A DNA stretch of 64,000 bases from an uncultured Monoglobus sp. (GTDB taxonomy: Bacteria; Bacillota; Clostridia; Monoglobales; Monoglobaceae). Position numbers and translations under genes: made by a program. A model generated the notes under the pieces. That model worked only from the letters and a program-made list of their open reading frames with translations. It was not told the origin of the DNA and searched no databases. Of this stretch, positions 1-64,000 are shown in pieces; positions within the stretch are counted from its first letter, which is position 1; every line of letters begins with the position of its first letter. The stretch covers positions 124,001 to 188,000 of the forward strand of contig CANRGH010000001.1 of NCBI GenBank assembly GCA_947630135.1, given 5' to 3'.

Positions 1-624
1 CCATACTCTCTGCAGATAGCCCGCGTAGGTGTCGGCCGAGTCAAAGTTTATCGTGTAGGTCTCGGCGGCCGCGGACTCGGGATAGCAGGCGAAAACGTCG
101 ATCCTGTAGTCGTGCTGCGCGTTCATGTAGTAAATCACCGGATGCTCGCGCAGATACGCGGGATCGGAGTAATTCTGGAGCGAGGCGAACATTGAGCCGT
201 TTTTCATGTTGTGGCCGTAGATGACCGTGTTGATGTCGCTCATGTCCGGGTCGTTCAGCGCGTCCATGAATATCGCGCCCGATGAATTTTTCTGGTCGTT
301 ATACAGATGCTTGAGATAATAGGAATTATCATCGCTGCGGACGACCGGATAGTTTATCGGCGTTCCCGGGCTGTAAAGCCAGCCGACCGCCTCGGCGTTC
401 ATTTGGCTCAGCAGCTCGAAGTTAACGTCTATCGGAGCGCCGGGCTCACCGCCGGGGGCCGTGAAATCATCGGCCGCCGACAATGTTACCAGATTGAGCG
501 CCAGATCGGCGTACTCCTTTTCGCCCTGCTTATACTGATGCTGAATTCTTATGATCTGCGCGACCGACAAGGCGCAGGCCAGCGCGCAGAGGATCGCAAT
601 ACCTTTTAAAATTTTATTTTTCAT
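1..624 (-). CDS. srtB: Class B sortase, partial (C-terminus beyond window edge)
   Basis: Transpeptidase expected to cut a sorting signal and join the surface protein to the cell wall. The frame is open from the ATG at 622-624 (GGAGG-type site just upstream) to the window edge, giving 208 codons. Residues ~5-22 form an N-terminal membrane anchor. GWLYSPGTPINYPVV (81-95) and VIYGHNMKNGSMF (134-146) are typical of class B sortases, and H138 sits where the catalytic His is expected. The catalytic Cys and Arg lie outside the window. It follows the TPKTG-bearing adhesin by 13 bases in the same operon, so that adhesin is the likely substrate. The family call is firm; the substrate pairing is inferred from context. 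Confidence 0.9.
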   Translation of the reverse strand, partial: MKNKILKGIAILCALACALSVAQIIRIQHQYKQGEKEYADLALNLVTLSAADDFTAPGGEPGAPIDVNFELLSQMNAEAVGWLYSPGTPINYPVVRSDDNSYYLKHLYNDQKNSSGAIFMDALNDPDMSDINTVIYGHNMKNGSMFASLQNYSDPAYLREHPVIYYMNAQHDYRIDVFACYPESAAAETYTINFDSADTYAGYLQRVW

Positions 625-637
625 TATTGAACCCTCC

Positions 638-3600
638 TTAAGAACGCTGACCGTCTTTGCCGTCGTTTGATTTTTTGAAAGCCCATGCCGCTCCGAGAGC
701 CAGACTCATTGCCAGCATGATCCACAATCCCGTCCTGCTCTCGTCTCCGGTCTTCGGGGTCGCTCCCTGTGCCGGGCCGTTGACGTATCTGCCGTTGTTG
801 TAGGCATCGCCGTTTGTCGACGAAGAGTTGGTTCCGTCCTCGCTTGTCAGCGACGCGGGATTGTTGTAATCGTCGCCCTGGGTTCCGCTGCTTCCCTCGG
901 AATCATCGGGAGTTCCGGGACCTCCGGGGCCGCCCGGGCTGCCGGGCGTTACGCCTTCCGGAACGGGCGTCTCGGTGGGCGCCGGCGTTTCGGTCGGAAC
1001 CGGAGTGGGTGCCTCGGTCGGCGCCGGCGTCTCGGTAGGCGCGGGCGTCACTTCCGGAGTTGAAGCCGGAGTCGGAACGGGCGCGAAGGTCGGCGTTGTT
1101 CCGAACGAAGGCGTTCCCGAGATAAACGGCAGCGAAGGCCGTCTCGTCGGTGTCGGCGTAGGCGTCGGAGCTTCCGTTGCCACGGGTGTGGGCGTCGGAG
1201 CTTCCGTAACTACCGGAGTAGGCGTCGGTGCTTCCGTTACCACAGGCGTCGGGGTAGGCGCCTCGGTCGGCGGTGGCGGCGGTATATACGGCGTAGGCGT
1301 GGGTGCCTCTGTCACTACCGGAGTTGGCGTGGGAGCTTCTGTGACTACCGGAGTTGGTGTCGGAGCTTCCGTCACTACCGGTGTCGGCGTAGGTGCCTCT
1401 GTCACTACCGGAGTAGGCGTGGGAGCTTCCGTTACAACGGGCGTCGGTGTCGGTGCCTCGGTCGGCGGTGGCGGCGGTATATACGGCGTAGGCGTGGGTG
1501 CCTCTGTCACTACCGGTGTAGGTGTCGGTGCTTCCGTTACCACGGGTGTGGGTGTGGGAGCTTCTGTTACCACGGGTGTCGGCATGGGTGCCTCTGTCAC
1601 TACCGGCGTAGGTGTGGGTGCTTCCGTCACTACCGGCGTAGGTGTGGGTGCTTCCGTCACTACCGGTGTAGGTGTAGGTGCTTCCGTTACCACAGGTGTG
1701 GGTGTCGGAGCTTCGGTCGGCGGCGGTGGCGGCGGTATATAAGGTGTTGCCGTTGGCGTCGCCGTCGGTGTTGCTGTTGGCGTCGCTGTGGGTGTCGCCG
1801 TTGGTGTTGCCGTCGGTGTTGCCGTAGGTGTCGCCGTTGGTGTTGCTGTAGGTGTCACCGTAGGTGTCGCCGTTGGTGTTGCTGTAGGTGTTGCCGTAGG
1901 CGTCGCCGTTGGTGTTGCTGTAGGTGTCGCCGTTGGTGTTGCCGTCGGTGTTGCCGTTGGTGTTGCTGTAGGTGTTGCTGTTGGCGTCGCCGTTGGTGTT
2001 GCCGTTGGCGTTGCTGTAGGTGTCGCCGTTGGTGTTGCCGTCGGTGTTGCTGTTGGCGTTGCCGTTGGTGTTGCTGTTGGCGTAGGTGTCGGCGCTATAG
2101 TCGGTGTAGGCGGCGGTGGCGGCGGTATATAAGGTGTTGCCGTAGGCGTCGCCGTTGGTGTTGCCGTCGGTGTAGGCGTCGGCACAGCCGTCGGTGTTGG
2201 TGTCGGCACGGCCGTCGGTGTAGGCGTCGGCACTGCAGTCGGCGTAGGCGTAGGCACTGCCGTCGGTGTAGGCGTCGGCACTGCAGTCGGCGTAGGCGTA
2301 GGCACTGCCGTCGGTGTAGGTGTCGGCACTGCCGTCGGCGTAGGTGTAGGTACAGCCGTTGGCGTGGGCGTCGGCACTGCCGTCGGCGTAGGTGTCGGCA
2401 CGGGAGTCGGCGTTGGCTTCGATTTACTGTCGGTTACTATATTGCTCGGATTCTGACTGTAATAGAATACCGAGTTATCCGCGTCATAGAAAGGCTGACC
2501 GAATTTTTCGATTATCATGTCGATCATATTTTTGGCGTCGTTGCCGCGGAGCAGGAAGAAATACTTGGTGTCATCAAGCTCATAGCCGTCCGGAGCCTTG
2601 GTCTCGACATAATAGTAAAGCTGATCAATGCTCAGATTTCCCTTATTGTCGCCGTCTTCTCCCCAAACGATCTTGCCGTCGGCGCCGGTCGTTTTTTCGT
2701 CAACCTTGGTGGTTTTCATATCCTCAAGGCTCGTGCTGTTTTTAACATCAACAGAATAAAGCTGATATGTTGCGCCCTCAAGAGTCGAGCCATCCAAGTC
2801 GTCACCGTCAACCTTTGTGATGGTGAGCTTGTTGGTTATTCCCTCGGCCTCGGCGCTGCTTGATGTTACCTTGTAGGTCTTTTCAACCTGACTGGTATAG
2901 CTGTAGGAACCTTTAAGCTTGGCGCTGTTGAGAACAGTCATATCCCGGCCGATCTCTCCGACAATGCCGACAGTGTATTTAACGACCAAATGCTTCTGAT
3001 CGGGCAATGTGAGTTTAAGCTGTCTGGTTGCGCTGTTGTATGAGGCCTTATACTGATCGGTGGCAAGTGGCGTCTCATTGCCATAAGCGTCTGCCTCGTA
3101 AACCTTTACGCCGGTGACGTCGCCTCTGTTGAGGATAACGTCCTTCGGCATAATGTCCGTAAGCTCAATGGTCGCGGATCCCGGATCAAGATCATATTCA
3201 AATTTGTTTACATGTATCGTGTATTTAATGCCGTATGTCGCTGACTCGTTGTTGTCGATCGCGGCGGCGGATTTTTCAAGATTTTTCTGAATTACATGCT
3301 CCGTCGCCTCGCTGCTTTCAATGCTCTCGCCGCTCTCATTAAAGGCCTCGGCGTAGTTTACTATTTCCTTTTCCTGCCAATCAATTCCGAGAGCGTCCAG
3401 AGGAATTGTTGTGTTATACTGGATAATATATCCTTCCTTATGAACATTCGGTATCACAAAACGCATTCCCTTTTGCGTTCCGTCATCGTTATACTGTACT
3501 ATTTCATCGTTATTAAACGCGCCGCCTACTTCCTGCCAGTTCTTATGATATAAACGAGCAGTCCACGGGGCAAATTCCATTCCCGGAGTTTTGAACGTAT

Positions 3601-5581
3601 CAATGATCTCAATATCCTGGCCTTCGTAATCAATATCCTCGGCTTCATTAAAATGTATTTCCCAAGTTATGGTATATCTGCGATTATACTCGTCCCAATT
3701 GACATATGCCGACTTCTTTTCAAGTATTCTCCTTTTGTCGCATCTCCATTCGGCGTCATCGGATGCGCTGCCGCCGTCATAGGACACAGTTGCGCTGTTT
3801 TTAAACACCATAATATCATTTGATCCGTTATAGTATTCGGGATCAACATACGTTTTGTAAGTGATCACAATATCGCCGGATTTGCCGCTGAAATCCGCGT
3901 AATCACCGATAAACTTCACATAAAACTTACGATTGGCGTCATTATATTCATAATTCGGCTCATAAAATTCTAATGTATAATCTTTGTCTTTTTCAAGCTT
4001 TGTCACGGAACCGCCGTTTACAAGCTTGACTTCGATAGAGTCTTCTGTATATTCCCACGGGAAATTCCAGTGCCACGGGTCGTCGTAAGCGTTTTCATGA
4101 CTATCGGTTATGGTGACATTGGTCTTTCCGGCGAGGTCCGCGGCTGGAACTTTGATCTCCCATTCGCCCGTACCGTCTTTTCTGTTTCCGCCGAGACTGT
4201 TCTTTTCAATTTTCGGTTTATCTTCGCCCGGGCCGGGATCTTTTCCGACCGTCGCGTCGGAGCTGTCATGATAATCATATTCGGGATAGTCGATATCGGC
4301 GCTGTTTTTATACTGCTCTGCCGACGCGGGATCGTTGACCCTTGTCACTATCTCAAAAACATAGTGGCTGTAATCATCCGTGTCGGGGAAGGTATATGTA
4401 AACTTGCCGTCCTGCATATGAGAATAAACGTCCATGCCGGAGCTTGAGCCCGTGTCCTTGTTGGTCAAGGTCACATACTCGATCGTGAGGCCATCGGGAA
4501 GATTATCCGTGACGGTGGCGCCCTTAAGGTTTGCTCTTACGTTCAGCCAGTTGTCGGCGTTAACGTCTATCGTCCACTTGATCGTTCCGGACGCCTCGTC
4601 ATAGGAGCCGGCCTTCTGAAATCCCGGCGTTACCCACTGGGGGCCGTCGTTGCTTGAGTCGCCCGCGTCATCTCCTTCGATTGTCCAGTGCGCGACGTTT
4701 TTATTATCGCCGGTCGCAAGGAACGGGTCGTTAAGCTTTACTCTGTATCTGATCGAATACGGAATGCCGGCCTTGACGTCGCCTATGAACACGTCGGCGC
4801 TTTGGCCGTTTATTTTTGTCTCAAGCTGGAGAATATCATTCGGGTTGAGTGTCGCGTCGCCCCAGTTGGCCCAGCCCGACTTCATTTCAAACTTGGTATC
4901 GGGCAGGAAGCTCAGATTGCTTCCGAGCACGTCCGAAAGCTTCACGTTCTTATAATTGGCGTCGGGTGTGAACTCAATGGTATAAACGATCTCACCGGTT
5001 TTCGGATCCATGCTGAAATTTTTTGTGCTTTGGATCTTGTCATCAAACGTTACTGTGAAAAATTCGCCGCTGCCCGGGAACTCAAAGCTGCCATCGTTAT
5101 GATTTTCGGTATATGATTTGTCGAACTTCATTGTGCAGTTAAACGTTCCGTGAATATCCTGGTTATTCTTCACAAAATCGTCATAGAAACGGAAATAAAC
5201 CGCGCCCTCGTTAAACTCATAAACACCGATCGCCTCGTTGGTTCCGGGCGCGGTGATTATGCCGCCGTCGCCAAGCTCGGCAATATCAATGCCTTCGGGC
5301 AGATTATAAACAAGTATATCGCCCGGCTCGATATTGTTGTTCTGTATCTCATACTCAAAATGAAGCTTGAACTGCTGGTCGCGGCCGACGGGCATCTGAA
5401 GCGGATTGCCGTCCGGGTCCGTAACAGTCGTCTGCATGCTTCCGGGCACGCAGACATCCTCAAAGTTCCAGACCGTCATGGCCCTGCCCGCGACCGGCAC
5501 CACCGCGATAAGCGTGGCGATAAGCGCCGCGCACAGTATAAGGGCTATGGGTCTTTTGTTTTTAACACAGCTTGAAGTCAA
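638..5581 (-). CDS. Giant cell-wall-anchored adhesin with Pro/Thr-rich stalk and TPKTG sorting signal
   Basis: Surface protein of 1647 residues if started at the TTG (5579-5581), which lies 6 bases after an AGGTGGAG site. A GTG at 5591-5593 would add four residues but falls inside that site. Order: signal peptide (~1-35); about 900 residues of Tyr/Asp/Asn-rich beta domains of adhesin type, where DUF11/isopeptide-like repeats are likely; a SpaA/Cna-B-like domain (~925-1050) with a TITKVDG lysine strand and a [13 protein letters not shown]-box; about 495 residues of Pro/Thr/Ala repeats; then TPKTGDES (motif 1608-1612), a membrane helix and a KK...RS tail. The (S/P)PxTG-like motif resembles substrates of Clostridioides difficile sortase B. 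It probably projects an adhesive head on a long, rigid, wall-spanning stalk. Ligand unknown. Confidence 0.88.
1150..1735. repeat. 30-bp tandem repeat array coding [10 protein letters not shown] units
   Basis: Direct in-frame tandem repeats inside the adhesin stalk. Units of about 30 bp code [10 protein letters not shown], with PYIPPPPP spacers near 1270-1295, 1465-1485 and 1715-1742. Units differ at third codon positions, so the protein repeat is better kept than the DNA repeat. Copy number probably varies between strains. Confidence 0.9.
1742..2165. repeat. 12-bp tandem repeat array coding ATPT units
   Basis: About 30 units of 12 bp coding ATPT, broken once by a PYIPPPPPP segment near 2105-2132. 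It lies between the 30-bp and 24-bp arrays of the same stalk. The unit is short and contiguous, so slipped-strand length change is likely; all units keep frame. Confidence 0.88.
2166..2420. repeat. 24-bp tandem repeat array coding TPTPTAVP units
   Basis: Third in-frame repeat array of the adhesin stalk, nearest the folded head: about ten 24-bp units coding TPTPTAVP. It begins right after the SpaA-like domain. Confidence 0.88.
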
Positions 5582-5722
5582 AACATTCTCCACCTTTCAA
5601 ATTAGCAATTGAATTTTACGGACTTATCACCGCTGAAAATTATCAGCTCGATTTTCCGTAATGTGATTATCAATAACGCACAAATATATAAATTGCACGA
5701 TTTTAACAAACGCTATGAGGCA

Positions 5723-5751
5723 ATTATACAACTTTTTTACATATTTGTCAA
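5723..5751 (-). promoter_or_regulatory. Sigma-A promoter of the adhesin-sortase operon
   Basis: On the minus strand, TTGACA (5751-5746), a 17-bp spacer and TATAAT (5728-5723): a full consensus match. It leaves a leader of about 135 bases before the adhesin start. The rest of the 5594-5941 gap is AT-rich and holds only this promoter and the divergent murJ promoter. Confidence 0.85.
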
Positions 5752-5874
5752 TGTTTTTTTGGAATTTATTTTAAGGTTTTTTTAAGAGAAATGTAATATT
5801 CCGGCAATTCGCGGCCGCTGCCGCGATCGCTGGCGAAACGGGCGAAACGGACGAAGCGGATTTGCGGCGGGCGC

Positions 5875-5903
5875 TTGACTTTGCTTTATTTTTGGTATAT
5901 AAT
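5875..5903 (+). promoter_or_regulatory. Sigma-A promoter of the murJ operon
   Basis: TTGACT (5875-5880), 17-bp spacer, TATAAT (5898-5903), about 38 bases before the murJ ATG. It diverges from the adhesin promoter. Confidence 0.85.
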
Positions 5904-5941
5904 GTTGATAAATTTATTACCGAAATTTTGGGAGATATGAT

Positions 5942-7516
5942 ATGGCTGACAAAAAGAGCGGAAAGGCGGTTCGGTCGATCGGCATAATGGCCGTGCTGAT
6001 CCTGCTTGCGAAGTTCATGGGACTGCTGCGCGAGATGCTTATCGCGGGGATATACGGTCAGGGCTACGCAAGTGATGTGATCAACAGCGCGACGCAGATA
6101 CCGCTGCTGTTTTTTGATATGGTGCTCGGGGTCGCGATCCTGTCGACCTTTGTGCCGATATATAACAAAAATCTTGAGCAAAAGGGCCGCAAGGCGGCCG
6201 ACGCCTTCGCCAACAACTTCATAACGGTCGTCGGCTCCGCGGCGGTGCTCGCGGCGATTCTGGGCTCGGCCTTCGCCGCCCCGATCGTGCGCCTTATGGT
6301 GCCCGGCTATGCCGACGTTCCCGGCAAGGTCGAGGAGACGGCGAGACTGCTCCGCATCCTGTTCCCGTCGATCGCGTTCACCGCGGTCGCGTATGTGGTT
6401 GTGGGAATACTCCAGTCTCACGGCGAGTTCACGATCCCCTCGCTTATCAGCGTGGTCTCAAACGGAGTGATGATCGCCTACCTTATTATATTCGGCGACA
6501 AAATGGGGCTCACGGGCGTGGCTATCTCGATGCTTATCGCGTGGGCGCTTCAGCTCTTTTTCCAAATTCCGTGGCTGCTCAAAACAGGCTACCGCTACAG
6601 GCCCCGCATGAATTTCAGCGACGGGACCATGAAGGAAGTTGCGCTTCTTGCTCTGCCCGTGCTGATAAGCTCGTGGGTGCAGCCGCTTTGCAACGTTATC
6701 AACATGTCGTTCGGCTCGGGCCTCGGCGACGGCGCTGTGTCGGCACTGGGCTGGGCCAACAAGATATATATTATCATGGTCGGCGTTTTCGCCTACGCGA
6801 TAACCAACTTCATATTCCCGAGGCTGTCACGCCTCAGCGCGGGCGACAACGACTCGGCGTTCGCCGAGACGACGCGGACGTCGGTGGGCTGGATAATATT
6901 CATAATCACGATAATATCCGCGCTGTTTCTGGCGCTCAGCGGCCCGATCATCAAGGTCGTGTTCGAGCGCGGCGCGTTCACGGCGGACAATACCAAGATC
7001 ACCGCCTCGGCACTGTTTTTCTATTCCTTCGGAATGGTGGGATATTCCATTTGTGAGGTACTCAACAAGAGCTTTTACGCGATCCGCGACGGCAGGACGC
7101 CAATGTTCACCTCTATCTTCGGAGTGGCGGTCAATATCGGCTGCGCGGCGCTGTTCGTGCTCGGTCTGGGCCTCGGCATAAACGGCCTCGCTCTGGCAAG
7201 CGCCATAAGTTCCACCGCTATCGCGCTCGCGCTGCTCGTTATGATTAACCGCAGGAGGGCGGGAGTCATAACGCGGGAATTTGTCATCAACACGGTTAAG
7301 ACGCTGATCTGCGGAGCCGCGGCGTTTATCGCGGCAAAGCTTATATATATCCCGGCGGACATGCTGCCCGGCTCGGGCATGATAATCACGCTCGTTAAGC
7401 TGTGCGCCGCCGCGCTGCCCGCATGCGTTGTGTACGCGGCTCTGGCGTGGGTTTTCGGCGTCAGCGAGTTTAAGGCCGCGCTGGGATTTTTGAAAAAAAC
7501 AAATGATGAGACATAA
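5942..7516 (+). CDS. murJ: Lipid II flippase MurJ
   Basis: Member of the MOP exporter superfamily that moves lipid-linked peptidoglycan precursor across the cytoplasmic membrane. The 524 residues are hydrophobic throughout, with about 14 predicted helices and the N-terminal GLLRE motif (R30) typical of MviN/MurJ. Length matches the family. GGGAGA lies ahead of the ATG. It opens a + strand operon with polymerase, glycosyltransferase and two DUF4330 genes, so it could instead serve a teichuronic-type or capsular polymer. The MurJ family call is firm; the exact cargo in this organism is not shown. Confidence 0.9.
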   Translation: MADKKSGKAVRSIGIMAVLILLAKFMGLLREMLIAGIYGQGYASDVINSATQIPLLFFDMVLGVAILSTFVPIYNKNLEQKGRKAADAFANNFITVVGSAAVLAAILGSAFAAPIVRLMVPGYADVPGKVEETARLLRILFPSIAFTAVAYVVVGILQSHGEFTIPSLISVVSNGVMIAYLIIFGDKMGLTGVAISMLIAWALQLFFQIPWLLKTGYRYRPRMNFSDGTMKEVALLALPVLISSWVQPLCNVINMSFGSGLGDGAVSALGWANKIYIIMVGVFAYAITNFIFPRLSRLSAGDNDSAFAETTRTSVGWIIFIITIISALFLALSGPIIKVVFERGAFTADNTKITASALFFYSFGMVGYSICEVLNKSFYAIRDGRTPMFTSIFGVAVNIGCAALFVLGLGLGINGLALASAISSTAIALALLVMINRRRAGVITREFVINTVKTLICGAAAFIAAKLIYIPADMLPGSGMIITLVKLCAAALPACVVYAALAWVFGVSEFKAALGFLKKTNDET

Positions 7517-7561
7517 CCCCCAAAGGGGCGAGGCTATATAATACGGAAAGGACGATAATAT

Positions 7562-9454
7562 ATGAACGAAATGGGATATTTTCAAGCCGCGTGGATGTAT
7601 GTCTGGGGCCTGATAAAGCAAAGCTTCGTCTATAAGCTGCTGAGAAAGGTTTATGACGGCATTTCCGGCGCGTGGCAGCGCGGGCTCATAACCAACTTCT
7701 TCAGGCGCGAGCATTTTTCGCCCGAAGCCCTCGGCTCGAGCGTCGCGGGGCGCCTCTTCGCAAAACCGTTCGGGCTTTTGGAGGAGCTTGGCCGCAAGGC
7801 GGGCGCGGTTATCGAAAACAAGATAGCCGGCAGCATAGTCGTGAGACTCGCGAACATCTATCTTCACAACCTGCTGGCGCTGAACACGCGGTTCATAGGC
7901 GGCCTGACGCTGTTCGCGGCCCTGGGCGCCGCGGCCGCGGGCATAATCGCGGGCGCGGGAATTAACCTTGCCTTGTGCGTTATCGCGGTGGCGGGCGCGC
8001 TTATCATGCTGACCGACTACAACCTCACGCCGTATCTGAAGGGCTCGTGGATAATGAAGATATTCACGCATCTTACCGGCATTGAGCCCGATTTCAACAA
8101 GGTTTTCAATCAAAGATACACCAAGCAGCCCTCGAGGCTGTGGCTCGCTGTCATTCTGGGCGCGGCCGCCGGCCTCTCGGCGTATCTCAGCCCTCTGCTG
8201 CCGCTGCTGATCATTGGCGGGCTGTTCGGGCTGTTCACGGTGCTCCGCGCGCCGCTCGCGGGTGTTTATTTCACGATATTCTTAGCTCCGCTCGCGCCAA
8301 CCATGGTCATGGTCGGCCTGTCGCTGCTCAGCCTGTTCTCGCTCGTGATCAAGGGAGTCTGCGACAGAAAGTTCCGCTGGCGGTTTGACGGCATGGGATT
8401 TCTCATTCTCGGCATGCTCGCCATTTATCTTATCGCGAGCATATTCTCGTTCGCGCAGCTTAACAGCCTCAGCATTTTCCTCGTTTATATGTCGTTTATG
8501 CTGTTCTATTTCGTCGTTATCAACACGGTCAGAACGCGCAAACAATTGTTTGACGCGCTGGCGCTGTTCGTTCTGTCAGGTGCGCTCGTCTGCCTCTACG
8601 GCGTGGCGCAGTACGTTTTCGGCTGGGACACGGCCTCGGCATGGATGGATGAGGAAATGTTCACCGACATAAAAATGAGAGTCTATTCGACGCTTGAGAA
8701 CCCCAACGTTCTGGGCGAATACATACTTCTGGTTATCCCGGTCTGCGTCGGCCTTGTGTGGGAGCGCTCCAAAAAGCTCTCTAAGGCGCTGTACGTCGCC
8801 CTGGCGGGTCTGATGTTCCTGACGCTGATCCTCACGTTCTCGCGCGGATGCTGGATAGGCTTTATAATCGTGGCGGGAGTTTATGTGACGTTTGTCTGCG
8901 GCAAGCTTTGGGGACTGGCGCTGATCGCCCTGCCCTTTGTGCCGATGCTCATACCCGAGAGCATAATCAACCGTTTTGTCAGCGTGGGCGACATGACCGA
9001 CTCGTCCACCTCCTACAGAGTTTACATATGGTTCGGAACATTCGGAATGCTCAAGGATTTCTGGGCCTCGGGCATAGGCCCCGGAACGCAGGCGTTCAAG
9101 TCGGTTTATCCGTTCTATTCTTACAGCGGAATTGTCGCGCCCCACTCGCACAACATGTTTTTGCAGGTTTTCGTCGAGTCGGGCATTGTCGGAATTTCGA
9201 TATTCCTCATTCTGCTGTTTATGTTCTTTAAGAAAATGATCGGCGGTTATCAATGCACCTCCGGAAAGGGCAGCAAGCTCGGCGCGATGATCGTGGCTAT
9301 TGCCGCGGGCGTTCTGGGCTTCTGCGTTCAGGGAATGTTTGACAACTGCTTCTATAATTACAGAGTTTTCCTCATCTTCTGGTACGTGCTGGCGCTCGGA
9401 ATGGCGGCGGTCTATATCGCAAGAGATGAGCAAAAGGCGGTGAAAAAAGCTTGA
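7562..9454 (+). CDS. O-antigen ligase / polymerase family membrane protein
   Basis: Wzy/WaaL-type integral membrane protein of 630 residues. It has an N-terminal soluble segment (~1-95) with amphipathic helices, then about 12 helices. The large extracytoplasmic loop (~480-540) carries SSTSYRVYIWFGTFGMLKDF and a GIGPGTQAF...HSHNMFLQ stretch, the loop pattern of the PF04932 ligase domain. It probably polymerises or transfers a surface polysaccharide outside the membrane. It lies 45 bases after murJ, and its stop overlaps the next gene's TTG start (TTGA), so the two are translationally coupled. The long N-terminal extension is unusual for the family. Confidence 0.85.
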   Translation: MNEMGYFQAAWMYVWGLIKQSFVYKLLRKVYDGISGAWQRGLITNFFRREHFSPEALGSSVAGRLFAKPFGLLEELGRKAGAVIENKIAGSIVVRLANIYLHNLLALNTRFIGGLTLFAALGAAAAGIIAGAGINLALCVIAVAGALIMLTDYNLTPYLKGSWIMKIFTHLTGIEPDFNKVFNQRYTKQPSRLWLAVILGAAAGLSAYLSPLLPLLIIGGLFGLFTVLRAPLAGVYFTIFLAPLAPTMVMVGLSLLSLFSLVIKGVCDRKFRWRFDGMGFLILGMLAIYLIASIFSFAQLNSLSIFLVYMSFMLFYFVVINTVRTRKQLFDALALFVLSGALVCLYGVAQYVFGWDTASAWMDEEMFTDIKMRVYSTLENPNVLGEYILLVIPVCVGLVWERSKKLSKALYVALAGLMFLTLILTFSRGCWIGFIIVAGVYVTFVCGKLWGLALIALPFVPMLIPESIINRFVSVGDMTDSSTSYRVYIWFGTFGMLKDFWASGIGPGTQAFKSVYPFYSYSGIVAPHSHNMFLQVFVESGIVGISIFLILLFMFFKKMIGGYQCTSGKGSKLGAMIVAIAAGVLGFCVQGMFDNCFYNYRVFLIFWYVLALGMAAVYIARDEQKAVKKA

Positions 9455-10596
9455 TAAAGGTTTTGGAAGTGTCGTCGGACTCAAATATCGGCGGCGCAGG
9501 AAAGTGTATCGTCACCTTCCTTAAATATTTCGACCGCAGCAAATTTGACGTTGAGGCCGTGGTTCCGGTCGGCTCGCTGCTCATACCCGAGATCAGGGCC
9601 CTCGGCATCAAGACGCGCGAGCTTGAACACTTAGCGGAAAAGTCGCTTGACATGAAAGCCGTCGGGCTGCTTAAAAAGCTGTTTAAGGAGCTCAGGCCCG
9701 ACATCGTGCACACCCACGGCTGCATGTCGGCGAGGATCGCCGCGAAAATGTGCGGCATAAAGGTCGTCTACACGCGGCACAGCGTGTTTGAGCCGTCAAA
9801 GCAGCTGTCGAGTGGGCCCGGGAAGATAATAAACGGCGCTGTGAACAGCATGACCGCAGACAGGATAATCGCGGTGGCCGAGGCGGCCAAGGATAATCTG
9901 ACCGCAACCGGGGTTCCCGAAAAAAAGATCGAGGTCATCTTAAACGGAGTCGAGCCGCTGAAGCCCCTGTCCGACAGGGACAGAATACGCGCCTCAATGG
10001 GGATAGCGCCCGACGAGAAGGCGGTCGCGATCATCGCGAGGCTGACCGAGGTCAAGGGGCACAAATATTTTGTCGAGGCAGCAAGGCTGCTGCGCGACAG
10101 GGGCGTCCGCGCGAAGTTCCTGATCGCGGGCGCGGGAGACACCGAGGATGCGATCAAGCGGCAGATCAAGGACGAAAGTCTTGAGGATTATGTGAAGTTC
10201 CTCGGCTTTCTCACCGATGTTGAGCCGCTGATGAACGCCATGGACATTCAGGCAAACTGCTCGTTCGGCACCGAGGCCACAAGCCTCTCGCTGCTCCAGG
10301 GAATGAGCCTCGGAAAGCCCGCGGTCGTCACCGACTTCGGCGGGAATCCGGGCGTCATCAAAAACGGCGAGAACGGATTTCTGGTTCCGATAAAGGACCC
10401 GAAGGCCATGGCCGACAAGCTTGAGACGCTGATGAGCGACAAGCCGCTTTATGAAAAAATGAAAAATAAAAGCCTTGAGATATACAAAAACAGCTTCACG
10501 GCGGAAGTCAACACAAGGAATATAGAAAACGTTTACCGATCGTTGATCGAAAATAAACAGGAACGGGGGAATATTAATAATGAAAGCAAAGTTTAA
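9451..10596 (+). CDS. GT4-family glycosyltransferase
   Basis: Cytoplasmic GT-B transferase of 381 residues that adds a sugar to a lipid-linked glycan. The N-terminal acceptor domain starts with a Rossmann strand and glycine turn (DSNIGGAGK, ~10-18); HTHGCMSARIAAKM lies near 90. The C-terminal nucleotide-sugar domain has IIARLTEVKGHKYF (~195) and a late FGTEATSLSLLQG motif. The usual EX7E pair reads E275...Q283 here, a conservative change at the second position. The start is TTG at 9451, which overlaps the previous stop. It belongs to the murJ polysaccharide operon. Donor and acceptor sugars are unknown. Confidence 0.88.
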   Translation: MIKVLEVSSDSNIGGAGKCIVTFLKYFDRSKFDVEAVVPVGSLLIPEIRALGIKTRELEHLAEKSLDMKAVGLLKKLFKELRPDIVHTHGCMSARIAAKMCGIKVVYTRHSVFEPSKQLSSGPGKIINGAVNSMTADRIIAVAEAAKDNLTATGVPEKKIEVILNGVEPLKPLSDRDRIRASMGIAPDEKAVAIIARLTEVKGHKYFVEAARLLRDRGVRAKFLIAGAGDTEDAIKRQIKDESLEDYVKFLGFLTDVEPLMNAMDIQANCSFGTEATSLSLLQGMSLGKPAVVTDFGGNPGVIKNGENGFLVPIKDPKAMADKLETLMSDKPLYEKMKNKSLEIYKNSFTAEVNTRNIENVYRSLIENKQERGNINNESKV

Positions 10597-11065
10597 TATC
10601 ATGGATCTTTTGATAATTTTGGCCGTGGTTCTGGTGATCGCGGCGGCGGGATATTTTTTCATCTCGTCAACCGCGGCTGACACCGACGCCGAAAAAGCGA
10701 GCGGCCAAAACGTCAAGGCCACTGTCGAGGTCGAGTTCGCGAAAGAAGATGAGTTTTTGACCGAGCTGCCTCAGGTGGGCGACAGCGTCACGATCGGCGT
10801 TAAAGAGAAAATGCCCGCGGTCGTGACCGATGTTCACTATGAAAACGCCAAGATCACAGCTTTTGATGTGGTGCAGGGCAGCGCCTCAACCGAGGAGATA
10901 CCCGGTCAATATGACGTTTATGTCGTAATGGAGGCTGATGCCGTTGACGGCAAAGACGCGGTCACTATCAACAATAGTCCCATAAGAGTCGGAGACGCCA
11001 CTGCGGTGCGCACCAGGAACTGGGCGAGCTACGGATATGTGACACGGCTTGAGATAAGCGAATAA
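10580..11065 (+). CDS. DUF4330 family membrane-anchored protein (first of two)
   Basis: 161 residues: a short basic N-terminus, one membrane helix (~9-29), then about 130 residues outside the membrane with a beta-rich, ligand-free look. The helix (NIMDLLIILAVVLVIAAAGY) and the following conserved region fit DUF4330, whose function is unknown. The ATG at 10580 lies inside the end of the glycosyltransferase gene (17-base overlap). The next gene is a diverged paralog. The position suggests an accessory role in polysaccharide assembly or export; this is inference. Confidence 0.75.
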   Translation: MKAKFNIMDLLIILAVVLVIAAAGYFFISSTAADTDAEKASGQNVKATVEVEFAKEDEFLTELPQVGDSVTIGVKEKMPAVVTDVHYENAKITAFDVVQGSASTEEIPGQYDVYVVMEADAVDGKDAVTINNSPIRVGDATAVRTRNWASYGYVTRLEISE

Positions 11066-11096
11066 TCGCCGCGCGCAGGAAAGGAGATATAATATT

Positions 11097-11624
11097 ATGG
11101 CTCAGAATAATAAATCAAAATCCAAAAACGGAAGCTTTAAAAAGACGGGAAAGCTTTTCGGCATAATAAGCATAATTGATGTTCTGGTCGTTCTGTGCAT
11201 CGCCGCGCTCGCGTTCGGCATCTACGCCAGATACACCTCTGACAGCGACGCAAGCGCCGCCACCGAGCGCTCTAAGTTCCAATATGTCTATAAGGTCGAG
11301 AGCGTGAGAGAATACACTCTTGAGGCGCTGCGCAAGGGCGGCCCGGTGTATGACCGCGAGACTAAGGAATACATAGGCGATGTTGTAGGCGTTTCCGCCG
11401 AGGACGCGAAAATGGAGATCAGCAAGACTGACGGCAAATACGTCATTGTTACCGTTCCCGATAAATATGACGCGTATGTCACGATCGAGGTCGACGGCAA
11501 GTACAACAGCCTCGGCCACTACACCAACGACAACAGATACATTGGCGCCGGCCAGACCCTCAACGCCCTCAGCAAGTTCTCAAACACCGAGGGGCAGATC
11601 ATTGAGGTCAAGGACGTGGAGTAA
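11097..11624 (+). CDS. DUF4330 family membrane-anchored protein (second of two)
   Basis: 175 residues with a Lys-rich cytoplasmic tail (~1-22), one helix (GIISIIDVLVVLCIAALAFG, ~23-42) and an extracytoplasmic domain of about 130 residues. The fold order matches the gene upstream (DLLIILA in one, DVLVVLC in the other). AAAGGAGATATAAT precedes the ATG. Last gene of the murJ operon, followed by a terminator hairpin. The pair may form a heteromer. Function unknown. Confidence 0.75.
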   Translation: MAQNNKSKSKNGSFKKTGKLFGIISIIDVLVVLCIAALAFGIYARYTSDSDASAATERSKFQYVYKVESVREYTLEALRKGGPVYDRETKEYIGDVVGVSAEDAKMEISKTDGKYVIVTVPDKYDAYVTIEVDGKYNSLGHYTNDNRYIGAGQTLNALSKFSNTEGQIIEVKDVE

Positions 11625-11646
11625 AATCATTCATCCAAGGATGATG

Positions 11647-11685
11647 CAATCGGGCGGATATTATCCGCCCGATGTTTTGGTTAAG
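11647..11685 (+). terminator. Terminator of the murJ operon
   Basis: Perfect inverted repeat ATCGGGCGGATA / TTATCCGCCCGAT (about 11649-11674) followed by GTTTTGGTT. The palindromic core GGGCGGATA..TATCCGCCC also occurs in the dispersed repeats at 47730, 49577 and 51680, so this terminator may derive from that repeat family. Confidence 0.7.
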
Positions 11686-11693
11686 AAAATTAC

Positions 11694-11722
11694 TTGACAA
11701 ACTCAAAAAAATAATATATAAT
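11694..11722 (+). promoter_or_regulatory. Promoter of antitoxin RNA, module 1
   Basis: TTGACA (11694-11699), 17-bp spacer, TATAAT (11717-11722): full consensus. It fires toward the hydrophobic-peptide gene on the opposite strand and has no coding region of its own downstream. Confidence 0.82.
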
Positions 11723-11728
11723 ATAAAT

Positions 11729-11857
11729 ACGAAAAGGAATCGCTGAAAAGCGATCCCTGATCGCACAAAAGGGAACCGTTAAACGGTTAGCCAAAGTTTT
11801 AATTGTCACAATAATATGACCGCTACTTTAGCTCAGGGGCGGTCATATTGCTTTTGT
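11729..11857 (+). ncRNA. Candidate antisense antitoxin RNA, module 1
   Basis: About 128 bases from the consensus promoter to a strong hairpin (11813-11849, stem AATATGACCGC) with a following TTTT. It contains stable stem-loops (ATCGCTGAAAAGCGAT; AACCGTTAAACGGTT) and no credible ORF. Its 3' end overlaps the 3' end of the convergent peptide mRNA, the arrangement expected of a type I antitoxin. It shares the ACGGTTNGCC element with the antitoxin RNAs of modules 2 and 3. Function is inferred from architecture only. Confidence 0.65.
11813..11849. terminator. Shared bidirectional terminator, module 1
   Basis: Eleven-base stem AATATGACCGC / GCGGTCATATT with a loop of about 15 bases. The toxin stop codon (TCA on + strand, 11843-11845) lies inside the right arm, so the hairpin ends both the peptide mRNA (-) and the antisense RNA (+). 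Confidence 0.75.
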
Positions 11858-11917
11858 GCTTACTATTATGAAAAATATCACAACAGCGACGATTATTTTT
11901 AAAATCGTTCTAAACAT
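11843..11917 (-). CDS. 24-residue hydrophobic peptide, candidate type I toxin (module 1)
   Basis: Tiny gene: ATG at 11915-11917 with an excellent GAAAGGAGGG site 6 bases upstream, and TGA at 11843-11845. The peptide begins MFRTILKIIVAVVIFF and is one transmembrane segment with a basic N-terminus, as in membrane-acting type I toxins. The mRNA has its own promoter (12081-12053) and a structured leader of about 125 bases in which a CCTCC can pair with the GGAGG. It has weaker similarity to the peptides at 18610 and 44371. I know no family with this sequence; toxicity is inferred. Confidence 0.65.
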   Translation of the reverse strand: MFRTILKIIVAVVIFFIIVSTKAI

Positions 11918-11921
11918 TAGC

Positions 11922-12046
11922 AATCCCTCCTTTCAATAAGCTCTTGAGAAAAACTCAAGGCCATTCGGAGGTTCACCTCCTTTCCAAAAAGAAATAGGAG
12001 ATGGCTAACCGCTCAAATACCCTTTATTGTAAACGCCAAAGCGTCT
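11922..12046 (-). promoter_or_regulatory. Structured toxin mRNA leader with sequestered ribosome site, module 1
   Basis: In mRNA sense the leader holds CGGTTAGCCA, then hairpin GGAGGTGAACCTCC, then hairpin CTTGAGTTTTTCTCAAG, then the GGAGGG ribosome site. The CCTCC arm of the first hairpin can pair instead with the ribosome site across the second hairpin. The leader thus has two exclusive folds, one of which hides the start region. Confidence 0.6.
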
Positions 12047-12052
12047 GTATAT

Positions 12053-12081
12053 ATAATACCATAATTCGCTAAAAAACTCAA
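12053..12081 (-). promoter_or_regulatory. Promoter of toxin mRNA, module 1
   Basis: Minus strand TTGAGT (12081-12076), 17-bp spacer, TATTAT (12058-12053). Slightly weaker than the opposing antitoxin promoter, as expected if antitoxin RNA is in excess. Confidence 0.7.
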
Positions 12082-12109
12082 GTAACAAAACAGTTACATA
12101 ATTTTTCCG

Positions 12110-12262
12110 ACACGAAAATAGCGGCGCCGAGGCGCCGCTACTTTCTTAGGTGAATGGATTATATGAAAAACTTTAATTGCTGTAAAGCAATTAACAAAAC
12201 TTAACTCTCCGCCTCGCGCTGCTGAGCGGAGATACGGAAATGGATCCCTCCGCAAGGATTAT
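12110..12262 (-). ncRNA. Candidate orphan small RNA beside module 1
   Basis: Transcript of about 145 bases predicted from its own promoter (12295-12267) to the GC-rich terminator at 12119-12143. It contains hairpin CTCCGC..GCGGAG (12208-12232) and a smaller AATTGCTTTACAGCAATT hairpin. The promoter's AT-run (ATTATAATATATAAT) is the same as that of module 2's antitoxin promoter. No good ORF on this strand. The + strand has a 13-codon frame (ATG near 12162) with a poor ribosome site, which I do not call. Confidence 0.45.
12119..12145. terminator. Palindromic terminator GCGGCGCC/GGCGCCGC
   Basis: Stem TAGCGGCGCC-GA-GGCGCCGCTA with T-rich sequence on both sides (CTTTCTT on +, TTTTCG on -). It would end the orphan small RNA on the minus strand. 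Confidence 0.65.
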
Positions 12263-12266
12263 TTAT

Positions 12267-12295
12267 ATTATATATTATAATTATATAAAATGCAA
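12267..12295 (-). promoter_or_regulatory. Promoter of orphan small RNA
   Basis: Minus strand TTGCAT (12295-12290), 17-bp spacer, TATAAT (12272-12267). It lies just downstream of the ECF gene on the same strand. Confidence 0.6.
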
Positions 12296-12356
12296 GCCTT
12301 TTTTAAAAAATTTTTAAAAAATTTTAAACATTTTTCATATTTCCCTCAAAACTGGA

Positions 12357-12908
12357 TCATTTCCTGCCCCAAACAGGAGGAAGCTCGGGCATCATTTTCG
12401 CACGGCGAAGCGCCGCGGCCACTATGTAGGCTATGATAAAGTCAACAATGTGGTGCGCGAAGGTTCCGGCAACGGTTATCCACATCATGGCCATGGCCGA
12501 ATAGGTTTCGCTCGATGAGAGCCCGCCCGCGAAAAACAGCAGGACCACTATTCCCTCAACAACCGCGTGTACCGCGCCGGTTGAGACGCAGGTCAGCACA
12601 AGGTTAGTTCCGCGCTTTATCATATACGCGCCCAGCAGCGCGAACAGGATATGTGAGGCGGCTCTGACCGCCACCACGAGCGGAGCCGTGAAGAAAAATC
12701 CGATCGTCGTGCCGACCGCGGTAAACACAGCCGTCCACGGCGAGATAAACATGGCGAGTATCACCGGCACATGGGCCATAAGCGTCGCCGAATACGGGCC
12801 GACCACTATACGGAACGGCGGGCCCGTGAATATCATGGGGATCATGATCCCCATCGCGATAAGCAGCGCGGAGATCACGAGGTCTTTTGTTTTCAGCTTA
12901 CTGTTCAA
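12357..12908 (-). CDS. ECF transporter S component, possibly for niacin
   Basis: Substrate-binding membrane subunit of an energy-coupling-factor vitamin importer; it would use a shared EcfA-EcfA'-EcfT module encoded elsewhere. The 183 residues form about six helices. An N-terminal MGIMIPMIF helix and a VGPYSATLMAHVPVILAMFI segment (~37-56) fit small S components; the pattern reminds me of NiaX-like niacin proteins. The start is TTG (12906-12908) after GGAGTG. A nicotinate phosphoribosyltransferase lies elsewhere in the window, which fits but does not prove niacin. Substrate confidence is low; family confidence is good. Confidence 0.75.
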   Translation of the reverse strand: MNSKLKTKDLVISALLIAMGIMIPMIFTGPPFRIVVGPYSATLMAHVPVILAMFISPWTAVFTAVGTTIGFFFTAPLVVAVRAASHILFALLGAYMIKRGTNLVLTCVSTGAVHAVVEGIVVLLFFAGGLSSSETYSAMAMMWITVAGTFAHHIVDFIIAYIVAAALRRAKMMPELPPVWGRK

Positions 12909-12954
12909 AATATAACACTCCTTTTTTACAAAACCGCAATATGTGTTATATACT

Positions 12955-12978
12955 ATAACATATCCCGCATATTGTCAA
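12955..12978 (-). promoter_or_regulatory. Likely promoter of the ECF S-component gene
   Basis: Minus strand TTGACA at 12978-12973 with TATAGT (15-bp spacer) or overlapping TAGTAT (17-bp spacer) downstream. The -35 is perfect; the -10 choice is ambiguous. Confidence 0.5.
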
Positions 12979-13045
12979 TTGACATATTAACAAAATAAAC
13001 GTCTCTGTTTGTCTAAATTTAATGTGATTTTTTGGTAAAAACCCC

Positions 13046-13074
13046 TTGATAATTTTTAAACAATGGGGTAAAAT
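13046..13074 (+). promoter_or_regulatory. Promoter of the pgk-tpiA-gpmI operon
   Basis: TTGATA (13046-13051), 17-bp spacer, TAAAAT (13069-13074), 85 bases before the pgk ATG. Confidence 0.7.
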
Positions 13075-13158
13075 TAAAGTTGCGGAAAAAGCTCCGCAAA
13101 ACCGAATTTTTTAAACGAAAATAATTAATTATCAATATAATATATCGGAGGTAATCCT

Positions 13159-14361
13159 ATGAACAAAAAAACTGTTGATGATGTTAATCTGAAGGGCAAA
13201 AAAGTCCTTGTCCGCTGCGACTTCAACGTGCCGATCAAGGACGGCAAGATCACGGACGAGACCCGCATAAACGGCGCTCTGCCCACTATCAAAAAACTCA
13301 TCGGCGACGGCGCAAAGGTTATCCTGTGCTCGCACATGGGCAAGCCCAAGGGACAGGTCGTTGAGGCGCTTTCACTGGCTCCTGTGGCGGCGTCGCTTTC
13401 CGAGAAGCTCGGCAAGCCCGTTGTTTTTGCGAATGATGACAATGTTGTGGGCGAGAACGCCAAGGCCGCGGTCGCTGCAATGAACGACGGCGACGTGGTT
13501 CTGCTCCAGAACACCCGCTTCAGGGTTGAGGAGACAAAGAACGAGGAAAATTTCAGCAAAGAGCTGGCGTCGCTGGCCGAGGCCTATGTTAACGACGCGT
13601 TCGGCAGCGCCCACAGAGCGCACTGCTCGACAGTCGGCGTTACCGAGTATTTAAGCCCCTGCGTTTCGGGCTATCTTATGGCTAAAGAGATCGACTTTGT
13701 GGGCAACGCGATCGACAATCCCGTTCGTCCTCTGGTGGCTATCCTGGGCGGCGCGAAGGTATCGGATAAGCTGAATGTTATCTCGACTCTGCTTGAGAAG
13801 TGCGACACGCTTATCATCGGCGGCGGCATGGCGTACACCTTCCTCAAGGCCAAGGGCTATGAGGTCGGAACCTCGCTGGTTGACGAGGATAAGATCGGCT
13901 ACTGCAAGGACATGATCGAAAAGGCCGAAAAGCTCGGCAAGACCCTGCAGCTCCCGATCGACACGGTTATAACATCCGATTTCCCGAACCCGATTGACGC
14001 TGAGATCGAGATCGAGACCGTTCCCTCGGACAAAATCCCCGCCGACAAAATGGGTCTTGACATAGGCGAAAAGACCCGCGCGCTGTTCGCGGACACCGTA
14101 AAGACAGCCAAAACGGTTGTTTGGAACGGCCCGATGGGTGTGTTCGAGAACCCGATTTTGGCCGCGGGCACAGTGGCTGTCGCTCAGGCTCTGGCCGACA
14201 CCGACGCCACGACGATAATCGGCGGCGGCGACAGTGCGGCCGCGATCAACACCTTGGGCTTCGGCGACAAGATGACCCACATCTCGACCGGCGGCGGCGC
14301 TTCAATGGAGCTGCTTGAGGGCAAGGTGCTGCCCGGCTGCGCGGCGCTTGACGACAAATAA
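13159..14361 (+). CDS. pgk: Phosphoglycerate kinase
   Basis: Glycolytic enzyme making ATP and 3-phosphoglycerate from 1,3-bisphosphoglycerate and ADP. 400 residues, a normal length. [14 protein letters not shown] (~17-30) and the SHMGKPKG loop (~59-66) bind the triose substrate; GGGDSAAAI (~355) and [13 protein letters not shown] (~375-387) are the C-terminal nucleotide-site signatures. CGGAGG is well placed before the ATG. First gene of a three-gene lower-glycolysis operon with tpiA and gpmI. gapA, which often precedes pgk, is absent; pgk has its own promoter instead. Confidence 0.98.
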
Positions 14362-14380
14362 TAATTGGAGGAATGTGAAA

Positions 14381-15133
14381 ATGAGAAAAAAGATTATCGC
14401 GGGCAACTGGAAGATGAACAAGACTCCCACCGAAGCGGCGGCTCTGGCCGAGGCGATCGTTAAAAATTCGGCGGGTGCGGGCTGCGACGTGGTTGTCTGC
14501 CCAACGGCGGTATGTCTGCCGTGCGTTGTCGAGAAGACGAGCGGCAGCAATGTTGAGGTCGGCGCGCAGAACGTTCACTTCATGGAGAGCGGCGCGTACA
14601 CCGGCGAGCTCGCGGCGAACATGCTTACCGACGCGGGCGTTAAATACGTCATTATCGGCCACAGCGAGAGACGGCAGTATTTCGGCGAGACCGACGAGAC
14701 CGTGAACCTGAGGACCAAAGCGGCGCTCAAGGGCGGACTTCTGCCTATCGTATGCGTTGGCGAGAGCCTGACCGAGCGCGAGAACGGAATAACCTCGGAG
14801 ACAGTCTGCCGACAGGTCAAGCTGGCCTTCCTCGGCATTGACAAGGCCGACGCGGAAAAGGTCGTTATCGCCTATGAGCCCGTCTGGGCGATAGGCACGG
14901 GCAAGACCGCCACGGCCGAGCAGGCGGACGAGGTTTGCGGAATTATCCGCGAGACGATCGGCTCGCTCTACGGCGCGGACACCGCCGAAAAGATAAGAAT
15001 TCAGTACGGCGGCAGCATGAACGCCGGAAACGCGGCGGAGCTGCTCGCAAAGCCCAACATTGACGGCGGCCTGATCGGCGGCGCGAGCCTCAAGGCCGAG
15101 GACTTTGACGTTATCGTCAAAGCCGCCGAATAG
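14381..15133 (+). CDS. tpiA: Triosephosphate isomerase
   Basis: Interconverts dihydroxyacetone phosphate and glyceraldehyde 3-phosphate. 250 residues from the ATG at 14381, chosen because TTGGAGGA precedes it and the protein then begins [16 protein letters not shown]; upstream in-frame codons belong to the end of pgk. The catalytic residues are visible: Lys in NWKMN (~11), His in [11 protein letters not shown] (~95) and Glu in [13 protein letters not shown] (~166). GGSMNAGNA is the phosphate loop. It lies 19 bases after pgk. Confidence 0.98.
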
Positions 15134-15171
15134 TAAAATCCGAAAAATAAAATTTAATAGGAGACAAAATC

Positions 15172-16701
15172 ATGAGCAAAAAACCATACGCTTTGATTAT
15201 AATGGACGGTTTCGGCGAAAACAAGCGCCACGACGGCAACGCGATCTACGCGGCGAACACGCCGAACCTTGACAAGTACATGAGCGAGTGCCCGAACACC
15301 GTTATTCACGCCTCGGGCATGGACGTTGGCCTGCCCGACGGACAGATGGGCAACTCGGAGGTCGGCCACACCAACATAGGCGCGGGCAGAATAGTTTATC
15401 AGGAGCTGACCCGCATCACCAAGGCGATCGAGGACGGCACGCTGTTTGAGAACGAGGCTCTGCTGGGCGCCATGGAGAACTGCAAAAAGTACGGCTCCGC
15501 CCTGCACCTTATGGGCCTTCTCTCGCCAGGCGGAGTGCACAGCCACCAAAAGCACCTCTACGGTCTGCTCAAAATGGCGAAGCAGCACGGCATTGAGGAA
15601 GTCCATGTTCACGGATTTCTGGACGGACGCGACGTTCCGCCCGCCTCGGCCGAGGAATACATCAAGGAGCTTATCGAAAAAGAGCGCGAGATCGGCGTGG
15701 GCGACATTGCCACGATCAGCGGCAGATATTACGCCATGGACCGCGACAACCGCTGGGAGCGCGTGAGCAAGGCCTATGACGCGATCGTCAAGGGCGAGGG
15801 CAAGCTGTTTGACAGCGCGGTCACCGCCATTGAGGAAAGCTATAACGACGATGTGACCGACGAGTTCGTCGTGCCCTCGGTCATCACAAAGGACGGCGAG
15901 CCGATCGGAAAACTCAAAGAGCACGACTCGGTTATTTTCTACAACTTCCGTCCCGACAGGGCCAGAGAGCTGACCAGAACTATCGTTGACCCCGATTTTA
16001 ACGGCTTTGAAAGAAATTTCTTTGAGACATACTATGTGACAATGACACAGTACGACGCGACAATGCCAAACGTGCATATCGCGTTTAAGCCCGAGAGCCT
16101 CAGCAACACCTTCGGCGAGTACATGAGCAAGCTCGGAAAGACACAGCTCAGAATAGCCGAGACCGAGAAATACGCGCACGTCACGTTTTTCTTTAACGGC
16201 GGCGTCGAGGCGCCCTACGAGGGCGAGGACAGAGTTCTTATCAACTCGCCCAAGGTCGCGACATACGACCTGCAGCCCGAAATGAGCGCGCCCGAAGTCA
16301 CCGACGCGGTTGTTGAGCGGATAAAGAGCGGCAAGTATGACTGCATAATCCTGAACTTCGCCAACTGCGACATGGTCGGCCACACCGGCGTGTTTGACGC
16401 GGCGGTAAAGGCGGTCGAGACGGTTGACTCCTGCGTCGGCAGAGTGGTTGACGCGCTGCTTGAAATGGGCGGCGAGGCGCTTATCACCGCCGACCACGGC
16501 AACGCCGACCAAATGATCGACTATGAGACCGGAGAGCCGTTCACGGCGCACACCACAAATGTGGTACCGCTGATACTGATCGGCAGAAAGGGCGTTAAGC
16601 TCAAGACCGGCAGACTCGCCGACCTGACCCCCACACTGCTTGACATGATGGGAATTGAGCAGCCCAAAGAAATGACCGGCGAGAGTCTGATCGAAAAATA
16701 A
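15172..16701 (+). CDS. gpmI: 2,3-bisphosphoglycerate-independent phosphoglycerate mutase
   Basis: Manganese enzyme of the alkaline phosphatase superfamily converting 3- to 2-phosphoglycerate. 509 residues, a normal length. LIIMDGFGE (~9-17) gives the first metal Asp; [16 protein letters not shown] (~59-74) holds the catalytic Ser; [11 protein letters not shown] (~124) and [11 protein letters not shown] (~437-447) are further metal and substrate motifs. AGGAGA precedes the ATG. Last gene of the pgk operon, 38 bases after tpiA and followed by a terminator. The cofactor-independent form is usual in Clostridia. Confidence 0.98.
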
Positions 16702-16720
16702 AACCACCCCTCGGCGGAAT

Positions 16721-16757
16721 AACAGAGGTATAGCTTAGTCTGTGCCTCTGTTTTGCT
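16721..16757 (+). terminator. Terminator of the pgk-tpiA-gpmI operon
   Basis: Stem AACAGAGG (16721-16728) / CCTCTGTT (16745-16752) followed by TTGCTTTATTTT. Confidence 0.82.
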
Positions 16758-16773
16758 TTATTTTAATTTTACA

Positions 16774-16802
16774 TTGAGCTTTTCGTATGAATGTGATAGA
16801 AT
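16774..16802 (+). promoter_or_regulatory. Promoter of the SLH/stalk protein gene
   Basis: TTGAGC (16774-16779), 17-bp spacer, TAGAAT (16797-16802). It leaves a 200-base untranslated leader ending in a terminator-like hairpin. Confidence 0.6.
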
Positions 16803-16937
16803 ATATACGCGGCATGAATTTAATATTTTACTTTATGGTTTTTGTGAAGTGTGTGTTTTTGTTTTGGCAAAAATGCATGCTCTGTTTTCACATACTTTCA
16901 TGATAACTGTAAAGTATAAAAGAATTTGTGTCGCAGC

Positions 16938-16995
16938 AATTTGGAGCTAAGCATTTTTCGTGTTTAGTTTCAAATTGAAGCTAAACACTTTTTAT
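16938..16995 (+). promoter_or_regulatory. Candidate transcription attenuator
   Basis: GTGTTTAGTTTC / GAAGCTAAACAC (16960-16988, 12-base stem, 5-base loop) followed by TTTTTATTT is a full intrinsic terminator placed just before the ribosome site at 17000. An upstream segment (16938-16953) can pair with the left arm (16961-16976) over 16 bases, three of them G-U, so the two hairpins exclude each other. The signal sensed is unknown. Confidence 0.55.
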
Positions 16996-17011
16996 TTACG
17001 GAGGAAATGTT

Positions 17012-18373
17012 ATGAAAAAATTAATTATGCTTACGCTTTGCGCTGCGCTGATCACCGCGCCGTTCCGCGGCTTCGCGGCAGGACCGTCGGATTGGGCGAA
17101 AGCCGATATTGATGAGGCTGTGAGCCGCCGGCTTGTTCCCGAGGAAATCGACATGTATTACACTGATGATATATGCCGCGGCGACGTTTGCGCGCTGATC
17201 GACGCCTTACTGTCAAAGAACAGTTATGAGCGTATGCTGCCTTATGAAAATCCGTTTATTGACACAAACGACGAAGCGGTTCTGTCACTTTACGAGTTAG
17301 ACATAATTGACGGCAAATCGGAAAACACGTTCGCGCCCGATGATTATATCACGCGTGAGGAATTTGCGAAAATTCTTGCCAATACATATGTTTTTTTGAG
17401 CGGTGAAAAAATTCCAGGCACGGACGCCGAATATACCGATCTTGACACGGTTTCCGATTGGGCTGCCGAGTCGGTCGGCGGAGTGACAGCGTTGGGACTG
17501 CTTAAGGGCGACGGGAACGGCCAATTCAGACCGCAAAGCAATATAACCGCGGAAGAGGCGATCGTAACGGTTTTGCGCCTTAACAAGTTAAATTTAACTT
17601 CTTCACTTAAAATCAACCACATCAGCATAGGCGATTTTTACGCATTTATCGAAAGCGGCTGCGATTTTAGCGCGGTTGATTACACGGGCGCCGTAACATA
17701 CAGGAACAGTCCTATCGAGGCGGTTCCGGTTAATATAGGCACCTCGGCAATATTATACGAACACGCTTACGGTATGCTTTCGCGCCTTAAAATTTCCTCC
17801 GATCTGTCGGAATATGATCCCGAAATAAACCTGCTTGATTATGAAATATTTGAGATAACTCCGTCAAGCTGTTATGACAGTCTGCCCGTGTTTGTCTGGC
17901 TTGACACATCGAAAGGCTTCTTGGTTGAAGATGTTGTTTCGGAAAAAATTTACACGGCAGACGAATTTAAAGACGTTTTTTCGGAAAAACGCGCAACAGT
18001 GTATTGCAATAATAAAGAAATTAAAACGGATTACGCGGCCGTGGTATATAATGACGCTTTCTTGTCGGTTAAAAGCCTCATGGAAGGAATTGGAATAACG
18101 GCGGATGAAACGAGCGGCGATATCACGTTTAAATCAGGTGATAAGGCTCTGCGGATCACAACAGATCAAAACAATCAAATTTCCGGATACGATGTTGTCA
18201 ACGATAAGAATTATATTATAGACGGCGGCGGAATGCTGATCGGAGGATCATATGAAAACCTTGATGATAAAATGGTTTTATATGACTCGCAAATCGCAAG
18301 TATTCTGAGATTTTTCTATGACAATGTGACAATTAAGATTGAAGGAGAAAAAATTATAATCAATTGTGTATAA
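17012..18373 (+). CDS. SLH-domain surface protein with C-terminal stalk (copper amine oxidase-like) domain
   Basis: Secreted protein of 453 residues. Signal peptide ~1-22 (ends FRGFAAG). Two to three S-layer homology repeats span ~25-195 (ADIDEAVSR..; FAPDDYITREEFAKIL; AAESVGGVTALGLLKGDGN; FRPQSNITAEEAI), probably binding secondary wall polymer. The middle ~200-340 is unrecognised. The C-terminal ~340-453 has VYNDAFLSVKSLMEGIG and a final IKIEGEKIIINCV strand, like the stalk domains of the 44-51 kb proteins. GGAGG precedes the ATG. It probably sits on the wall as a structural or scavenging protein; ligand unknown. Confidence 0.75.
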   Translation: MKKLIMLTLCAALITAPFRGFAAGPSDWAKADIDEAVSRRLVPEEIDMYYTDDICRGDVCALIDALLSKNSYERMLPYENPFIDTNDEAVLSLYELDIIDGKSENTFAPDDYITREEFAKILANTYVFLSGEKIPGTDAEYTDLDTVSDWAAESVGGVTALGLLKGDGNGQFRPQSNITAEEAIVTVLRLNKLNLTSSLKINHISIGDFYAFIESGCDFSAVDYTGAVTYRNSPIEAVPVNIGTSAILYEHAYGMLSRLKISSDLSEYDPEINLLDYEIFEITPSSCYDSLPVFVWLDTSKGFLVEDVVSEKIYTADEFKDVFSEKRATVYCNNKEIKTDYAAVVYNDAFLSVKSLMEGIGITADETSGDITFKSGDKALRITTDQNNQISGYDVVNDKNYIIDGGGMLIGGSYENLDDKMVLYDSQIASILRFFYDNVTIKIEGEKIIINCV

Positions 18374-18476
18374 ATTACATAATTCAGACTAAAGAAAAAC
18401 ATTTTAACGCAATCGGTTTTTATACACAGCGGTTCGGCCTCAAACACCACATACTGTTTTTTATTAAATAAAATCC

Positions 18477-18505
18477 TTGACAAAAATATAATTATAATAT
18501 ATAAT
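18477..18505 (+). promoter_or_regulatory. Promoter of antitoxin RNA, module 2
   Basis: TTGACA (18477-18482), 17-bp spacer, TATAAT (18500-18505): full consensus, facing the peptide gene on the other strand. Confidence 0.82.
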
Positions 18506-18511
18506 AATTAC

Positions 18512-18615
18512 AGAAAGAGAAACGGCAGAGCGTAAAAACGGTTTGGCCGCTTCAGAGTTGAATATAAAACAACCGCTAAAGTAGGGTCAAAACTTTAAAG
18601 GCGGTTGTTTTATTG
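18512..18615 (+). ncRNA. Candidate antisense antitoxin RNA, module 2
   Basis: About 100 bases from its promoter to the hairpin at 18566-18611. The first ~42 bases (AGAAAGAGAAACGGCAGAGC onward) are essentially identical to the minus-strand RNA of module 3, 26 kb away, while surrounding DNA differs. No ORF. Its 3' end overlaps the 3' end of the convergent peptide mRNA. Confidence 0.65.
18566..18611. terminator. Shared bidirectional terminator, module 2
   Basis: AAAACAACCGC / GCGGTTGTTTT around an AT-rich loop. The loop sequence (AAAGT..GGTCAAAACTT) is shared with module 3. The toxin stop (18610-18612) touches the right arm. Confidence 0.72.
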
Positions 18616-18696
18616 CACAGCAGTTGCAAAAACCGCGAATAACACGATTATTACAATAAGTGCAGCGATTATTCTGAAAAATAATTTATTCATCAT
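18610..18696 (-). CDS. 28-residue hydrophobic peptide, candidate type I toxin (module 2, probably silenced)
   Basis: ATG ATG at 18696-18691, stop TAA at 18610-18612. The peptide begins MMNKLFFRIIAALIVIIVLF and ends FATAVQ. From the second Met it is 27 residues, the same length as the module 3 peptide, with about 16 identities and no gaps. It is one hydrophobic helix with a basic N-terminus. The ribosome site is degraded (GTAGTG where module 3 has GGAGTG). The leader is separated from the gene by an inserted element carrying a terminator, so expression is probably lost while the opposing RNA gene stays intact. Confidence 0.55.
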   Translation of the reverse strand: MMNKLFFRIIAALIVIIVLFAVFATAVQ

Positions 18697-18697
18697 A

Positions 18698-18852
18698 CGC
18701 ATCACTACTGCGTCACAATGTGCGCCGCTTATCAAAAAAATCGCAGGCGATTTTTTCTCATCGCTCTGCAATTGTTCCTTTTCCCACAAAGTGCACTTCG
18801 TTGGCGCTTTGCGGGAGCCCTATTCGCTATTCACTAATCCCTAATCGCTATG
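18698..18852 (-). mobile_element. Small inserted repeat element with terminator, splitting the module 2 leader
   Basis: Compared with module 3, about 150 bp replace the stretch between the GGACGG leader element and the GTGATGC before the ATG. The segment has a palindromic terminator (18734-18756, AAAATCGC / GCGATTTT with a T-run on both strands). Its left end is a sequence also seen at 51834-51861 and 52587-52620 (CTATTCGCTAATCACTAATC type). No transposase: a non-autonomous repeat. Confidence 0.5.
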
Positions 18853-18957
18853 TTAGCCGTCCTTACGTTTTCATGTCTGCCTTTTACTTCAATATATTTT
18901 ATTTACACCGAAGTGTTTCTCCGCCCGAGAAAGCTCGGACTTGTGATATTCATCACC
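18852..18957 (-). promoter_or_regulatory. Toxin mRNA leader remnant, module 2
   Basis: Aligns along its whole length with the module 3 leader (44202-44306). GGAGAAACAC and GGCAGA..GAAACGTAAGGACGG are conserved; two stem-loops keep pairing with different bases (CCGAG..CTCGG here, ACGG..CCGT there). Confidence 0.6.
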
Positions 18958-18963
18958 GAATAC

Positions 18964-18992
18964 ATAATACCACAATATGACATATATTTCAA
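18964..18992 (-). promoter_or_regulatory. Promoter of toxin mRNA, module 2
   Basis: Minus strand TTGAAA (18992-18987), 17-bp spacer, TATTAT (18969-18964). It aligns base for base in position with the module 3 toxin promoter. Confidence 0.68.
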
Positions 18993-19027
18993 GTTAAAAA
19001 TCGGTTACACAAATATTGATATAACGG

Positions 19028-19062
19028 AAAACGGATAGAGGCGGTGCCTATATCCGTTTTTA
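19028..19062 (-). terminator. Original terminator downstream of rluD
   Basis: AAAACGGATA / TATCCGTTTTT inverted repeat directly after the stop codon of the truncated rluD copy. The intact rluD at 23449 lacks it, which suggests that this end of the duplication is the ancestral gene end. Confidence 0.7.
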
Positions 19063-19667
19063 TTCATTATTCTTTCTTAAAATTTCAAGTACCTTTTCAA
19101 AGTAGTCGGGGAGGGGGGCGGTGAACTCCATATATTCGTCGGTGTCGGGGTGGACGAAGCCGAGTTTATAGGCGTGGAGAAGCTGACCCTTTAGATTGAA
19201 CTCCTCTTTTTTTACGCCGTAGGTTTTGTCGCCGACTATCGGGTGGCCGTTATGGGACATATGCACCCTTATTTGGTGGGTTCTGCCGGTCTCAAGCACG
19301 CACTCGACAAGGGTATAGCTCCCGAAACGCTCGAGCACGCGATAGTTTGTCACGGCCTCGCGGGAATTTTGGTCGGTTATCGTCATTTTTTTGCGGTTTA
19401 TCGGGTGGCGGCCTATCGGCGCGTCGATCCTTCCGCTGTCCTGCTTTATATTTCCGTGAACCAGCGCCTTATACGCGCGGGTCAGGCTGTGGACCTTTAT
19501 CTGATCCGCCAGCTTCTGGTGGGCGCTGTTATTTTTCGCCACCATCAGCAGGCCCGAGGTGTCTTTGTCGATACGGTGCAGAATTCCCGGGCGCTTCTCG
19601 CCGTTTATTCCCGACAGGCTGTCTTTGCAATGGAACATCAGCGCGTTGACCAGCGTTCCCGAAAAAT
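19056..19667. repeat. Left copy of ~612-bp direct repeat (3' part of rluD)
   Basis: About 98% identical to 23445-24057, with roughly 14 base differences. The two copies flank the restriction-modification island. Homology ends abruptly at CCCGAAAAATT on one side and TTTTTATTCATT on the other. Confidence 0.9.
19060..19667 (-). pseudogene. rluD: Truncated duplicate of rluD (C-terminal ~200 residues)
   Basis: Keeps the pseudouridine synthase core with the catalytic GILHRIDKDTSGLL motif and the natural stop, but lacks the N-terminal S4 domain and the first ~110 residues of the intact gene at 23449. An internal ATG at 19638 has no ribosome site. In the 192 shared codons only one residue differs (K for E in MFHC(K/E)DSL); the other differences are silent. 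That means the copies diverged while both were under selection, so one was probably imported with the island from a related strain. Not expected to be functional now. Confidence 0.85.
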
Positions 19668-19772
19668 TTTCATTATATATATCAGAACGCCCGCTTACAC
19701 CCTGTGTATAACCGACCTATTTCGACAGACCGAGCAGGCCGATAATATTTGCCTGCTGTTTCCCATTAAAAT

Positions 19773-20519
19773 TTATTGTTTATGAAAAACAAATAAATAC
19801 TCATGTGCAATCAGCAAAAAATTGTACTTCACACTATTCGTTTTCCAATAACCAGTTGCTCTGCAATTATGCTGTTCTTTTATAATAAGTTCTTTTAACT
19901 TAAAACCACTGTCCTGAAAAATATTCATGACATCAAACGACATGGGAATCATATGTCCTTTTTGCCGTGTATCACCCATGAGAACAACACAAAATTTATC
20001 CTTTTTTAAGACACGATAACATTCCAATGCAACACTATGCATTTCAAAAAGAAAATCCCTAATTTTCAATCGTGATAAATCATTCTCGATATCTTCGCTG
20101 TATTTAATTATATTTGCATATGGTGGATGAGTACAAATCAAATCAATGCTTTCATTAGGGATAAAATCAAGATGTCTTGCATCGCCCTTTTTAATACAAA
20201 CCTTGCCTTTCGCTGGCTCATAATCAAATGCTGTTTTTTCTCTGCATCTTTCTAACGCCGCGTCATTAACATCAACTCCGATTATGTCTCGATTTAAAAG
20301 TTTCGCCTCAACAAGCGTTGTGCCGCCTCCCGCAAATTGATCAAGCACTAAATCTCCTTCTTTTGAATAGCGCAGTATAATATTTCTCGGTATGTACGGA
20401 GACCAGTTCCCGCGCCATTGGGCATCATGCGTCGCCCAGTCGCCACGTTTCGGAAATGACCAGTGTGTAGTCATTTCAAGTTCAAAATCTTCTGGCTCCC
20501 ATTTTTTTATTATTTTCAT
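19773..20519 (-). CDS. Site-specific DNA methyltransferase (second MTase of DpnII-type locus)
   Basis: SAM-dependent amino-methyltransferase of 248 residues. Motif I, LVLDQFAGGGTTLVEAKLL (~59-77), comes before motif IV, THPPYANIIKY (~129-139). This order differs from DpnA-type beta enzymes, so it is not an ordinary DpnA despite the locus. The N-terminal HWSFPKRGDWATHDAQWRGNW (19-39) is a recurring signature of one MTase group found in phages and R-M loci. THPPY in place of DPPY or SPPY leaves base specificity (N6-A or N4-C) open. Last gene of the AT-rich island operon, 44 bases after the zinc-finger gene. Confidence 0.85.
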   Translation of the reverse strand: MKIIKKWEPEDFELEMTTHWSFPKRGDWATHDAQWRGNWSPYIPRNIILRYSKEGDLVLDQFAGGGTTLVEAKLLNRDIIGVDVNDAALERCREKTAFDYEPAKGKVCIKKGDARHLDFIPNESIDLICTHPPYANIIKYSEDIENDLSRLKIRDFLFEMHSVALECYRVLKKDKFCVVLMGDTRQKGHMIPMSFDVMNIFQDSGFKLKELIIKEQHNCRATGYWKTNSVKYNFLLIAHEYLFVFHKQ

Positions 20520-20563
20520 TTATATCACCAATAAATTAAATACTAATAAAACTTTATGAGCTC

Positions 20564-20737
20564 TTACTTAGCCCTGCATTCTTTACACCAAGATTGATTT
20601 CTTATTTTGTCATTACCCATATTTCGAAAACCAAATTCACTTATCGGTTTTTCCTTCCCACAATGTGGACATATTCGTGTAGGCTCACTACCATTATAGC
20701 CATTTGACTGAATTATTGGTCTTTTATTATTTATCAT
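20564..20737 (-). CDS. Small zinc-ribbon protein in R-M operon
   Basis: 57 residues from the ATG at 20737, which lies 5 bases after GGAGG; two upstream in-frame ATGs overlap that site. CPHCGKEKPISEF and WCKECRA give two CxxC knuckles, a four-Cys zinc ribbon. Such ribbons occur at the N-terminus of HNH nucleases and as separate proteins near R-M genes. No nuclease domain is present here. It may help DNA recognition or act as a control protein; function not shown. It lies between the DpnII nuclease and the second methyltransferase. Confidence 0.7.
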   Translation of the reverse strand: MINNKRPIIQSNGYNGSEPTRICPHCGKEKPISEFGFRNMGNDKIRNQSWCKECRAK

Positions 20738-20761
20738 CATTTCCTCCATATTTATATTATA

Positions 20762-21625
20762 TTATTTTATTATTTCATAAATTATCCCGTTCTCCAAATC
20801 ATTAATATTATAAATGTATTCCATAACATCAAATGTTTCTTCAAGATTATGTCTTGCTTTCGCCCAACCCTTACCATCAGTAAACCATACAAACGTAAAA
20901 CCATCTATTGTATTAGCTTCCAATGCAAGAGTCTTGTAACTGCGAGCAGTTTCGTTTAATTTGGAACCTCCACCTCCATAAAAATTTGTTTCTATGCCAT
21001 ATATCATATTATCAGTTTTGATGACAAAATCAAAGCGCTTTTCCATCTTTCCATGATTGGATATTGCAGACAAATCAACCTTCCATCTTTCGGTAATTTG
21101 ATTAATATACATTTCTTTAAAATATGTTTTATCCCTTGTAAAACCCGCTTTTCGGATAAAGTTCTCAACAAGATTTTCCATCAAATGACCACCACGGTTC
21201 TTTCTTCCATTTGAATCAAGCCCTGTCTCGACACCAGTAGCATAATCCACAAGATTATTGACAATATGGTTTGCTATTAAATCAAATAACCCGGTTTTGC
21301 GCATAAAAATTTTATATTGCTCAAACGATAAATTAGGATTATTAAATTTGTATATAAATTCACCGTCACTATCAATAGCATATATCTCTGTTGCCCTAAC
21401 AGCCAAAAGCAACGGTATACACTTCAAGACTTCAGGATATTTTTTAATCAAATTTTCAAAATCGGCTTCAATATTTTTTGAACCAATAAGAGAATTCAAA
21501 ATATTTAGTTCTACCTTAATTGTTTCTACATTTCTAATAACTTTTTCAAAATCTACATAATAGCCATAATCCGCTATACTGTCACGAAAACCAGACAACC
21601 ATGTATTAAAGTTCCTTTTTACCAT
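20762..21625 (-). CDS. DpnII-family type II restriction endonuclease
   Basis: 287 residues. TGLDSNGRKNRGGHLMENLV and the later RFDFVIKTDNMIYGIETNFYGGGGSKLNETARSY regions are typical of DpnII/MboI nucleases, which cut unmethylated GATC. The D..ExN (FDF...IETNF) arrangement supplies the PD-(D/E)xK-like site. It lies 15 bases after the TIR gene and belongs with the Dam-type methylase at 22264. AT-rich, with AAA/ATA/TTT codon use unlike the flanking ylm genes: a transferred gene. GATC specificity is inferred from family. Confidence 0.9.
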   Translation of the reverse strand: MVKRNFNTWLSGFRDSIADYGYYVDFEKVIRNVETIKVELNILNSLIGSKNIEADFENLIKKYPEVLKCIPLLLAVRATEIYAIDSDGEFIYKFNNPNLSFEQYKIFMRKTGLFDLIANHIVNNLVDYATGVETGLDSNGRKNRGGHLMENLVENFIRKAGFTRDKTYFKEMYINQITERWKVDLSAISNHGKMEKRFDFVIKTDNMIYGIETNFYGGGGSKLNETARSYKTLALEANTIDGFTFVWFTDGKGWAKARHNLEETFDVMEYIYNINDLENGIIYEIIK

Positions 21626-21640
21626 ATTATATATTCCTCC

Positions 21641-22252
21641 TTAGTTTGGTATGATGGCTGGTCCAACAAATGCCTCATACAACAAATTACATCTATATAA
21701 TTCCATCATTAAACTTAGCGGATATTTTGCATGAAATTCTTCTATATCAGAATCAAAAACCACGTTTTCATCTTCTATTTTCAATTCATAATTAGGAAGC
21801 AAATCACTCAACTCAATCAACATCATATCAATGTCAAATTTCGGTTTTAGTTTTTTTGCAATTATTTTAGCCACATATAAAGGGGATTCTCCATCTATAT
21901 ATCCAATTGTCGGAGGAATCTCGTCTATAACTGCATTATCCAGTTTAATTGGAATCAAATATTCTTCAAGTTGCGAAAATACTCTTGAATTTATAAATTT
22001 CAATTCATGTCTTGTCCACTCCTTCTTCTTATAACTTTCAGAAATAAAAACAATAGCAAATTTTGCGCGATTTTGATATATATCTCCAAGGAAAGAAAAT
22101 AAGTCTTTACCTGCCAAGATTTCTTTTTCATAATTGTCATAAAACACATTTATTCCTATTGAGCGTAATATCTCTGCGCATTTCTCTACAAATGTTCGAT
22201 CTTCACCCGCAAACGAAAATGCCACATCGTAATAAAATTGTTTCTGTTCCAT
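21641..22252 (-). CDS. TIR-domain protein embedded in the R-M operon
   Basis: 203 residues. A TIR fold spans ~7-140: YDVAFSFAGEDR (first strand and AA loop), INVFYDNYE, FAIVFISESYKKKEWTRHEL. The last motif puts a Glu where TIR NADases have their catalytic Glu. The C-terminal ~60 residues (IDMMLIELSDLL...) are unrecognised. Bacterial TIR proteins commonly degrade NAD or make signalling nucleotides after phage sensing. No ThsA or other known partner is nearby; instead the gene sits 11 bases after the methylase and 15 before the nuclease, in one operon. Possibly a back-up suicide arm of the R-M system; this is inference. Confidence 0.85.
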   Translation of the reverse strand: MEQKQFYYDVAFSFAGEDRTFVEKCAEILRSIGINVFYDNYEKEILAGKDLFSFLGDIYQNRAKFAIVFISESYKKKEWTRHELKFINSRVFSQLEEYLIPIKLDNAVIDEIPPTIGYIDGESPLYVAKIIAKKLKPKFDIDMMLIELSDLLPNYELKIEDENVVFDSDIEEFHAKYPLSLMMELYRCNLLYEAFVGPAIIPN

Positions 22253-22263
22253 TTCTTAACTCC

Positions 22264-23331
22264 TTAAAAATTGCTAATTAAAAGCTCTTTTATTTGACCT
22301 CTCGATTCACCATTACAATTAATCATTCTTGTTGCCTGCACCCTTTTTATATTACGTTTTTTATAAAGAACATCAAAAAAATCATCATCAATGCATGAAT
22401 TTGTCGGATCGGAATTGCTGACAACAATTTTTGCCCCTTTCTTATTCATTAGTTCTACGAATTCTGCAAGTTCAATTTGTTTTTCATCATCAAAATTATT
22501 TTCTGTGTAAGCAGTAAATCTTGATGTGTCAGTAATTGGTCTATATGGCGGATCGAAATAAACAAATGTATGCTTATCTATAAATTTTTCCGACTCCATA
22601 TAATCTCCACAAACAATTTTTACATTTTTTAGCTTTTCAGATGCTTTTAATAAATTTGTTTCATCACAAATCAATGGATTTTTATATGCACCCATAGGAA
22701 CATTGAAAAGTCCTTTTTTGTTTACACGATAAAGACCATTAAAGCAAGTTTTATTCAGAAAAATCATTAAAGCCGCTTTTTCAATATTTTCAACTCTATT
22801 ACCATTTATCTTTAATTCGTTAAATCGCTCTCTTTTTGACAAATAGTATTTTTTTCGTTCTGTCATTTCAAGTGGAATATACTCATTTTGATATATATAT
22901 AATAATCCTAACAAATCATCTATATGCTTCTGTACAATAATATATGTATTGACAAGTTCAGCGTTTATATCGCTAATATAAATATCTTCCAAATCAAATT
23001 TATTTAGTATATCAAACAGAACGGCGCCACCTCCGACAAACGGTTCGGCATACTTCGTAATTATATCGTGTTTAAAAGGGTAATATTGCTTTATTTCATT
23101 TATCAGCTGACTTTTGCCACCAGCCCATTTCAAAAACGGGCGTACTATTCCATCAGTTTTCATATCTTTAACTTTTCTTGCATCTTTTGGTTTTTCAGCA
23201 TTAGATGGTATAATCCACATATTTTTATCCATTATAGCACCCAAAATTCTGCTTTCCGAGCAAAGCGTTGCTATCTGACGTTGTGACATTCCCCATTTAT
23301 CCGCTACTTCTCTCACAGACATATAACCCAT
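22264..23331 (-). CDS. HTH-Dam fusion: D12-class N6-adenine methyltransferase (DpnM-like)
   Basis: 355 residues. N-terminal ~1-50 is a helix-turn-helix of the SVREVADKWGMSQRQIATLC type, then ~65-355 is a D12-class Dam/DpnM methylase with FLKWAGGKSQLI (motif X), AEPFVGGGAVLFDI (motif I) and VYFDPPYRP (motif IV, DPPY). It should protect GATC sites from the DpnII-type nuclease of the same operon. The fused HTH is not part of classical DpnM and could let the enzyme bind its own promoter. First gene of the operon, behind a good promoter (23389-23361). AT-rich. Confidence 0.9.
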   Translation of the reverse strand: MGYMSVREVADKWGMSQRQIATLCSESRILGAIMDKNMWIIPSNAEKPKDARKVKDMKTDGIVRPFLKWAGGKSQLINEIKQYYPFKHDIITKYAEPFVGGGAVLFDILNKFDLEDIYISDINAELVNTYIIVQKHIDDLLGLLYIYQNEYIPLEMTERKKYYLSKRERFNELKINGNRVENIEKAALMIFLNKTCFNGLYRVNKKGLFNVPMGAYKNPLICDETNLLKASEKLKNVKIVCGDYMESEKFIDKHTFVYFDPPYRPITDTSRFTAYTENNFDDEKQIELAEFVELMNKKGAKIVVSNSDPTNSCIDDDFFDVLYKKRNIKRVQATRMINCNGESRGQIKELLISNF

Positions 23332-23360
23332 TGTTACTCACGTCCTTTCATTATAAATAT

Positions 23361-23389
23361 ATTATATTTCAAATCACAAATAAATGCAA
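23361..23389 (-). promoter_or_regulatory. Promoter of the R-M/TIR operon
   Basis: Minus strand TTGCAT (23389-23384), 17-bp spacer, TATAAT (23366-23361), 30 bases before the HTH-Dam ATG. Confidence 0.7.
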
Positions 23390-23444
23390 TACTGTTTTTA
23401 AATTATTTTGTATAAAAATATATTTTATAAACACTCACAATATA

Positions 23445-24057
23445 TTTTTTATTCATTATTCTTTCTTAAAATTTCAAGCACCTTTTCAAAGTAGTCGGGG
23501 AGGGGGGCGGTGAACTCCATATATTCATCGGTGTCGGGGTGGACGAAGCCGAGCTTATAGGCGTGGAGAAGCTGGCCCTTCAGATTGAACTCCTCTTTTT
23601 TTACGCCGTAGGTTTTGTCGCCGACTATCGGGTGACCGTTATGGGACATATGCACCCTTATTTGGTGGGTCCTACCGGTTTCGAGCACGCACTCGACAAG
23701 GGTATAGCTCCCGAAACGCTCGAGCACACGGTAGTTTGTCACGGCCTCGCGGGAATTTTGGTCGGTTATCGTCATTTTTTTGCGGTTTATCGGGTGGCGG
23801 CCTATCGGCGCGTCGATCCTTCCGCTGTCCTGCTTTATATTTCCGTGAACCAGCGCCTTATACGCGCGGGTCAGGCTGTGGACCTTTATCTGATCCGCCA
23901 GCTTCTGGTGGGCGCTGTTATTTTTCGCCACCATCAGCAGGCCCGAGGTGTCTTTGTCGATACGGTGCAGAATTCCCGGGCGCTTCTCGCCGTTTATTCC
24001 CGAGAGGCTGTCTTCGCAATGGAACATCAGCGCGTTGACCAGCGTTCCCGAAAAATT
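23445..24057. repeat. Right copy of ~612-bp direct repeat (3' part of intact rluD)
   Basis: Partner of the repeat at 19056-19667. Here the repeat is continuous with the 5' part of rluD, so this copy completes the gene next to the island. Confidence 0.9.
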
Positions 24058-24366
24058 GCCCGGCGCGGGATGCACCACCATGCCCTGCGACTTGTTGACG
24101 ATCAGCATTGAAGAGTCCTCGTATACTATGTCAAGCGGAATGTCCTCGGGGACGATCTCAAGCGGCGCGGGCTCCGGAAAGCTCACGGTTATCTCGTCGC
24201 CCGCCTTAAGAATACGGTTCGGCTTGGCGGGCGCGCCGTTCACGGTGACATTTCTGGCGTTTATCAGCTTTTTTGCATATGACCTTGTCACTCCGCTCAA
24301 AGCCTCCGCAGTCAGCTTGTCAAGCCTTCCGCCGTCCTCGGTTATCTTGATCGTCTTTATTTCCAT
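23449..24366 (-). CDS. rluD: RluA/RluD-family 23S rRNA pseudouridine synthase
   Basis: 305 residues from the ATG at 24366 (GGAGG ten bases upstream), giving MEIKTIKITEDGGRLDKL; a longer upstream frame overlaps lspA. N-terminal S4 RNA-binding domain (~12-75), then the catalytic core with NKSQGMVVHP and RPGILHRIDKDTSGLL, where Asp of RIDKD is the nucleophile. It starts 7 bases after lspA, as in many Bacillota. Its 3' end is duplicated at 19056, beyond the R-M island, and it has lost the terminator that stayed with that copy. The gene remains intact despite the insertion. Confidence 0.94.
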   Translation of the reverse strand: MEIKTIKITEDGGRLDKLTAEALSGVTRSYAKKLINARNVTVNGAPAKPNRILKAGDEITVSFPEPAPLEIVPEDIPLDIVYEDSSMLIVNKSQGMVVHPAPGNFSGTLVNALMFHCEDSLSGINGEKRPGILHRIDKDTSGLLMVAKNNSAHQKLADQIKVHSLTRAYKALVHGNIKQDSGRIDAPIGRHPINRKKMTITDQNSREAVTNYRVLERFGSYTLVECVLETGRTHQIRVHMSHNGHPIVGDKTYGVKKEEFNLKGQLLHAYKLGFVHPDTDEYMEFTAPLPDYFEKVLEILRKNNE

Positions 24367-24373
24367 AGTTCCG

Positions 24374-24838
24374 CTAATCCTCCGGCTTATTTTTGTTTTC
24401 GGCGCCGCCGAACAGAAAATGAATGACAAGCGCCGCCGCTCCGACGCACACCGCCATGTCCGCCACGTTGAACACCGGGAAATTGATCAGCCTGAAATCC
24501 AGAAAATCCACCACATAGCCCTTTAAGACCCGCTCGATCAGGTTGCCGAAAGAGCCCGAGATCACCAGTGCGGCACCCAGTTTGAGCCACGCGTCGCGCC
24601 GCGGGGCTTTTATCAGATAGGCAATAAGCGCAATAAGAATAATAACGGATAATGTGACAAACACTATCCGTTTATTTTCAAGCATGCCGAAGGCGATACC
24701 GTTGTTTTCAACATATGTCAGGTGAAACACGCCGTCTATCAGCGGCACCCCCGCGCCGCCGGCGAGGGCGGAAACCGCCGCGTGTTTTGTTATCAAATCA
24801 AGAATTAAAACCGATATTCCGATTATAACATATATCAT
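24374..24838 (-). CDS. lspA: Lipoprotein signal peptidase (signal peptidase II)
   Basis: Aspartic membrane protease that trims prolipoproteins. 154 residues, four helices. GNLIERVLKGYVVDFLDF (~98-115) and FPVFNVADMAV (~120-130) hold the two catalytic Asp residues; VENNGIAFG is the conserved first loop. Normal length. In the ylm-type operon between divIVA and rluD. The lipoprotein at 62422 in this window would be a substrate. Confidence 0.95.
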   Translation of the reverse strand: MIYVIIGISVLILDLITKHAAVSALAGGAGVPLIDGVFHLTYVENNGIAFGMLENKRIVFVTLSVIILIALIAYLIKAPRRDAWLKLGAALVISGSFGNLIERVLKGYVVDFLDFRLINFPVFNVADMAVCVGAAALVIHFLFGGAENKNKPED

Positions 24839-24858
24839 AAACAGGCTGCCGCTTTTTG

Positions 24859-25503
24859 TTACTCGGCGGCAACATACTCTCCTTTTTCGTTAAGTTTTAT
24901 CCTCGGAAGCTCCTGGGTCACCTTTTCGAGCGCCGCCACGACGCGCTCATTGGCCGATGGCTGAACGTCCCCGGGCATATCGGGAATGTCGTCGATCTCG
25001 CTCTTTATGACCTCGACTGCCTCGGCGCTCGAGCGTATCTTGGAGTCCGCGTCGTCGTTGATTTTTGAATAGTCTTTTATGACCTCAAGCTGCGAGTTGA
25101 GCAGCGACACCGTCTTGGCTCTGAAAACCTCGACGCTGCGCTTCATTTCCTCATACTTGCGGTTTATCTCGGCGACCTCTTTGGCCGCGCGATTGATTAT
25201 CTCGGCCGCCTTGGTCTCGGCGTCTCTGATAATAACCTGCGCCTGGCCGTGGGCGTTGGTCTTGATCTCATCGCTCGCGCCCTTCGCGACCGACAGCGCG
25301 TTTCTCAGCGTGTCCTCCATTGACTTATACTGCTTCACAGCGTCGCTCAGCATGCCAATCCTGTCCATGGCGGACAGGTTTTCGTTATAGATCTTCTCAT
25401 AGCTCAAGGCGACTTCCTTCATGAAGTTGTTGACCTCGGATATGCTGTAGCCGCGCATTTCCTTTTTAAATTCCTTGCTTTCTATATCTGCGGGTGTAAT
25501 CAT
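24859..25503 (-). CDS. divIVA: DivIVA-domain cell division protein
   Basis: 214 residues. ITPADIESKEFKKEMRGYS...VNNFMKEV (2-30) is the conserved membrane-binding N-terminus. ~30-150 is a predicted coiled coil rich in Glu, Lys and Ala; the C-terminal ~60 residues are acidic and probably disordered. DivIVA binds curved membrane at poles and septa. Standard place between ylmH and lspA. Confidence 0.93.
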   Translation of the reverse strand: MITPADIESKEFKKEMRGYSISEVNNFMKEVALSYEKIYNENLSAMDRIGMLSDAVKQYKSMEDTLRNALSVAKGASDEIKTNAHGQAQVIIRDAETKAAEIINRAAKEVAEINRKYEEMKRSVEVFRAKTVSLLNSQLEVIKDYSKINDDADSKIRSSAEAVEVIKSEIDDIPDMPGDVQPSANERVVAALEKVTQELPRIKLNEKGEYVAAE

Positions 25504-25536
25504 AGTAATCCTCCCAATACTTTCGATTTTAATATA

Positions 25537-26289
25537 CTAAATATACTTATCAATTATTACCGCCGTTCTGCCCTTTCGGGTAGTTCCGCGGATCTCCGAC
25601 AGCCTGAACCTGCCGAAGCCACGGATCGAGATAATGTCGCCCTCGTTCACTGCCGCCGAGACGCTTGTTTCTTCCTCAAAATTCAGCTTAACGCGTTCGC
25701 CTTTGACAAGCTCCGCCGCCTTGCCGCGCGAAACTCCCGCCGCGGCCGCGGCCACACAGTCGAGGCGCAGGCTCGGAACCGTCGCCGCTATCGGCTTCAC
25801 GGGCTTTTCAGGGACCCGTATTTCCGACAAATTTCGCCTCGTGACGCGCACGCCGCGCCTGCCGATCTTCGTCAGATTTTCTCCGACGTAATTCAGCATC
25901 GCGGGCTTTATATAAACATAGCAGCGTTCGCCGTCGGGCACGATGTCTCCGATGTTTTCGCGCTTTATCCCGAGTCCGATCAAGCTCCCGAGGTAATCGC
26001 GGTGGTTAAGATCCGATATATCGCGGCCCGAAATCTCAAGAACCGTTATCACCTCGTCATATTCCGCGGGCAGATATTCGGGGCGGCATATCATCATGCT
26101 CCGTTCCGCCTCGTCGTATCCGCCGAAAAACTCGCACTTCATATCGGCGGGGACCCTGCCGCGTATCTCTCTTTCGATAAGCGCCCGCTCCCTCGGATCG
26201 AGAAATCCGAGAGCCTTCATTGAATACTGCCTCTCGGCGAGCGCGATCGTGTCGAGCGCCTTTTTAACGATAAGCTTGTCCGCTTCCAA
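25537..26289 (-). CDS. ylmH: YlmH-type S4 RNA-binding protein
   Basis: 250 residues. The N-terminal ~170 form the YlmH-specific domain; ~180-240 is an S4 fold (LRLDCVAAAAAGVSRGKAAELV..). The start is TTG at 26287-26289, six bases after the sepF stop, with a weak site, so translational coupling is likely. Homologs act in ribosome-associated quality control or in cell division; which applies here cannot be told. Part of the sepF-ylmH-divIVA cluster. Confidence 0.9.
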   Translation of the reverse strand: MEADKLIVKKALDTIALAERQYSMKALGFLDPRERALIEREIRGRVPADMKCEFFGGYDEAERSMMICRPEYLPAEYDEVITVLEISGRDISDLNHRDYLGSLIGLGIKRENIGDIVPDGERCYVYIKPAMLNYVGENLTKIGRRGVRVTRRNLSEIRVPEKPVKPIAATVPSLRLDCVAAAAAGVSRGKAAELVKGERVKLNFEEETSVSAAVNEGDIISIRGFGRFRLSEIRGTTRKGRTAVIIDKYI

Positions 26290-26294
26290 AGGAT

Positions 26295-26741
26295 TTATCC
26301 GCCGTATCCGTAACCGTCCTCGGCGTCCTCCTCAACTCCCACATTGCAAGGAGTTATCAGGAATATATGGTTGGCGACCTTTCTGATGTCGCCGTCGAGG
26401 GCATAAACCGCGCCGCTCAGGAAATCGACAATTCTGCGCGACACCGTCTTTTCAACATACTCAAGGTTCACGACAATGGGCTTGCGCTCCTTTAAGTGGT
26501 TGGCAATATCACGGGACTCCTCAAAGTTCTGGGGCTGCATGATAACCAGACGCATCTGGGGCGCGTCCTCAAACTTGCTGACCCGCGAGCTGCGGCTGCT
26601 TGTTCTGCGGCTCGGCATATACTCGCTGCGGGGCGGCTCGTCATAGGCCTCGTCGCCGTAGTCGTCGTAATACTCCTCCTCATAGGTATCTCCCACGTCA
26701 ACACCCATCATGTTGTATATCTTATCCATAAAGCTTCCCAT
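26295..26741 (-). CDS. sepF: Cell division protein SepF
   Basis: 148 residues. The N-terminal amphipathic helix (MGSFMDKIYNMMG) is the membrane anchor; ~17-58 is an acidic, Tyr/Ser/Arg-rich linker; ~60-140 is the SepF core (MRLVIMQPQNFEESRDIANH, VVNLEYVE, RIVDFLSGAVYALDG). SepF tethers FtsZ to the membrane and shapes the septum. GAGGAGA precedes the ATG. Upstream partner of ylmH and divIVA. Confidence 0.95.
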   Translation of the reverse strand: MGSFMDKIYNMMGVDVGDTYEEEYYDDYGDEAYDEPPRSEYMPSRRTSSRSSRVSKFEDAPQMRLVIMQPQNFEESRDIANHLKERKPIVVNLEYVEKTVSRRIVDFLSGAVYALDGDIRKVANHIFLITPCNVGVEEDAEDGYGYGG

Positions 26742-26796
26742 TTTCTTCTCCTCCTGATTTCAGTATTTTAGTATATAAAATTTAATAATTTACAAA

Positions 26797-27471
26797 TTAT
26801 TTCGGGCCGTAGTCTCTCGCGCCGAATATCGCTGTTCCCACGCGCACCATAGTGGCCCCGCACTCTATCGCCTCAACATAGTCGTGAGTCATTCCCATCG
26901 AAAGTTCCTTAAGGCCGAACCTGTCCACCAGTTCCTTGAGCCGCCCGAAAACCGCGCGGTTCTCGTCCGGAGTGCTGCCCGCGACGGATATTGTCATAAG
27001 TCCCGTCGGGTTTACGTTTTCCATAGCCTTGATCTCACAGAGCAGCCCCTCAAGTTCGTCGGGCGACACGCCCGACTTGGTTTCCTCTCCTGTTATGTTG
27101 ACCTGTATCAGCACGTCCTGAACAACTCCCGCAGCCTTCGCGCGCTTGTCGATCTCAAGCGCGAGCGGCAGGCTGTCGACCGAGTGGATTAGGGCGCATT
27201 TGCCCACGATATGGCGAACCTTGTTGCGCTGCAGCGTGCCTATCTGGTGCCATCTTAAATCGGGATATTCCGCCTGCTTGAGAACCAGCTCCTGCGGCCT
27301 GTTCTCGCCGAAGTCGACCGCTCCCGCCTCCGCCGCCTCGCGGACGTATTCAATGGGTTTGGTCTTTGAAACGGCTATAAGGCGCACCTCGCCCGGGTCC
27401 CTGCCGCATTTTGCGGCCGCTTCCCTGACTTTTTCGAGCGTTTCAAGATAATTCCGCTTTATATCGGGCAT
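26797..27471 (-). CDS. ylmE: YggS/YlmE-family PLP homeostasis protein
   Basis: 224 residues, a single alanine-racemase-like TIM barrel without the second domain. VRLIAVSKTKP (~29-39) has the PLP-binding Lys; VDFGENRPQEL and LSMGMTHDYVEAI are family signatures. It binds pyridoxal phosphate and buffers its level; no catalytic activity is expected. GGGGGAATTAAT precedes the ATG. It lies between the HlyD-like gene and sepF, the usual Bacillota order. Confidence 0.93.
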   Translation of the reverse strand: MPDIKRNYLETLEKVREAAAKCGRDPGEVRLIAVSKTKPIEYVREAAEAGAVDFGENRPQELVLKQAEYPDLRWHQIGTLQRNKVRHIVGKCALIHSVDSLPLALEIDKRAKAAGVVQDVLIQVNITGEETKSGVSPDELEGLLCEIKAMENVNPTGLMTISVAGSTPDENRAVFGRLKELVDRFGLKELSMGMTHDYVEAIECGATMVRVGTAIFGARDYGPK

Positions 27472-27482
27472 ATTAATTCCCC

Positions 27483-28775
27483 CTACCTGCGAACCACGTC
27501 GCCGTCTTCTATTCCCTTTGTGTTGACGATCACGTCGTCATATATCTCAAGCTCGATCTCGCCGTCGTTTTCCTGCGCTGGCTCGATTATCGCCCATTCC
27601 TTGTTGTTGTATATAAGATCGACCGGCGCGAACCGCGCAACTCCCAGGCGGACCACATAGACGCCCTGCCTGCCGTCGATCACTCTCAGCGACTCGGACG
27701 GGACTTTGAAGCCCTCGGCGCTCTCGGTGAACAGCTCGGCCGACACCTTCGAGGCGGTGTAGATCGAGTCAACATAGGCGGTCGAATGTACCGTCACGGC
27801 CGCCTTTCCGCCCTCGGGCCTTGAGATCGCCGTAACGGTTCCCGACACTATCGAGTCGGACAAATCGTAAAACTTTATATTTATGCTCTGGCCGACGCTG
27901 AAATTCACAGCCTCTTTTTCGGTTATCACTCCGGCGAAGTACCACTCATAATTATTGATGACCTTGCAGACCGTCTCGCCGGCCGCCACGGTCTCGCCCG
28001 CGGAAACGTCGGACGGTTTTATGCTATTCAAATAGCTCGGAGTGGCGTTGTCGAGCATTGAAATATTGAGCTCCTGCTCATATCCGTCGATCCTTGACGA
28101 GAAAACACCCGGCGTCGGCGAGTATATATACTCGCCCGAGTACTCGCCCGAGGATTCAAGCGAGTGGAGCCTGGCGTTGAGCTCGCCCAGACGCTCCTCA
28201 TCGGTTTCGCCTCCCTCGGTCGAGGACTGCTTGGCGGAAATAAATCCGTCGATCTCGTCCTTTTCCGACTGTATATCCGAAAATTTGCCGCCGCTCCGCA
28301 CCCGTGACAGGCTGCGGGCGTGATCGGCTATGTCAACCTCAATTTTAACGGCGCTGCCCGAATAGACATCTGCCGAGACGCGGTCATTTTCGATCGCGTT
28401 GATTTTTTTGTGGATGTCGGCTATTTCCTCGGTCACGGCAGGGTCCACCTTGTTTTTGTAAACGGTCGCCAGCGTGGCGCCTTCAACAATGCGCTCGCCC
28501 TCGTCGGCCACGCACTCAAAGTATCCGTCGGTCGGCGACTCGACCAATGTCTGGTCGCGGAATATATATCCGTCGGAGCTAACGTATTCCTCTATGTTCC
28601 CCTTAAGCGCGGCAAACGTGTTGACCGAGCTGCCCGATCTGAAAAAAACGCTTATCAGCAGAAAAACAACCGCAAATACCGCGACAGTTTTGGGTATCAA
28701 AAAAACACCCTTTTTTATGCTTCTTTTACGTCTGTTTTTCAATCTTTTATTTGAATTGTCGGCAGCATCAGCCAA
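27483..28775 (-). CDS. HlyD-like membrane-anchored adaptor protein
   Basis: 430 residues from the TTG at 28773-28775, 7 bases after TTGGAGGT; a second TTG at 28790 lies within that site. Basic N-terminus, one helix (~27-45), then a long extracytoplasmic part with barrel-sandwich halves around an alpha-hairpin (~100-190), and beta segments such as YEWYFAGVITEKEAV typical of periplasmic-adaptor proteins. No ABC or outer channel gene is next to it. HlyD-like genes ahead of the yggS-sepF cluster recur in Clostridia, which suggests a role in envelope or division rather than export; this is inferred. Confidence 0.8.
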   Translation of the reverse strand: MADAADNSNKRLKNRRKRSIKKGVFLIPKTVAVFAVVFLLISVFFRSGSSVNTFAALKGNIEEYVSSDGYIFRDQTLVESPTDGYFECVADEGERIVEGATLATVYKNKVDPAVTEEIADIHKKINAIENDRVSADVYSGSAVKIEVDIADHARSLSRVRSGGKFSDIQSEKDEIDGFISAKQSSTEGGETDEERLGELNARLHSLESSGEYSGEYIYSPTPGVFSSRIDGYEQELNISMLDNATPSYLNSIKPSDVSAGETVAAGETVCKVINNYEWYFAGVITEKEAVNFSVGQSINIKFYDLSDSIVSGTVTAISRPEGGKAAVTVHSTAYVDSIYTASKVSAELFTESAEGFKVPSESLRVIDGRQGVYVVRLGVARFAPVDLIYNNKEWAIIEPAQENDGEIELEIYDDVIVNTKGIEDGDVVRR

Positions 28776-28851
28776 TGCCAGGACCTCCAATCAGCCTGCA
28801 CTCTGAAAACGCGCAAAACCGAGGCGCAAACGCCCGATATTACACAGATTT

Positions 28852-28880
28852 ATTATAAGGTAATAATCTGATTGTGTAAA
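28852..28880 (-). promoter_or_regulatory. Promoter of the HlyD-yggS-sepF-ylmH-divIVA-lspA-rluD operon
   Basis: Minus strand TTTACA (28880-28875), 17-bp spacer, TATAAT (28857-28852). All seven genes that follow run on the same strand with short gaps. Confidence 0.7.
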
Positions 28881-28921
28881 CAATTCTCATAGACTTGTTG
28901 GATAAATGTAATTGAATTGTA

Positions 28922-28951
28922 AAAATAAGCCGGGACTGCCTCGGCTTATTC
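28922..28951 (-). terminator. Terminator of the pncB-miaA operon
   Basis: AATAAGCCGAGGC / GCCCGGCTTATT type hairpin followed on the minus strand by TTTTTAC. The miaA stop codon forms part of the stem. Confidence 0.8.
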
Positions 28952-29824
28952 TTTTATCTCGATCCATTTTATGTTTTTGTTGCGCCTGAACCATGTCATC
29001 TGCCGCTTGGCGTAGCGGCGGCTCTCGCGCTTTATTTTTTCCGCCGCCTCGCTCAGGGAACATTCGCCGCGGATATATTCCGCCATTTCCTTGTAGCCTA
29101 TGGCCTGCATAGCGGTGGAATTCAAATCCGCCCCGTTCTCAATAAGCCCGCGGACCTCCGCCTCAAGCCCGCGCCCGAGCATTATGTCGACCCTTTTGTT
29201 TATGCGCTCATAAAGCTCCTCGCGGGGCCTTAAAAGGCCGTATATTTCCGCGTCATAGAGCGGCTCGCCGCGCTGCTCTATGTCAAGCTCCGATTTCGGC
29301 CTGCCGGTCGTTCGGTAAATCTCAAGGGCGCGGATAACGCGGCGCAGATTGTTCGGGTGGATGTCTTCTGCGGCTTTCGGGTCGACCGCCCTCAGCATTT
29401 CATGAACATGCTCCGCTCCGTTTTTCTCGGCGAGCGCCTTGAGCTCCGCGCGATATTCCGGGTCGGACCTGCTCTCGGTGAAGCTTATGTTGCTCACCAC
29501 GCTGTCAAAATAAAGGCCTGTGCCGCCGCAGAGAACGGGCAGTTTTCCGCGGCTTAAAATATCGTCGATCGCGGCGCGCGCCATTTTCACAAATCTCGCC
29601 ACGCTGAACTCCTCGCTCGGGTCGGCAATGTCTATCATGTGATGCGGCACTCCCCGCGTCTCGTCCGCCGTCGGCTTCGCCGTGCCTATGTCCATGCCGC
29701 GGTATATCTGCATCGAGTCGCAGGACACGACCTCGCCGTTCCTTTTGAGGGCAAGGTCGATCGCGAAATCGGTCTTTCCCGAGGCTGTGGGGCCGACGAC
29801 CCCGACTATTTTCGGCTTGCTCAT
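28946..29824 (-). CDS. miaA: tRNA dimethylallyltransferase
   Basis: Adds dimethylallyl to A37 of tRNAs reading U-starting codons; the product is then thiomethylated by MiaB, encoded in the same operon. 292 residues from the ATG at 29824 (GGAGGT five bases upstream); a frame seven residues longer overlaps mutL. VVGPTASGKTDFAIDL (P-loop), CDSMQIYRGMDIGTAKP and LVFDG-like GLYFDSVV segments are family motifs. Last gene of the operon, 13 bases after mutL. Confidence 0.95.
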   Translation of the reverse strand: MSKPKIVGVVGPTASGKTDFAIDLALKRNGEVVSCDSMQIYRGMDIGTAKPTADETRGVPHHMIDIADPSEEFSVARFVKMARAAIDDILSRGKLPVLCGGTGLYFDSVVSNISFTESRSDPEYRAELKALAEKNGAEHVHEMLRAVDPKAAEDIHPNNLRRVIRALEIYRTTGRPKSELDIEQRGEPLYDAEIYGLLRPREELYERINKRVDIMLGRGLEAEVRGLIENGADLNSTAMQAIGYKEMAEYIRGECSLSEAAEKIKRESRRYAKRQMTWFRRNKNIKWIEIKE

Positions 29825-29837
29825 TCCGCACCTCCGC

Positions 29838-31778
29838 CTACACAATACGCTTGAACATTTTTTCTATCTCGGTCTTGGTGAAGCTCGTCACTATCGGTCT
29901 GCCGTGAGGGCAGGTCTTTATTCCCTTTTTATAAAGCTCGGACACAAGCTCGACCATAGTGCTCATCTCGGGCAAAGTCAGCCTGTCGTTGGCCTTTATC
30001 GCCTTTTTGCACGAGATCATGTCAAGCGCCCGCTCCTCAAAATCGGCAACGGGGTGCCTGATATTGTCGATCGCGGCGTTTAAAAGCTCATAAAGCAGCG
30101 ATTTTATATCATCGTCGGGCGCGATGATCGGCGTCTCGTTTATCACAACCGAATCGCCGCCGAAGTCGCCGATCTCAAAGCCGAAGCCTCGGAACATTTC
30201 GATATTATCCATAAGGGCCTCGTGCTCGCCGCGGGTCAGACTGACCACTATCGGGGTAAGCAAAAGCTGCGACAGCGGCTCGTTTTCGGCCTTGGCCGCC
30301 TTGAGCTCCTCAAATCCCGCCCGTTCGTGGGCCGCGTGCTGGTCGATCATATACATTTTGTCATGCGACGCAAGGATTATATATGTGTTAAAGACCTGGC
30401 CGACGATTTTGCAGTCCGAAAAAATATCGGCGTTATCGCTCGGCTCGTCGATAGCGAGCTGAAGCTCGGCCTCCGCCTCTTCGCCGCCCATGCTCCGAGC
30501 CTCCGCCGCTCCACTCTCCTTCAAAGGGGCCTCCGCTTTGGCCGAGGCGGAAGAATTTATGTCCGCCCCGGGCGTTTGACGCTCTTCGGCGGGAGCCTGG
30601 GGGCTTAAGATAAAGCCCTCGGCCTTCGGCTTTGTGTATTCCAAATATTCCTTGACCGTCTTTTCGCTTATTCTGCCGCCGACGGCTCCGCTGTCGCGCA
30701 GCACGGACGGTTTTTTGCCGGAGAACGATTTAAACGACGGCGCGGCTGCCGCGTTTTCACTGTCCGGCCGTGCCTTTTGGGGAAGCGTTCCGTAGAGCGC
30801 GTTCTTTAAGGCGTGGTACACTATGTCGTACAGCTCTTTCTCGTTGGCGAACTTCACCTCGGTCTTGGCCGGGTGAACGTTAACGTCAACCAGCTCGGGC
30901 GGCAGCTTTATGTCAAGCACAAAAAACGGAAATCTTCCCACCATTAAGGCGTTGCGGAAGGCCTCCTCCGCTATCTTGGCGATAACGTGGTTCTTTATGT
31001 ATCTGCCGTTGACAAACACGGTCTGGCGCGTTCGGTTCCCGAACGAAAGCTCCTCCGGTCTGCCCGCCGCGCCGACTATCGTGACTCCGCCCTCGGTGTA
31101 GCTGACCGGCATCACGGCCTTGGCGAATTTCAGGCCGTAAACCTTGAGTATCACATTTTTGAGGTCCCCGTCGCCGCTTGTCACAAAAACGGTCTTGCCG
31201 TCGCAGATATATTCAAAGGCTATATCGGGGCGCGACAGCGCAAGCCGCGTCATAAGATCGGACACATAGCCCGCCTCGGTGCTGTCCTTTTTCAAAAATT
31301 TCATGCGGGCCGGAACGTTCTGGAACAGGTCCTCGACCGTCATGATAGTTCCAACGCCGCAGGCGATCTCGTCCGCCTCGCCGCAAACGCCGTGGTCAAC
31401 AACATAATGCGCGCCGACCTCGTCGTCGGCGGTGCGGGTTATCACCTCGACCTTCGCCACAGCGCAGATGCTGGACAGCGCCTCGCCGCGGAAGCCCATG
31501 GTCGAAATTTTATAAAGATCGGCCTCGCTTCTCAGCTTGCTTGTGGCGTGGCGCAGAAACGCGGTCTTTACCTGGTCTCGCGGAATTCCGCAGCCGTTGT
31601 CGGTGACTCTGATGAGCTTCACACCGCCGTTTCTTATCTCGACGGTTATCTTGTCGGCTCCGGCGTCGACCGCGTTTTCGGTAAGCTCCTTCACAACGGC
31701 GCTCGGCCGCTCGGCAACCTCTCCCGCGGCGATCTTGTCGGCCACATTTTCGGGCAGCACCCGTATCTCGTTCGGCAT
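29838..31778 (-). CDS. mutL: DNA mismatch repair protein MutL
   Basis: 646 residues from the ATG at 31778, 6 bases after GAGGTG. N-terminal GHKL ATPase: ELTENAVDAGA (~36), DNGCGIP, ATSKL and GFRGEAL motifs. Linker ~340-440 is Pro/Glu/Ala-rich. The C-terminal dimer domain holds DQHAAHERAGFEEL and SCKKAIKANDRL..CPHGRPI, matching the metal-dependent nicking endonuclease of MutL in non-methyl-directed systems (DQHAxxER and CPHGRP present). It works with MutS encoded just upstream. Confidence 0.95.
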   Translation of the reverse strand: MPNEIRVLPENVADKIAAGEVAERPSAVVKELTENAVDAGADKITVEIRNGGVKLIRVTDNGCGIPRDQVKTAFLRHATSKLRSEADLYKISTMGFRGEALSSICAVAKVEVITRTADDEVGAHYVVDHGVCGEADEIACGVGTIMTVEDLFQNVPARMKFLKKDSTEAGYVSDLMTRLALSRPDIAFEYICDGKTVFVTSGDGDLKNVILKVYGLKFAKAVMPVSYTEGGVTIVGAAGRPEELSFGNRTRQTVFVNGRYIKNHVIAKIAEEAFRNALMVGRFPFFVLDIKLPPELVDVNVHPAKTEVKFANEKELYDIVYHALKNALYGTLPQKARPDSENAAAAPSFKSFSGKKPSVLRDSGAVGGRISEKTVKEYLEYTKPKAEGFILSPQAPAEERQTPGADINSSASAKAEAPLKESGAAEARSMGGEEAEAELQLAIDEPSDNADIFSDCKIVGQVFNTYIILASHDKMYMIDQHAAHERAGFEELKAAKAENEPLSQLLLTPIVVSLTRGEHEALMDNIEMFRGFGFEIGDFGGDSVVINETPIIAPDDDIKSLLYELLNAAIDNIRHPVADFEERALDMISCKKAIKANDRLTLPEMSTMVELVSELYKKGIKTCPHGRPIVTSFTKTEIEKMFKRIV

Positions 31779-31829
31779 AGTTTTCACCTCGTTATATTTT
31801 CACCGCCTTCGGCGGCTGTCCCTTAAATA

Positions 31830-34469
31830 TTACTCGTTCTCGGCCTCGGCCTTGAGCTCGTATAATTTCGTCAAGGCCTCGATCGGGGTCAGCGTGTTCA
31901 GATCCATTCCTTTAAGCTTGCTCACGACCGGGCTCTCGCCGCCGCCGAAAAAGTCGAGCTGATCGTCGATCCCCGGCCTTTTTCTGTCCGCGGCGGTTCT
32001 CACTCCCACCGTGCTGACCTGCTTTTTGTCGCGGCTCTCAAGGTCGGCGGCGATCTCCTTGGCGCGCCTTATGACTGACTTCTTAACGCCCGCCAGCGCC
32101 GCGACCTCAACGCCGTAGCTCTCGTCGGCTCCGCCGCGTATTATCTTGCGCAAAAACGTTATGTTGTCGCCCTTTTTGCGGGCGGCGATGCAGTAATTCT
32201 TTACGTTCTTTATCTTTTCCTCAAGCTCGGTGAGCTCGTGGTAATGGGTCGCGAACAAGGTTTTCGCGCCGCATTTTTTCACGTCGGCAATATGCTCGAC
32301 CACAGCCCACGCTATGCTGAGGCCGTCATAGGTGCTGGTGCCTCTGCCTATCTCATCAAGGATTATCAGACTGTTCCGCGTGGCGTTGTCGAGGATATAC
32401 GCGACCTCCTTCATCTCGACCATAAACGTGCTGTCGCCAGAGCTCAAATCGTCGCTCGCGCCGACGCGGGTGAATATCCTGTCAACTATCCCGATCTCCG
32501 CCGAGGCCGCGGGCACAAAGCTTCCCATCTGCGCCATTAAGGTTATCACCGCGATCTGGCGCATGTATGTCGATTTTCCGGCCATGTTCGGGCCGGTTAT
32601 TATCGCGATCTGGTTCTCGCGGTTGTCAAGGTCGGCGTCGTTCGGAATGAACAGAGCCGAGCGGTTCAGCGCCTCGACCACCGGGTGGCGGCCGTCCTTG
32701 ATCACGATCCTGTCGGAGTTTGTTACGGTCGGCATGACATAGCCGCGCTCCTCGGCCACGGCCGCCAGCGAGCACAGCACATCTATCATTGCCACCGCCG
32801 AGGCCGTGGCGCGGACGCGCTCGCAATTTTCACCGACCTCGTCGCGCACCCTGCAGAACATTTCATACTCAAGGTCGGTCACTTTGGTGTCGGCCGTGAG
32901 TATCTGCTCCTCAAGCTCCTTGATCTTCGGGGTTATGTATCTCTCGCCGTTTACCAGCGTCTGCTTCCTGATAAAATAATCGGGAACGTTCTCGGTCTGG
33001 GCGTTGCTGACCTCGATATAATATCCGAAAACCTTGTTGTAGCCCAGCTTCATGGTCTTGATCCCGGTGTTCTTCTTTTCCTCCTCGACCATGCCGATAA
33101 GCCAGTTTTTGCCGTTGTCGCGCAGATCGCGCAGACGGTCGATCTCCTCGTCGGCGCCCTTTTTGATCATGTTTCCGTTTCGGAGCGAGACCGGGGCGTC
33201 GCCGTCGATCGAGTTTAATATCAGCTCTCTTATGTCGCTCAGATCGTCAAGGCTCCGAAGCTGCTCGCGTATCAGCTTGCTCCCGCAGCCGCCGAGAAGC
33301 TCTTTGAGCCTCGGCAGATTTTCAAACGACGCGGCGAGATTGAGCAGGTCGTGGCAGTTGGCGGTCTTGTAGGCTACCTTGGTTATCGTGCGTTCTATGT
33401 CCTTTATCGAGGACAGCAGCTCCGCGGTCTCGGCGCGCAGCATGGGATTTTTGAAAAATTCGTCAACCGCGATAAGGCGGTTGGTTATCGCTATCCTGTT
33501 GAGCAGCGGCGCGGTTATCATTCTTCTCAGCATCCTGCCGCCCATAGCGGTCTTGGTCCTGCTCAATATGCTGAGCAGGCTGCCCTTATACGAGCCGCCG
33601 CGGATCGTCTCGGTTATCTCAAGGTTGCGCATGCTGTAGGCGTCGATAAGCATGACTGGGCTCTCGCTGATTATCTCGGGCTCCTTTATGCTGCTGAGCT
33701 CGCTTTTCTGGGTCTCGATCAAAAAGCGCAGCGCGCCGCCCATTGAGCGGAACATAACGCCGCTCCCCTGTTTTAAGTCGCCCGCCGTTTCCTCGCCGAA
33801 CTGGGCGGGAACGGTCTTTTCGGCCTCGTCGCTCAAAAAGGCCCAATCGTAATAATTGCGCACGAAACAATTAAACCCGCCTTTAATTCTCTCCAAAAGC
33901 CGGTCGTTTTCGTACGCTTCAATATTCATAATGATCTCGGCGGGCTCAAAGCGGGTCAGGGCGTCAAACGCGCCGCTTTCGGCGGTCGCGCCCCCGTATT
34001 CGCCGCAAAACGCCTCGCCGGTCGTGATGTCAATAAACGTGAGGCCTATATCGCCGCCGTCCTTGACGAACGAGCAGAGGTAGTTGTTCTTTCTCTCGTC
34101 CAATGCGGCGGTGTCCATTATGGTACTCGGGGTTATCACACGGATCACCTCGCGCCGGACAATGCCCTTCGCCTCGGACGGGTCCTCCGCCTGCTCGCAC
34201 ACCGCCACATTGTAGCCGGCGGCAACGAGCTTCACTATATAACTATCCACAGAATGAAAGGGAACGCCGCACATGGGCGCCTTCTCGGGAAGGCCGCACG
34301 AGCGGCCGGTCAGCGCAATGTCAAGGACCTTCGCCGCGGTGAGGGCGTCCTCAAAAAACATCTCGTAAAAATCGCCCAGACGGTACATCAGTATGCAGCC
34401 GTCATATTTGTCCTTGACGTCAAAGTACTGACGCATCATTGGCGTCAGCTTGTTTTTGTCTATTATCAT
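31830..34469 (-). CDS. mutS: DNA mismatch repair protein MutS
   Basis: 879 residues, full length. N-terminal mismatch-binding domain with MMRQYFDVKDKYDGCILMYR and GDFYEMF (Phe-x-Glu type wedge); C-terminal ATPase with IITGPNMAGKSTYMRQIA (Walker A), LIILDEIGRGTSTYDGLSIA (Walker B/signature) and ATHYHEL. The ATG shares one base with the TGA of the upstream ylbF-like gene (TGATG), so translation is coupled. Forms MutSL with the next gene. Confidence 0.97.
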   Translation of the reverse strand: MIIDKNKLTPMMRQYFDVKDKYDGCILMYRLGDFYEMFFEDALTAAKVLDIALTGRSCGLPEKAPMCGVPFHSVDSYIVKLVAAGYNVAVCEQAEDPSEAKGIVRREVIRVITPSTIMDTAALDERKNNYLCSFVKDGGDIGLTFIDITTGEAFCGEYGGATAESGAFDALTRFEPAEIIMNIEAYENDRLLERIKGGFNCFVRNYYDWAFLSDEAEKTVPAQFGEETAGDLKQGSGVMFRSMGGALRFLIETQKSELSSIKEPEIISESPVMLIDAYSMRNLEITETIRGGSYKGSLLSILSRTKTAMGGRMLRRMITAPLLNRIAITNRLIAVDEFFKNPMLRAETAELLSSIKDIERTITKVAYKTANCHDLLNLAASFENLPRLKELLGGCGSKLIREQLRSLDDLSDIRELILNSIDGDAPVSLRNGNMIKKGADEEIDRLRDLRDNGKNWLIGMVEEEKKNTGIKTMKLGYNKVFGYYIEVSNAQTENVPDYFIRKQTLVNGERYITPKIKELEEQILTADTKVTDLEYEMFCRVRDEVGENCERVRATASAVAMIDVLCSLAAVAEERGYVMPTVTNSDRIVIKDGRHPVVEALNRSALFIPNDADLDNRENQIAIITGPNMAGKSTYMRQIAVITLMAQMGSFVPAASAEIGIVDRIFTRVGASDDLSSGDSTFMVEMKEVAYILDNATRNSLIILDEIGRGTSTYDGLSIAWAVVEHIADVKKCGAKTLFATHYHELTELEEKIKNVKNYCIAARKKGDNITFLRKIIRGGADESYGVEVAALAGVKKSVIRRAKEIAADLESRDKKQVSTVGVRTAADRKRPGIDDQLDFFGGGESPVVSKLKGMDLNTLTPIEALTKLYELKAEAENE

Positions 34470-34861
34470 CAGTGGCAGCCGCCGCAGGTCGCGCAGCTTC
34501 CGCTGCAGCCCTCCTGCTCTCCCACAATAAAGTGCTTGAGTATTCCGTCCATGCGGCCCAGCAGCATCTCATAGTCGCGGGCGGCCTCGAGGTAATCCTT
34601 GATTATCGGATTTACCGTCAGCTTTTCAAACTCCCGCTGGAGATAATCGTTAACCTCCTGCGCCTCCTCCTTGGTCGGGGTCTTGCCAGAATACTCGGCC
34701 ATTTTTTCCTCTCTTATTCTGTTATAGTTATCAATAAGGCCTTTGGCCTCGTCGTCGGCCAGCAGAGCGCGGCTTGTCTCGTCCGAGCGCTTTTTTGTCT
34801 CGCTGCTTCGGATGAGCTCGCCAAGCTCGCGGGCCTTTTCAAAAATTTCCTCGTTTTGCAT
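34469..34861 (-). CDS. YlbF-family protein with Cys-rich tail
   Basis: 130 residues, mostly alpha-helical (Com_YlbF fold), ending in CSGSCATCGGC (Cys pairs). In Bacillus YlbF, YmcA and YaaT form an Fe-S complex that affects RNA processing and development; the tail cysteines could bind metal in the same way. It lies 11 bases after miaB, itself an Fe-S enzyme, and overlaps mutS. The family call rests on helical pattern, tail and neighbourhood. Confidence 0.8.
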   Translation of the reverse strand: MQNEEIFEKARELGELIRSSETKKRSDETSRALLADDEAKGLIDNYNRIREEKMAEYSGKTPTKEEAQEVNDYLQREFEKLTVNPIIKDYLEAARDYEMLLGRMDGILKHFIVGEQEGCSGSCATCGGCH

Positions 34862-34872
34862 TTCCTTCTCCT

Positions 34873-36312
34873 TTATTTCTTTATATATTCACCTTGAAGC
34901 GACCATGTCCGCGCGCCCATAATCCTGACGCTCAAAAGCTCGCCCGTCAGCGCGTCCTTCTCGCCGCCGCTCATTCCGGGGCAGCTTATGTTGACGATCT
35001 TTCCGCCCTCGGTCCTGCCGGTGACGGTCTCGGGATCGGTCTTGCTGCGCCCTTCGATAAGCACGATTTGGTCGGTGTTTAAATACTCCAAATTCTTTTT
35101 CTTGGATATCTCGTTCTGAACCTTTATCATCTCATCAAAATTTTTATGCTTTTCCTCGTCGGTCAGGCAGTCGGGCATTTCGGCCGCGGGCGTGCCGACC
35201 CGCTTTGAGTATATGAACGAGAATATCATGTCGTATTCCGCCTCGCGGAGAACGCTCAAGGTCTCGGCAAAATCCTCGTTCGTCTCGCCGGGGAAGCCGC
35301 AGATTATGTCTGTGGTAAGCACTATATCGGGCATCGCGGCGCGGATTTTTCGCAGCTTTTCCATATATTCCGCGCGGGTGTATTTTCGGTTCATTGCCTT
35401 GAGAATTCTGTCGGAGCCTGACTGTATCGGCAGGTGGAGCTGTTTGCATATCTTTTTCTCCTCGGCCATCGTCCGTATCAGCTCGTCCGATATGTCCTTC
35501 GGGTGGCTGGTCATAAAGCGGACGCGCTCTATCCCGTCAATTCTGCACACTTCGCGCAAAAGCCCCGCGAACGACAGTCCACCGCTCAGATCATTGCCAT
35601 AGGAATTAACGTTCTGCCCGAGCAGCATGACCTCGCGGTAACCCTGGCCTGCCGCGCTCTCGCACTCGGCTATGATGTCGGCGGCGTCACGGCTGCGTTC
35701 CCTGCCGCGCACATACGGCACGATGCAGTATGTGCAGAAGTTGTTGCAGCCGTACATTATCGGCACCTTTGCAAGAGGCGGCGCCTCGCGGAGAACCGGG
35801 ACATTCTCGGTGATCGTTCCGCTGCCGCCCTCAATGTCAACGATCCTGCCGCCCTCCAAAGCTCCGCACAAAATTTCGGGGAAGCGATAGAGCGCGTGGG
35901 TGCCGAACACCATATCCACATGCTTATATTTTTTCCTGATCGTCTCGGCAATATGCTCCTGCTGCGTCATGCAGCCGCACACGCCGATCAGCATTTCGGG
36001 GTTCCTGCGTTTGTTGTGCTTTAAGGCGCCTAAGTTTCCGAACACCTTAAGCTCGGCGTTCTCCCGCACGGCGCAGGTGTTGAAGATCACCAGATCCGCT
36101 CCCTCGGCGGAGCTTATCATTCGGTAGCCCATATCCCGCAGCATTCCCGAAAGCTTCTCGGAATCGCTGACGTTCTGCTGGCAGCCGTAGGTTTCAACAA
36201 AGGCCGCGGGCGGAGCCGACCTCATACGGTTCAGCTCCAAGACCCGCGCCATAAAATCCCTTTGCCGCGCCGACCCCAAAACATTTTCGGGCGCGCGTTT
36301 TAAATTATTCAT
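34873..36312 (-). CDS. miaB: tRNA-2-methylthio-N6-dimethylallyladenosine synthase
   Basis: Radical-SAM methylthiotransferase, 479 residues. N-terminal UPF0004 domain with three cluster cysteines (VETYGCQQN, FNTCAVRENA, GVCGCMTQ); radical SAM core with GCNNFCTYCIVPYVRGRERS (CxxxCxxC); C-terminal TRAM domain (~410-479). It thiomethylates the i6A37 made by MiaA, encoded at the end of the same operon. It starts two bases after the prs stop. Confidence 0.96.
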   Translation of the reverse strand: MNNLKRAPENVLGSARQRDFMARVLELNRMRSAPPAAFVETYGCQQNVSDSEKLSGMLRDMGYRMISSAEGADLVIFNTCAVRENAELKVFGNLGALKHNKRRNPEMLIGVCGCMTQQEHIAETIRKKYKHVDMVFGTHALYRFPEILCGALEGGRIVDIEGGSGTITENVPVLREAPPLAKVPIMYGCNNFCTYCIVPYVRGRERSRDAADIIAECESAAGQGYREVMLLGQNVNSYGNDLSGGLSFAGLLREVCRIDGIERVRFMTSHPKDISDELIRTMAEEKKICKQLHLPIQSGSDRILKAMNRKYTRAEYMEKLRKIRAAMPDIVLTTDIICGFPGETNEDFAETLSVLREAEYDMIFSFIYSKRVGTPAAEMPDCLTDEEKHKNFDEMIKVQNEISKKKNLEYLNTDQIVLIEGRSKTDPETVTGRTEGGKIVNISCPGMSGGEKDALTGELLSVRIMGARTWSLQGEYIKK

Positions 36313-36314
36313 TT

Positions 36315-37460
36315 TTAAGCCATCTCTCCGGACTTGTATTTTTCAAGTATCCTGTTGATCTTTTTCATGGGAGTGAGCAACTCGCTGATCGAGCAGTCGC
36401 CGTTGATCTGTCTGATGATCAGACCGATAAATTTTGACATGTCGACCTCGTGGTACCACTCGCAGTCCTTAAGCTCGGGCCGTCTGTAGACCGTGTTGGT
36501 CGTGAAAACCGCGTCGATCAGGCCTTCCTCATGCGCCTTGTTGAACTTCTCGACGCCCTCGGTAAAGAGGCCGAAGGACGAGAACACGATAACCCTCTTG
36601 GCATGGCGCTTTTTAAGCTCCTTGGCAACGTCCAGCAGCGACTCGCCGGAAGCGATCATGTCGTCGACCACGATAACGTTCTTGTCGTTTATATCCTTGC
36701 CCAGGAACTGATGAGCCACAATGGGATTTTTTCCGTTTACGACCCTCGAGTAGTCGCGGCGCTTGTAGAACATTACAAGGTCCATGCTGAGAACCGATGA
36801 ATAGTACATACATCTGCCCATGGCTCCCTCATCGGGCGAAACGATAAGCGTCTCGTCGGGCTCTAAGATGATCTCGGGCTTGTATCTGAGACACGCCTTT
36901 ATCATCTGATAGGTGGGGCGCACATTCTCAAAGCTCTTGAGCGGTATGGCGTTCTGCACTCTCGAATCATGAGCGTCAAACGTGATGAAGTTGTCAACGC
37001 CCATATTGGTCAGCTCCTGGAGCATCATTGCCGCGTCAAGCGACTCGCGGGTGATTCTCCTGTGCTGTCTGCCCTCGTACATCATCGGCATTATGACCGT
37101 GATGCGCTTCGCCTTGCCGCCCAGCGCCGAGATAATACGCTTTAAGTCCTGATAATGATCGTCGGGGCTCATCGGGTGGTCAAGACCGTACATTTTGTAG
37201 GTCACGCCGTAGTTGTACGGATCGCATATGATATAGATGTCATACGTCCTCACCGAGTGTGAAATCACGGCCTTGGCCTCGCCGGTGCCGAACCTTGAGC
37301 ACTCGGCGGGGATCAGAAACGATTTCACATTGATCCCGCTCTTCTCGCAGAAATTTTTAAGATGCCCGTCCACCTTTTCGGCCAGCTCCTCGCACCCTTT
37401 CATGCCGATAATTCCCAATCTGTCCAGATTATAAGCTTGCAATGGATTTTCCTGCATCAT
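36315..37460 (-). CDS. prs: Ribose-phosphate pyrophosphokinase (PRPP synthetase)
   Basis: Makes PRPP from ribose 5-phosphate and ATP. 381 residues, longer than the usual ~315, with extra N-terminal and internal segments as in a second Clostridia form. MPMMYEGRQHRRITRESLDA resembles the flexible ATP loop; VITFDAHDSRVQNAI holds the metal-binding DAHD; NVIVVDDMIASGESLLDVA is the PRPP-binding loop. It lies 43 bases after pncB, whose product consumes PRPP, so the pair makes metabolic sense. Confidence 0.92.
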   Translation of the reverse strand: MMQENPLQAYNLDRLGIIGMKGCEELAEKVDGHLKNFCEKSGINVKSFLIPAECSRFGTGEAKAVISHSVRTYDIYIICDPYNYGVTYKMYGLDHPMSPDDHYQDLKRIISALGGKAKRITVIMPMMYEGRQHRRITRESLDAAMMLQELTNMGVDNFITFDAHDSRVQNAIPLKSFENVRPTYQMIKACLRYKPEIILEPDETLIVSPDEGAMGRCMYYSSVLSMDLVMFYKRRDYSRVVNGKNPIVAHQFLGKDINDKNVIVVDDMIASGESLLDVAKELKKRHAKRVIVFSSFGLFTEGVEKFNKAHEEGLIDAVFTTNTVYRRPELKDCEWYHEVDMSKFIGLIIRQINGDCSISELLTPMKKINRILEKYKSGEMA

Positions 37461-37503
37461 AATATCCTTTCTTTTATGTAAGATAAATTAATTGGTTGCC
37501 GGT

Positions 37504-38934
37504 TTACGCGTTGTAGCTCTTAAGCAAATTGTACCTTATGTCCCACAGCTTCTGCGACAGGTCGACATAATAAGTGTGGGGGTTCTCAAATCTTTTTACC
37601 TCGTCCCATATGAGATCAAGCTCCTTTTCGGCATAGGCCCTGACCTCCTTTAACGAAGGCGGGGAATAAACCTGCTTTCCGTTTTTGAATATCGGAACCT
37701 GGAGCTCGACCGCGTTAAAATCGGTCACGCGCTTGCGCTTCCAGGTGTTCTGCGGGTCGAATATCTCATAAGGCTCTGTGTCGTCAATTTTCTCATCATA
37801 CGCGGTAAGCACGTCCGCGATCGCCATGCCCGTCTCTTTTGAATAAAGGCGGACGACTTTTTTGAAATAAGGATTGGTTATCTTCTGAACGTTCTCGCTG
37901 ATTTTTATCTTCGGTATGATCTCGCCGCCGTGCTCTATGGCGACAAGCTTGTACACCCCGCCGAACACGGGCTCGGACTTTGAGGTGATAAGCCTCTCGC
38001 CGACGCCGAACGAGTCAATTCTGGCGCCCTGCTGGAGTATGTCGCGGATTATGTACTCGTCAAGCGAGTTTGACGCGCACACCGCGGCCTCCGTCCATCC
38101 GGCGTCATCAAGCATCTTTCTCGCCTTTTTTGACAGATAGGTTATGTCGCCGCTGTCGATCCTGATACCGCACTTTGTGATCCCCTTGGGCTTTAAAACC
38201 TCGTTAAACACGCGGATCGCGTTGGGGATACCGCTTTTTAAAACGTTGTAGGTGTCAACAAGCAGTGTGCAGTTTTCGGGATAACACTCGGCATAGGCGC
38301 GGAACGCCTCATACTCGCTGTCAAAGCTCTGAACCCAGCTGTGGGCCATTGTGCCCAGCGCCGGGATGTCAAACATTCTCTCGCTTATGGTGCAGGCCGT
38401 GCCCGCGACGCCGCCGATATAGGCGGCCCTTGAGCCGTAAATCGCGCCGTCATAGCCCTGAGCGCGCCTCGAGCCGAACTCCATAACGGGAATTCCGTCC
38501 GCCGCGCGGACAATGCGGTTGCTCTTTGTCGCGATCAGACTTTGGTGATTTACGGTGAGAAGGATCATTGTCTCGATAAACTGGGCCTGGATAATGGGGC
38601 CGCGCACCGTCACCAGCGGCTCGCCCGGGAAGATCGGCGTGCCCTCGGGAATGGCCCAGACATCGCATTTGAATTCAAAATTTTCAAGATAGTTTAAAAA
38701 TTCCTCGCAGAACATATTTTTTTCGCGAAGGTAATCAATATCGTCTTTCGTAAATTTAAGACCTTTCAGATACTCGATAAGCTGCTCCACGCCCGCCATT
38801 ATCGCGAAGCCCGCCTCATCCGGAGCCTGGCGGAAAAACATGTCAAAATAGGCAATGCGGTCGCCCATTCCGCACTCCAGATATCCGTTTGCCATCGTGA
38901 TCTCATAGAAATCGGTAAGCATGGTATAATTCAT
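37504..38934 (-). CDS. pncB: Nicotinate phosphoribosyltransferase
   Basis: First step of NAD salvage: nicotinate + PRPP (+ATP) gives nicotinate mononucleotide. 476 residues. MLTDFYEITMANGYLECGM (4-22), MEFGSRRAQGYDGAIYGSRA (~150) and GIRIDSGDITYLSKKARKML (~250) are family motifs. First gene of the long pncB-prs-miaB-ylbF-mutS-mutL-miaA operon; the following prs supplies its PRPP. Confidence 0.95.
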   Translation of the reverse strand: MNYTMLTDFYEITMANGYLECGMGDRIAYFDMFFRQAPDEAGFAIMAGVEQLIEYLKGLKFTKDDIDYLREKNMFCEEFLNYLENFEFKCDVWAIPEGTPIFPGEPLVTVRGPIIQAQFIETMILLTVNHQSLIATKSNRIVRAADGIPVMEFGSRRAQGYDGAIYGSRAAYIGGVAGTACTISERMFDIPALGTMAHSWVQSFDSEYEAFRAYAECYPENCTLLVDTYNVLKSGIPNAIRVFNEVLKPKGITKCGIRIDSGDITYLSKKARKMLDDAGWTEAAVCASNSLDEYIIRDILQQGARIDSFGVGERLITSKSEPVFGGVYKLVAIEHGGEIIPKIKISENVQKITNPYFKKVVRLYSKETGMAIADVLTAYDEKIDDTEPYEIFDPQNTWKRKRVTDFNAVELQVPIFKNGKQVYSPPSLKEVRAYAEKELDLIWDEVKRFENPHTYYVDLSQKLWDIRYNLLKSYNA

Positions 38935-38976
38935 TTTAATTCACCTCTGAGCAGAAGTTAGCTTTTTCTTACTTTA

Positions 38977-39005
38977 AGTATACCATTTTAAGGCTTATTA
39001 AACAA
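38977..39005 (-). promoter_or_regulatory. Promoter of the pncB-miaA operon
   Basis: Minus strand TTGTTT (39005-39000), 17-bp spacer, TATACT (38982-38977), about 40 bases before pncB. Confidence 0.55.
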
Positions 39006-39118
39006 GCATTAATTTAACGCAAATATTACAAAAGATTTGCGGCGCGCCCTTAAAAAGTTGACAAAACAACCAAAAATTTTTAAACGCGCGGAAATGCGGC
39101 CCCAAATGGCAAATAAAA

Positions 39119-39148
39119 TTGACAAAACCGCCGTGAAAATGTTATAAT
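39119..39148 (+). promoter_or_regulatory. Promoter of the NusG-II / Gx transporter pair
   Basis: TTGACA (39119-39124), 18-bp spacer, TATAAT (39143-39148), 30 bases before the ATG. Confidence 0.75.
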
Positions 39149-39177
39149 TTAAAGGTCGGGAGGTTGAGTTTTAACCC

Positions 39178-39555
39178 ATGAAAAACAGACATTTAATCAT
39201 GATTTTCGCGCTGGCGGCGCTGCTTTGCGCGGCTGTTATCCTGTTCCGCGGCGGCAAAGCCGAGGGCGGGAAAACCGCCGAGATCATAAGAGACGGAGAA
39301 GTCGTCGAACGAATAGACCTGAGCGCCGTCGATGAGCCGTACGATCTTAAAATCGAGTCGGGCGGCGGCTATAACATAGCGCATGTCGAGGACGGCGCCG
39401 TTTCGATAACCGAGGCGGACTGCCCCGACAAGGTGTGCATCAAACAAGGGAAGATCACCGACGCGTCCTATCCGATTGTCTGTCTGCCCCACAAGCTGAC
39501 AGTGCGGATCGTAAGCGGAGACGGCGGCGAAATTGACGCTGTGACCGGGAGGTAA
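39178..39555 (+). CDS. NusG domain II-containing secreted protein
   Basis: 125 residues: N-terminal membrane helix (~6-23), then a small beta domain of the NusG_II (PF07009) type with CPDKVCIKQGKI and IVCLPHKLTVRI. The two Cys segments are a family trait. Function not established. It lies 3 bases before the Gx transporter gene, the usual pairing in Clostridia. GGAGG precedes the ATG. Confidence 0.88.
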   Translation: MKNRHLIMIFALAALLCAAVILFRGGKAEGGKTAEIIRDGEVVERIDLSAVDEPYDLKIESGGGYNIAHVEDGAVSITEADCPDKVCIKQGKITDASYPIVCLPHKLTVRIVSGDGGEIDAVTGR

Positions 39556-39558
39556 AAA

Positions 39559-40074
39559 ATGAAATTAAGCGTGAGACGGATAACATTGATGGGCGTGCTG
39601 ACCGCGATCGCCCTGACCATATTTGTGCTCGAGGCGCAGATACCGCCTCTTTCCGCCATACCCGGGATCAAGCTCGGCCTCGCGAACGTGGTGACGCTGT
39701 TCGCCTTAGCGGTCCTCGGGCCGCGCGACGCGTTTATAATCCTGGTGATCCGCGTGTTTCTGGGCAGCGTGTTCTCGGGCCAGATCATGACCCTCGCTTA
39801 CAGCATGACAGGCGGGCTGCTCTGTCTTGCGGCGGAAAGTCTTTTGATAAAAACGCCCCTTAAAAAGAACCTCTGGGCGGTAAGCGTTATCGGCGCGGTG
39901 ATCCACAACGCAGCCCAGATCTGCGTCGCGGTGATCATAACCGCCACACCGGGGATCTTCTGGTACCTGCCATACCTGATCATCGCCGGAATTATCACCG
40001 GAGCCTTCACCGGAGCCTGCGTGCAGCTCACCGTCAAAAAAGGCGAAAAAATAATAAAAAAGCTGCTCGGATAG
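39559..40074 (+). CDS. Gx transporter family membrane protein (HepI-like)
   Basis: 171 residues, about five helices. AIPGIKLGLANVVTLFALAVLGPRDAF and GxxFSGQIMTLAYSMTGG are signatures of PF07456, once named heptaprenyl diphosphate synthase component I and now viewed as a small transporter similar to ECF S-components. Substrate unknown. Followed by a strong hairpin at its own stop. Confidence 0.87.
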   Translation: MKLSVRRITLMGVLTAIALTIFVLEAQIPPLSAIPGIKLGLANVVTLFALAVLGPRDAFIILVIRVFLGSVFSGQIMTLAYSMTGGLLCLAAESLLIKTPLKKNLWAVSVIGAVIHNAAQICVAVIITATPGIFWYLPYLIIAGIITGAFTGACVQLTVKKGEKIIKKLLG

Positions 40075-40085
40075 CAGCTTTTATA
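40057..40085. terminator. Terminator between Gx transporter and HEPN gene
   Basis: AAAAAGCTGCTC / GATAGCAGCTTTTA stem with A-run on the left and T-run on the right. It serves both convergent genes. Confidence 0.8.
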
Positions 40086-40485
40086 ATTCGAGTTCACGCG
40101 CCAAATAATTTTCAATATTATTAATAAAATATTCCGCTTCCTTGACCTGTGCGATCACATCTTCCTTCGGTATTATATAAAAATCCTCGTAATCCGTTTC
40201 CGACCTTAAGTCGAATGCGTTTTTTATTATCGCCGACATTTTCTTGTCAAAAATACCTGTTTTAATAAAATCTTTTCTAAATCCGCTGATTACACCGGAA
40301 TGTTTCTTATAGTCTGTCATTTTCAGAGCCAGAACCGACCTTGCTGCATGAAATATGGCGTAATACGAACGGTTGGCCGCAACTGAGTACATCTCAAGCT
40401 CAAGAGTTTTTTGTGCATCTTTTAAATCCTGTTTCGCTCTTTCGAGTCTGTATTTTGACAAATCTCTGATCTCGGAGCTATACAT
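40081..40485 (-). CDS. HEPN-domain toxin (HEPN-MNT pair)
   Basis: 134 residues, four-helix HEPN fold. NRSYYAIFHAARS carries the R-x(4-6)-H RNase motif (Arg and His seven apart). The gene overlaps the upstream MNT gene by 8 bases. In characterised pairs the HEPN protein is an RNase toxin that its MNT partner silences by attaching AMP to a Tyr near the active site; the tyrosines of RSYYAIFH are candidates. Activity here is inferred. Confidence 0.85.
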   Translation of the reverse strand: MYSSEIRDLSKYRLERAKQDLKDAQKTLELEMYSVAANRSYYAIFHAARSVLALKMTDYKKHSGVISGFRKDFIKTGIFDKKMSAIIKNAFDLRSETDYEDFYIIPKEDVIAQVKEAEYFINNIENYLARELEL

Positions 40486-40813
40486 TTACCGACACTCCTT
40501 CCTTAATCACATTACGATAAAACGGCAAAGCCGATTTATATTTTTCAAAGGTTGTCTTGTCCTGCAATTTAATTGAAAGAAGCGTGTCATACTTTAAATC
40601 CAGGTCATTTGATATTTCCGACACACGGCGCCGATATTTATGCAGCTCCGTTTTGTCCATATCAATTAAAGCAAGAACGTCTATATCGGACTCACCGTCA
40701 AAATCACCGCGGGCATATGAGCCGTACAAAATCACGCTTTTGAGGCTTTTTCCAAAAACCTCGCGCAGTGCGCGCGCGGTCTCATTAAGCAAATCATTCG
40801 GCATATTTTTCAT
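40478..40813 (-). CDS. MNT-type nucleotidyltransferase antitoxin
   Basis: 111 residues, minimal nucleotidyltransferase. VILYGSYARGDFDGESDIDVLALID holds the GSx10DxD catalytic motif in intact form, as expected for an AMP-transferring antitoxin. Start ATG at 40813 after AAGGGGTGAG. Upstream partner of the HEPN gene. Confidence 0.87.
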   Translation of the reverse strand: MKNMPNDLLNETARALREVFGKSLKSVILYGSYARGDFDGESDIDVLALIDMDKTELHKYRRRVSEISNDLDLKYDTLLSIKLQDKTTFEKYKSALPFYRNVIKEGVSVNV

Positions 40814-40846
40814 AATCGCTCACCCCTTCCGATATATTCCGCTTAT

Positions 40847-40875
40847 ATTATACTACAATAATTGCTTTTAGTCAA
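40847..40875 (-). promoter_or_regulatory. Promoter of the MNT-HEPN operon
   Basis: Minus strand TTGACT (40875-40870), 17-bp spacer, TATAAT (40852-40847). Confidence 0.75.
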
Positions 40876-40883
40876 TCCAAGTC

Positions 40884-40911
40884 AAAAGAGCCGCGAGGCG
40901 GCTCTTTTGGG
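40884..40911. terminator. Terminator of EF-G-like / small protein operon
   Basis: AAAAGAGCCGC-GA-GGCGGCTCTTTTG perfect stem directly after the stop of the 45-residue protein, with a T-run on either strand. Confidence 0.82.
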
Positions 40912-41049
40912 TCACGCGTTTTTGTTGAGGCGCGCGAGCTTTTGATATTCCCGCTTCGCCTCGGGCGGCGCGTCGTCGCGGATTCCCACAACGGCGCCGT
41001 TGCCGCCGATTATAAGATACTCGGTATAGTCGGTCTTATTTTCGGACAT
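40912..41049 (-). CDS. 45-residue conserved-looking small protein
   Basis: Begins MSENKTDYTEYLIIGGNGAV and ends KLARLNKNA; a short beta-hairpin-like middle and a charged helical end, no membrane segment. ATG at 41049 with GGAGATGATATT upstream, TGA followed directly by a strong terminator, and host-like GC-rich codons with GC at third positions: good signs of a real gene. It follows the EF-G-like gene by 75 bases on the same strand. No family recognised. Confidence 0.7.
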   Translation of the reverse strand: MSENKTDYTEYLIIGGNGAVVGIRDDAPPEAKREYQKLARLNKNA

Positions 41050-41124
41050 AATATCATCTCCATTAAAATTTTCGGAAACAATCTCCGCCCTTATTATTCC
41101 GCGAATACCGAACGCTTATTCGCT

Positions 41125-43191
41125 TTAATTTTTCTCCGAGTCTGCGATTATCTTATCGATAATGTTCTGCGGCGCTTCCTGATAACGCTCGAACTCGAAC
41201 TCAAAGTCGCCTCTGGCCTGGGTCATTGAGCGCAGGTCGGACGCGTAGGTGTGCATCTCGGCCATCGGGATCTCGCCCTCGATCATAGTCATTCCGCCGC
41301 CTATGGGCTCCATGCCCAGCATCTGGCCGCGGCGCTTGTTGATGTCGCCGATAATGTCGCCGGTGTAGCTGTCGGGCGCGTAAACCTTAAGGTGGCCGAT
41401 AGGCTCAAGGATCACGGGCGAGGCCTGGGGCATTCCCGCCTTGTAGGCCAGCGACGCCGCCATCTTAAACGCCATCTCGGATGAGTCAACGTCATGATAC
41501 GAGCCGTCAACCAACGTGGCCTTGAGGCCGACCATCGGATAGCCCGCCAGTATTCCGTGCTTCATAGCGTCCTGCAAGCCCTTTTCAACCGCCGGGAAGT
41601 AGCCCTTCGGAACGCTGCCGCCGAAAATCTTCTCCTCAAACGTCAGGCCTTCCTCTGTGCTGGGCTCAAACTCGATCCAAACGTGGCCGTACTGACCGTG
41701 TCCGCCCGATTGCTTCTTGTGCTTGCCCTCTACCTTTACCTTTTTGCGGATCGTCTCGCGGTACGCAACCTTGGGCGTCTCAAACGAGATGTCAACGCCG
41801 AACTTGTTCTTGAGCTTTGAAACGATAACGTCGATATGCTGATCACCGAGGCCCTTGAGGAGCTGCTGGCGCGTCTCCTTGTTGGTCTCAAACGCGAAGG
41901 TCTGATCCTCGTCCATAAGCTTGATGAGGCCCTGCGCGATCTTGTCCTCGTCGCCCTTCTTCTGCGATACGACCGCAAGCTCCATGTTGGGCTTTGAGAA
42001 CTTTATTCCGTCAAGCATGCAGGGATTACCCACGCGGCTCAAGGTGTCGCCCGTCTTGGTCTTTGAAAGCTTGGTGACGGTTCCGATGTCGCCCGCGTTG
42101 AGCTGTGCGATCTCGCTCTGTTTTTTGCCCTGCATGGTGTAGATCTTGCCTATCTTCTCGTTGCAGTCGCGGTTTAAGTTATAAACCGTGGTGTCGGGAG
42201 TCATAACACCCGAGAACACCTTGAAGTATGACAGCTTGCCGACATACGGATCGGCGACCGTCTTGAACACCAGCGCGCTCAGCGTGTCGCCCGAGTCGAC
42301 CTTAAGCTCGATCTCCTTGTCGCCGGGGCCCTTGGCGGTGAAGCTCGCGTTTCTGTCGTTGGGAGCCGGGAAGTACGCGTTGATCGCATTCATCAGCGAG
42401 GGAATGCCCAAATTCTTGGTCGCGCTTCCGCAGAGGACCGGAACAATGTCGCCCTCGGCCACGCCGGAGCGCAGGGCCGCGTACATCTCGGGCAGGGTGA
42501 ACTCCTCGCCCTCGAAATATTTCTCCATAAGCTCCTCGGACTGCTCGGCTACCGCCTCTTTGATCATCTCGCGGTTCTCCTCGAGCTCGTCCTCGATGCC
42601 AGCGGGCATCTCGCCCGTAATCGTGCGGTTGCCGTCAAAAATTCTGGCCTCCTGCTCAACCACGTTAACAAATCCCGTGATCTTGTCGCCATCCTTGATC
42701 GGGAGCTGGAAGGGCGCTATCTTCTTTCCGTATTTGTCCTTGAGCTGCTGCAGGACCTTCTGATAGTCAACGCGGTCGTCGTCGACCTTGTTGATGAATA
42801 TCATCTTGGGAATGCCGTAATCCTCGCAGTATTTCCACGCCTTCTCGGCGCCTACCGAAAGGCCCGCCTCGCCCGAGATAACGATGATCGCCGCGTCGGT
42901 GATGCGCAAAACCTGCTGAACCTCGCCCACAAAGTCAAAATATCCGGGCGTGTCGAGAATATTCAGCTTGTTGCCGTTCCACTCGCAGGACGCGAGCGCG
43001 GCGGAGATCGAAAATTTGCGCTTGATCTCCTCGGGGTCAAAATCCATAACGGCCGTGCCGTCCTGTGTCTTGCCCATTCTGTCGATGTTTCCGGCGGTGT
43101 AGAGCATGGCCTCCGCCAGACTTGTCTTGCCGGCGTTGCCGTGGCCCAGCAGACAGAAGTTCTTGATTTTTGAAGTCTCGTAAACTTTCAT
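41125..43191 (-). CDS. Elongation factor G-like GTPase (EF-G paralog)
   Basis: 688 residues with all five EF-G domains. G1 GHGNAGKTSLAEAM, G3 DTPGYFDFVGEV (canonical EF-G has DTPGHVDF), G4 NKVDDDRVDY (canonical NKMD). The substitution of HV by YF at G3 removes the usual catalytic His and marks this as the EF-G2-like paralog group rather than the housekeeping fusA, which normally sits with rpsL/rpsG. Role may be in ribosome recycling or stress; not shown. Confidence 0.88.
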   Translation of the reverse strand: MKVYETSKIKNFCLLGHGNAGKTSLAEAMLYTAGNIDRMGKTQDGTAVMDFDPEEIKRKFSISAALASCEWNGNKLNILDTPGYFDFVGEVQQVLRITDAAIIVISGEAGLSVGAEKAWKYCEDYGIPKMIFINKVDDDRVDYQKVLQQLKDKYGKKIAPFQLPIKDGDKITGFVNVVEQEARIFDGNRTITGEMPAGIEDELEENREMIKEAVAEQSEELMEKYFEGEEFTLPEMYAALRSGVAEGDIVPVLCGSATKNLGIPSLMNAINAYFPAPNDRNASFTAKGPGDKEIELKVDSGDTLSALVFKTVADPYVGKLSYFKVFSGVMTPDTTVYNLNRDCNEKIGKIYTMQGKKQSEIAQLNAGDIGTVTKLSKTKTGDTLSRVGNPCMLDGIKFSKPNMELAVVSQKKGDEDKIAQGLIKLMDEDQTFAFETNKETRQQLLKGLGDQHIDVIVSKLKNKFGVDISFETPKVAYRETIRKKVKVEGKHKKQSGGHGQYGHVWIEFEPSTEEGLTFEEKIFGGSVPKGYFPAVEKGLQDAMKHGILAGYPMVGLKATLVDGSYHDVDSSEMAFKMAASLAYKAGMPQASPVILEPIGHLKVYAPDSYTGDIIGDINKRRGQMLGMEPIGGGMTMIEGEIPMAEMHTYASDLRSMTQARGDFEFEFERYQEAPQNIIDKIIADSEKN

Positions 43192-43354
43192 AGATTTACC
43201 TCCGATATGTAAAATTATTTAATAATATACGTATTAAAATTATACCCTAACTATTTAATTTTACATCATAAGGCTCAAAAAGGCAACCGAATAATAACCA
43301 ATAATTATAAATATTTTTATGCAGTTTGCACAAATTTAATTTTCGGGCAAAAAA

Positions 43355-43385
43355 CAAAAAAGCCCTCGGGCTGCGAGGGCGGTAT
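43355..43385 (-). terminator. Terminator of the DUF2798 gene
   Basis: GCCCTCG / CGAGGGC stem, followed on the minus strand by TTTTTTG, 15-20 bases after the gene. The rest of 43192-43400 is AT-rich with no clear gene. Confidence 0.7.
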
Positions 43386-43400
43386 TTACGCGGCGGTTTT

Positions 43401-44003
43401 TCAGGCCGCAACGGCGGAATTCGCGTTACGCTCGGGCTTTGCCGCGGCGTTTTTCCTTTTGGCAATGTCACGGCGGAACAAAAAGCCGAACACGGTTCTG
43501 ATAAGCGGCTGGATAAAGAACAGCTGCGAGAAAAACGCGAACGGGAAGTTGAAGCACACGAGCTTCAGCCAATTCGCGAGCAGCGTGAAAATATTAAACC
43601 CCTCGTGGTACGGATAATAAAGCCACGCGGCGATAAAGCTCATTGCGGGGCACATAAGACCGACGGTCGCGCAGATTATCGCGGTCTCAAAAAGCGCGGG
43701 ATGGGTCTTGCGCGGATCGAACACCTTTGCCGCAAGCTTGAACGAGCAAGGACTTCCCATAAGCACCTCAAGCGAATAGGCCAAAACGAACTCAATCGCG
43801 ACGACCGCCCATATCGGCATCGGGAACCCGAACACGCTGACGCCGCCCATGGAGCGGATCGCCCCGAGGACGCTCGTCTCTCCTGTGAGCGACATAAAGG
43901 TTCCTCCGTTTATAACGTACAAACTGTAAAACACATAGGCGTGGACCGTCACAATAACTGTCAGAAACGCGAACACCATTCTTTGGAACTGATTATTCGG
44001 CAT
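43401..44003 (-). CDS. DUF2798 family membrane protein
   Basis: 200 residues from the ATG at 44003 (MPNNQFQRMVFAFLTVIV), preferred over a 22-residue longer frame because an AGGT site precedes it and the family starts this way. About four helices; N-terminal FQRMVFAFL and the later CPAMSFIAAWLYYP resemble DUF2798. Function unknown. Single-gene unit. Confidence 0.75.
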   Translation of the reverse strand: MPNNQFQRMVFAFLTVIVTVHAYVFYSLYVINGGTFMSLTGETSVLGAIRSMGGVSVFGFPMPIWAVVAIEFVLAYSLEVLMGSPCSFKLAAKVFDPRKTHPALFETAIICATVGLMCPAMSFIAAWLYYPYHEGFNIFTLLANWLKLVCFNFPFAFFSQLFFIQPLIRTVFGFLFRRDIAKRKNAAAKPERNANSAVAA

Positions 44004-44166
44004 GAATATACCTCGTCTTTCTAAAAAATCAACAGCTATTATTTTAGCCGCATTTTTCAAAAATTTCAAAGGGAATTATTAACAAAATTCCTGCCCCGTC
44101 GCCCAAAACGTTTGGATTTTTAAATAAAATCCCGGCACCGATCTGTCCGTGTAACATATCTGTAAC

Positions 44167-44195
44167 TTGAATAATTTGTTAAATTGTGGTAGAAT
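44167..44195 (+). promoter_or_regulatory. Promoter of toxin mRNA, module 3
   Basis: TTGAAT (44167-44172), 17-bp spacer, TAGAAT (44190-44195). Same layout as the toxin promoter of module 2, with GTGG conserved before the -10. Confidence 0.72.
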
Positions 44196-44201
44196 ATATT
44201 C

Positions 44202-44370
44202 GGCAGTCAAAGCTGCAAGTACGGAATTTTCCCGTGCGGAGAAACACCTTTGCGCGAATAAAACGCGCGATCGTAAAAGGCAGAGATAGAAACGTAAGGA
44301 CGGTTGGTCGCTTCATTCCTTTCTAAACACATAACATCGTGTTTAAGACATAAAGAAAGGAGTGATGCTT
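44202..44370 (+). promoter_or_regulatory. Structured 170-base toxin mRNA leader, module 3
   Basis: Stem-loops ACGG..CCGT (44221-44236) and GCGCG..CGCGC (~44252-44268), then the shared element GGCAGAG..GTAAGGACGGTTGG (44279-44314). A final hairpin pairs CCTTTCT (44318-44324) with AGAAAGG (44354-44360) and AAACAC with GTGTTT inside it, burying the ribosome site. Confidence 0.65.
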
Positions 44371-44454
44371 ATGAAAAATTTATTTTTCAAAATAGTTTTT
44401 GCTCTGATGGTAATTGCTGTAATTTTTACAGTATTTGCACCATCGGTGCAATAA
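44371..44454 (+). CDS. 27-residue hydrophobic peptide, candidate type I toxin (module 3)
   Basis: ATG at 44371 with GAAAGGAGTGATGCTT upstream, TAA at 44452-44454. The peptide begins MKNLFFKIVFALMVIAV and ends FAPSVQ: one membrane helix with a basic N-terminus. Same length and about 16 identities in 27 positions with the module 2 peptide, despite 26 kb separation and different flanks, so the reading frame is under selection. Own promoter, long leader with hidden ribosome site, and a convergent consensus promoter making an RNA that overlaps the mRNA 3' end. Membrane toxicity is inferred from this architecture. Confidence 0.72.
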   Translation: MKNLFFKIVFALMVIAVIFTVFAPSVQ

Positions 44455-44555
44455 AAAATAACAACCGCCTTAAGTTTTGACCGGACTTTAGCGGTTGTTA
44501 ATTTTCAATCGTCGAAGCGGCCAAACCGTTTTTACGCTCTGCCGTTTCTCTTTCT
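44450..44555 (-). ncRNA. Candidate antisense antitoxin RNA, module 3
   Basis: About 105 bases from the promoter at 44590-44562 to the shared hairpin. Its first ~42 bases match module 2's RNA. The element at 44543-44514 (GGCAGAGCG..ACGGTTTGGCCGCTTC) also appears, in the same RNA sense, in the toxin leader. Confidence 0.68.
44456..44502. terminator. Shared bidirectional terminator, module 3
   Basis: AACAACCGC / GCGGTTGTT stem with a loop of about 23 bases; TTATTTTTTATT follows on the minus strand and TTAATTTTC on the plus strand. It ends both convergent RNAs. Confidence 0.75.
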
Positions 44556-44561
44556 ATGATT

Positions 44562-44590
44562 ATTATATATTATTTTTTTGATTTTGTCAA
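44562..44590 (-). promoter_or_regulatory. Promoter of antitoxin RNA, module 3
   Basis: Minus strand TTGACA (44590-44585), 17-bp spacer, TATAAT (44567-44562): full consensus. Confidence 0.82.
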
Positions 44591-44642
44591 GCGTTTTGAT
44601 CCAAACACTTCAACAAACATCTTTGTTATATTTCAAAGATAT

Positions 44643-46178
44643 TTAATCAATATCATTTTCTACCCAATATCTTGGATAATCCAACATTGTATAGTCAGGA
44701 TACCAGTTGTCCGCTTCCATTCTTTGTCTCAATTCCGGATCCTGCTGCCAGTTTTCATGACCAACTCCGGGACCGAAATCCATTGGCAGCGTCGGCTTGT
44801 CTATTGATACTCTGTCAAGATCCTCTATATATCTGACTCTTGCTCCAAGAGATTTTGCCACCGCCTTGAGAGGCACCATTGTTCTGTCACCTATCAATCT
44901 CGGCGGAACATCAAGCGTTATTATCTCTGTCCCGGTTCCCATATCGGGATTACCTATCTGCATTACCACGTTATGCTCGCTATCCTTTGCGGTAATAATC
45001 TCGTCTTCCGCATCCCATTCAACTTCGGCGCCGAGTTCTACAAATATTGCTCGAACAGGTACCAACAGTCGGTCATTTTCATATACCGGCTGCTCGTCAA
45101 ACTGCATTTGTTCGTTATTTACATATACAGTTGTGTATTCCTGCGCTTTTCCGTCGAGTATGTACGGGTCGGTTTCCGTTCCGCTGCCCGATTTTATCAC
45201 AGCATTTGCCTCATTTAGATAAAATGCCGGTCGAACGCCTATATCGATCCGCGTGGCATATTTAACACCGGCAACAAACTCACCGCTGTCGAAATAAGAT
45301 ATAACATCCATACAGTTGCCATCAGGTGGCACCCCCAAAAACCACCAATATAAATAGTCTTTTTCTATATCGTCTAAATCATCTTCAATATTTCTATTTA
45401 AATTCTTATAAAGCTTGGTTTTTGCAGATAAAGTAGGCTGAGCAATTTTATATCCTATGTTTTGTACCATGTTATATACTTGTTTTCCATTAAGTAAAAA
45501 CATTGTATCTGTTGACCTATACATCGCGCCCTCAACATGACTGTAATAGCCATCCTTTGAAAAATATTTATTTTTGGGCGCATAATAGGCTTTTGCTGCA
45601 TACACATGACTAAGGTATGGTAGTTTTCCTTCCGGACTATAATCATATCCGAACGCCCACTTTACGCCGTTTTCATTTTGCAGCGCATCCCGAAGATGCA
45701 AAACCTGCCATTGGTTCACTGTTTTCATAATGCTGCGTTCGCTTTGTGAAAAGTTACTTTCCGATAAAAATCCCGGTTCGCCGTTATATGGATTAAATTC
45801 GATATCCTCCGGTATATCTCTGTGCCAAGTTGTGTTTAAATAGTCGGTTGAGGAATTCAGCCAATCCCTGAGCGCGGATTCTTCCCACAGATAGTCTCCG
45901 CCCTCGGCATTTCTACCCATATGTGAATGTCTATCCTTAACTCCCGGGGTGTCTCTGTCATATTTTTTATAGCACAATATTTTATCACTAAGCATAAGCA
46001 CGCCGTTTTCATCTGCATCCACGCACTGCCATAAAATCGGTTCATTGTTATAGGTGCCCAGTTGGTAATAACTGCCGATTGAATATTCTTTAACTTCAGG
46101 CTCATTTGCAAATACATACATATTTAGCATAAACACTATCATGGTAATTGATAATAGCAAACTAATCATTCGTTTCAT
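44643..46178 (-). CDS. Secreted DUF6273 protein with C-terminal stalk domain (1)
   Basis: 511 residues. Signal peptide ~1-24. ~30-345 is a DUF6273-like region (GSYYQLGTYNNEPILWQCVDADENGVLMLSDKI; WEESALRDWLN; IDIGVRPAFYLNE), which in other proteins lies on the cell surface and has no fixed function. ~365-460 is a copper-amine-oxidase-like stalk domain (VPVRAIFVELGAEVEWDAEDEIITA, VPLKAVAKSLGARVRYI). AT-rich head, richer-GC stalk. First of four related secreted genes in a row; closest to the next one. Confidence 0.78.
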   Translation of the reverse strand: MKRMISLLLSITMIVFMLNMYVFANEPEVKEYSIGSYYQLGTYNNEPILWQCVDADENGVLMLSDKILCYKKYDRDTPGVKDRHSHMGRNAEGGDYLWEESALRDWLNSSTDYLNTTWHRDIPEDIEFNPYNGEPGFLSESNFSQSERSIMKTVNQWQVLHLRDALQNENGVKWAFGYDYSPEGKLPYLSHVYAAKAYYAPKNKYFSKDGYYSHVEGAMYRSTDTMFLLNGKQVYNMVQNIGYKIAQPTLSAKTKLYKNLNRNIEDDLDDIEKDYLYWWFLGVPPDGNCMDVISYFDSGEFVAGVKYATRIDIGVRPAFYLNEANAVIKSGSGTETDPYILDGKAQEYTTVYVNNEQMQFDEQPVYENDRLLVPVRAIFVELGAEVEWDAEDEIITAKDSEHNVVMQIGNPDMGTGTEIITLDVPPRLIGDRTMVPLKAVAKSLGARVRYIEDLDRVSIDKPTLPMDFGPGVGHENWQQDPELRQRMEADNWYPDYTMLDYPRYWVENDID

Positions 46179-46255
46179 TTTCTTTTCCCTCGCTTTGGTT
46201 TCTTTTATTAATGTTTATTACACTTATTTCTTGACTTATTTAATTTTACTATTTT

Positions 46256-47656
46256 TTATTCAAATAAGTTGCCATAATATGTACCATTAGCAATCGCTCT
46301 TAGTTGTTGCCAATTTTCCAGACCGTAACCATCACCAAAATCTTGTGGCTGCGGCACATCTATAACCACTCGTTCTAAATTATCTATGTATTCTACAGTT
46401 GCGCCAAACGACTCTGATACCGCTCTCAGCGGAACCATTGTCCGTTCACCTATAATTCGGGGTGCAACATCAAGGGTAATAACCTCTGTGCCATTTCCCA
46501 TTTCGGTATTATCTATCTGCATAACAACTGTATGCTCCCCATCGTTGGCCGTGATTACTCTATCTCCTTCGTCATATTCAACTGTGGCACCCAAAGACTC
46601 AAATATCGCTCTTACCGGCACAAGCAGACGATCATTTTCCATAATTGGCTGCTGGTCAAATTCAAGCTGTTTGCCCTGACTGAATACTGTTATTCCTTCC
46701 TGACCATATCCGTCTATCACATATGGGTCATTCCACGCCCCACTTCCTGAAATAACTTTTACATTATCTTCATTTAAGTAGAAGGCCGGACGGATACCTA
46801 ATGCGTGGCTTGGCGATTCGGATGTATAATTACTGGAATTATATACGGCATGACCATTCGTTCTCAACCAATATTGTGATGGATTGTAAAGTTCTGTATA
46901 ATATGGCGATACATTGAATGATTCCTCAAATTTTCTTAATGCTTTTTCCGTAGGTTCCGAATATGCGTCATATTTTTCCCATAAAGAATACACCTGTATT
47001 TCATCAAGTAAAAACATAGTATCAACGACTTTATACATTGCCCCTTCAATATGATTAAACTGTGATATATCGCTGTAGCCACTTGAACCTTGATGCTGAC
47101 GCGTTGCAGAATTAAATTGTGTGTTAAAAAAATACTCTACACCATTTGTTGTTTTATCTGCATTGGAAGGTGTCAATATATACCATTGGCTGATACTTTT
47201 TATTGCTGATAACTCTGTATTTGTAAAATTAGTTTCGTTTAAAAAACCATCTTCATTATCGTACGCAAAATTGATATTGCCGTTGCCTGACACATCATAT
47301 CCAAACCACAACTGACCATTGGGCGGATTTTTGCCGGGCCAAACTATATTGCTGCCATTTTCCTTTGAGTTTAACCATGTGCGTATGTTTGAATCTTCCC
47401 AAAGTCCACTTCCTGTTTGATATTCTTTATCTCGTGGGGAATCAAATGCCTTATAGCAAATAATCCTATCGCTCACAATTAACTTTCCATTATCATCTGT
47501 GCTTACACAACGCCATAATATTGGTTCGCTGTCATATTTTCCAAGCTGAACATAAGCACCATCGGTTATTAAAGCATTATCGCCGGCATACACATTTAAA
47601 AATATAGTCAAAATAAATGTGAATATAGCTATCACAATTAAAATGCCTTTTTTCAT
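46256..47656 (-). CDS. Secreted DUF6273 protein with C-terminal stalk domain (2)
   Basis: 466 residues, paralog of the gene at 44643. Signal peptide ~1-24; DUF6273 core (~30-310) with GAYVQLGKYDSEPILWRCVSTDDNGKLIVSDRI, LWEDSNIRTWLN and LGIRPAFYLNEDN; stalk domain ~330-430 (VPVRAIFESLGATVEYDEGDRVITA). Both DUF6273 proteins end in a Trp-Gln-rich tail (ENWQQ). Probably exported and wall-associated; no anchor motif seen. Partner or ligand unknown. Confidence 0.78.
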   Translation of the reverse strand: MKKGILIVIAIFTFILTIFLNVYAGDNALITDGAYVQLGKYDSEPILWRCVSTDDNGKLIVSDRIICYKAFDSPRDKEYQTGSGLWEDSNIRTWLNSKENGSNIVWPGKNPPNGQLWFGYDVSGNGNINFAYDNEDGFLNETNFTNTELSAIKSISQWYILTPSNADKTTNGVEYFFNTQFNSATRQHQGSSGYSDISQFNHIEGAMYKVVDTMFLLDEIQVYSLWEKYDAYSEPTEKALRKFEESFNVSPYYTELYNPSQYWLRTNGHAVYNSSNYTSESPSHALGIRPAFYLNEDNVKVISGSGAWNDPYVIDGYGQEGITVFSQGKQLEFDQQPIMENDRLLVPVRAIFESLGATVEYDEGDRVITANDGEHTVVMQIDNTEMGNGTEVITLDVAPRIIGERTMVPLRAVSESFGATVEYIDNLERVVIDVPQPQDFGDGYGLENWQQLRAIANGTYYGNLFE

Positions 47657-47684
47657 TATTATTTCTCCTTCTTTTCGCGAACAC

Positions 47685-47870
47685 GACGGCCGCGAGGTCG
47701 GCTAGGGCGGCATGCCCACATGCCGCCGCGGGCGGATAATATCCGCCCCCTACGGTGTTTGGCGCCTATCGCACAGGTTGCGACAATTTACGCACGTTTG
47801 GTTGTAGGGGACGACGACCTCGGCGTCCCGTGGCGACATGTGGGTATGCCGCCTAACAATGTGGAATATA
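47685..47870. repeat. Dispersed palindromic intergenic repeat cluster (1)
   Basis: Contains GGCGGCATG-CCCA-CATGCCGCC (47706-47731), GCGGGCGGATAATATCCGCCC (47731-47751) and GTAGGGGACG-type segments. No ORF. The same units recur at 49575-49735 and 51677-51780, always between the stalk-protein genes, and the core forms the terminator at 11649. Confidence 0.75.
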
Positions 47871-47886
47871 TATTTCCAAAAATTTT

Positions 47887-49539
47887 TTATTTCGTTGTTA
47901 TTATTGCGGTGTTGTTTGCTTCGTCCCATTCGGCGTTATAGCCTAAGTTTTCAGAAAGGAATCGCAGGGGAACGAAGGTTTGGTCGTTTATTAGGCGGGC
48001 TGGCACATCCATTGTGGTTTCCGCGCCGTTAACATAGGCGGTTGTGTTGTCGATCGAAAACGTTACCGTATTTTCGCCCGCCCCATTGCGCTCGCCGCCT
48101 CCGCCCCGAGCGCTTATCTTTGCGGTAGCCGCTTGGGTCGCGTCGTTCCAATCAACTTCCGCTCCCATCTGTTCAAACAAGAACCGCATTGGCACAAGTA
48201 TTCTATCGGTTTCCATGACAGGAGGCTGAGAGAAACCAAGAATTGTATCATTAAGTCGAACGTATGTGTTTGACAATTGATATGGATCTATTGGCATACG
48301 ATAAAACTTACTCATATCATTATCCCAGTATACATAATTACTACTTGTCCACTTTACAGGCGAAATATTATTTTCATCTTCCGGAAGTTTTGCAAAGCTG
48401 TAAACGCCATCAAAAGTTAAATATTTATTGTCTGTTGTATTCAATATGCCGCTCCAATACTTTGAAGCTCCAACTCCTTCAACAAGATTAACGAAATCAC
48501 TTTCGTAATCTATATAGAATTTATTGTCCATATATTCCAAATAATATCCGGCGTTGTCCGCTCCAACAGAATAACCGGATTGGGTTTTATTTTTATTTAT
48601 ATTGATATTGTTTTCCGCTTGCACATATTCATCCTTTGAAATTTCTAATAATTCTATTCCATCTAAACTTTTATAATAATTTGTACTATTGGATGTCTGA
48701 TCTTTGAAATAAAAATATCCATTATATAATCCGCAGCACACACGGTATGCCTGTACTATACTTTTATGAATTATTTCAAATTTCTCATTTAAGACATACA
48801 TAATTTTACTATAATTTGCCCAAGTTATATTTGTAGACGTCAGAACCATAAATTCCGGAGAACCAATTGCTATGTATACACCATTGCCATATACAGTGTC
48901 TCCAATTCCATTGAAATCATCTTCCGGAAGTTCAACTTCAACATCGTAATCTATGCCATCTTCTGAAAATATAATATATGATTTGTCATTTTTCTTAAAA
49001 AACTTCGAAAAATATTTTCCGTTAAAGCTTCTTTCAAATATAACTTTTTCAGGGTATATTTTAGCAGGCTTTGCAATAACCTCATACAACGGAATATTGG
49101 TTTCTATAACTTTAGCAACATTCTCGCAAATCAAATTGCTGCCGGCTATAAAGTCAAGCTCATACCAATTATTATCATTTGATAAATATTTCTTCAAAAT
49201 ATTTGTATAATCGCCGCTATTGTTTAGATACAATTTTTGTCTCTCAAATTCCAACTCATTGCTGCCATAATCATTATTATCAAAAGGATACAAATACACA
49301 TTGGGATTTACGATATGTTCAATTTGCTCATAAAATGCAATACGTGACTCGATATTATCCGAATAAATAATTGCTAATTCTACTTCACCTGTGTCTGCAT
49401 TTTCATAAATAATATAGTTAGATTGTTCCGGCAAAGATAAATCATTTAAATAATTTGCCCCACCATACTGATATGCGTTAACAGTAAAATTTACGTTTAA
49501 TATTTCTAAAACTAATAATATTAAAGCTATTTTTTTCAT
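47887..49539 (-). CDS. Secreted protein with variable N-terminus and C-terminal stalk domain (3)
   Basis: 550 residues from the ATG at 49539 (AAAGGAGAAAACGAT upstream). Signal peptide ~1-22. ~25-420 is a Tyr/Asn/Asp-rich region with no recognised family. ~425-550 is the stalk domain (TYVRLNDTILGFSQPPVMET, VPMRFLFEQMGAEVDWN, ARGGGGERNG insert, FVPLRFLSENLGYNAEWD). The stalk coding region is GC-rich and almost identical in DNA to that of gene 4; the head is AT-rich and only loosely alike. Function unknown. Confidence 0.72.
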   Translation of the reverse strand: MKKIALILLVLEILNVNFTVNAYQYGGANYLNDLSLPEQSNYIIYENADTGEVELAIIYSDNIESRIAFYEQIEHIVNPNVYLYPFDNNDYGSNELEFERQKLYLNNSGDYTNILKKYLSNDNNWYELDFIAGSNLICENVAKVIETNIPLYEVIAKPAKIYPEKVIFERSFNGKYFSKFFKKNDKSYIIFSEDGIDYDVEVELPEDDFNGIGDTVYGNGVYIAIGSPEFMVLTSTNITWANYSKIMYVLNEKFEIIHKSIVQAYRVCCGLYNGYFYFKDQTSNSTNYYKSLDGIELLEISKDEYVQAENNININKNKTQSGYSVGADNAGYYLEYMDNKFYIDYESDFVNLVEGVGASKYWSGILNTTDNKYLTFDGVYSFAKLPEDENNISPVKWTSSNYVYWDNDMSKFYRMPIDPYQLSNTYVRLNDTILGFSQPPVMETDRILVPMRFLFEQMGAEVDWNDATQAATAKISARGGGGERNGAGENTVTFSIDNTTAYVNGAETTMDVPARLINDQTFVPLRFLSENLGYNAEWDEANNTAIITTK

Positions 49540-49574
49540 ATCGTTTTCTCCTTTTATCAAATGGGAAACCCAAT

Positions 49575-49735
49575 TAGCGGGCGGATAATATCCGCCCCTA
49601 CGGTATTTTGCGCACTTTAGTCGTAGGGAGCGGGACGTCGAGGGCGCCGTCCCCTACGAATTTGGCGGCATACTTGTTGTAGGGGACGGCCCCCGGACGT
49701 CCCGTGGCGGCATGCGGGCATGCCGCCTAAAAATT
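49575..49735. repeat. Dispersed palindromic intergenic repeat cluster (2)
   Basis: GCGGGCGGATAATATCCGCCC (from 49577), CTACGGTATTTTGCGCA, GTAGGGGACGGCCCCCGGACGTCC and GGCGGCATGCGGGCATGCCGCC in series. Non-coding. Confidence 0.75.
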
Positions 49736-49765
49736 TGGAACATATAAATTCCCTAAAATCATTTT

Positions 49766-51430
49766 TTATTCCGTGGTGATTACCGCAGTGTTGGTTTCTT
49801 CGTCCCACTCAACGGTATAGCCTAAGTTTTCGGAGAGGAAGCGCAGGGGAACGAATGTTTGGTCGTTGATTAGGCGGGCAGGGACGTCCATAGGGGTTTC
49901 CGCGCCGTTCACATAGGCGGTTGTGTTGTCGATCGAAAACGTTACCGTATTTTCGCCCGCCCCGTTGCGCTCGCCGCCTCCGCCCCGAGCGCTTATTGCC
50001 GTGGCGGTTTGGGTTTCGTCGTTCCAATCGACCTCGGCGCCCATTTGTTCAAACAAAAACCGCATTGGCACAAGTGTTCTGTCATCTTCCATGACCGGCG
50101 GTTGGGAGAAACCAAGAATTGTATCGTTAAGTCGGACGTATGTTGATTCTGCGCCATCAATGTGAATTCTATAATAAAATGCCGGATCATAATCTATTAG
50201 TACATATTCTCCTGCTTTAAAAATGATTGCATTCGTCATATAATTATTTTCCCTGTATGGAATAGATGTCTTTTTATATATGCCGTCTGTAGTTAGTGAT
50301 GATGCAACATCCTTATCAAACAAAATACTTAACCATTCTTCTCCGTATGTTGGAACAGCAAGAGAATGGGTGTACTCATTTTCATATATAATTTTGTATT
50401 GTGCACCGTTATAATCTAAATAACTACTATTTTCTTTTTTATCATACGAATATACATAACCGGAATTTCCCTTGTATAGTTCATTTTGAAAATATTCCTT
50501 TGCTTCTGATAATTCCGAATCTGTATCATTAATGGAGATATAATTTATACCATCTGAACTCTTTTTGATTGTAGTTCCATTGCCAACATCTCCAAATGTA
50601 TCTGAAAAGTAAAAATATCCATTATAGTATCCAAGACATTTTCTATAAACCTCTAACCTTTCTTCATGAATAATATTAAGGTTTTCATCTATTACAAGCA
50701 TCCATTTACTTATGTTATCTTTGGTTATTGGTTTGTTTGCTATTATCGGATACTCAGGATTTCCTACAGCCATATACAATCCGTTGGCATACGTCAGCGT
50801 GTAGCTTGTATTCTTATCCGGCAACTCCAGATGAACATTATAGTTAATAGCATCATCTGAAAATACAATTTGTTCATGATCTCCATTACTATCCTGATAA
50901 AAATAATATTTATAAAAGTTTTTACCATTATAATTATTATTTAACCAAAATTTATATGGTTTATATAGCTTTTCTGCAACTGAAATGTTAGTATAAATTA
51001 TTTTTTTGAAAGTGCTGCTGATTATCTTTTCGTTGTTACTTTCAGAAAGCACCCAATAATTATCTGTTAGTGTATATTTATCGACACTTGTATTATCATT
51101 AGTTTCAACCGTCAAAGATAAATTATCAAACGGATCGACAGTTTGACCATTCTTATTATATGGATACACAAATTCTTCTATTGTTGACGACTGCTCATTG
51201 CTTTCTGCAACTAAACAAATATCCTTATTACTTTCTAATTTTATTACTGCGAGCATTATAACGTTGTCAGTATTTTGATATACCACATAATTATAACCAC
51301 TAAATCTATATATATCCGGAATGTTTTCCGCATTCTCTAAAGTGTTTGTTTCAGCAAATACTACACCTTGTATAAATACAATTATTAATGTTAATACAAC
51401 ACATATAATATTTTTCCGTTCTATTTTCAT
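49766..51430 (-). CDS. Secreted protein with variable N-terminus and C-terminal stalk domain (4)
   Basis: 554 residues. Signal peptide ~1-26 (ends VVFAET). ~30-425 shares a scattered pattern with gene 3 (YNYVVYQNTDNVIMLAVIKL; YTLTYANGLYMAVGNPEYP; LNIIHEERLEVYRKCLGYYNGYFYFSD), so the heads are distant paralogs. The stalk (~430-554) is close to identical to that of gene 3. The same TYVRLNDTILGFSQPPVME joint occurs in both. Likely a duplicated, diversified surface protein. No catalytic motif seen. Confidence 0.72.
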   Translation of the reverse strand: MKIERKNIICVVLTLIIVFIQGVVFAETNTLENAENIPDIYRFSGYNYVVYQNTDNVIMLAVIKLESNKDICLVAESNEQSSTIEEFVYPYNKNGQTVDPFDNLSLTVETNDNTSVDKYTLTDNYWVLSESNNEKIISSTFKKIIYTNISVAEKLYKPYKFWLNNNYNGKNFYKYYFYQDSNGDHEQIVFSDDAINYNVHLELPDKNTSYTLTYANGLYMAVGNPEYPIIANKPITKDNISKWMLVIDENLNIIHEERLEVYRKCLGYYNGYFYFSDTFGDVGNGTTIKKSSDGINYISINDTDSELSEAKEYFQNELYKGNSGYVYSYDKKENSSYLDYNGAQYKIIYENEYTHSLAVPTYGEEWLSILFDKDVASSLTTDGIYKKTSIPYRENNYMTNAIIFKAGEYVLIDYDPAFYYRIHIDGAESTYVRLNDTILGFSQPPVMEDDRTLVPMRFLFEQMGAEVDWNDETQTATAISARGGGGERNGAGENTVTFSIDNTTAYVNGAETPMDVPARLINDQTFVPLRFLSENLGYTVEWDEETNTAVITTE

Positions 51431-51446
51431 ACTTAATTCCTTCTAT

Positions 51447-51639
51447 CTATCTTGCATATAGCATATTAGTTATTCCGGCACTCGCTGCATTTGGTAATGC
51501 TATTGAATACTCTAAAACTACTTTACCGTTTTGTGGTATACTAAAACCAAACAATTCAACAAATGATAAGTAATTATCAGATATGGCACATTTAATATTA
51601 TACCCATAATCTGTTTTAACAACATTATATCTTTTTCAT
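51447..51639 (-). pseudogene. Remnant of a secreted-protein gene
   Basis: On the minus strand a GGAGAG site and ATG AAA AAG ATA TAA lie at its start; one base out of frame a readable tail continues (VKTDYGYNIKCAISDNYL ... GITNMLYAR) to a TAG at 51447-51449. It looks like the first codons of a signal peptide joined by deletion to a C-terminal end. It lies upstream of the four stalk genes on the same strand and has the same AT-rich style. Confidence 0.5.
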
Positions 51640-51676
51640 GTATAATCTCTCCTTATATTAAATTGAAAATCCGATT

Positions 51677-51780
51677 AACGGGCGGATAATATCCGTCCCT
51701 ACGGTATTTTGCGTATTACGGTTGGCGTTTTGGCTCGCCCCTTGGGGAGAGCTGTCCCTACAGCGTTTGGTATACAATAC
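51677..51780. repeat. Dispersed palindromic intergenic repeat cluster (3)
   Basis: ACGGGCGGATAATATCCGTCC then CTACGGTATTTTGCGTA, matching cluster 2, then GGGGAGAGCTGTCCC. Non-coding. Confidence 0.65.
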
Positions 51781-51833
51781 GTACGGACGCGGGAATTATG
51801 CTACCGTTTTGGTTAAAGTGTCTCCGCGCTAGT

Positions 51834-51861
51834 CCCTATTCGCTAATCACTAATCTCTATG
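51834..51861. repeat. Short dispersed repeat of the CTATTCGCTAATCACTAATC type
   Basis: Nearly the same as 18819-18852 and, inverted, 52587-52620. After it, 51862-51995 reads on the minus strand as a short GC-rich frame (VSADKTAVCYSFDGARYDLD..) with no ribosome site, possibly a gene relic; the rest up to 52110 shows nothing. Confidence 0.6.
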
Positions 51862-52110
51862 TTGGGTCACGGGGACTGCCGCGGCGCGCTGCTCGGAGGC
51901 GGCGGCCCGGGTGTTTATCATAGTGTTCACGTCAAGATCATAACGCGCGCCGTCAAAGCTGTAACACACGGCCGTTTTGTCCGCGCTCACCGCTTTGCGC
52001 TTTTATATATAAGACGACAAAACTTTGCAAAAAGTTCCCGCTTTGCAAAAATTTGCACAAAAAATACGCGGTAAGTATATTTTATCATATTGTTTTAGAA
52101 AGAGCAATTA

Positions 52111-52143
52111 AAAAATACCGCTTTCGTTTTTGAAAACGGTATT
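52111..52143 (-). terminator. Terminator downstream of the DUF2325 gene
   Basis: AAATACCGCTTTC / GAAAACGGTATTT stem followed on the minus strand by TTTTTTAATT. Confidence 0.7.
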
Positions 52144-52223
52144 TCAAATCAAAAGAGGATTTGAGTTTAATACGGATTTTGTTTGAACTGCTTCCGCGGC
52201 ACACGCCGCTCCCGAATATTTTT

Positions 52224-52243
52224 AAGTTAGCAATCGCTAACTT
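52224..52243. promoter_or_regulatory. TTAG-N6-CTAA dyad at end of DUF2325 gene
   Basis: AAGTTAG-CAATCG-CTAACTT, a perfect dyad with the same TTAG-N6-CTAA spacing as the operators of the feo promoter. It straddles the DUF2325 stop codon, so it may be a regulator site or only a hairpin. Confidence 0.45.
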
Positions 52244-52568
52244 AAATCCTTTTAAAAACTCCGGCATTTCCGGAGGTCGGACTTTTTTCGGAAAAATACG
52301 AGCTGAGCGCATCGTTCAGCGCGAACGCGCTTGACGAGTGGCAGAGAAGTATGTCCGCGCCGGTCTGCTTGGCTTTGGCCTCCGCCACGGTGACCATTTT
52401 ATGAGCTACTGTCCCGGTGAACAAAACCATAATATTAGGGGAGCCGATTTTGTTTTTAAAATCACCGGGACATTGGGTGAACACCTTGCATTTGCAGCCG
52501 TATTTTTTGCAGATTTCCTTATATCGGCAGTGCATTCTGTCATGCCCGCCGACGATCACAATGCTCAT
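52242..52568 (-). CDS. DUF2325 family protein
   Basis: 108 residues from the ATG at 52568 (GGAGC upstream), giving MSIVIVGGHDRMHCRYKEIC. Rossmann-like start, then KVFTQCPGDFKNKIG and LLCHSSSAFALNDAL. This is the DUF2325 pattern, often found with iron and metal-uptake genes in Clostridia. His and several Cys could bind metal. It follows the feo genes on the same strand and ends in a feo-type dyad, which hints at an iron link. Function unknown. Confidence 0.85.
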   Translation of the reverse strand: MSIVIVGGHDRMHCRYKEICKKYGCKCKVFTQCPGDFKNKIGSPNIMVLFTGTVAHKMVTVAEAKAKQTGADILLCHSSSAFALNDALSSYFSEKSPTSGNAGVFKRI

Positions 52569-52586
52569 TGTTTTTGCTCCTTCCAA

Positions 52587-52683
52587 CATAGTGATTAGTG
52601 ATTAGCGAATAGTGAGTAGGCCTCCCCCCTCAGTCAGGCTCCGCCTGACAGCTCCCCCTCCTAAAGGAAGGGGAGCCTTTTAA
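52587..52683. repeat. Composite intergenic repeat with terminator-like hairpins
   Basis: Starts with the CATAGTGATTAGTGATTAGC element (inverse of 51834), then CAGTCAGGCTCCGCCTGAC palindrome, then GCTCCCC..GGGGAGCCTTTT. It could end transcription of the feo operon on the minus strand. Non-coding. Confidence 0.6.
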
Positions 52684-52694
52684 TGTTGCCGGTT

Positions 52695-52850
52695 TTATTG
52701 TTTGCTTGATTTACATGTCTTGCTCATGGCGCAGTTTTCGCAGCCGCAGCCGCAGCCGCCTTTGCCGGCCTTTTTGTCTTTTACCAGTTTTGCAATTATC
52801 AGGGCGACAACCGCTATAAGCAGTACGGAAATTATTATTGTCGCGATCAT
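52695..52850 (-). CDS. FeoB-associated Cys-rich membrane protein
   Basis: 51 residues: one N-terminal helix (MIATIIISVLLIAVVALII), a basic turn (KLVKDKKAGK) and a Cys-rich tail CGCGCENCAMSKTCK. This is the small protein commonly encoded right after feoB in Bacillota. ATG at 52850 with GGAGTGATTAT upstream, 16 bases after feoB. Probably delivers or senses iron at the transporter. Confidence 0.9.
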   Translation of the reverse strand: MIATIIISVLLIAVVALIIAKLVKDKKAGKGGCGCGCENCAMSKTCKSSKQ

Positions 52851-52866
52851 ATAATCACTCCTATCT

Positions 52867-55329
52867 TTACGCGTTTGACTTCGCGGGCTTTAAAGCGCCG
52901 GGCTTCTTTTGCGGTCTAAGCAGCAGCCAGAGGCCCAGAATTATGACCAGAACCGCCGCGATCGTGCCAACTCCAAAGCCGCCGCCCGTAAACAGCGAGC
53001 CGATCTGATAGATAACCAGCGAGACCAGATACGCGAACACCGTCTGATAGCCTATCGCGAACCATGTCCACTTGGCGCTGTTCATCTCGCGCTTTATCGC
53101 ACCGATAGCCGCGAAGCAGGGCGCGCAGAGCAGATTGAACACAAGAAACGAGTAGGCCGAGATCGCCGTGAAGCTCGCGGCGAGCGTGCCCCATATCTCC
53201 GCTCCGTCCTCGGCCACCTCGGCAAAGCCGTACAGCACGCCGAAGGTTCCGACTACGTTCTCCTTGGCGATAAGGCCCGTGACCGCGGCAACAGCCGCCT
53301 GCCAGTCACCCCAGCCGAGAGGCGCGAATATTGGCGCGATAACTCCGCCGATCTTGGCGAGTATCGAATTTCCCAAATCCTCGACCATGCCGAAGCCGCC
53401 GTTTTCAAATCCGAAGCCCTGCAGGAACCAGAGCGCGATCGTTGAGAGCAGGATTATCGTTCCCGCCTTTTTGATGAACGACCAGCCGCGCTCCCACATG
53501 CTGCGGAGCACATTGCCGACCGTCGGCATATGGTAGGCCGGAAGCTCCATTACGAACGGCGCGGGATCGCCCGCGAACATCTTTGTCTTTTTTAATATTA
53601 TGCCCGAGATTATTATAGCCGCAACGCCCACGAAATACGCGCTGGGAGCGACCCACCATGCTCCGCCCAGCAGCGCGCCCGCGATGAGCGCGATGATCGG
53701 CAGCTTGGCGCCGCAGGGAATGAATGTCGTCGTCATTATTGTCATTCTGCGGTCGCGCTCGTTTTCGATCGTTCGGGACGCCATGACGCCCGGAACGCCG
53801 CAGCCCGTGCCGATCAGCATCGGTATGAACGACTTTCCCGACAGGCCGAAGCGCCTGAAAATTCTGTCCATGATGAACGCTATGCGCGCCATGTATCCGC
53901 AGGCCTCAAGGAAGGCGAGGAATATGAACAGCACCAGCATCTGGGGAACAAATCCCAACACCGCGCCGACTCCGGCGACAATTCCGTCGAGTATCAGGCT
54001 CTTGAGCCACTCGGCGCAGCCGACCTTGTCAAGCAGACCCTCGAGTGCCGCGGGAATACCGGGCACCCACACTCCGAAATCCGCCGGATCGGGTTCCTCG
54101 GCGGCGAGAGCCGCCTCAAAAGCGGACACGTCCACGGGTATAGACTTCTCGACTTCGCCGTCCTCATTCTCTATATCGGCAACCGTCTCAACGCCCGCCG
54201 CCGCGGTCATAAACTCGTCTATAACGCCGTCGTCGGGCTCCTCGCTGTCCAAAGTCTCGGAAAGCGCCTCGGTGTCTATGCCCTGCTCCTCCGCCGCCGC
54301 GATAAACGCGTCGGCCTTGGCGGCCTCGATCTCGTAATCCGCCGCGGCTTCCTCATAGGCCGAGGTGCCTATTCCGAACAGATGGAACCCGTCGCCGAAC
54401 AGTCCATCGTTTGCCCAGTCGGTCGCCCATGTTCCCACAGTCGTCACCGATATGTAGTAAACAATTATCATAACTACCGCGAATATCGGCAGCGCCGCCC
54501 AGCGGTTGGTCACAACTCTGTCTATTTTGTCGGATGTGCTGAGCTTCTTTTTGCCGCCTTTTTTGCAGCAGTCTTTTATGATAGACGCAATATAATTGTA
54601 TCTCTCGTTGGTGATAATGCTCTCGGTATCGTCGTCAAACTCCGCCTCGGCCTTTTTGACTATGTCCGAAACGTCGGGCGCGGATTTCAGCGTCCGCGCT
54701 ATTTTTTCGTCGCCCTCAAACAGCTTTACCGCATAAAACCGCTTTTGATTCTCGGGAACCGAAGTTCCCAGCCTCTCGCCTATCTCCGAGATCAATTCCT
54801 CAACCTTTTTGTCAAACCTGTGCGCGGGCTTTGCCGTCTTTTGCTCGGCAAGCTTCACCGCCTTTGCCGCGGCCTCCCGTATTCCGGTGCCTTTGAGCGC
54901 CGAGATCGCCACCGCCCGGCAGCCGAGCTCCTTTGAAAGCCGTTCAATGTTTATCGTATCTCCCTTTTTCTTGACAACGTCCATCATGTTGACCGCCGTC
55001 AGGACCGGGATACCCAATTCGGTAAGCTGCGTCGTCAGATACAGGTTGCGCTCCAAATTCGAGCCGTCTATAATATTAAGTATGACGTCGGGCTTCTCGT
55101 TTATCAGATAGTTCCTTGCCACGACCTCCTCCAGCGTGTAGGGCGAAAGGGAATAAATTCCCGGAAGGTCGGTGATCGTCACATCCTTGAAGCCCTTGAG
55201 CCTACCCTCTTTTTTCTCAACGGTAACGCCCGGCCAGTTTCCCACAAACTGATTTGAGCCGGTCAGAGCGTTGAAAAGCGTCGTTTTGCCGGAGTTAGGG
55301 TTTCCGGCAAGCGCGATTTTGATTGACAT
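52867..55329 (-). CDS. feoB: Ferrous iron transport protein B
   Basis: 820 residues. N-terminal G domain: GNPNSGKTTLFNAL (G1), DLPGIYSLSPY (G3), NMMD (G4), SAL (G5). Helical GDI-like domain ~170-265. Membrane part with two Gate motifs; IPMLIGTGCGVPGVMASRTI and TFIPCGAKLPIIALI contain the conserved Cys. An unusual acidic insert of about 100 residues (~320-420, AAADYEIEAAKADAF...EPDPADFG) lies between the first helix and VPGIPAALEGLL, in a loop outside the cell. Imports Fe2+. Middle of the feo operon. Confidence 0.96.
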   Translation of the reverse strand: MSIKIALAGNPNSGKTTLFNALTGSNQFVGNWPGVTVEKKEGRLKGFKDVTITDLPGIYSLSPYTLEEVVARNYLINEKPDVILNIIDGSNLERNLYLTTQLTELGIPVLTAVNMMDVVKKKGDTINIERLSKELGCRAVAISALKGTGIREAAAKAVKLAEQKTAKPAHRFDKKVEELISEIGERLGTSVPENQKRFYAVKLFEGDEKIARTLKSAPDVSDIVKKAEAEFDDDTESIITNERYNYIASIIKDCCKKGGKKKLSTSDKIDRVVTNRWAALPIFAVVMIIVYYISVTTVGTWATDWANDGLFGDGFHLFGIGTSAYEEAAADYEIEAAKADAFIAAAEEQGIDTEALSETLDSEEPDDGVIDEFMTAAAGVETVADIENEDGEVEKSIPVDVSAFEAALAAEEPDPADFGVWVPGIPAALEGLLDKVGCAEWLKSLILDGIVAGVGAVLGFVPQMLVLFIFLAFLEACGYMARIAFIMDRIFRRFGLSGKSFIPMLIGTGCGVPGVMASRTIENERDRRMTIMTTTFIPCGAKLPIIALIAGALLGGAWWVAPSAYFVGVAAIIISGIILKKTKMFAGDPAPFVMELPAYHMPTVGNVLRSMWERGWSFIKKAGTIILLSTIALWFLQGFGFENGGFGMVEDLGNSILAKIGGVIAPIFAPLGWGDWQAAVAAVTGLIAKENVVGTFGVLYGFAEVAEDGAEIWGTLAASFTAISAYSFLVFNLLCAPCFAAIGAIKREMNSAKWTWFAIGYQTVFAYLVSLVIYQIGSLFTGGGFGVGTIAAVLVIILGLWLLLRPQKKPGALKPAKSNA

Positions 55330-55356
55330 TTTCTAACTCATCTCCAATTCATTTAA

Positions 55357-55370
55357 TTAGCCTCGGCTAA
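55357..55370. promoter_or_regulatory. TTAG-N6-CTAA operator-like dyad between feoA and feoB
   Basis: TTAG-CCTCGG-CTAA, about 30 bases before the feoB ATG. Confidence 0.5.
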
Positions 55371-55398
55371 CTTATGTTTTTAAAAAAGCGCGCTCAAA

Positions 55399-55412
55399 TT
55401 AGCCAAAGCTAA
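55399..55412. promoter_or_regulatory. Second TTAG-N6-CTAA dyad between feoA and feoB
   Basis: TTAG-CCAAAG-CTAA, 42 bases from the previous dyad. No convincing promoter lies beside it. Confidence 0.45.
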
Positions 55413-55449
55413 CCTTGGCGCAAAAAATAATAATTTTCTTAAAATAACG

Positions 55450-55671
55450 CTATGCTATCTCTATCATTTCGGCGTCGGCCTTTCTTATTGAAAGCTCATA
55501 GCCGCGGACCGTGAGCTCGACCGGATCGCCGAGAGGCGCCACCTTGCGCACATATACCTCGGTCCCTTTGGTTATGCCCATGTCCATTATCCTGCGCTTC
55601 ACCGCGCCGCTGCCGTTTAAGCGCGCGACCTTGACGGTCTCGCCGATTTTAACGTCTTTGAGAGTTCTCAT
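55450..55671 (-). CDS. feoA: FeoA protein (second in operon)
   Basis: 73 residues, SH3-like fold: VKIGETVKVARLNGSGAVKRRIMDMGITKGTEVYVRKVAPLGDPVEL. The GDPVEL stretch is a FeoA hallmark. Cytosolic partner of FeoB. ATG at 55671 with a GAAGAG site. It lies between the first FeoA gene and feoB. Confidence 0.92.
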   Translation of the reverse strand: MRTLKDVKIGETVKVARLNGSGAVKRRIMDMGITKGTEVYVRKVAPLGDPVELTVRGYELSIRKADAEMIEIA

Positions 55672-55725
55672 AAATCACTCTTCCTTTCTGTTTTAATTTT
55701 GATCGGTTCCGATTTTAACCACGCG

Positions 55726-55935
55726 CTACACCACAATGCGGTTGGCCATTGATCTGTCAATGGCGACGCGTGTGTCCTTCACGTCAACGATCATGTTGCC
55801 CGAGATCTCGGACACGACCGTGACCTCGCTCCCTTGCACAAAGCCGAGATTTTCCAGAAAGCGGCGTGTCTCGTCCTTTCCGTTTATTTTAACGACCTTG
55901 CCCCGCTCTCCGATATTCATCATTGATAACGGCAT
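55726..55935 (-). CDS. feoA: FeoA protein (first in operon)
   Basis: 69 residues from the ATG at 55935 (GGAGTGATATT upstream); the longer frame starts in promoter-proximal DNA. SH3-like: MMNIGERGKVVKINGKDETRRFLENLGFVQGSEVTVVSEISGNMIVDVKD. Two FeoA genes before feoB are common in Clostridia. First gene of the iron-regulated operon. Confidence 0.9.
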   Translation of the reverse strand: MPLSMMNIGERGKVVKINGKDETRRFLENLGFVQGSEVTVVSEISGNMIVDVKDTRVAIDRSMANRIVV

Positions 55936-56009
55936 AATATCACTCCTCGTCGCAAATTTCTCCGCTCGTTCGCTCCCGCTGCGGGGTTGGAACAAGCAAA
56001 AGAATTAAG

Positions 56010-56023
56010 TTAGGCTTGACTAA
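56010..56023. promoter_or_regulatory. Iron-regulator operator at feo transcription start
   Basis: TTAG-GCTTGA-CTAA within AAGTTAGGCTTGACTAACT, just downstream of the feo -10. The half-sites match the DtxR/IdeR style (TTAGG..CTAA). Confidence 0.65.
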
Positions 56024-56031
56024 CTATTAAA

Positions 56032-56060
56032 AGTTTACCATGACTAACTATATTTGTCAA
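56032..56060 (-). promoter_or_regulatory. Iron-regulated promoter of the feo operon
   Basis: Minus strand TTGACA (56060-56055), 17-bp spacer, TAAACT (56037-56032). A second dyad, TTTA-CCATGA-CTAA (56034-56047), overlaps the spacer and -10, so a bound DtxR-type repressor would block polymerase. Confidence 0.75.
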
Positions 56061-56105
56061 TACAGTTTTTAGAAAAAAATCAAGTTCGGAGCTTTTAACA
56101 AATAG

Positions 56106-56119
56106 TTAGCCTTGGGCAA
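56106..56119. promoter_or_regulatory. Outlying TTAG-N6-type dyad between feo and CorB-like genes
   Basis: TTAG-CCTTGG-GCAA (one mismatch), about 46 bases upstream of the feo -35 and 42 before the divergent -35. It could affect either gene. Confidence 0.45.
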
Positions 56120-56160
56120 CTTAAATATTGTGCACTATTTCTGCCGCGCAAACTCCGCTG

Positions 56161-56189
56161 TTGACAAGGGCAAAAAGTAGTGCTATAAT
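56161..56189 (+). promoter_or_regulatory. Promoter of the CorB/CorC-like gene
   Basis: TTGACA (56161-56166), 17-bp spacer, TATAAT (56184-56189): full consensus. Confidence 0.85.
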
Positions 56190-56236
56190 GTCTTTGTCTA
56201 TATTTTATCGGCTTTCGCCGGAGAGGATGATTTTTT

Positions 56237-57550
56237 TTGGACACGCAGCCCCCTTTATGGGTGACATCGGTTATTCTTTACATATTGGCCTTTTTGATCA
56301 CTATGATCAAGCACGCCACGGTGGCGGCGGGGGACTCCCGTCTGAAGCTTATGGCGGACGAGGGAAACAAGCGCGCCGCCGATCTTATTGAGTTTCTGGA
56401 CGGACGCTCGCGCATGCTGGCGGCGTCGGTCAGGTTTTTTGATCTGCTGCTTATCATAGGAGTCGGCGGAACCGCCGCGGGCTTCGCTCCGCTGCTGGCG
56501 GGAAAAACGGGCATGCCCCATATTTGGGCGCTGACGCTGATTATTTTCATATCGGCCATGCTTTACCTTGTTCTGGGAGTTTTTCTCCCAAAGGGCATCG
56601 CGGGGAAAAAGCCGGAGAGCGTCGCTCTCGCGCTGCTGCCGGTCACAAAGCTTGTCACTTATGTCGGAGTTCCGTTTTTGTTTGTGCCGGGAATTTTGTC
56701 CAAAATTTTGCTTAAGCTCTTCGGCATAAACCTCGGCGAGACCGCCGAGGACGTCACCGAGGAAGAGATCCGCATGATGCTTGACATCGGCTCGGAAAGC
56801 GGCGCCATTGATGATGACGAAAAAGAAATGATCCACAATATATTTGAGATGGACGACAAGCCGATCGAGGATATAATGACCCACAGGACCGACGCGGTAA
56901 TACTCTGGACGGAGGACGGCGCCGACGAGTGGGAAAAGATAATCAACGAAACGAACCACACGCGCTATCCCGTCTGCGGCGACGCGATCGACGACGTTGT
57001 TGGAATACTCAACAGCCGCGATTTTTATCGGCTGATGCTCAAGGACAGAAACGCCGACCTCAAGTCGATCCTGCGTGAGCCGTACTTCGCGCCCGATTCG
57101 ATCAAGGCGGACGAGATGTTCCAGCGGATGCAGGCCGAAAACGCCCACTTCGCGATCGTGCTTGACGAGTACGGCGGCTTCCGCGGCATTGTCACGCAGG
57201 AGGATCTGATCGAGGAGATCGTGGGCGAGCTTTACAGCGAGTATGACGAGCCCGAAAAGGACGTTGAAATATACAAGATCCCCAGCGAGAAAAACTCGTG
57301 GCTCATTGACTGCGGCGCGGAGATCGAGGACGTTGAGGAAGAACTTGGGATCGAGATCCCGGATGATGACGATTACAACACGTTCGCGGGACTGATTTTG
57401 GATATTCTGGGCACCGTTCCGGCGGACGGCGAGACGCCCGAGCTGACCTTCGGCAGAATGAAGATCAAGGTCACGAGGGTCAGGGAACACAGAATTGAAG
57501 AAGCGGTCGTGACGCTCGAGGACGAGCCGGATGAAACGGACGGCGATTAA
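56237..57550 (+). CDS. CNNM/CorB-CorC family ion transport or efflux protein
   Basis: 437 residues from the TTG at 56237 (GAGAGGA upstream). N-terminal DUF21-like membrane domain (~5-150, four helices), then a CBS pair (~200-330: PIEDIMTHRTDAVILW, YPVCGDAIDDVVGILNSRDF, FAIVLDEYGGFRGIVTQEDLIEEIVGEL) and a C-terminal CorC_HlyC domain (~345-430). Often named hemolysin family; members move or regulate Mg2+ and related ions. It diverges from the feo operon and may share regulation through the dyad at 56106. Confidence 0.9.
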   Translation: MDTQPPLWVTSVILYILAFLITMIKHATVAAGDSRLKLMADEGNKRAADLIEFLDGRSRMLAASVRFFDLLLIIGVGGTAAGFAPLLAGKTGMPHIWALTLIIFISAMLYLVLGVFLPKGIAGKKPESVALALLPVTKLVTYVGVPFLFVPGILSKILLKLFGINLGETAEDVTEEEIRMMLDIGSESGAIDDDEKEMIHNIFEMDDKPIEDIMTHRTDAVILWTEDGADEWEKIINETNHTRYPVCGDAIDDVVGILNSRDFYRLMLKDRNADLKSILREPYFAPDSIKADEMFQRMQAENAHFAIVLDEYGGFRGIVTQEDLIEEIVGELYSEYDEPEKDVEIYKIPSEKNSWLIDCGAEIEDVEEELGIEIPDDDDYNTFAGLILDILGTVPADGETPELTFGRMKIKVTRVREHRIEEAVVTLEDEPDETDGD

Positions 57551-57620
57551 GCCGCCTGTCGGAACGGCCCCGCCGAACAGTACTATATTTAAGAAATAAA
57601 GCTTTCATAAGGTGTAAGGT

Positions 57621-59030
57621 ATGAGAAACAGGTTACTTAGAATTATTTCCGCCATAGCGGCGTTTGTCATGACAAGCGCCGCGTCTTTCAGCGCGTTCGC
57701 GGCTGTTCTCTCAAATTTCACACAGGTTAATTATTACGGCCCCGAGACTTATTACGACGTGAGCGCGGACGACTGGTACAACGGCTACGTCGGCTTCGTA
57801 TACGATTACGGCATTATGACCGGAACCGACAAAAGAGCCTTCTCGCCTAACGGGAAGCTCACGCTCGCCGAGGCGATAACCGTGGCCGCGAGGCTGAACG
57901 CCACATTTTACGGCAACGCCATTGACCCCAACCCGCAAAACATTCGGCTGTCCGCCGCGGGCGGCGCCGATATTTCGCGCCCGGTCTCGGGCGACGCTGG
58001 CTTTGTGGTAAGCTCCGGCGTCTCCGAGGGGGAAATGACGGGCAGATATATCAGGACCGACGGGCTTGCCGCGGCGACCCACTCTGCCGAGGAGACGGCG
58101 TGGTTAATGCCTTATCTGGCCTACGCGATCGGTCAGGGAATAATAGATCAAAATCAGTTCGGCGGCTTGTATTTCGAGGCCGCCACCCGCGAGCAGCTCG
58201 CATATCTGCTTTATCGCGCGCTGCCGGACTGCTATTCCAAAATAAACGACATCACGCCGATACCGGACGTGAACACCTCGGGTCCGTATTACAGGGAAAT
58301 ACTCACGCTTTACGAGGCGGGCGTCATAACCGGAAATGACGATTACGGCACGTTTTATCCCTACTCAAGCATACTGCGCTGCGAGGTCGCGGCAATGGTC
58401 GCGAGGGCGATAAATCCCGATCTGAGGGCGAGATTTTCGCTAAACCCGAATATTCCGCTTAAAAATCTGTTTTTCACATGGAAATATCCGAGCTACGGCA
58501 GCGAGTATTCGCTCAATCTGCAAATATCATATTATGACTTCAACTATTTCAACAGCAAACGGCGGGTCTATGACTACACCGTTTACGCCATGGACGACGC
58601 GGACGTGGGCGGGCTTTCGGTGCTCGCGGGCACTCTCAAGAGCATAGCCGAGGAGAACGGCTTCACCTCCGCCTATGACATCGCGGGATTTATCACCGCG
58701 TTTGTGCAGAACATAAGCTATATGGACGACATGGCGGCAAAGGGTGTGGCGGAATATCCGAAATATCCGATCGAAACGCTCTTTGAGCAGTGCGGCGACT
58801 GCGAGGACAAGGCCGCGTTGCTGGCCAAGCTGCTGAAGCTTTTGGGCTACGGCTCGGTTCTTTTGGTAAGCAACGACCATATGGCAGTCGGGCTCCAGAC
58901 CTCCGGCAACGGAAATCTGTCATTTGGCGGAGCCGAATATTATTACATAGAAACCACGGAGCCGGGCTGGCGCGTGGGCGAGGTCCCCGGCGACATGCTG
59001 GGCGTGGGAATGGAAGTTCTGTATATTTAA
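57621..59030 (+). CDS. SLH-domain secreted protein with transglutaminase-like domain
   Basis: 469 residues. Signal peptide ~1-27. SLH repeats ~45-280 (DVSADDWYNGYVGFVYDYGIMTGTDKRAFSPNGKLTLAEAI; EILTLYEAGVITGNDDYGTFYPYSSILRCEVAAMVARAI). ~285-469 is a transglutaminase-like cysteine protease fold: CGDCEDKAALLAKLLKLLGY gives the catalytic Cys, NDHMAVGL the His and YYYIETTEPGWRVGEVP the acidic residue. Probably wall-bound and acting on extracellular protein or peptide; substrate unknown. Confidence 0.85.
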   Translation: MRNRLLRIISAIAAFVMTSAASFSAFAAVLSNFTQVNYYGPETYYDVSADDWYNGYVGFVYDYGIMTGTDKRAFSPNGKLTLAEAITVAARLNATFYGNAIDPNPQNIRLSAAGGADISRPVSGDAGFVVSSGVSEGEMTGRYIRTDGLAAATHSAEETAWLMPYLAYAIGQGIIDQNQFGGLYFEAATREQLAYLLYRALPDCYSKINDITPIPDVNTSGPYYREILTLYEAGVITGNDDYGTFYPYSSILRCEVAAMVARAINPDLRARFSLNPNIPLKNLFFTWKYPSYGSEYSLNLQISYYDFNYFNSKRRVYDYTVYAMDDADVGGLSVLAGTLKSIAEENGFTSAYDIAGFITAFVQNISYMDDMAAKGVAEYPKYPIETLFEQCGDCEDKAALLAKLLKLLGYGSVLLVSNDHMAVGLQTSGNGNLSFGGAEYYYIETTEPGWRVGEVPGDMLGVGMEVLYI

Positions 59031-59061
59031 CTTAAAAAATTTTTGAAAGGGTGTGGACGGA

Positions 59062-60369
59062 ATGATCAAAAAGGGATTTCGGTATCTAAGGTACCGTTAT
59101 CTCGCCTGCTTCACGGCTCTTTTTATGATCGGGCTCGCGGTTTCGATATACCGCGCCCCTGTTTCGCTCAATTTTGCCGCGCCTTTTCTCGGCGCGGCTT
59201 TTATTTTGTTCGCAGCCGCGACGTTCTGCGCGTTCTCGCGGCGTGAGGCGGCGGCGCTGTGCCTGACGCTTTGCGGCGCGTTTTTGCTCGGCTTTGGTTA
59301 TCCCGCGCTGCGCGGCGTTTTGGCCTCCGCGCTCCGCCGTCCTGCCGAAGCGCTAAGGCTCCCGTATCTCGGGATCATGCGCGCGGCCGAGGCAGTTCGC
59401 TCAAAAATAACCGAATTTTGCGAAAGCCCGTGCTTTTCAGCCGACGAGGGCGCTCTGCTTTGCGGAATACTGATTGGCGGCCGAGGCGGGTTCAGCGACC
59501 TGCTCTATGAAACAATGTCAAATTCGGGCTTTATGCACATCGCCGCCGTATCGGGCCTGCATATCGGCTTTTTGACCGCGTTTATCTCATTCTGTTTGCG
59601 TCGGGCCGAGCGCAAAAAGAGGGCGGCGGCCGCAATTCCCCTGCTGCTGTTTTATATGGCGGTCGCGGCGTTCACGCCGTCGGTCAGCCGCGCGGTCATC
59701 ATGTGCTGCGTTTATCTCGTTTCGCAGATCGCTCCGCGCACGCCCGATTCGGTCACGGCCCTCTCGTTCTCGGCGCTGCTGCTCTGCCTTATCAGCCCCG
59801 ACGCACTCAAGAGCGTCAGCTTTTTAATGTCATACTCGGCGACTCTCGCTCTGCTGCTGTTCATGCCGCCCGCGTCGGTCGTTCTCGGCCGCGCAAACAG
59901 CCGCCTTTCGGCTTTGTTGTCAAAACGTCTGCCGCGTCCGCAATTTTCCGGGAAAATAATATTTTCAGTCCTTACCGCTCTGACAATGTCGGCGGCGACG
60001 TCCCTGGTCAGCCAGATAGGGATCATGCCGATCGCGCTTTATTATTTCCACAGAATCTCGGTCATGTCGTTTATCGGCAACATAATCGTCATTCCGTGCA
60101 CCATGGCCGTGTTTGTGTGCGGCCTTGTCTGCGCGGCGGTCTGCGCCGTTTTCCCCGCCGCGGCGGCTCTGCTCGGCGGAGTGTTTGTAAAGCCGTTTCT
60201 TAAAATAATCCTAAGCTGCGCCGGATTTTTCTCTCGCTTCGCCTACACTCCGCTCCACCGTCCCGGCCCCGGCGCGATAGTTCTGTTCTATATCCTCGCT
60301 CTGCTGCTTTTGGGCTGCCTCGTAAAGGCCGCCGAAAAGCTCAAAAGCTCCCCGAGCGGAGAGCTTTAG
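59062..60369 (+). CDS. comEC: ComEC/Rec2-family membrane protein without the nuclease domain
   Basis: 435 residues from the ATG at 59062; a GTG at 59053 is a second choice. Hydrophobic throughout. GILIGGRGGFSDLLYETMSNSGFMHIAAVSGLHIGFL (~135-175) is the core ComEC competence motif, followed by the PSVSRAVIMCC and SFLMSYSATLALL segments. The C-terminal metallo-beta-lactamase domain of full ComEC is missing, as is much of the N-terminal OB part. It may be a DNA-channel core whose nuclease is separate, or it may not act in uptake. No other com genes are in the window. Confidence 0.85.
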   Translation: MIKKGFRYLRYRYLACFTALFMIGLAVSIYRAPVSLNFAAPFLGAAFILFAAATFCAFSRREAAALCLTLCGAFLLGFGYPALRGVLASALRRPAEALRLPYLGIMRAAEAVRSKITEFCESPCFSADEGALLCGILIGGRGGFSDLLYETMSNSGFMHIAAVSGLHIGFLTAFISFCLRRAERKKRAAAAIPLLLFYMAVAAFTPSVSRAVIMCCVYLVSQIAPRTPDSVTALSFSALLLCLISPDALKSVSFLMSYSATLALLLFMPPASVVLGRANSRLSALLSKRLPRPQFSGKIIFSVLTALTMSAATSLVSQIGIMPIALYYFHRISVMSFIGNIIVIPCTMAVFVCGLVCAAVCAVFPAAAALLGGVFVKPFLKIILSCAGFFSRFAYTPLHRPGPGAIVLFYILALLLLGCLVKAAEKLKSSPSGEL

Positions 60370-60508
60370 GCAAACAGACGAAATAATTGCCAAATTTGCC
60401 GCGTTTGTCGGGCCGTTATTGCTATAATTTACCGGTTGTTTTTTTCCTTGTTTCGTGATATATTGTATTTGGTGAAAGTTGGGTAAAATTCAACACGGAG
60501 GCATCCTT

Positions 60509-62278
60509 ATGGACATAGCATTGCAAATAATTTCGCTGTTCGGCGGTCTGGGAATGTTTTTGTTCGGCATGAACGCCATGAGCTCCTCGCTCGAGAGAGC
60601 CGCGGGCTCAAAGCTTCGCAAAATAATGGAAAAGGTCACCGGCAATATCGTAAAATCGGTGGCTTTGGGCGCGGTCGTCGCGGCCCTTACGCAGTCATCC
60701 TCCGCCACCACCGTTATGGTGGTCGGCTTTGTTAACGCCGGAGTGCTCACCTTAAATCAGGCCGTGGGCATAATCATGGGCGCGAATATCGGAACCACGA
60801 TAACGGCGTGGATTTTGAGCCTTAACGACCTGCCCGGAGATGTGTGGTACCTTGCCATGCTCAAGCCGACGACGCTTGCGCCGATTTTTATTGTTACAGG
60901 CGCGGTCATGCTGGTGTTTTTCGCGAAAAAGAATATAAAAACGATCGGCGAGATATTCGTGGGCCTCGGTCTGATATTCATAGGCATGGACTTTATGTCG
61001 TCCTCTATGGAAGTCGTGTTTGACATGGTTCCCTCGCTCAAAAACATATTCGCCATGCAGACCAACCCCTTCACGGGCCTGCTGATAGGCGCGGGAATTA
61101 CCGGAATTATCCAGTCCAGCGCGGCATCGGTCGGAATGCTGCAGGCGGTGGCCTCAAGCACCACGGTCATATTCGCGTCGGCCTTCCCGATCATCATGGG
61201 TCAGAATATCGGAACCTGCGTGACGGCGCTTCTGTCGTCCGTCGGCGCAAGCAAAAACGCCAAGCGCGCCGCGATGATCCATCTTTATTTCAACGTTATC
61301 GGAACCATCGTGTTTTTGACCGTTATATATATACTCCAGTACACTATCGGCCTGCCGTTCTGGACCTCCAGAGTCTCGGCGACCGACATATCAATATTCC
61401 ACTCGATATTCAACGTCGCGTCAACGATCATGCTGCTGCCGTTTTCAAAGCTTTTGGTGTGGCTCGCGGAAAAGACGATCCGCGACAGCAAATCCGAGAC
61501 GGAGGACAACCCCTTCGCGCAGCTTGACGAGCGCTTTCTCAAAACCCCGTTCGTGGCCGTCGGACGCGTTCGCATCACTCTGATCAAAATGTTCAAGGTC
61601 GCCAAAAAGAACGTCAGCCTCTGCGCCTCGATCGTGCGCGGCGAAGCCTTGGACAGCGACTATGAACAGATGATCGCGAACGAGAACCTGCTTGACGAAT
61701 ATGAGATACGCATAAGCTCGTATCTTTCAAAAATCTCGGACGAAAATCTCTCGCAGCACGACAACGAGCGCTCGACGACATATTTAAGACTCGTTAACAA
61801 CATCGAGCGCATAGGCGATTACTGCGACAATATCCGCGAGATATGCGAGGGCCTTTCAACCCGCGGGCTTGAGTTCAGTGACACCGCCGAGCACGGTCTT
61901 AACATCCTGTTCGGCGCCGTTATAAACATTGTCGAGCTGACCTATGAGGCGCTCGCGAAAAACGACGTAAATCTCGCGCTCAAGATCGAGCCGCTTGAGG
62001 AGGTCGTTGACAGTATACAGGAAAAGCTCGAGAGCGACCACATGCAGCGGCTCAAGTCGCAGACCTGCTCGGTCGAGGCGGGAGTTATGCTGCTTGAGAT
62101 AACGAGCAACGCCGAGAGGATCTCCGACCACTGCTCCAATATCGGCGTGGCGATCCTTCAGAACAACTCAAGCGAGGATATCGACAGACACGAGTATCTG
62201 CGCCGCGTCCATGCCGAGATGCCCGGAAAATACCGCGACGATTACGAGAATTACAAGAAAAAATACGCGCTTGAATAA
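60509..62278 (+). CDS. Na+/phosphate cotransporter with PhoU-like C-terminal domain
   Basis: 589 residues from the ATG at 60509 (CGGAGGC upstream). Two inverted Na_Pi_cotrans repeats (~1-320) with ALTQSSSATTVMVVGFVNAG and GITGIIQSSAASVGMLQAV, the QSS motifs that bind Na+ and phosphate. ~345-575 holds PhoU-type helices (LRLVNNIERIGDYCDNI; LLEITSNAERISDHCSNI, ExxxD metal motifs). Imports phosphate; the PhoU part probably regulates it. Single gene with its own terminator. Confidence 0.93.
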   Translation: MDIALQIISLFGGLGMFLFGMNAMSSSLERAAGSKLRKIMEKVTGNIVKSVALGAVVAALTQSSSATTVMVVGFVNAGVLTLNQAVGIIMGANIGTTITAWILSLNDLPGDVWYLAMLKPTTLAPIFIVTGAVMLVFFAKKNIKTIGEIFVGLGLIFIGMDFMSSSMEVVFDMVPSLKNIFAMQTNPFTGLLIGAGITGIIQSSAASVGMLQAVASSTTVIFASAFPIIMGQNIGTCVTALLSSVGASKNAKRAAMIHLYFNVIGTIVFLTVIYILQYTIGLPFWTSRVSATDISIFHSIFNVASTIMLLPFSKLLVWLAEKTIRDSKSETEDNPFAQLDERFLKTPFVAVGRVRITLIKMFKVAKKNVSLCASIVRGEALDSDYEQMIANENLLDEYEIRISSYLSKISDENLSQHDNERSTTYLRLVNNIERIGDYCDNIREICEGLSTRGLEFSDTAEHGLNILFGAVINIVELTYEALAKNDVNLALKIEPLEEVVDSIQEKLESDHMQRLKSQTCSVEAGVMLLEITSNAERISDHCSNIGVAILQNNSSEDIDRHEYLRRVHAEMPGKYRDDYENYKKKYALE

Positions 62279-62285
62279 AGCGTCA

Positions 62286-62328
62286 TGCGTCGGAACGGCC
62301 ACGTCGTCCGACGTATTTTTTGTAGAAT
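62286..62328 (+). terminator. Terminator of Na/Pi cotransporter gene
   Basis: CGTCGGA / TCCGACG stem followed by TATTTTTTG. Confidence 0.78.
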
Positions 62329-62341
62329 TTGGCAGTTTCGC

Positions 62342-62370
62342 TTGACAAGCCGAAGGTTAAATGTTAAAAT
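62342..62370 (+). promoter_or_regulatory. Promoter of the ABC importer operon
   Basis: TTGACA (62342-62347), 17-bp spacer, TAAAAT (62365-62370), 52 bases before the ATG. Confidence 0.8.
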
Positions 62371-62421
62371 AAATTTTAGGCAAAATTAAATAAAAATTTT
62401 TCCAAAAGGAGCTTATGTTTT

Positions 62422-63456
62422 ATGAAGAAAATGAAGAAATTACTGGCAATTATGGCCGCTTCCACTCTCGCCGTTACGTCTCTGGCCGGCTGCGGCGGCA
62501 CAACCGGTGGGGGTGCCGCAAGCGGCACATCGGGCGGCAGCGCCGAGTCTAAGGCCGACACCGCCGAGAGCTACAGCGTCGGTCTCATTCAGCTGGTTCA
62601 GCACGAGGCGCTCGATAAGGCGACCGAAGGATTTATGGACACTCTCGAGGAAAAGCTGGGCGACAAGGTTAAATTTGACCTTCAGAACGCCGCGGGCGAC
62701 AGCGCCACCTGCGCAACGATCGCCAATCAGCAGGTTTCCTCAAACGTTGACCTGATCTTCGCCAACGCGACACCCGCACTTCAGGCTGCGGCGGCGGCCA
62801 CCGACTCGATCCCGATCGTGGGCACCTCGATCACGGACTACGCCACGGCTCTCGATATCGACGACTGGACGGGCACGACCGGCAGAAACATCACCGGCAC
62901 AGCCGACTTAGCGCCTCTTGAGGAGCAGGCGGCAATGTTCAAAGAGCTGCTTCCCGACGCGAAAAATATCGGTCTGCTCTACTGCTCAAACGAGGCCAAC
63001 TCGAAGTATCAGATCGACATTGTCGCGGCTGAACTTGAGAAGCTGGGCTACACCACGACCGAGTATCCCTTCGCGGACTCCAACGACATCGCGGCAGTGA
63101 CCACGACGGCCTGCGGCAGCGCGGACGCTCTCTATATCCCCACCGACAACACGGTTGCGGCAAACGGCGAGATCGTTGCCAATATCGCGGTTCCCGCCAA
63201 CATTCCGGTCATCGCCGGCGAGGAAGGCATTTGCAGAGCCTGCGGCATCGCGACGCTCTCTATCTCGTACTACAGCCTCGGTCAAGCGGCGGGCGAGATG
63301 GCTTATGACATTCTCGTAAACGGCAAAGATCCCGCCGAAATGGAGATCCAGTACGCTGAGGACCTCACAAAGATGTACGCTCCCGAGCGCGCGGAAGCGC
63401 TGGGAATCACGATTCCCGACGATTACGAGGCTCTGGCAGAGGAAGCCGCCGAGTAA
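62422..63456 (+). CDS. ABC transporter substrate-binding lipoprotein (PF04392 type)
   Basis: 344 residues. Lipoprotein signal peptide with LAGC lipobox (Cys ~23), Gly/Ser-rich linker to ~45, then a two-lobe periplasmic-binding fold (YSVGLIQLVQHEALDKATEG; VDLIFANATPALQAAAAAT; LPDAKNIGLLYCSNEANSKYQ). This is the ABC_sub_bind family, whose studied members bind aromatic amino acids such as tryptophan. AAAGGAG precedes the ATG. The permease gene follows after a partial hairpin. Substrate not determined by sequence. Confidence 0.9.
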   Translation: MKKMKKLLAIMAASTLAVTSLAGCGGTTGGGAASGTSGGSAESKADTAESYSVGLIQLVQHEALDKATEGFMDTLEEKLGDKVKFDLQNAAGDSATCATIANQQVSSNVDLIFANATPALQAAAAATDSIPIVGTSITDYATALDIDDWTGTTGRNITGTADLAPLEEQAAMFKELLPDAKNIGLLYCSNEANSKYQIDIVAAELEKLGYTTTEYPFADSNDIAAVTTTACGSADALYIPTDNTVAANGEIVANIAVPANIPVIAGEEGICRACGIATLSISYYSLGQAAGEMAYDILVNGKDPAEMEIQYAEDLTKMYAPERAEALGITIPDDYEALAEEAAE

Positions 63457-63475
63457 TTCAAACCAAAATGAACAC

Positions 63476-63516
63476 GGATTTGCAATGGGGCTGAACCGTC
63501 TCATTGCAAATTTCTT
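63476..63516 (+). terminator. Intergenic hairpin between binding protein and permease
   Basis: ATTTGCAATG / CATTGCAAAT stem followed by TTCTTTGC. A partial terminator that would give more binding protein than permease. Confidence 0.55.
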
Positions 63517-63545
63517 TGCTGAACACAAACGGAAGGATGATATAA

Positions 63546-64000
63546 ATGCTAAGTATTTTTGCCCCCATGCCGGGCGCGATAGCGCAGGGAATAATCTGGG
63601 GCATAATGGCCATGGGCGTTTACATAACGTTCAGAATACTGGATGTCGCCGACCTTACGGTTGACGGGACCATGGCCACGGGCGGCGCGACTCTGGTGGT
63701 CTGCGTGACCGGAGGAATGAACGTGTGGCCCGCGTTGCTTATCGCCTTTATCGCGGGCTGTCTGGCGGGTCTGATCACCGGAATTTTTCACACCAAATTC
63801 GGAATTCCCGCCATACTCGCCGGTATTCTGACACAGTTTGTCCTCTACTCGGTAAACCTGCGCATCATGTCGCAGAAGGCCAATCTTCCGCTCTCGGTCG
63901 AAAAGTATGACCTTATGATCTCGCTGCGCAACATTCCCGGCGCGATACTCACGGGAGCGATATTCGTTATCGTTATCATCGCGGTCATGTACTGGTTCTT
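63546..64000 (+). CDS. ABC transporter permease, partial (C-terminus beyond window edge)
   Basis: 151 codons visible from the ATG at 63546 (GGAAGGATGATATAA upstream). MAMGVYITFRILDVADLTVDG (21-41) and the repeated hydrophobic helices fit the PF02653 branched-chain-type permeases that pair with PF04392 binding proteins. The next genes (rest of permease, ATPase) lie outside. Confidence 0.88.
   Translation, partial: MLSIFAPMPGAIAQGIIWGIMAMGVYITFRILDVADLTVDGTMATGGATLVVCVTGGMNVWPALLIAFIAGCLAGLITGIFHTKFGIPAILAGILTQFVLYSVNLRIMSQKANLPLSVEKYDLMISLRNIPGAILTGAIFVIVIIAVMYWF

Follow-up and report, generated by a model that had tools for sequence, protein, structure and literature searches.

Two neighbouring genes, A and B, of the 64,000-nucleotide stretch of DNA analysed here (hereafter, the window) encode what are probably secreted two-part proteins, each with a head carried on a C-terminal PF07833 stalk, and comparison with related genomes makes it very probable that the heads are stable and that the stalk-coding part is mosaic, having been replaced through recombination with further copies of the stalk. 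A near-identical tail joined to different heads within one genome is easily misread as variation of the heads, but orthologs show the opposite.

Genes A (47887-49539), B (49766-51430), C (46256-47656) and D (44643-46178) are four consecutive genes of the minus strand (44643-51430), each encoding a protein that has a hydrophobic N-terminus (by eye; signal-peptide-like in A and B) and ends, or nearly ends, in a PF07833 stalk domain (Pfam). Profile scores of 112.9 and 122 bits lie well over the curated cut-off of 24.2. The head is of DUF6273 type in C and DUF6273-like in D; those of A and B have no match in Pfam, NCBIfam has no name for any of the four proteins, and no sorting motif for surface attachment was seen by eye. 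The most likely start codon of A is the ATG at 49539, which has AAAAGGAG shortly upstream, and not the TTG at 49560. The heads (A, 48268-49539; B, 50144-51430) and the stalks, or anchors (A, 47890-48267; B, 49769-50143), meet at a shared joint, TYVRLND, at 48267 in A and 50143 in B, just as the first-pass annotation had described it. It was equally right that the heads are AT-rich and only distantly alike (GC of 0.30 in A and 0.29 in B; about 49% identity as DNA, 31-33% as protein). Its description of the tails as almost identical and GC-rich stands in part: they are closely alike (86% DNA identity over 428 bases, E 2.6e-141; 91% amino-acid identity; shared length of about 125 codons), but 12.5% of the aligned bases (47/375) and 19/60 four-fold sites differ, and since their GC content (0.50 in A, 0.54 in B) is close to the window mean of 0.499, it is the heads that are the GC outlier and the tails that are ordinary. 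These tails are the sole two copies of that stalk type in the genome (E<=0.001), where the same search otherwise gave four pieces of about 40 bases.

The stalk domain itself is widespread: the 2.35-Mb genome, assembled in 42 contigs, has 27 PF07833 places (E<=0.001), all but one of them above the curated cut-off. Placement by the search tool puts the window in one genus with the genomes G004-G014. DNA identity is mostly 75-90% among the 19 closer stalks, and several head types sit on such stalks in relatives.

The sister genome G007 keeps the gene order feoB, B, A, C, D, with one additional stalk gene between B and A, and carries the A and B heads at matching loci and in matching order. The heads are stable orthologs across species: only 36 of 1272 bases (2.8%; 96% amino-acid identity) differ in that of A and 17 of 1287 (1.3%; 98% amino-acid identity) in that of B, as against 49 of 378 (13.0%) and 41 of 375 (10.9%) in the respective stalks. 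The same holds at four-fold sites, where divergence is about 5% in heads (6/113 in A, 6/131 in B) and 28-33% in stalks (19/58 in A, Fisher p 4e-6; 18/64 in B, p 8e-6). For comparison, 111 of 2460 bases differ in the neighbouring feoB. When the syntenic alignment is read in blocks of 100 bases, most coding blocks show 0-9% differences and the stalk blocks 11-18% in A and 8-16% in B, with a step up near the head/stalk joint, so that the divergent tract extends from around the joint to roughly 47860 in A and roughly 49750 in B. Values are also high in part of the D stalk (11-13%), in one feoB block (12%) and in several intergenic repeat stretches (12% or more), and the C stalk shows no raised divergence.

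These figures bear directly on the idea, put forward in the first-pass annotation, of an antigenic or ligand-variation cassette, in which heads would be swiftly swapped onto a fixed anchor. Such a cassette would fit the low likeness of the A and B heads on closely similar stalks, the variety of head types on such stalks in relatives, and the variable gene content of the cluster, given the additional gene of G007. Between the window and G007, however, it is contradicted, as orthologous heads are better conserved than their own stalks: the relative rates of head and anchor in orthologs, set beforehand as the refutation test, are reversed, the anchors diverging more, and both loci keep their heads where heads swapped between strains had been expected. 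In addition, a head-profile search of the genome matched A and B alone (best 5 of 11 candidates scored, E<=1e-6), and the two other places found with the whole of B at E<=1e-20 owe their match chiefly to the stalk (residues 404-552 and 423-552). A cassette of this kind is thus very unlikely. Silent partial copies of the heads were absent from the matches at E<=1e-20 and from the best 5 of the 11 candidates at E<=1e-6. As for the gene conversion of a fixed anchor that the same annotation proposed, recombination of the tail is supported and the fixity of the anchor, with its fast-changing heads, is not.

Fast divergence as a trait of all stalk domains was also considered, and rejected. Among 20 orthologous stalk pairs tested (23 of the 27 family places were entered, 3 of them having no G007 partner), only A, B and D reach p<0.0025; the other 17 fail this strict threshold, with nominal values for L011 (0.0067), L013 (0.024) and L014 (0.04). 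The head of A included some upstream non-coding codons in this test, so the by-segment figures given above are cleaner for that gene, and D (7.0% divergence in the stalk, 1.3% in the head) has a p of 0.0017 with domain bounds and of 0.0077, over the threshold, with wider ones. Since this control singles out A and B, and D less strongly, it points to local recombination and not to a property of the domain.

Metagenome mis-assembly could in principle have joined heads to the stalks of other strains, as relatives with names are mostly metagenome assemblies and an assembler may switch wherever a stalk is shared. The 17 orthologous pairs that pass no strict threshold nevertheless argue against it, and short reads should be able to tell apart tails that differ by 12.5%. 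Moreover, the shared-stalk pattern recurs in G005, a relative assembled as one contig (2,757,678 bases), in which three genes, one of them about 400 kb away from the other two, have stalks 85-90% identical as DNA and heads 23-26% identical; in a further pair, stalks are 97.5% and heads 68% identical, and two other pairs are alike throughout (stalks 99-100%, heads 88-96%). This comparison covered 30 of the 49 places in G005 and concerns the pattern alone, the ortholog test not having been repeated there, but it makes assembly error unlikely, and we consider the chance of it very small.

Recombination is visible in the stalks themselves, as A and B have tails that are nearly without orthology and are mosaics with switch points at the central loop. 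Differences between these stalks are of similar size whichever way they are paired, paralogous within one genome (12.5% and 15.6%), orthologous (10.9% and 13.0%) or crossed (10.7% and 14.0%), and sites that split the four A/B stalks two against two group them by head in 12 cases, by genome in 6 and crosswise in 11. Clonal descent is rejected by the PHI test (own script, 1,000 permutations), with p 0.001 for 19 stalks, the distant G17_M, G17_N, G4_K and G3_L having been omitted from a set of 23 here as for the switch points, and 0.001-0.006 for the 8 stalks of A/B type. Two cases illustrate such switches. An ortholog of B in L084 is of the G007 B stalk type until the loop (4/147 bases different) and of another stalk type beyond it (44/186), while two G009 genes with unlike heads have stalks that differ at 35/147 bases before the loop and only 7/186 after. 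There is also evidence on the other side. Resolution is poor in trees built from the 333 stalk bases, and AU tests did not reject any head class as a single clade (p 0.41, 0.065, 0.41 and 0.39). Head labels still cluster on the stalk tree beyond chance (6 changes, 8.9 on average after shuffling), and near-identical runs average 48.4 bases between same-head stalks (18 pairs) and 36.1-39.5 between different-head ones (L84_B and the four distant stalks omitted), which indicates that some orthology is left.

Runs shared within a genome show no significant excess over those shared between genomes (39.5 vs 36.1 bases; p 0.20 and 0.12), and donors are therefore placed in a genus-wide pool that would include paralogs no longer resident; within-genome conversion is not claimed as the main route. 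The genome search found no resident donor for the A or B stalk besides the partner gene, and none for the D stalk, of which the genome holds no second copy.

A different origin of these differences would be hypermutation confined to the stalk, through error-prone repair at the repeat hairpin described below or through a diversity-generating system. Raised differences are indeed concentrated in the stalks of A and B. The 49 base differences in the A stalk, however, change just 11 of 126 residues, so the dense amino-acid-changing variation of a diversity-generating retroelement target is absent and that candidate was discarded. Both states recur among 17 other stalks at 39/45 and 37/40 of the differing sites, there are shared blocks with switch points, and divergence is raised in the D stalk, which has no hairpin, all of which leaves hypermutation highly improbable. 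Finally, tandem duplication after which the stalk was under purifying selection and the heads under relaxed or positive selection, with no recombination, fits the adjacency and similar flanks of A and B and the constraint expected on a stalk domain, but can hardly be upheld given that the stalks are mosaic and, between orthologs, far more diverged than the heads at four-fold sites, which refutes it.

Replacement of the stalk by recombination probably proceeds by ordinary RecA-type ectopic gene conversion. The replaced unit comprises the roughly 375 stalk-coding bases and reaches some 20 bases beyond the stop codon; tracts would end where homology ends because the stalk is the stretch of DNA common to paralogs with unlike heads. 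Donors would be paralogs that occupy other loci, belong to other strains or have since disappeared, as the genome now holds just two copies of this type. Such replacement may well be neutral or weakly selected. Inserts in the central loop would travel with the converted stalk and, being in frame, could be tolerated owing to the presumed flexibility of the loop, whose residues 479-487 have low confidence in the structure model, as expected if flexible.

The loop is also the most GC-rich patch of the stalk, its peptide RGGGGERNGAGE being a translated hairpin repeat of about 41 nt. In-frame hairpin repeats lie within a loop of 45 nt in the A stalk (48076-48120, minus strand; model match 48067-48122) and one of 42 nt in the B stalk (49955-49996, minus strand; model match 49946-50001). 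This repeat is dispersed, with copies elsewhere in the genome, outside the stalk family and between genes (context judged by eye), and was found in 11 of the 12 genus genomes searched (E<=1e-4), with at least 2-10 matches in each of these 11 (best 150 of up to 1,225 first-look candidates scored per genome). Of at least 63 matches, 58 were examined, the five weakest being left out, and 9 of these lie in frame in stalk loops (8 by motif, 1, in G014, by reading). Seven of the 10 matches in the present genome are on a contig with prophage-like genes. The hairpin pattern had no match in viral contigs, and an Rfam search of four loci outside the window gave three matches, all far under gathering scores. 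In 20 chosen copies, none of them in a stalk gene, 99.3% of cells are paired and the stem shows covariation, scoring 0.335 where shuffles average 0.074 and none of 500 reaches as high; two other measures, pairs changed on both sides (3; reached by 25/500 shuffles) and further pair types (7; reached by 31/500), are only moderately above shuffles. By its sequence, the short loop form of some relatives looks like the repeat minus the 21 nt between GGCG repeats.

Other repeat-like inserts sit in the stalk loop of relatives. One insert of G009 has 12 further matches in that genome, most of them partial, and 12 in the genome of the window, and is thus a dispersed repeat, with no excess of folded-DNA stability over shuffles (z -1.2). 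Both G009 and G004 carry, at this loop too, a palindromic insert with long inverted ends (83% alike); it is more stable than shuffles (z -3.4 and -3.1) and had no further copy in three genomes searched.

Palindromes also lie between the genes. The element GGGCGGATATTATCCGCCC is present between B and A (49579-49597) and between A and C (47730-47748), and with one mismatch upstream of B (51680-51698; placed by eye), while the additional stalk gene of G007 is flanked by two repeats of this type, one of them imperfect. One might go further and view the stalk module as a genus-wide exchange unit and its loop as a preferred landing site of palindromic repeats, stalk and flanking palindromes together allowing gain, loss and re-stalking of head genes by recombination; this broader scheme is speculative and, in our judgement, rather unlikely. 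Were it true, a repertoire of surface proteins would be maintained by shuffling its constant and not its variable part.

As to the heads, their profile has matches in at least 19 of 291 genomes of the class (best 5 candidates at most scored per genome), several of which end in a stalk-like domain (by eye). A first structure model was poor (pLDDT 34), whereas in one built on 24 sequences (pLDDT 73.8) the head is mainly beta, and its top partial structure matches are mostly to propellers (Z 8-10 over 100-230 residues, with low Foldseek TM-scores). The heads may therefore be beta-propellers, although this modelling is suggestive only; searched by sequence against solved structures, the head profile gave one chance-level match (E 0.29) and the B stalk no match at E<=0.01.

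Genes A and B offer a clean natural example of a family in which the constant part, and not the one where variation is expected, has the faster turnover, and they add a case outside Rickettsia of a small palindromic repeat turned into protein sequence, at one tolerant loop. A thin search of open-access literature found nothing on recombining PF07833 stalks, which does not prove their absence. In a Paenibacillus superoxide dismutase, for instance, the domain that bears the PF07833 (Cu_amine_oxidN1, "stalk") name is N-terminal (PMC10432803), whereas in the present genes it follows a head that Pfam does not name. Rickettsia palindromic elements (RPE) are described as palindromic repeats lying in frame within protein genes (PMC10969869, PMC3733652), and the stalk hairpin repeat is likewise translated in frame and also present between genes. 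In contrast to RPE, reported as about 150 bp long and set in unrelated genes, it is a hairpin of about 41 nt that shares one loop of one domain family with other inserts. Alternative complementary stem bases have been described for sub-families of REP elements (PMC3733652), and the present hairpin is similarly a short, GC-rich imperfect palindrome with alternative complementary bases in its stem; unlike REP elements, it has no GTAG or CGTC tag (by eye), it has at least 2-10 matches in each of the 11 genomes that have any, and 7 of the 10 in this genome are on the contig with prophage-like genes.

The closest parallel is with homA/homB (and babA/babB) of Helicobacter pylori, whose 5' segments are reported to cluster by ortholog and whose 3' segments lose orthology via gene conversion between paralogs (PMC2795765). 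As in homA/homB, the 5' part of A and B follows orthology and the 3' part does not, within the limits that single-clade AU tests are not significant and that some orthology is left in the 3' part. The 3' segments of homA/homB are, according to that source, closer within a strain, whereas the within-genome excess is not significant for A and B and their stalks differ more within a genome than between orthologs. The heads of A and B are also far more divergent, and the part exchanged between these genes is a defined domain with repeat insertions.

The palindrome GGGCGGATATTATCCGCCC, present at 49579-49597 (between genes B and A) and at 47730-47748 (between A and C), has about 155 sites in the window's genome when up to 2 mismatches are allowed; the reversed-sequence control gave 0 sites. 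In the sister genome, an additional stalk gene (L054:8454-9857) is bordered by this palindrome on both sides, one copy being imperfect, whereas the matching site of the window (49579-49607) carries only one. This difference is as expected from deletion or insertion via recombination between repeats.

By eye, a short, apparently broken reading-frame remnant lies at 51460-51640, between a palindrome and gene B, with a ribosome-binding-site-like start of its own; it is kept in the sister genome. Separately, an in-frame stop breaks the head of the A ortholog in another Monoglobus relative (G006, locus L056).

Seven of the ten hairpin copies found in the window's genome (E<=1e-4; a lower bound) fall, all on the same strand, within a phage-like region (G000:C15:32000-59795; loci L102 and L103), where inspection by eye recognised genes resembling those for terminase, portal and capsid proteins. 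Some of these seven copies are antisense, directly upstream of ribosome-binding sites. Given its placement and covarying stem, the hairpin could there be a phage post-transcriptional control element.
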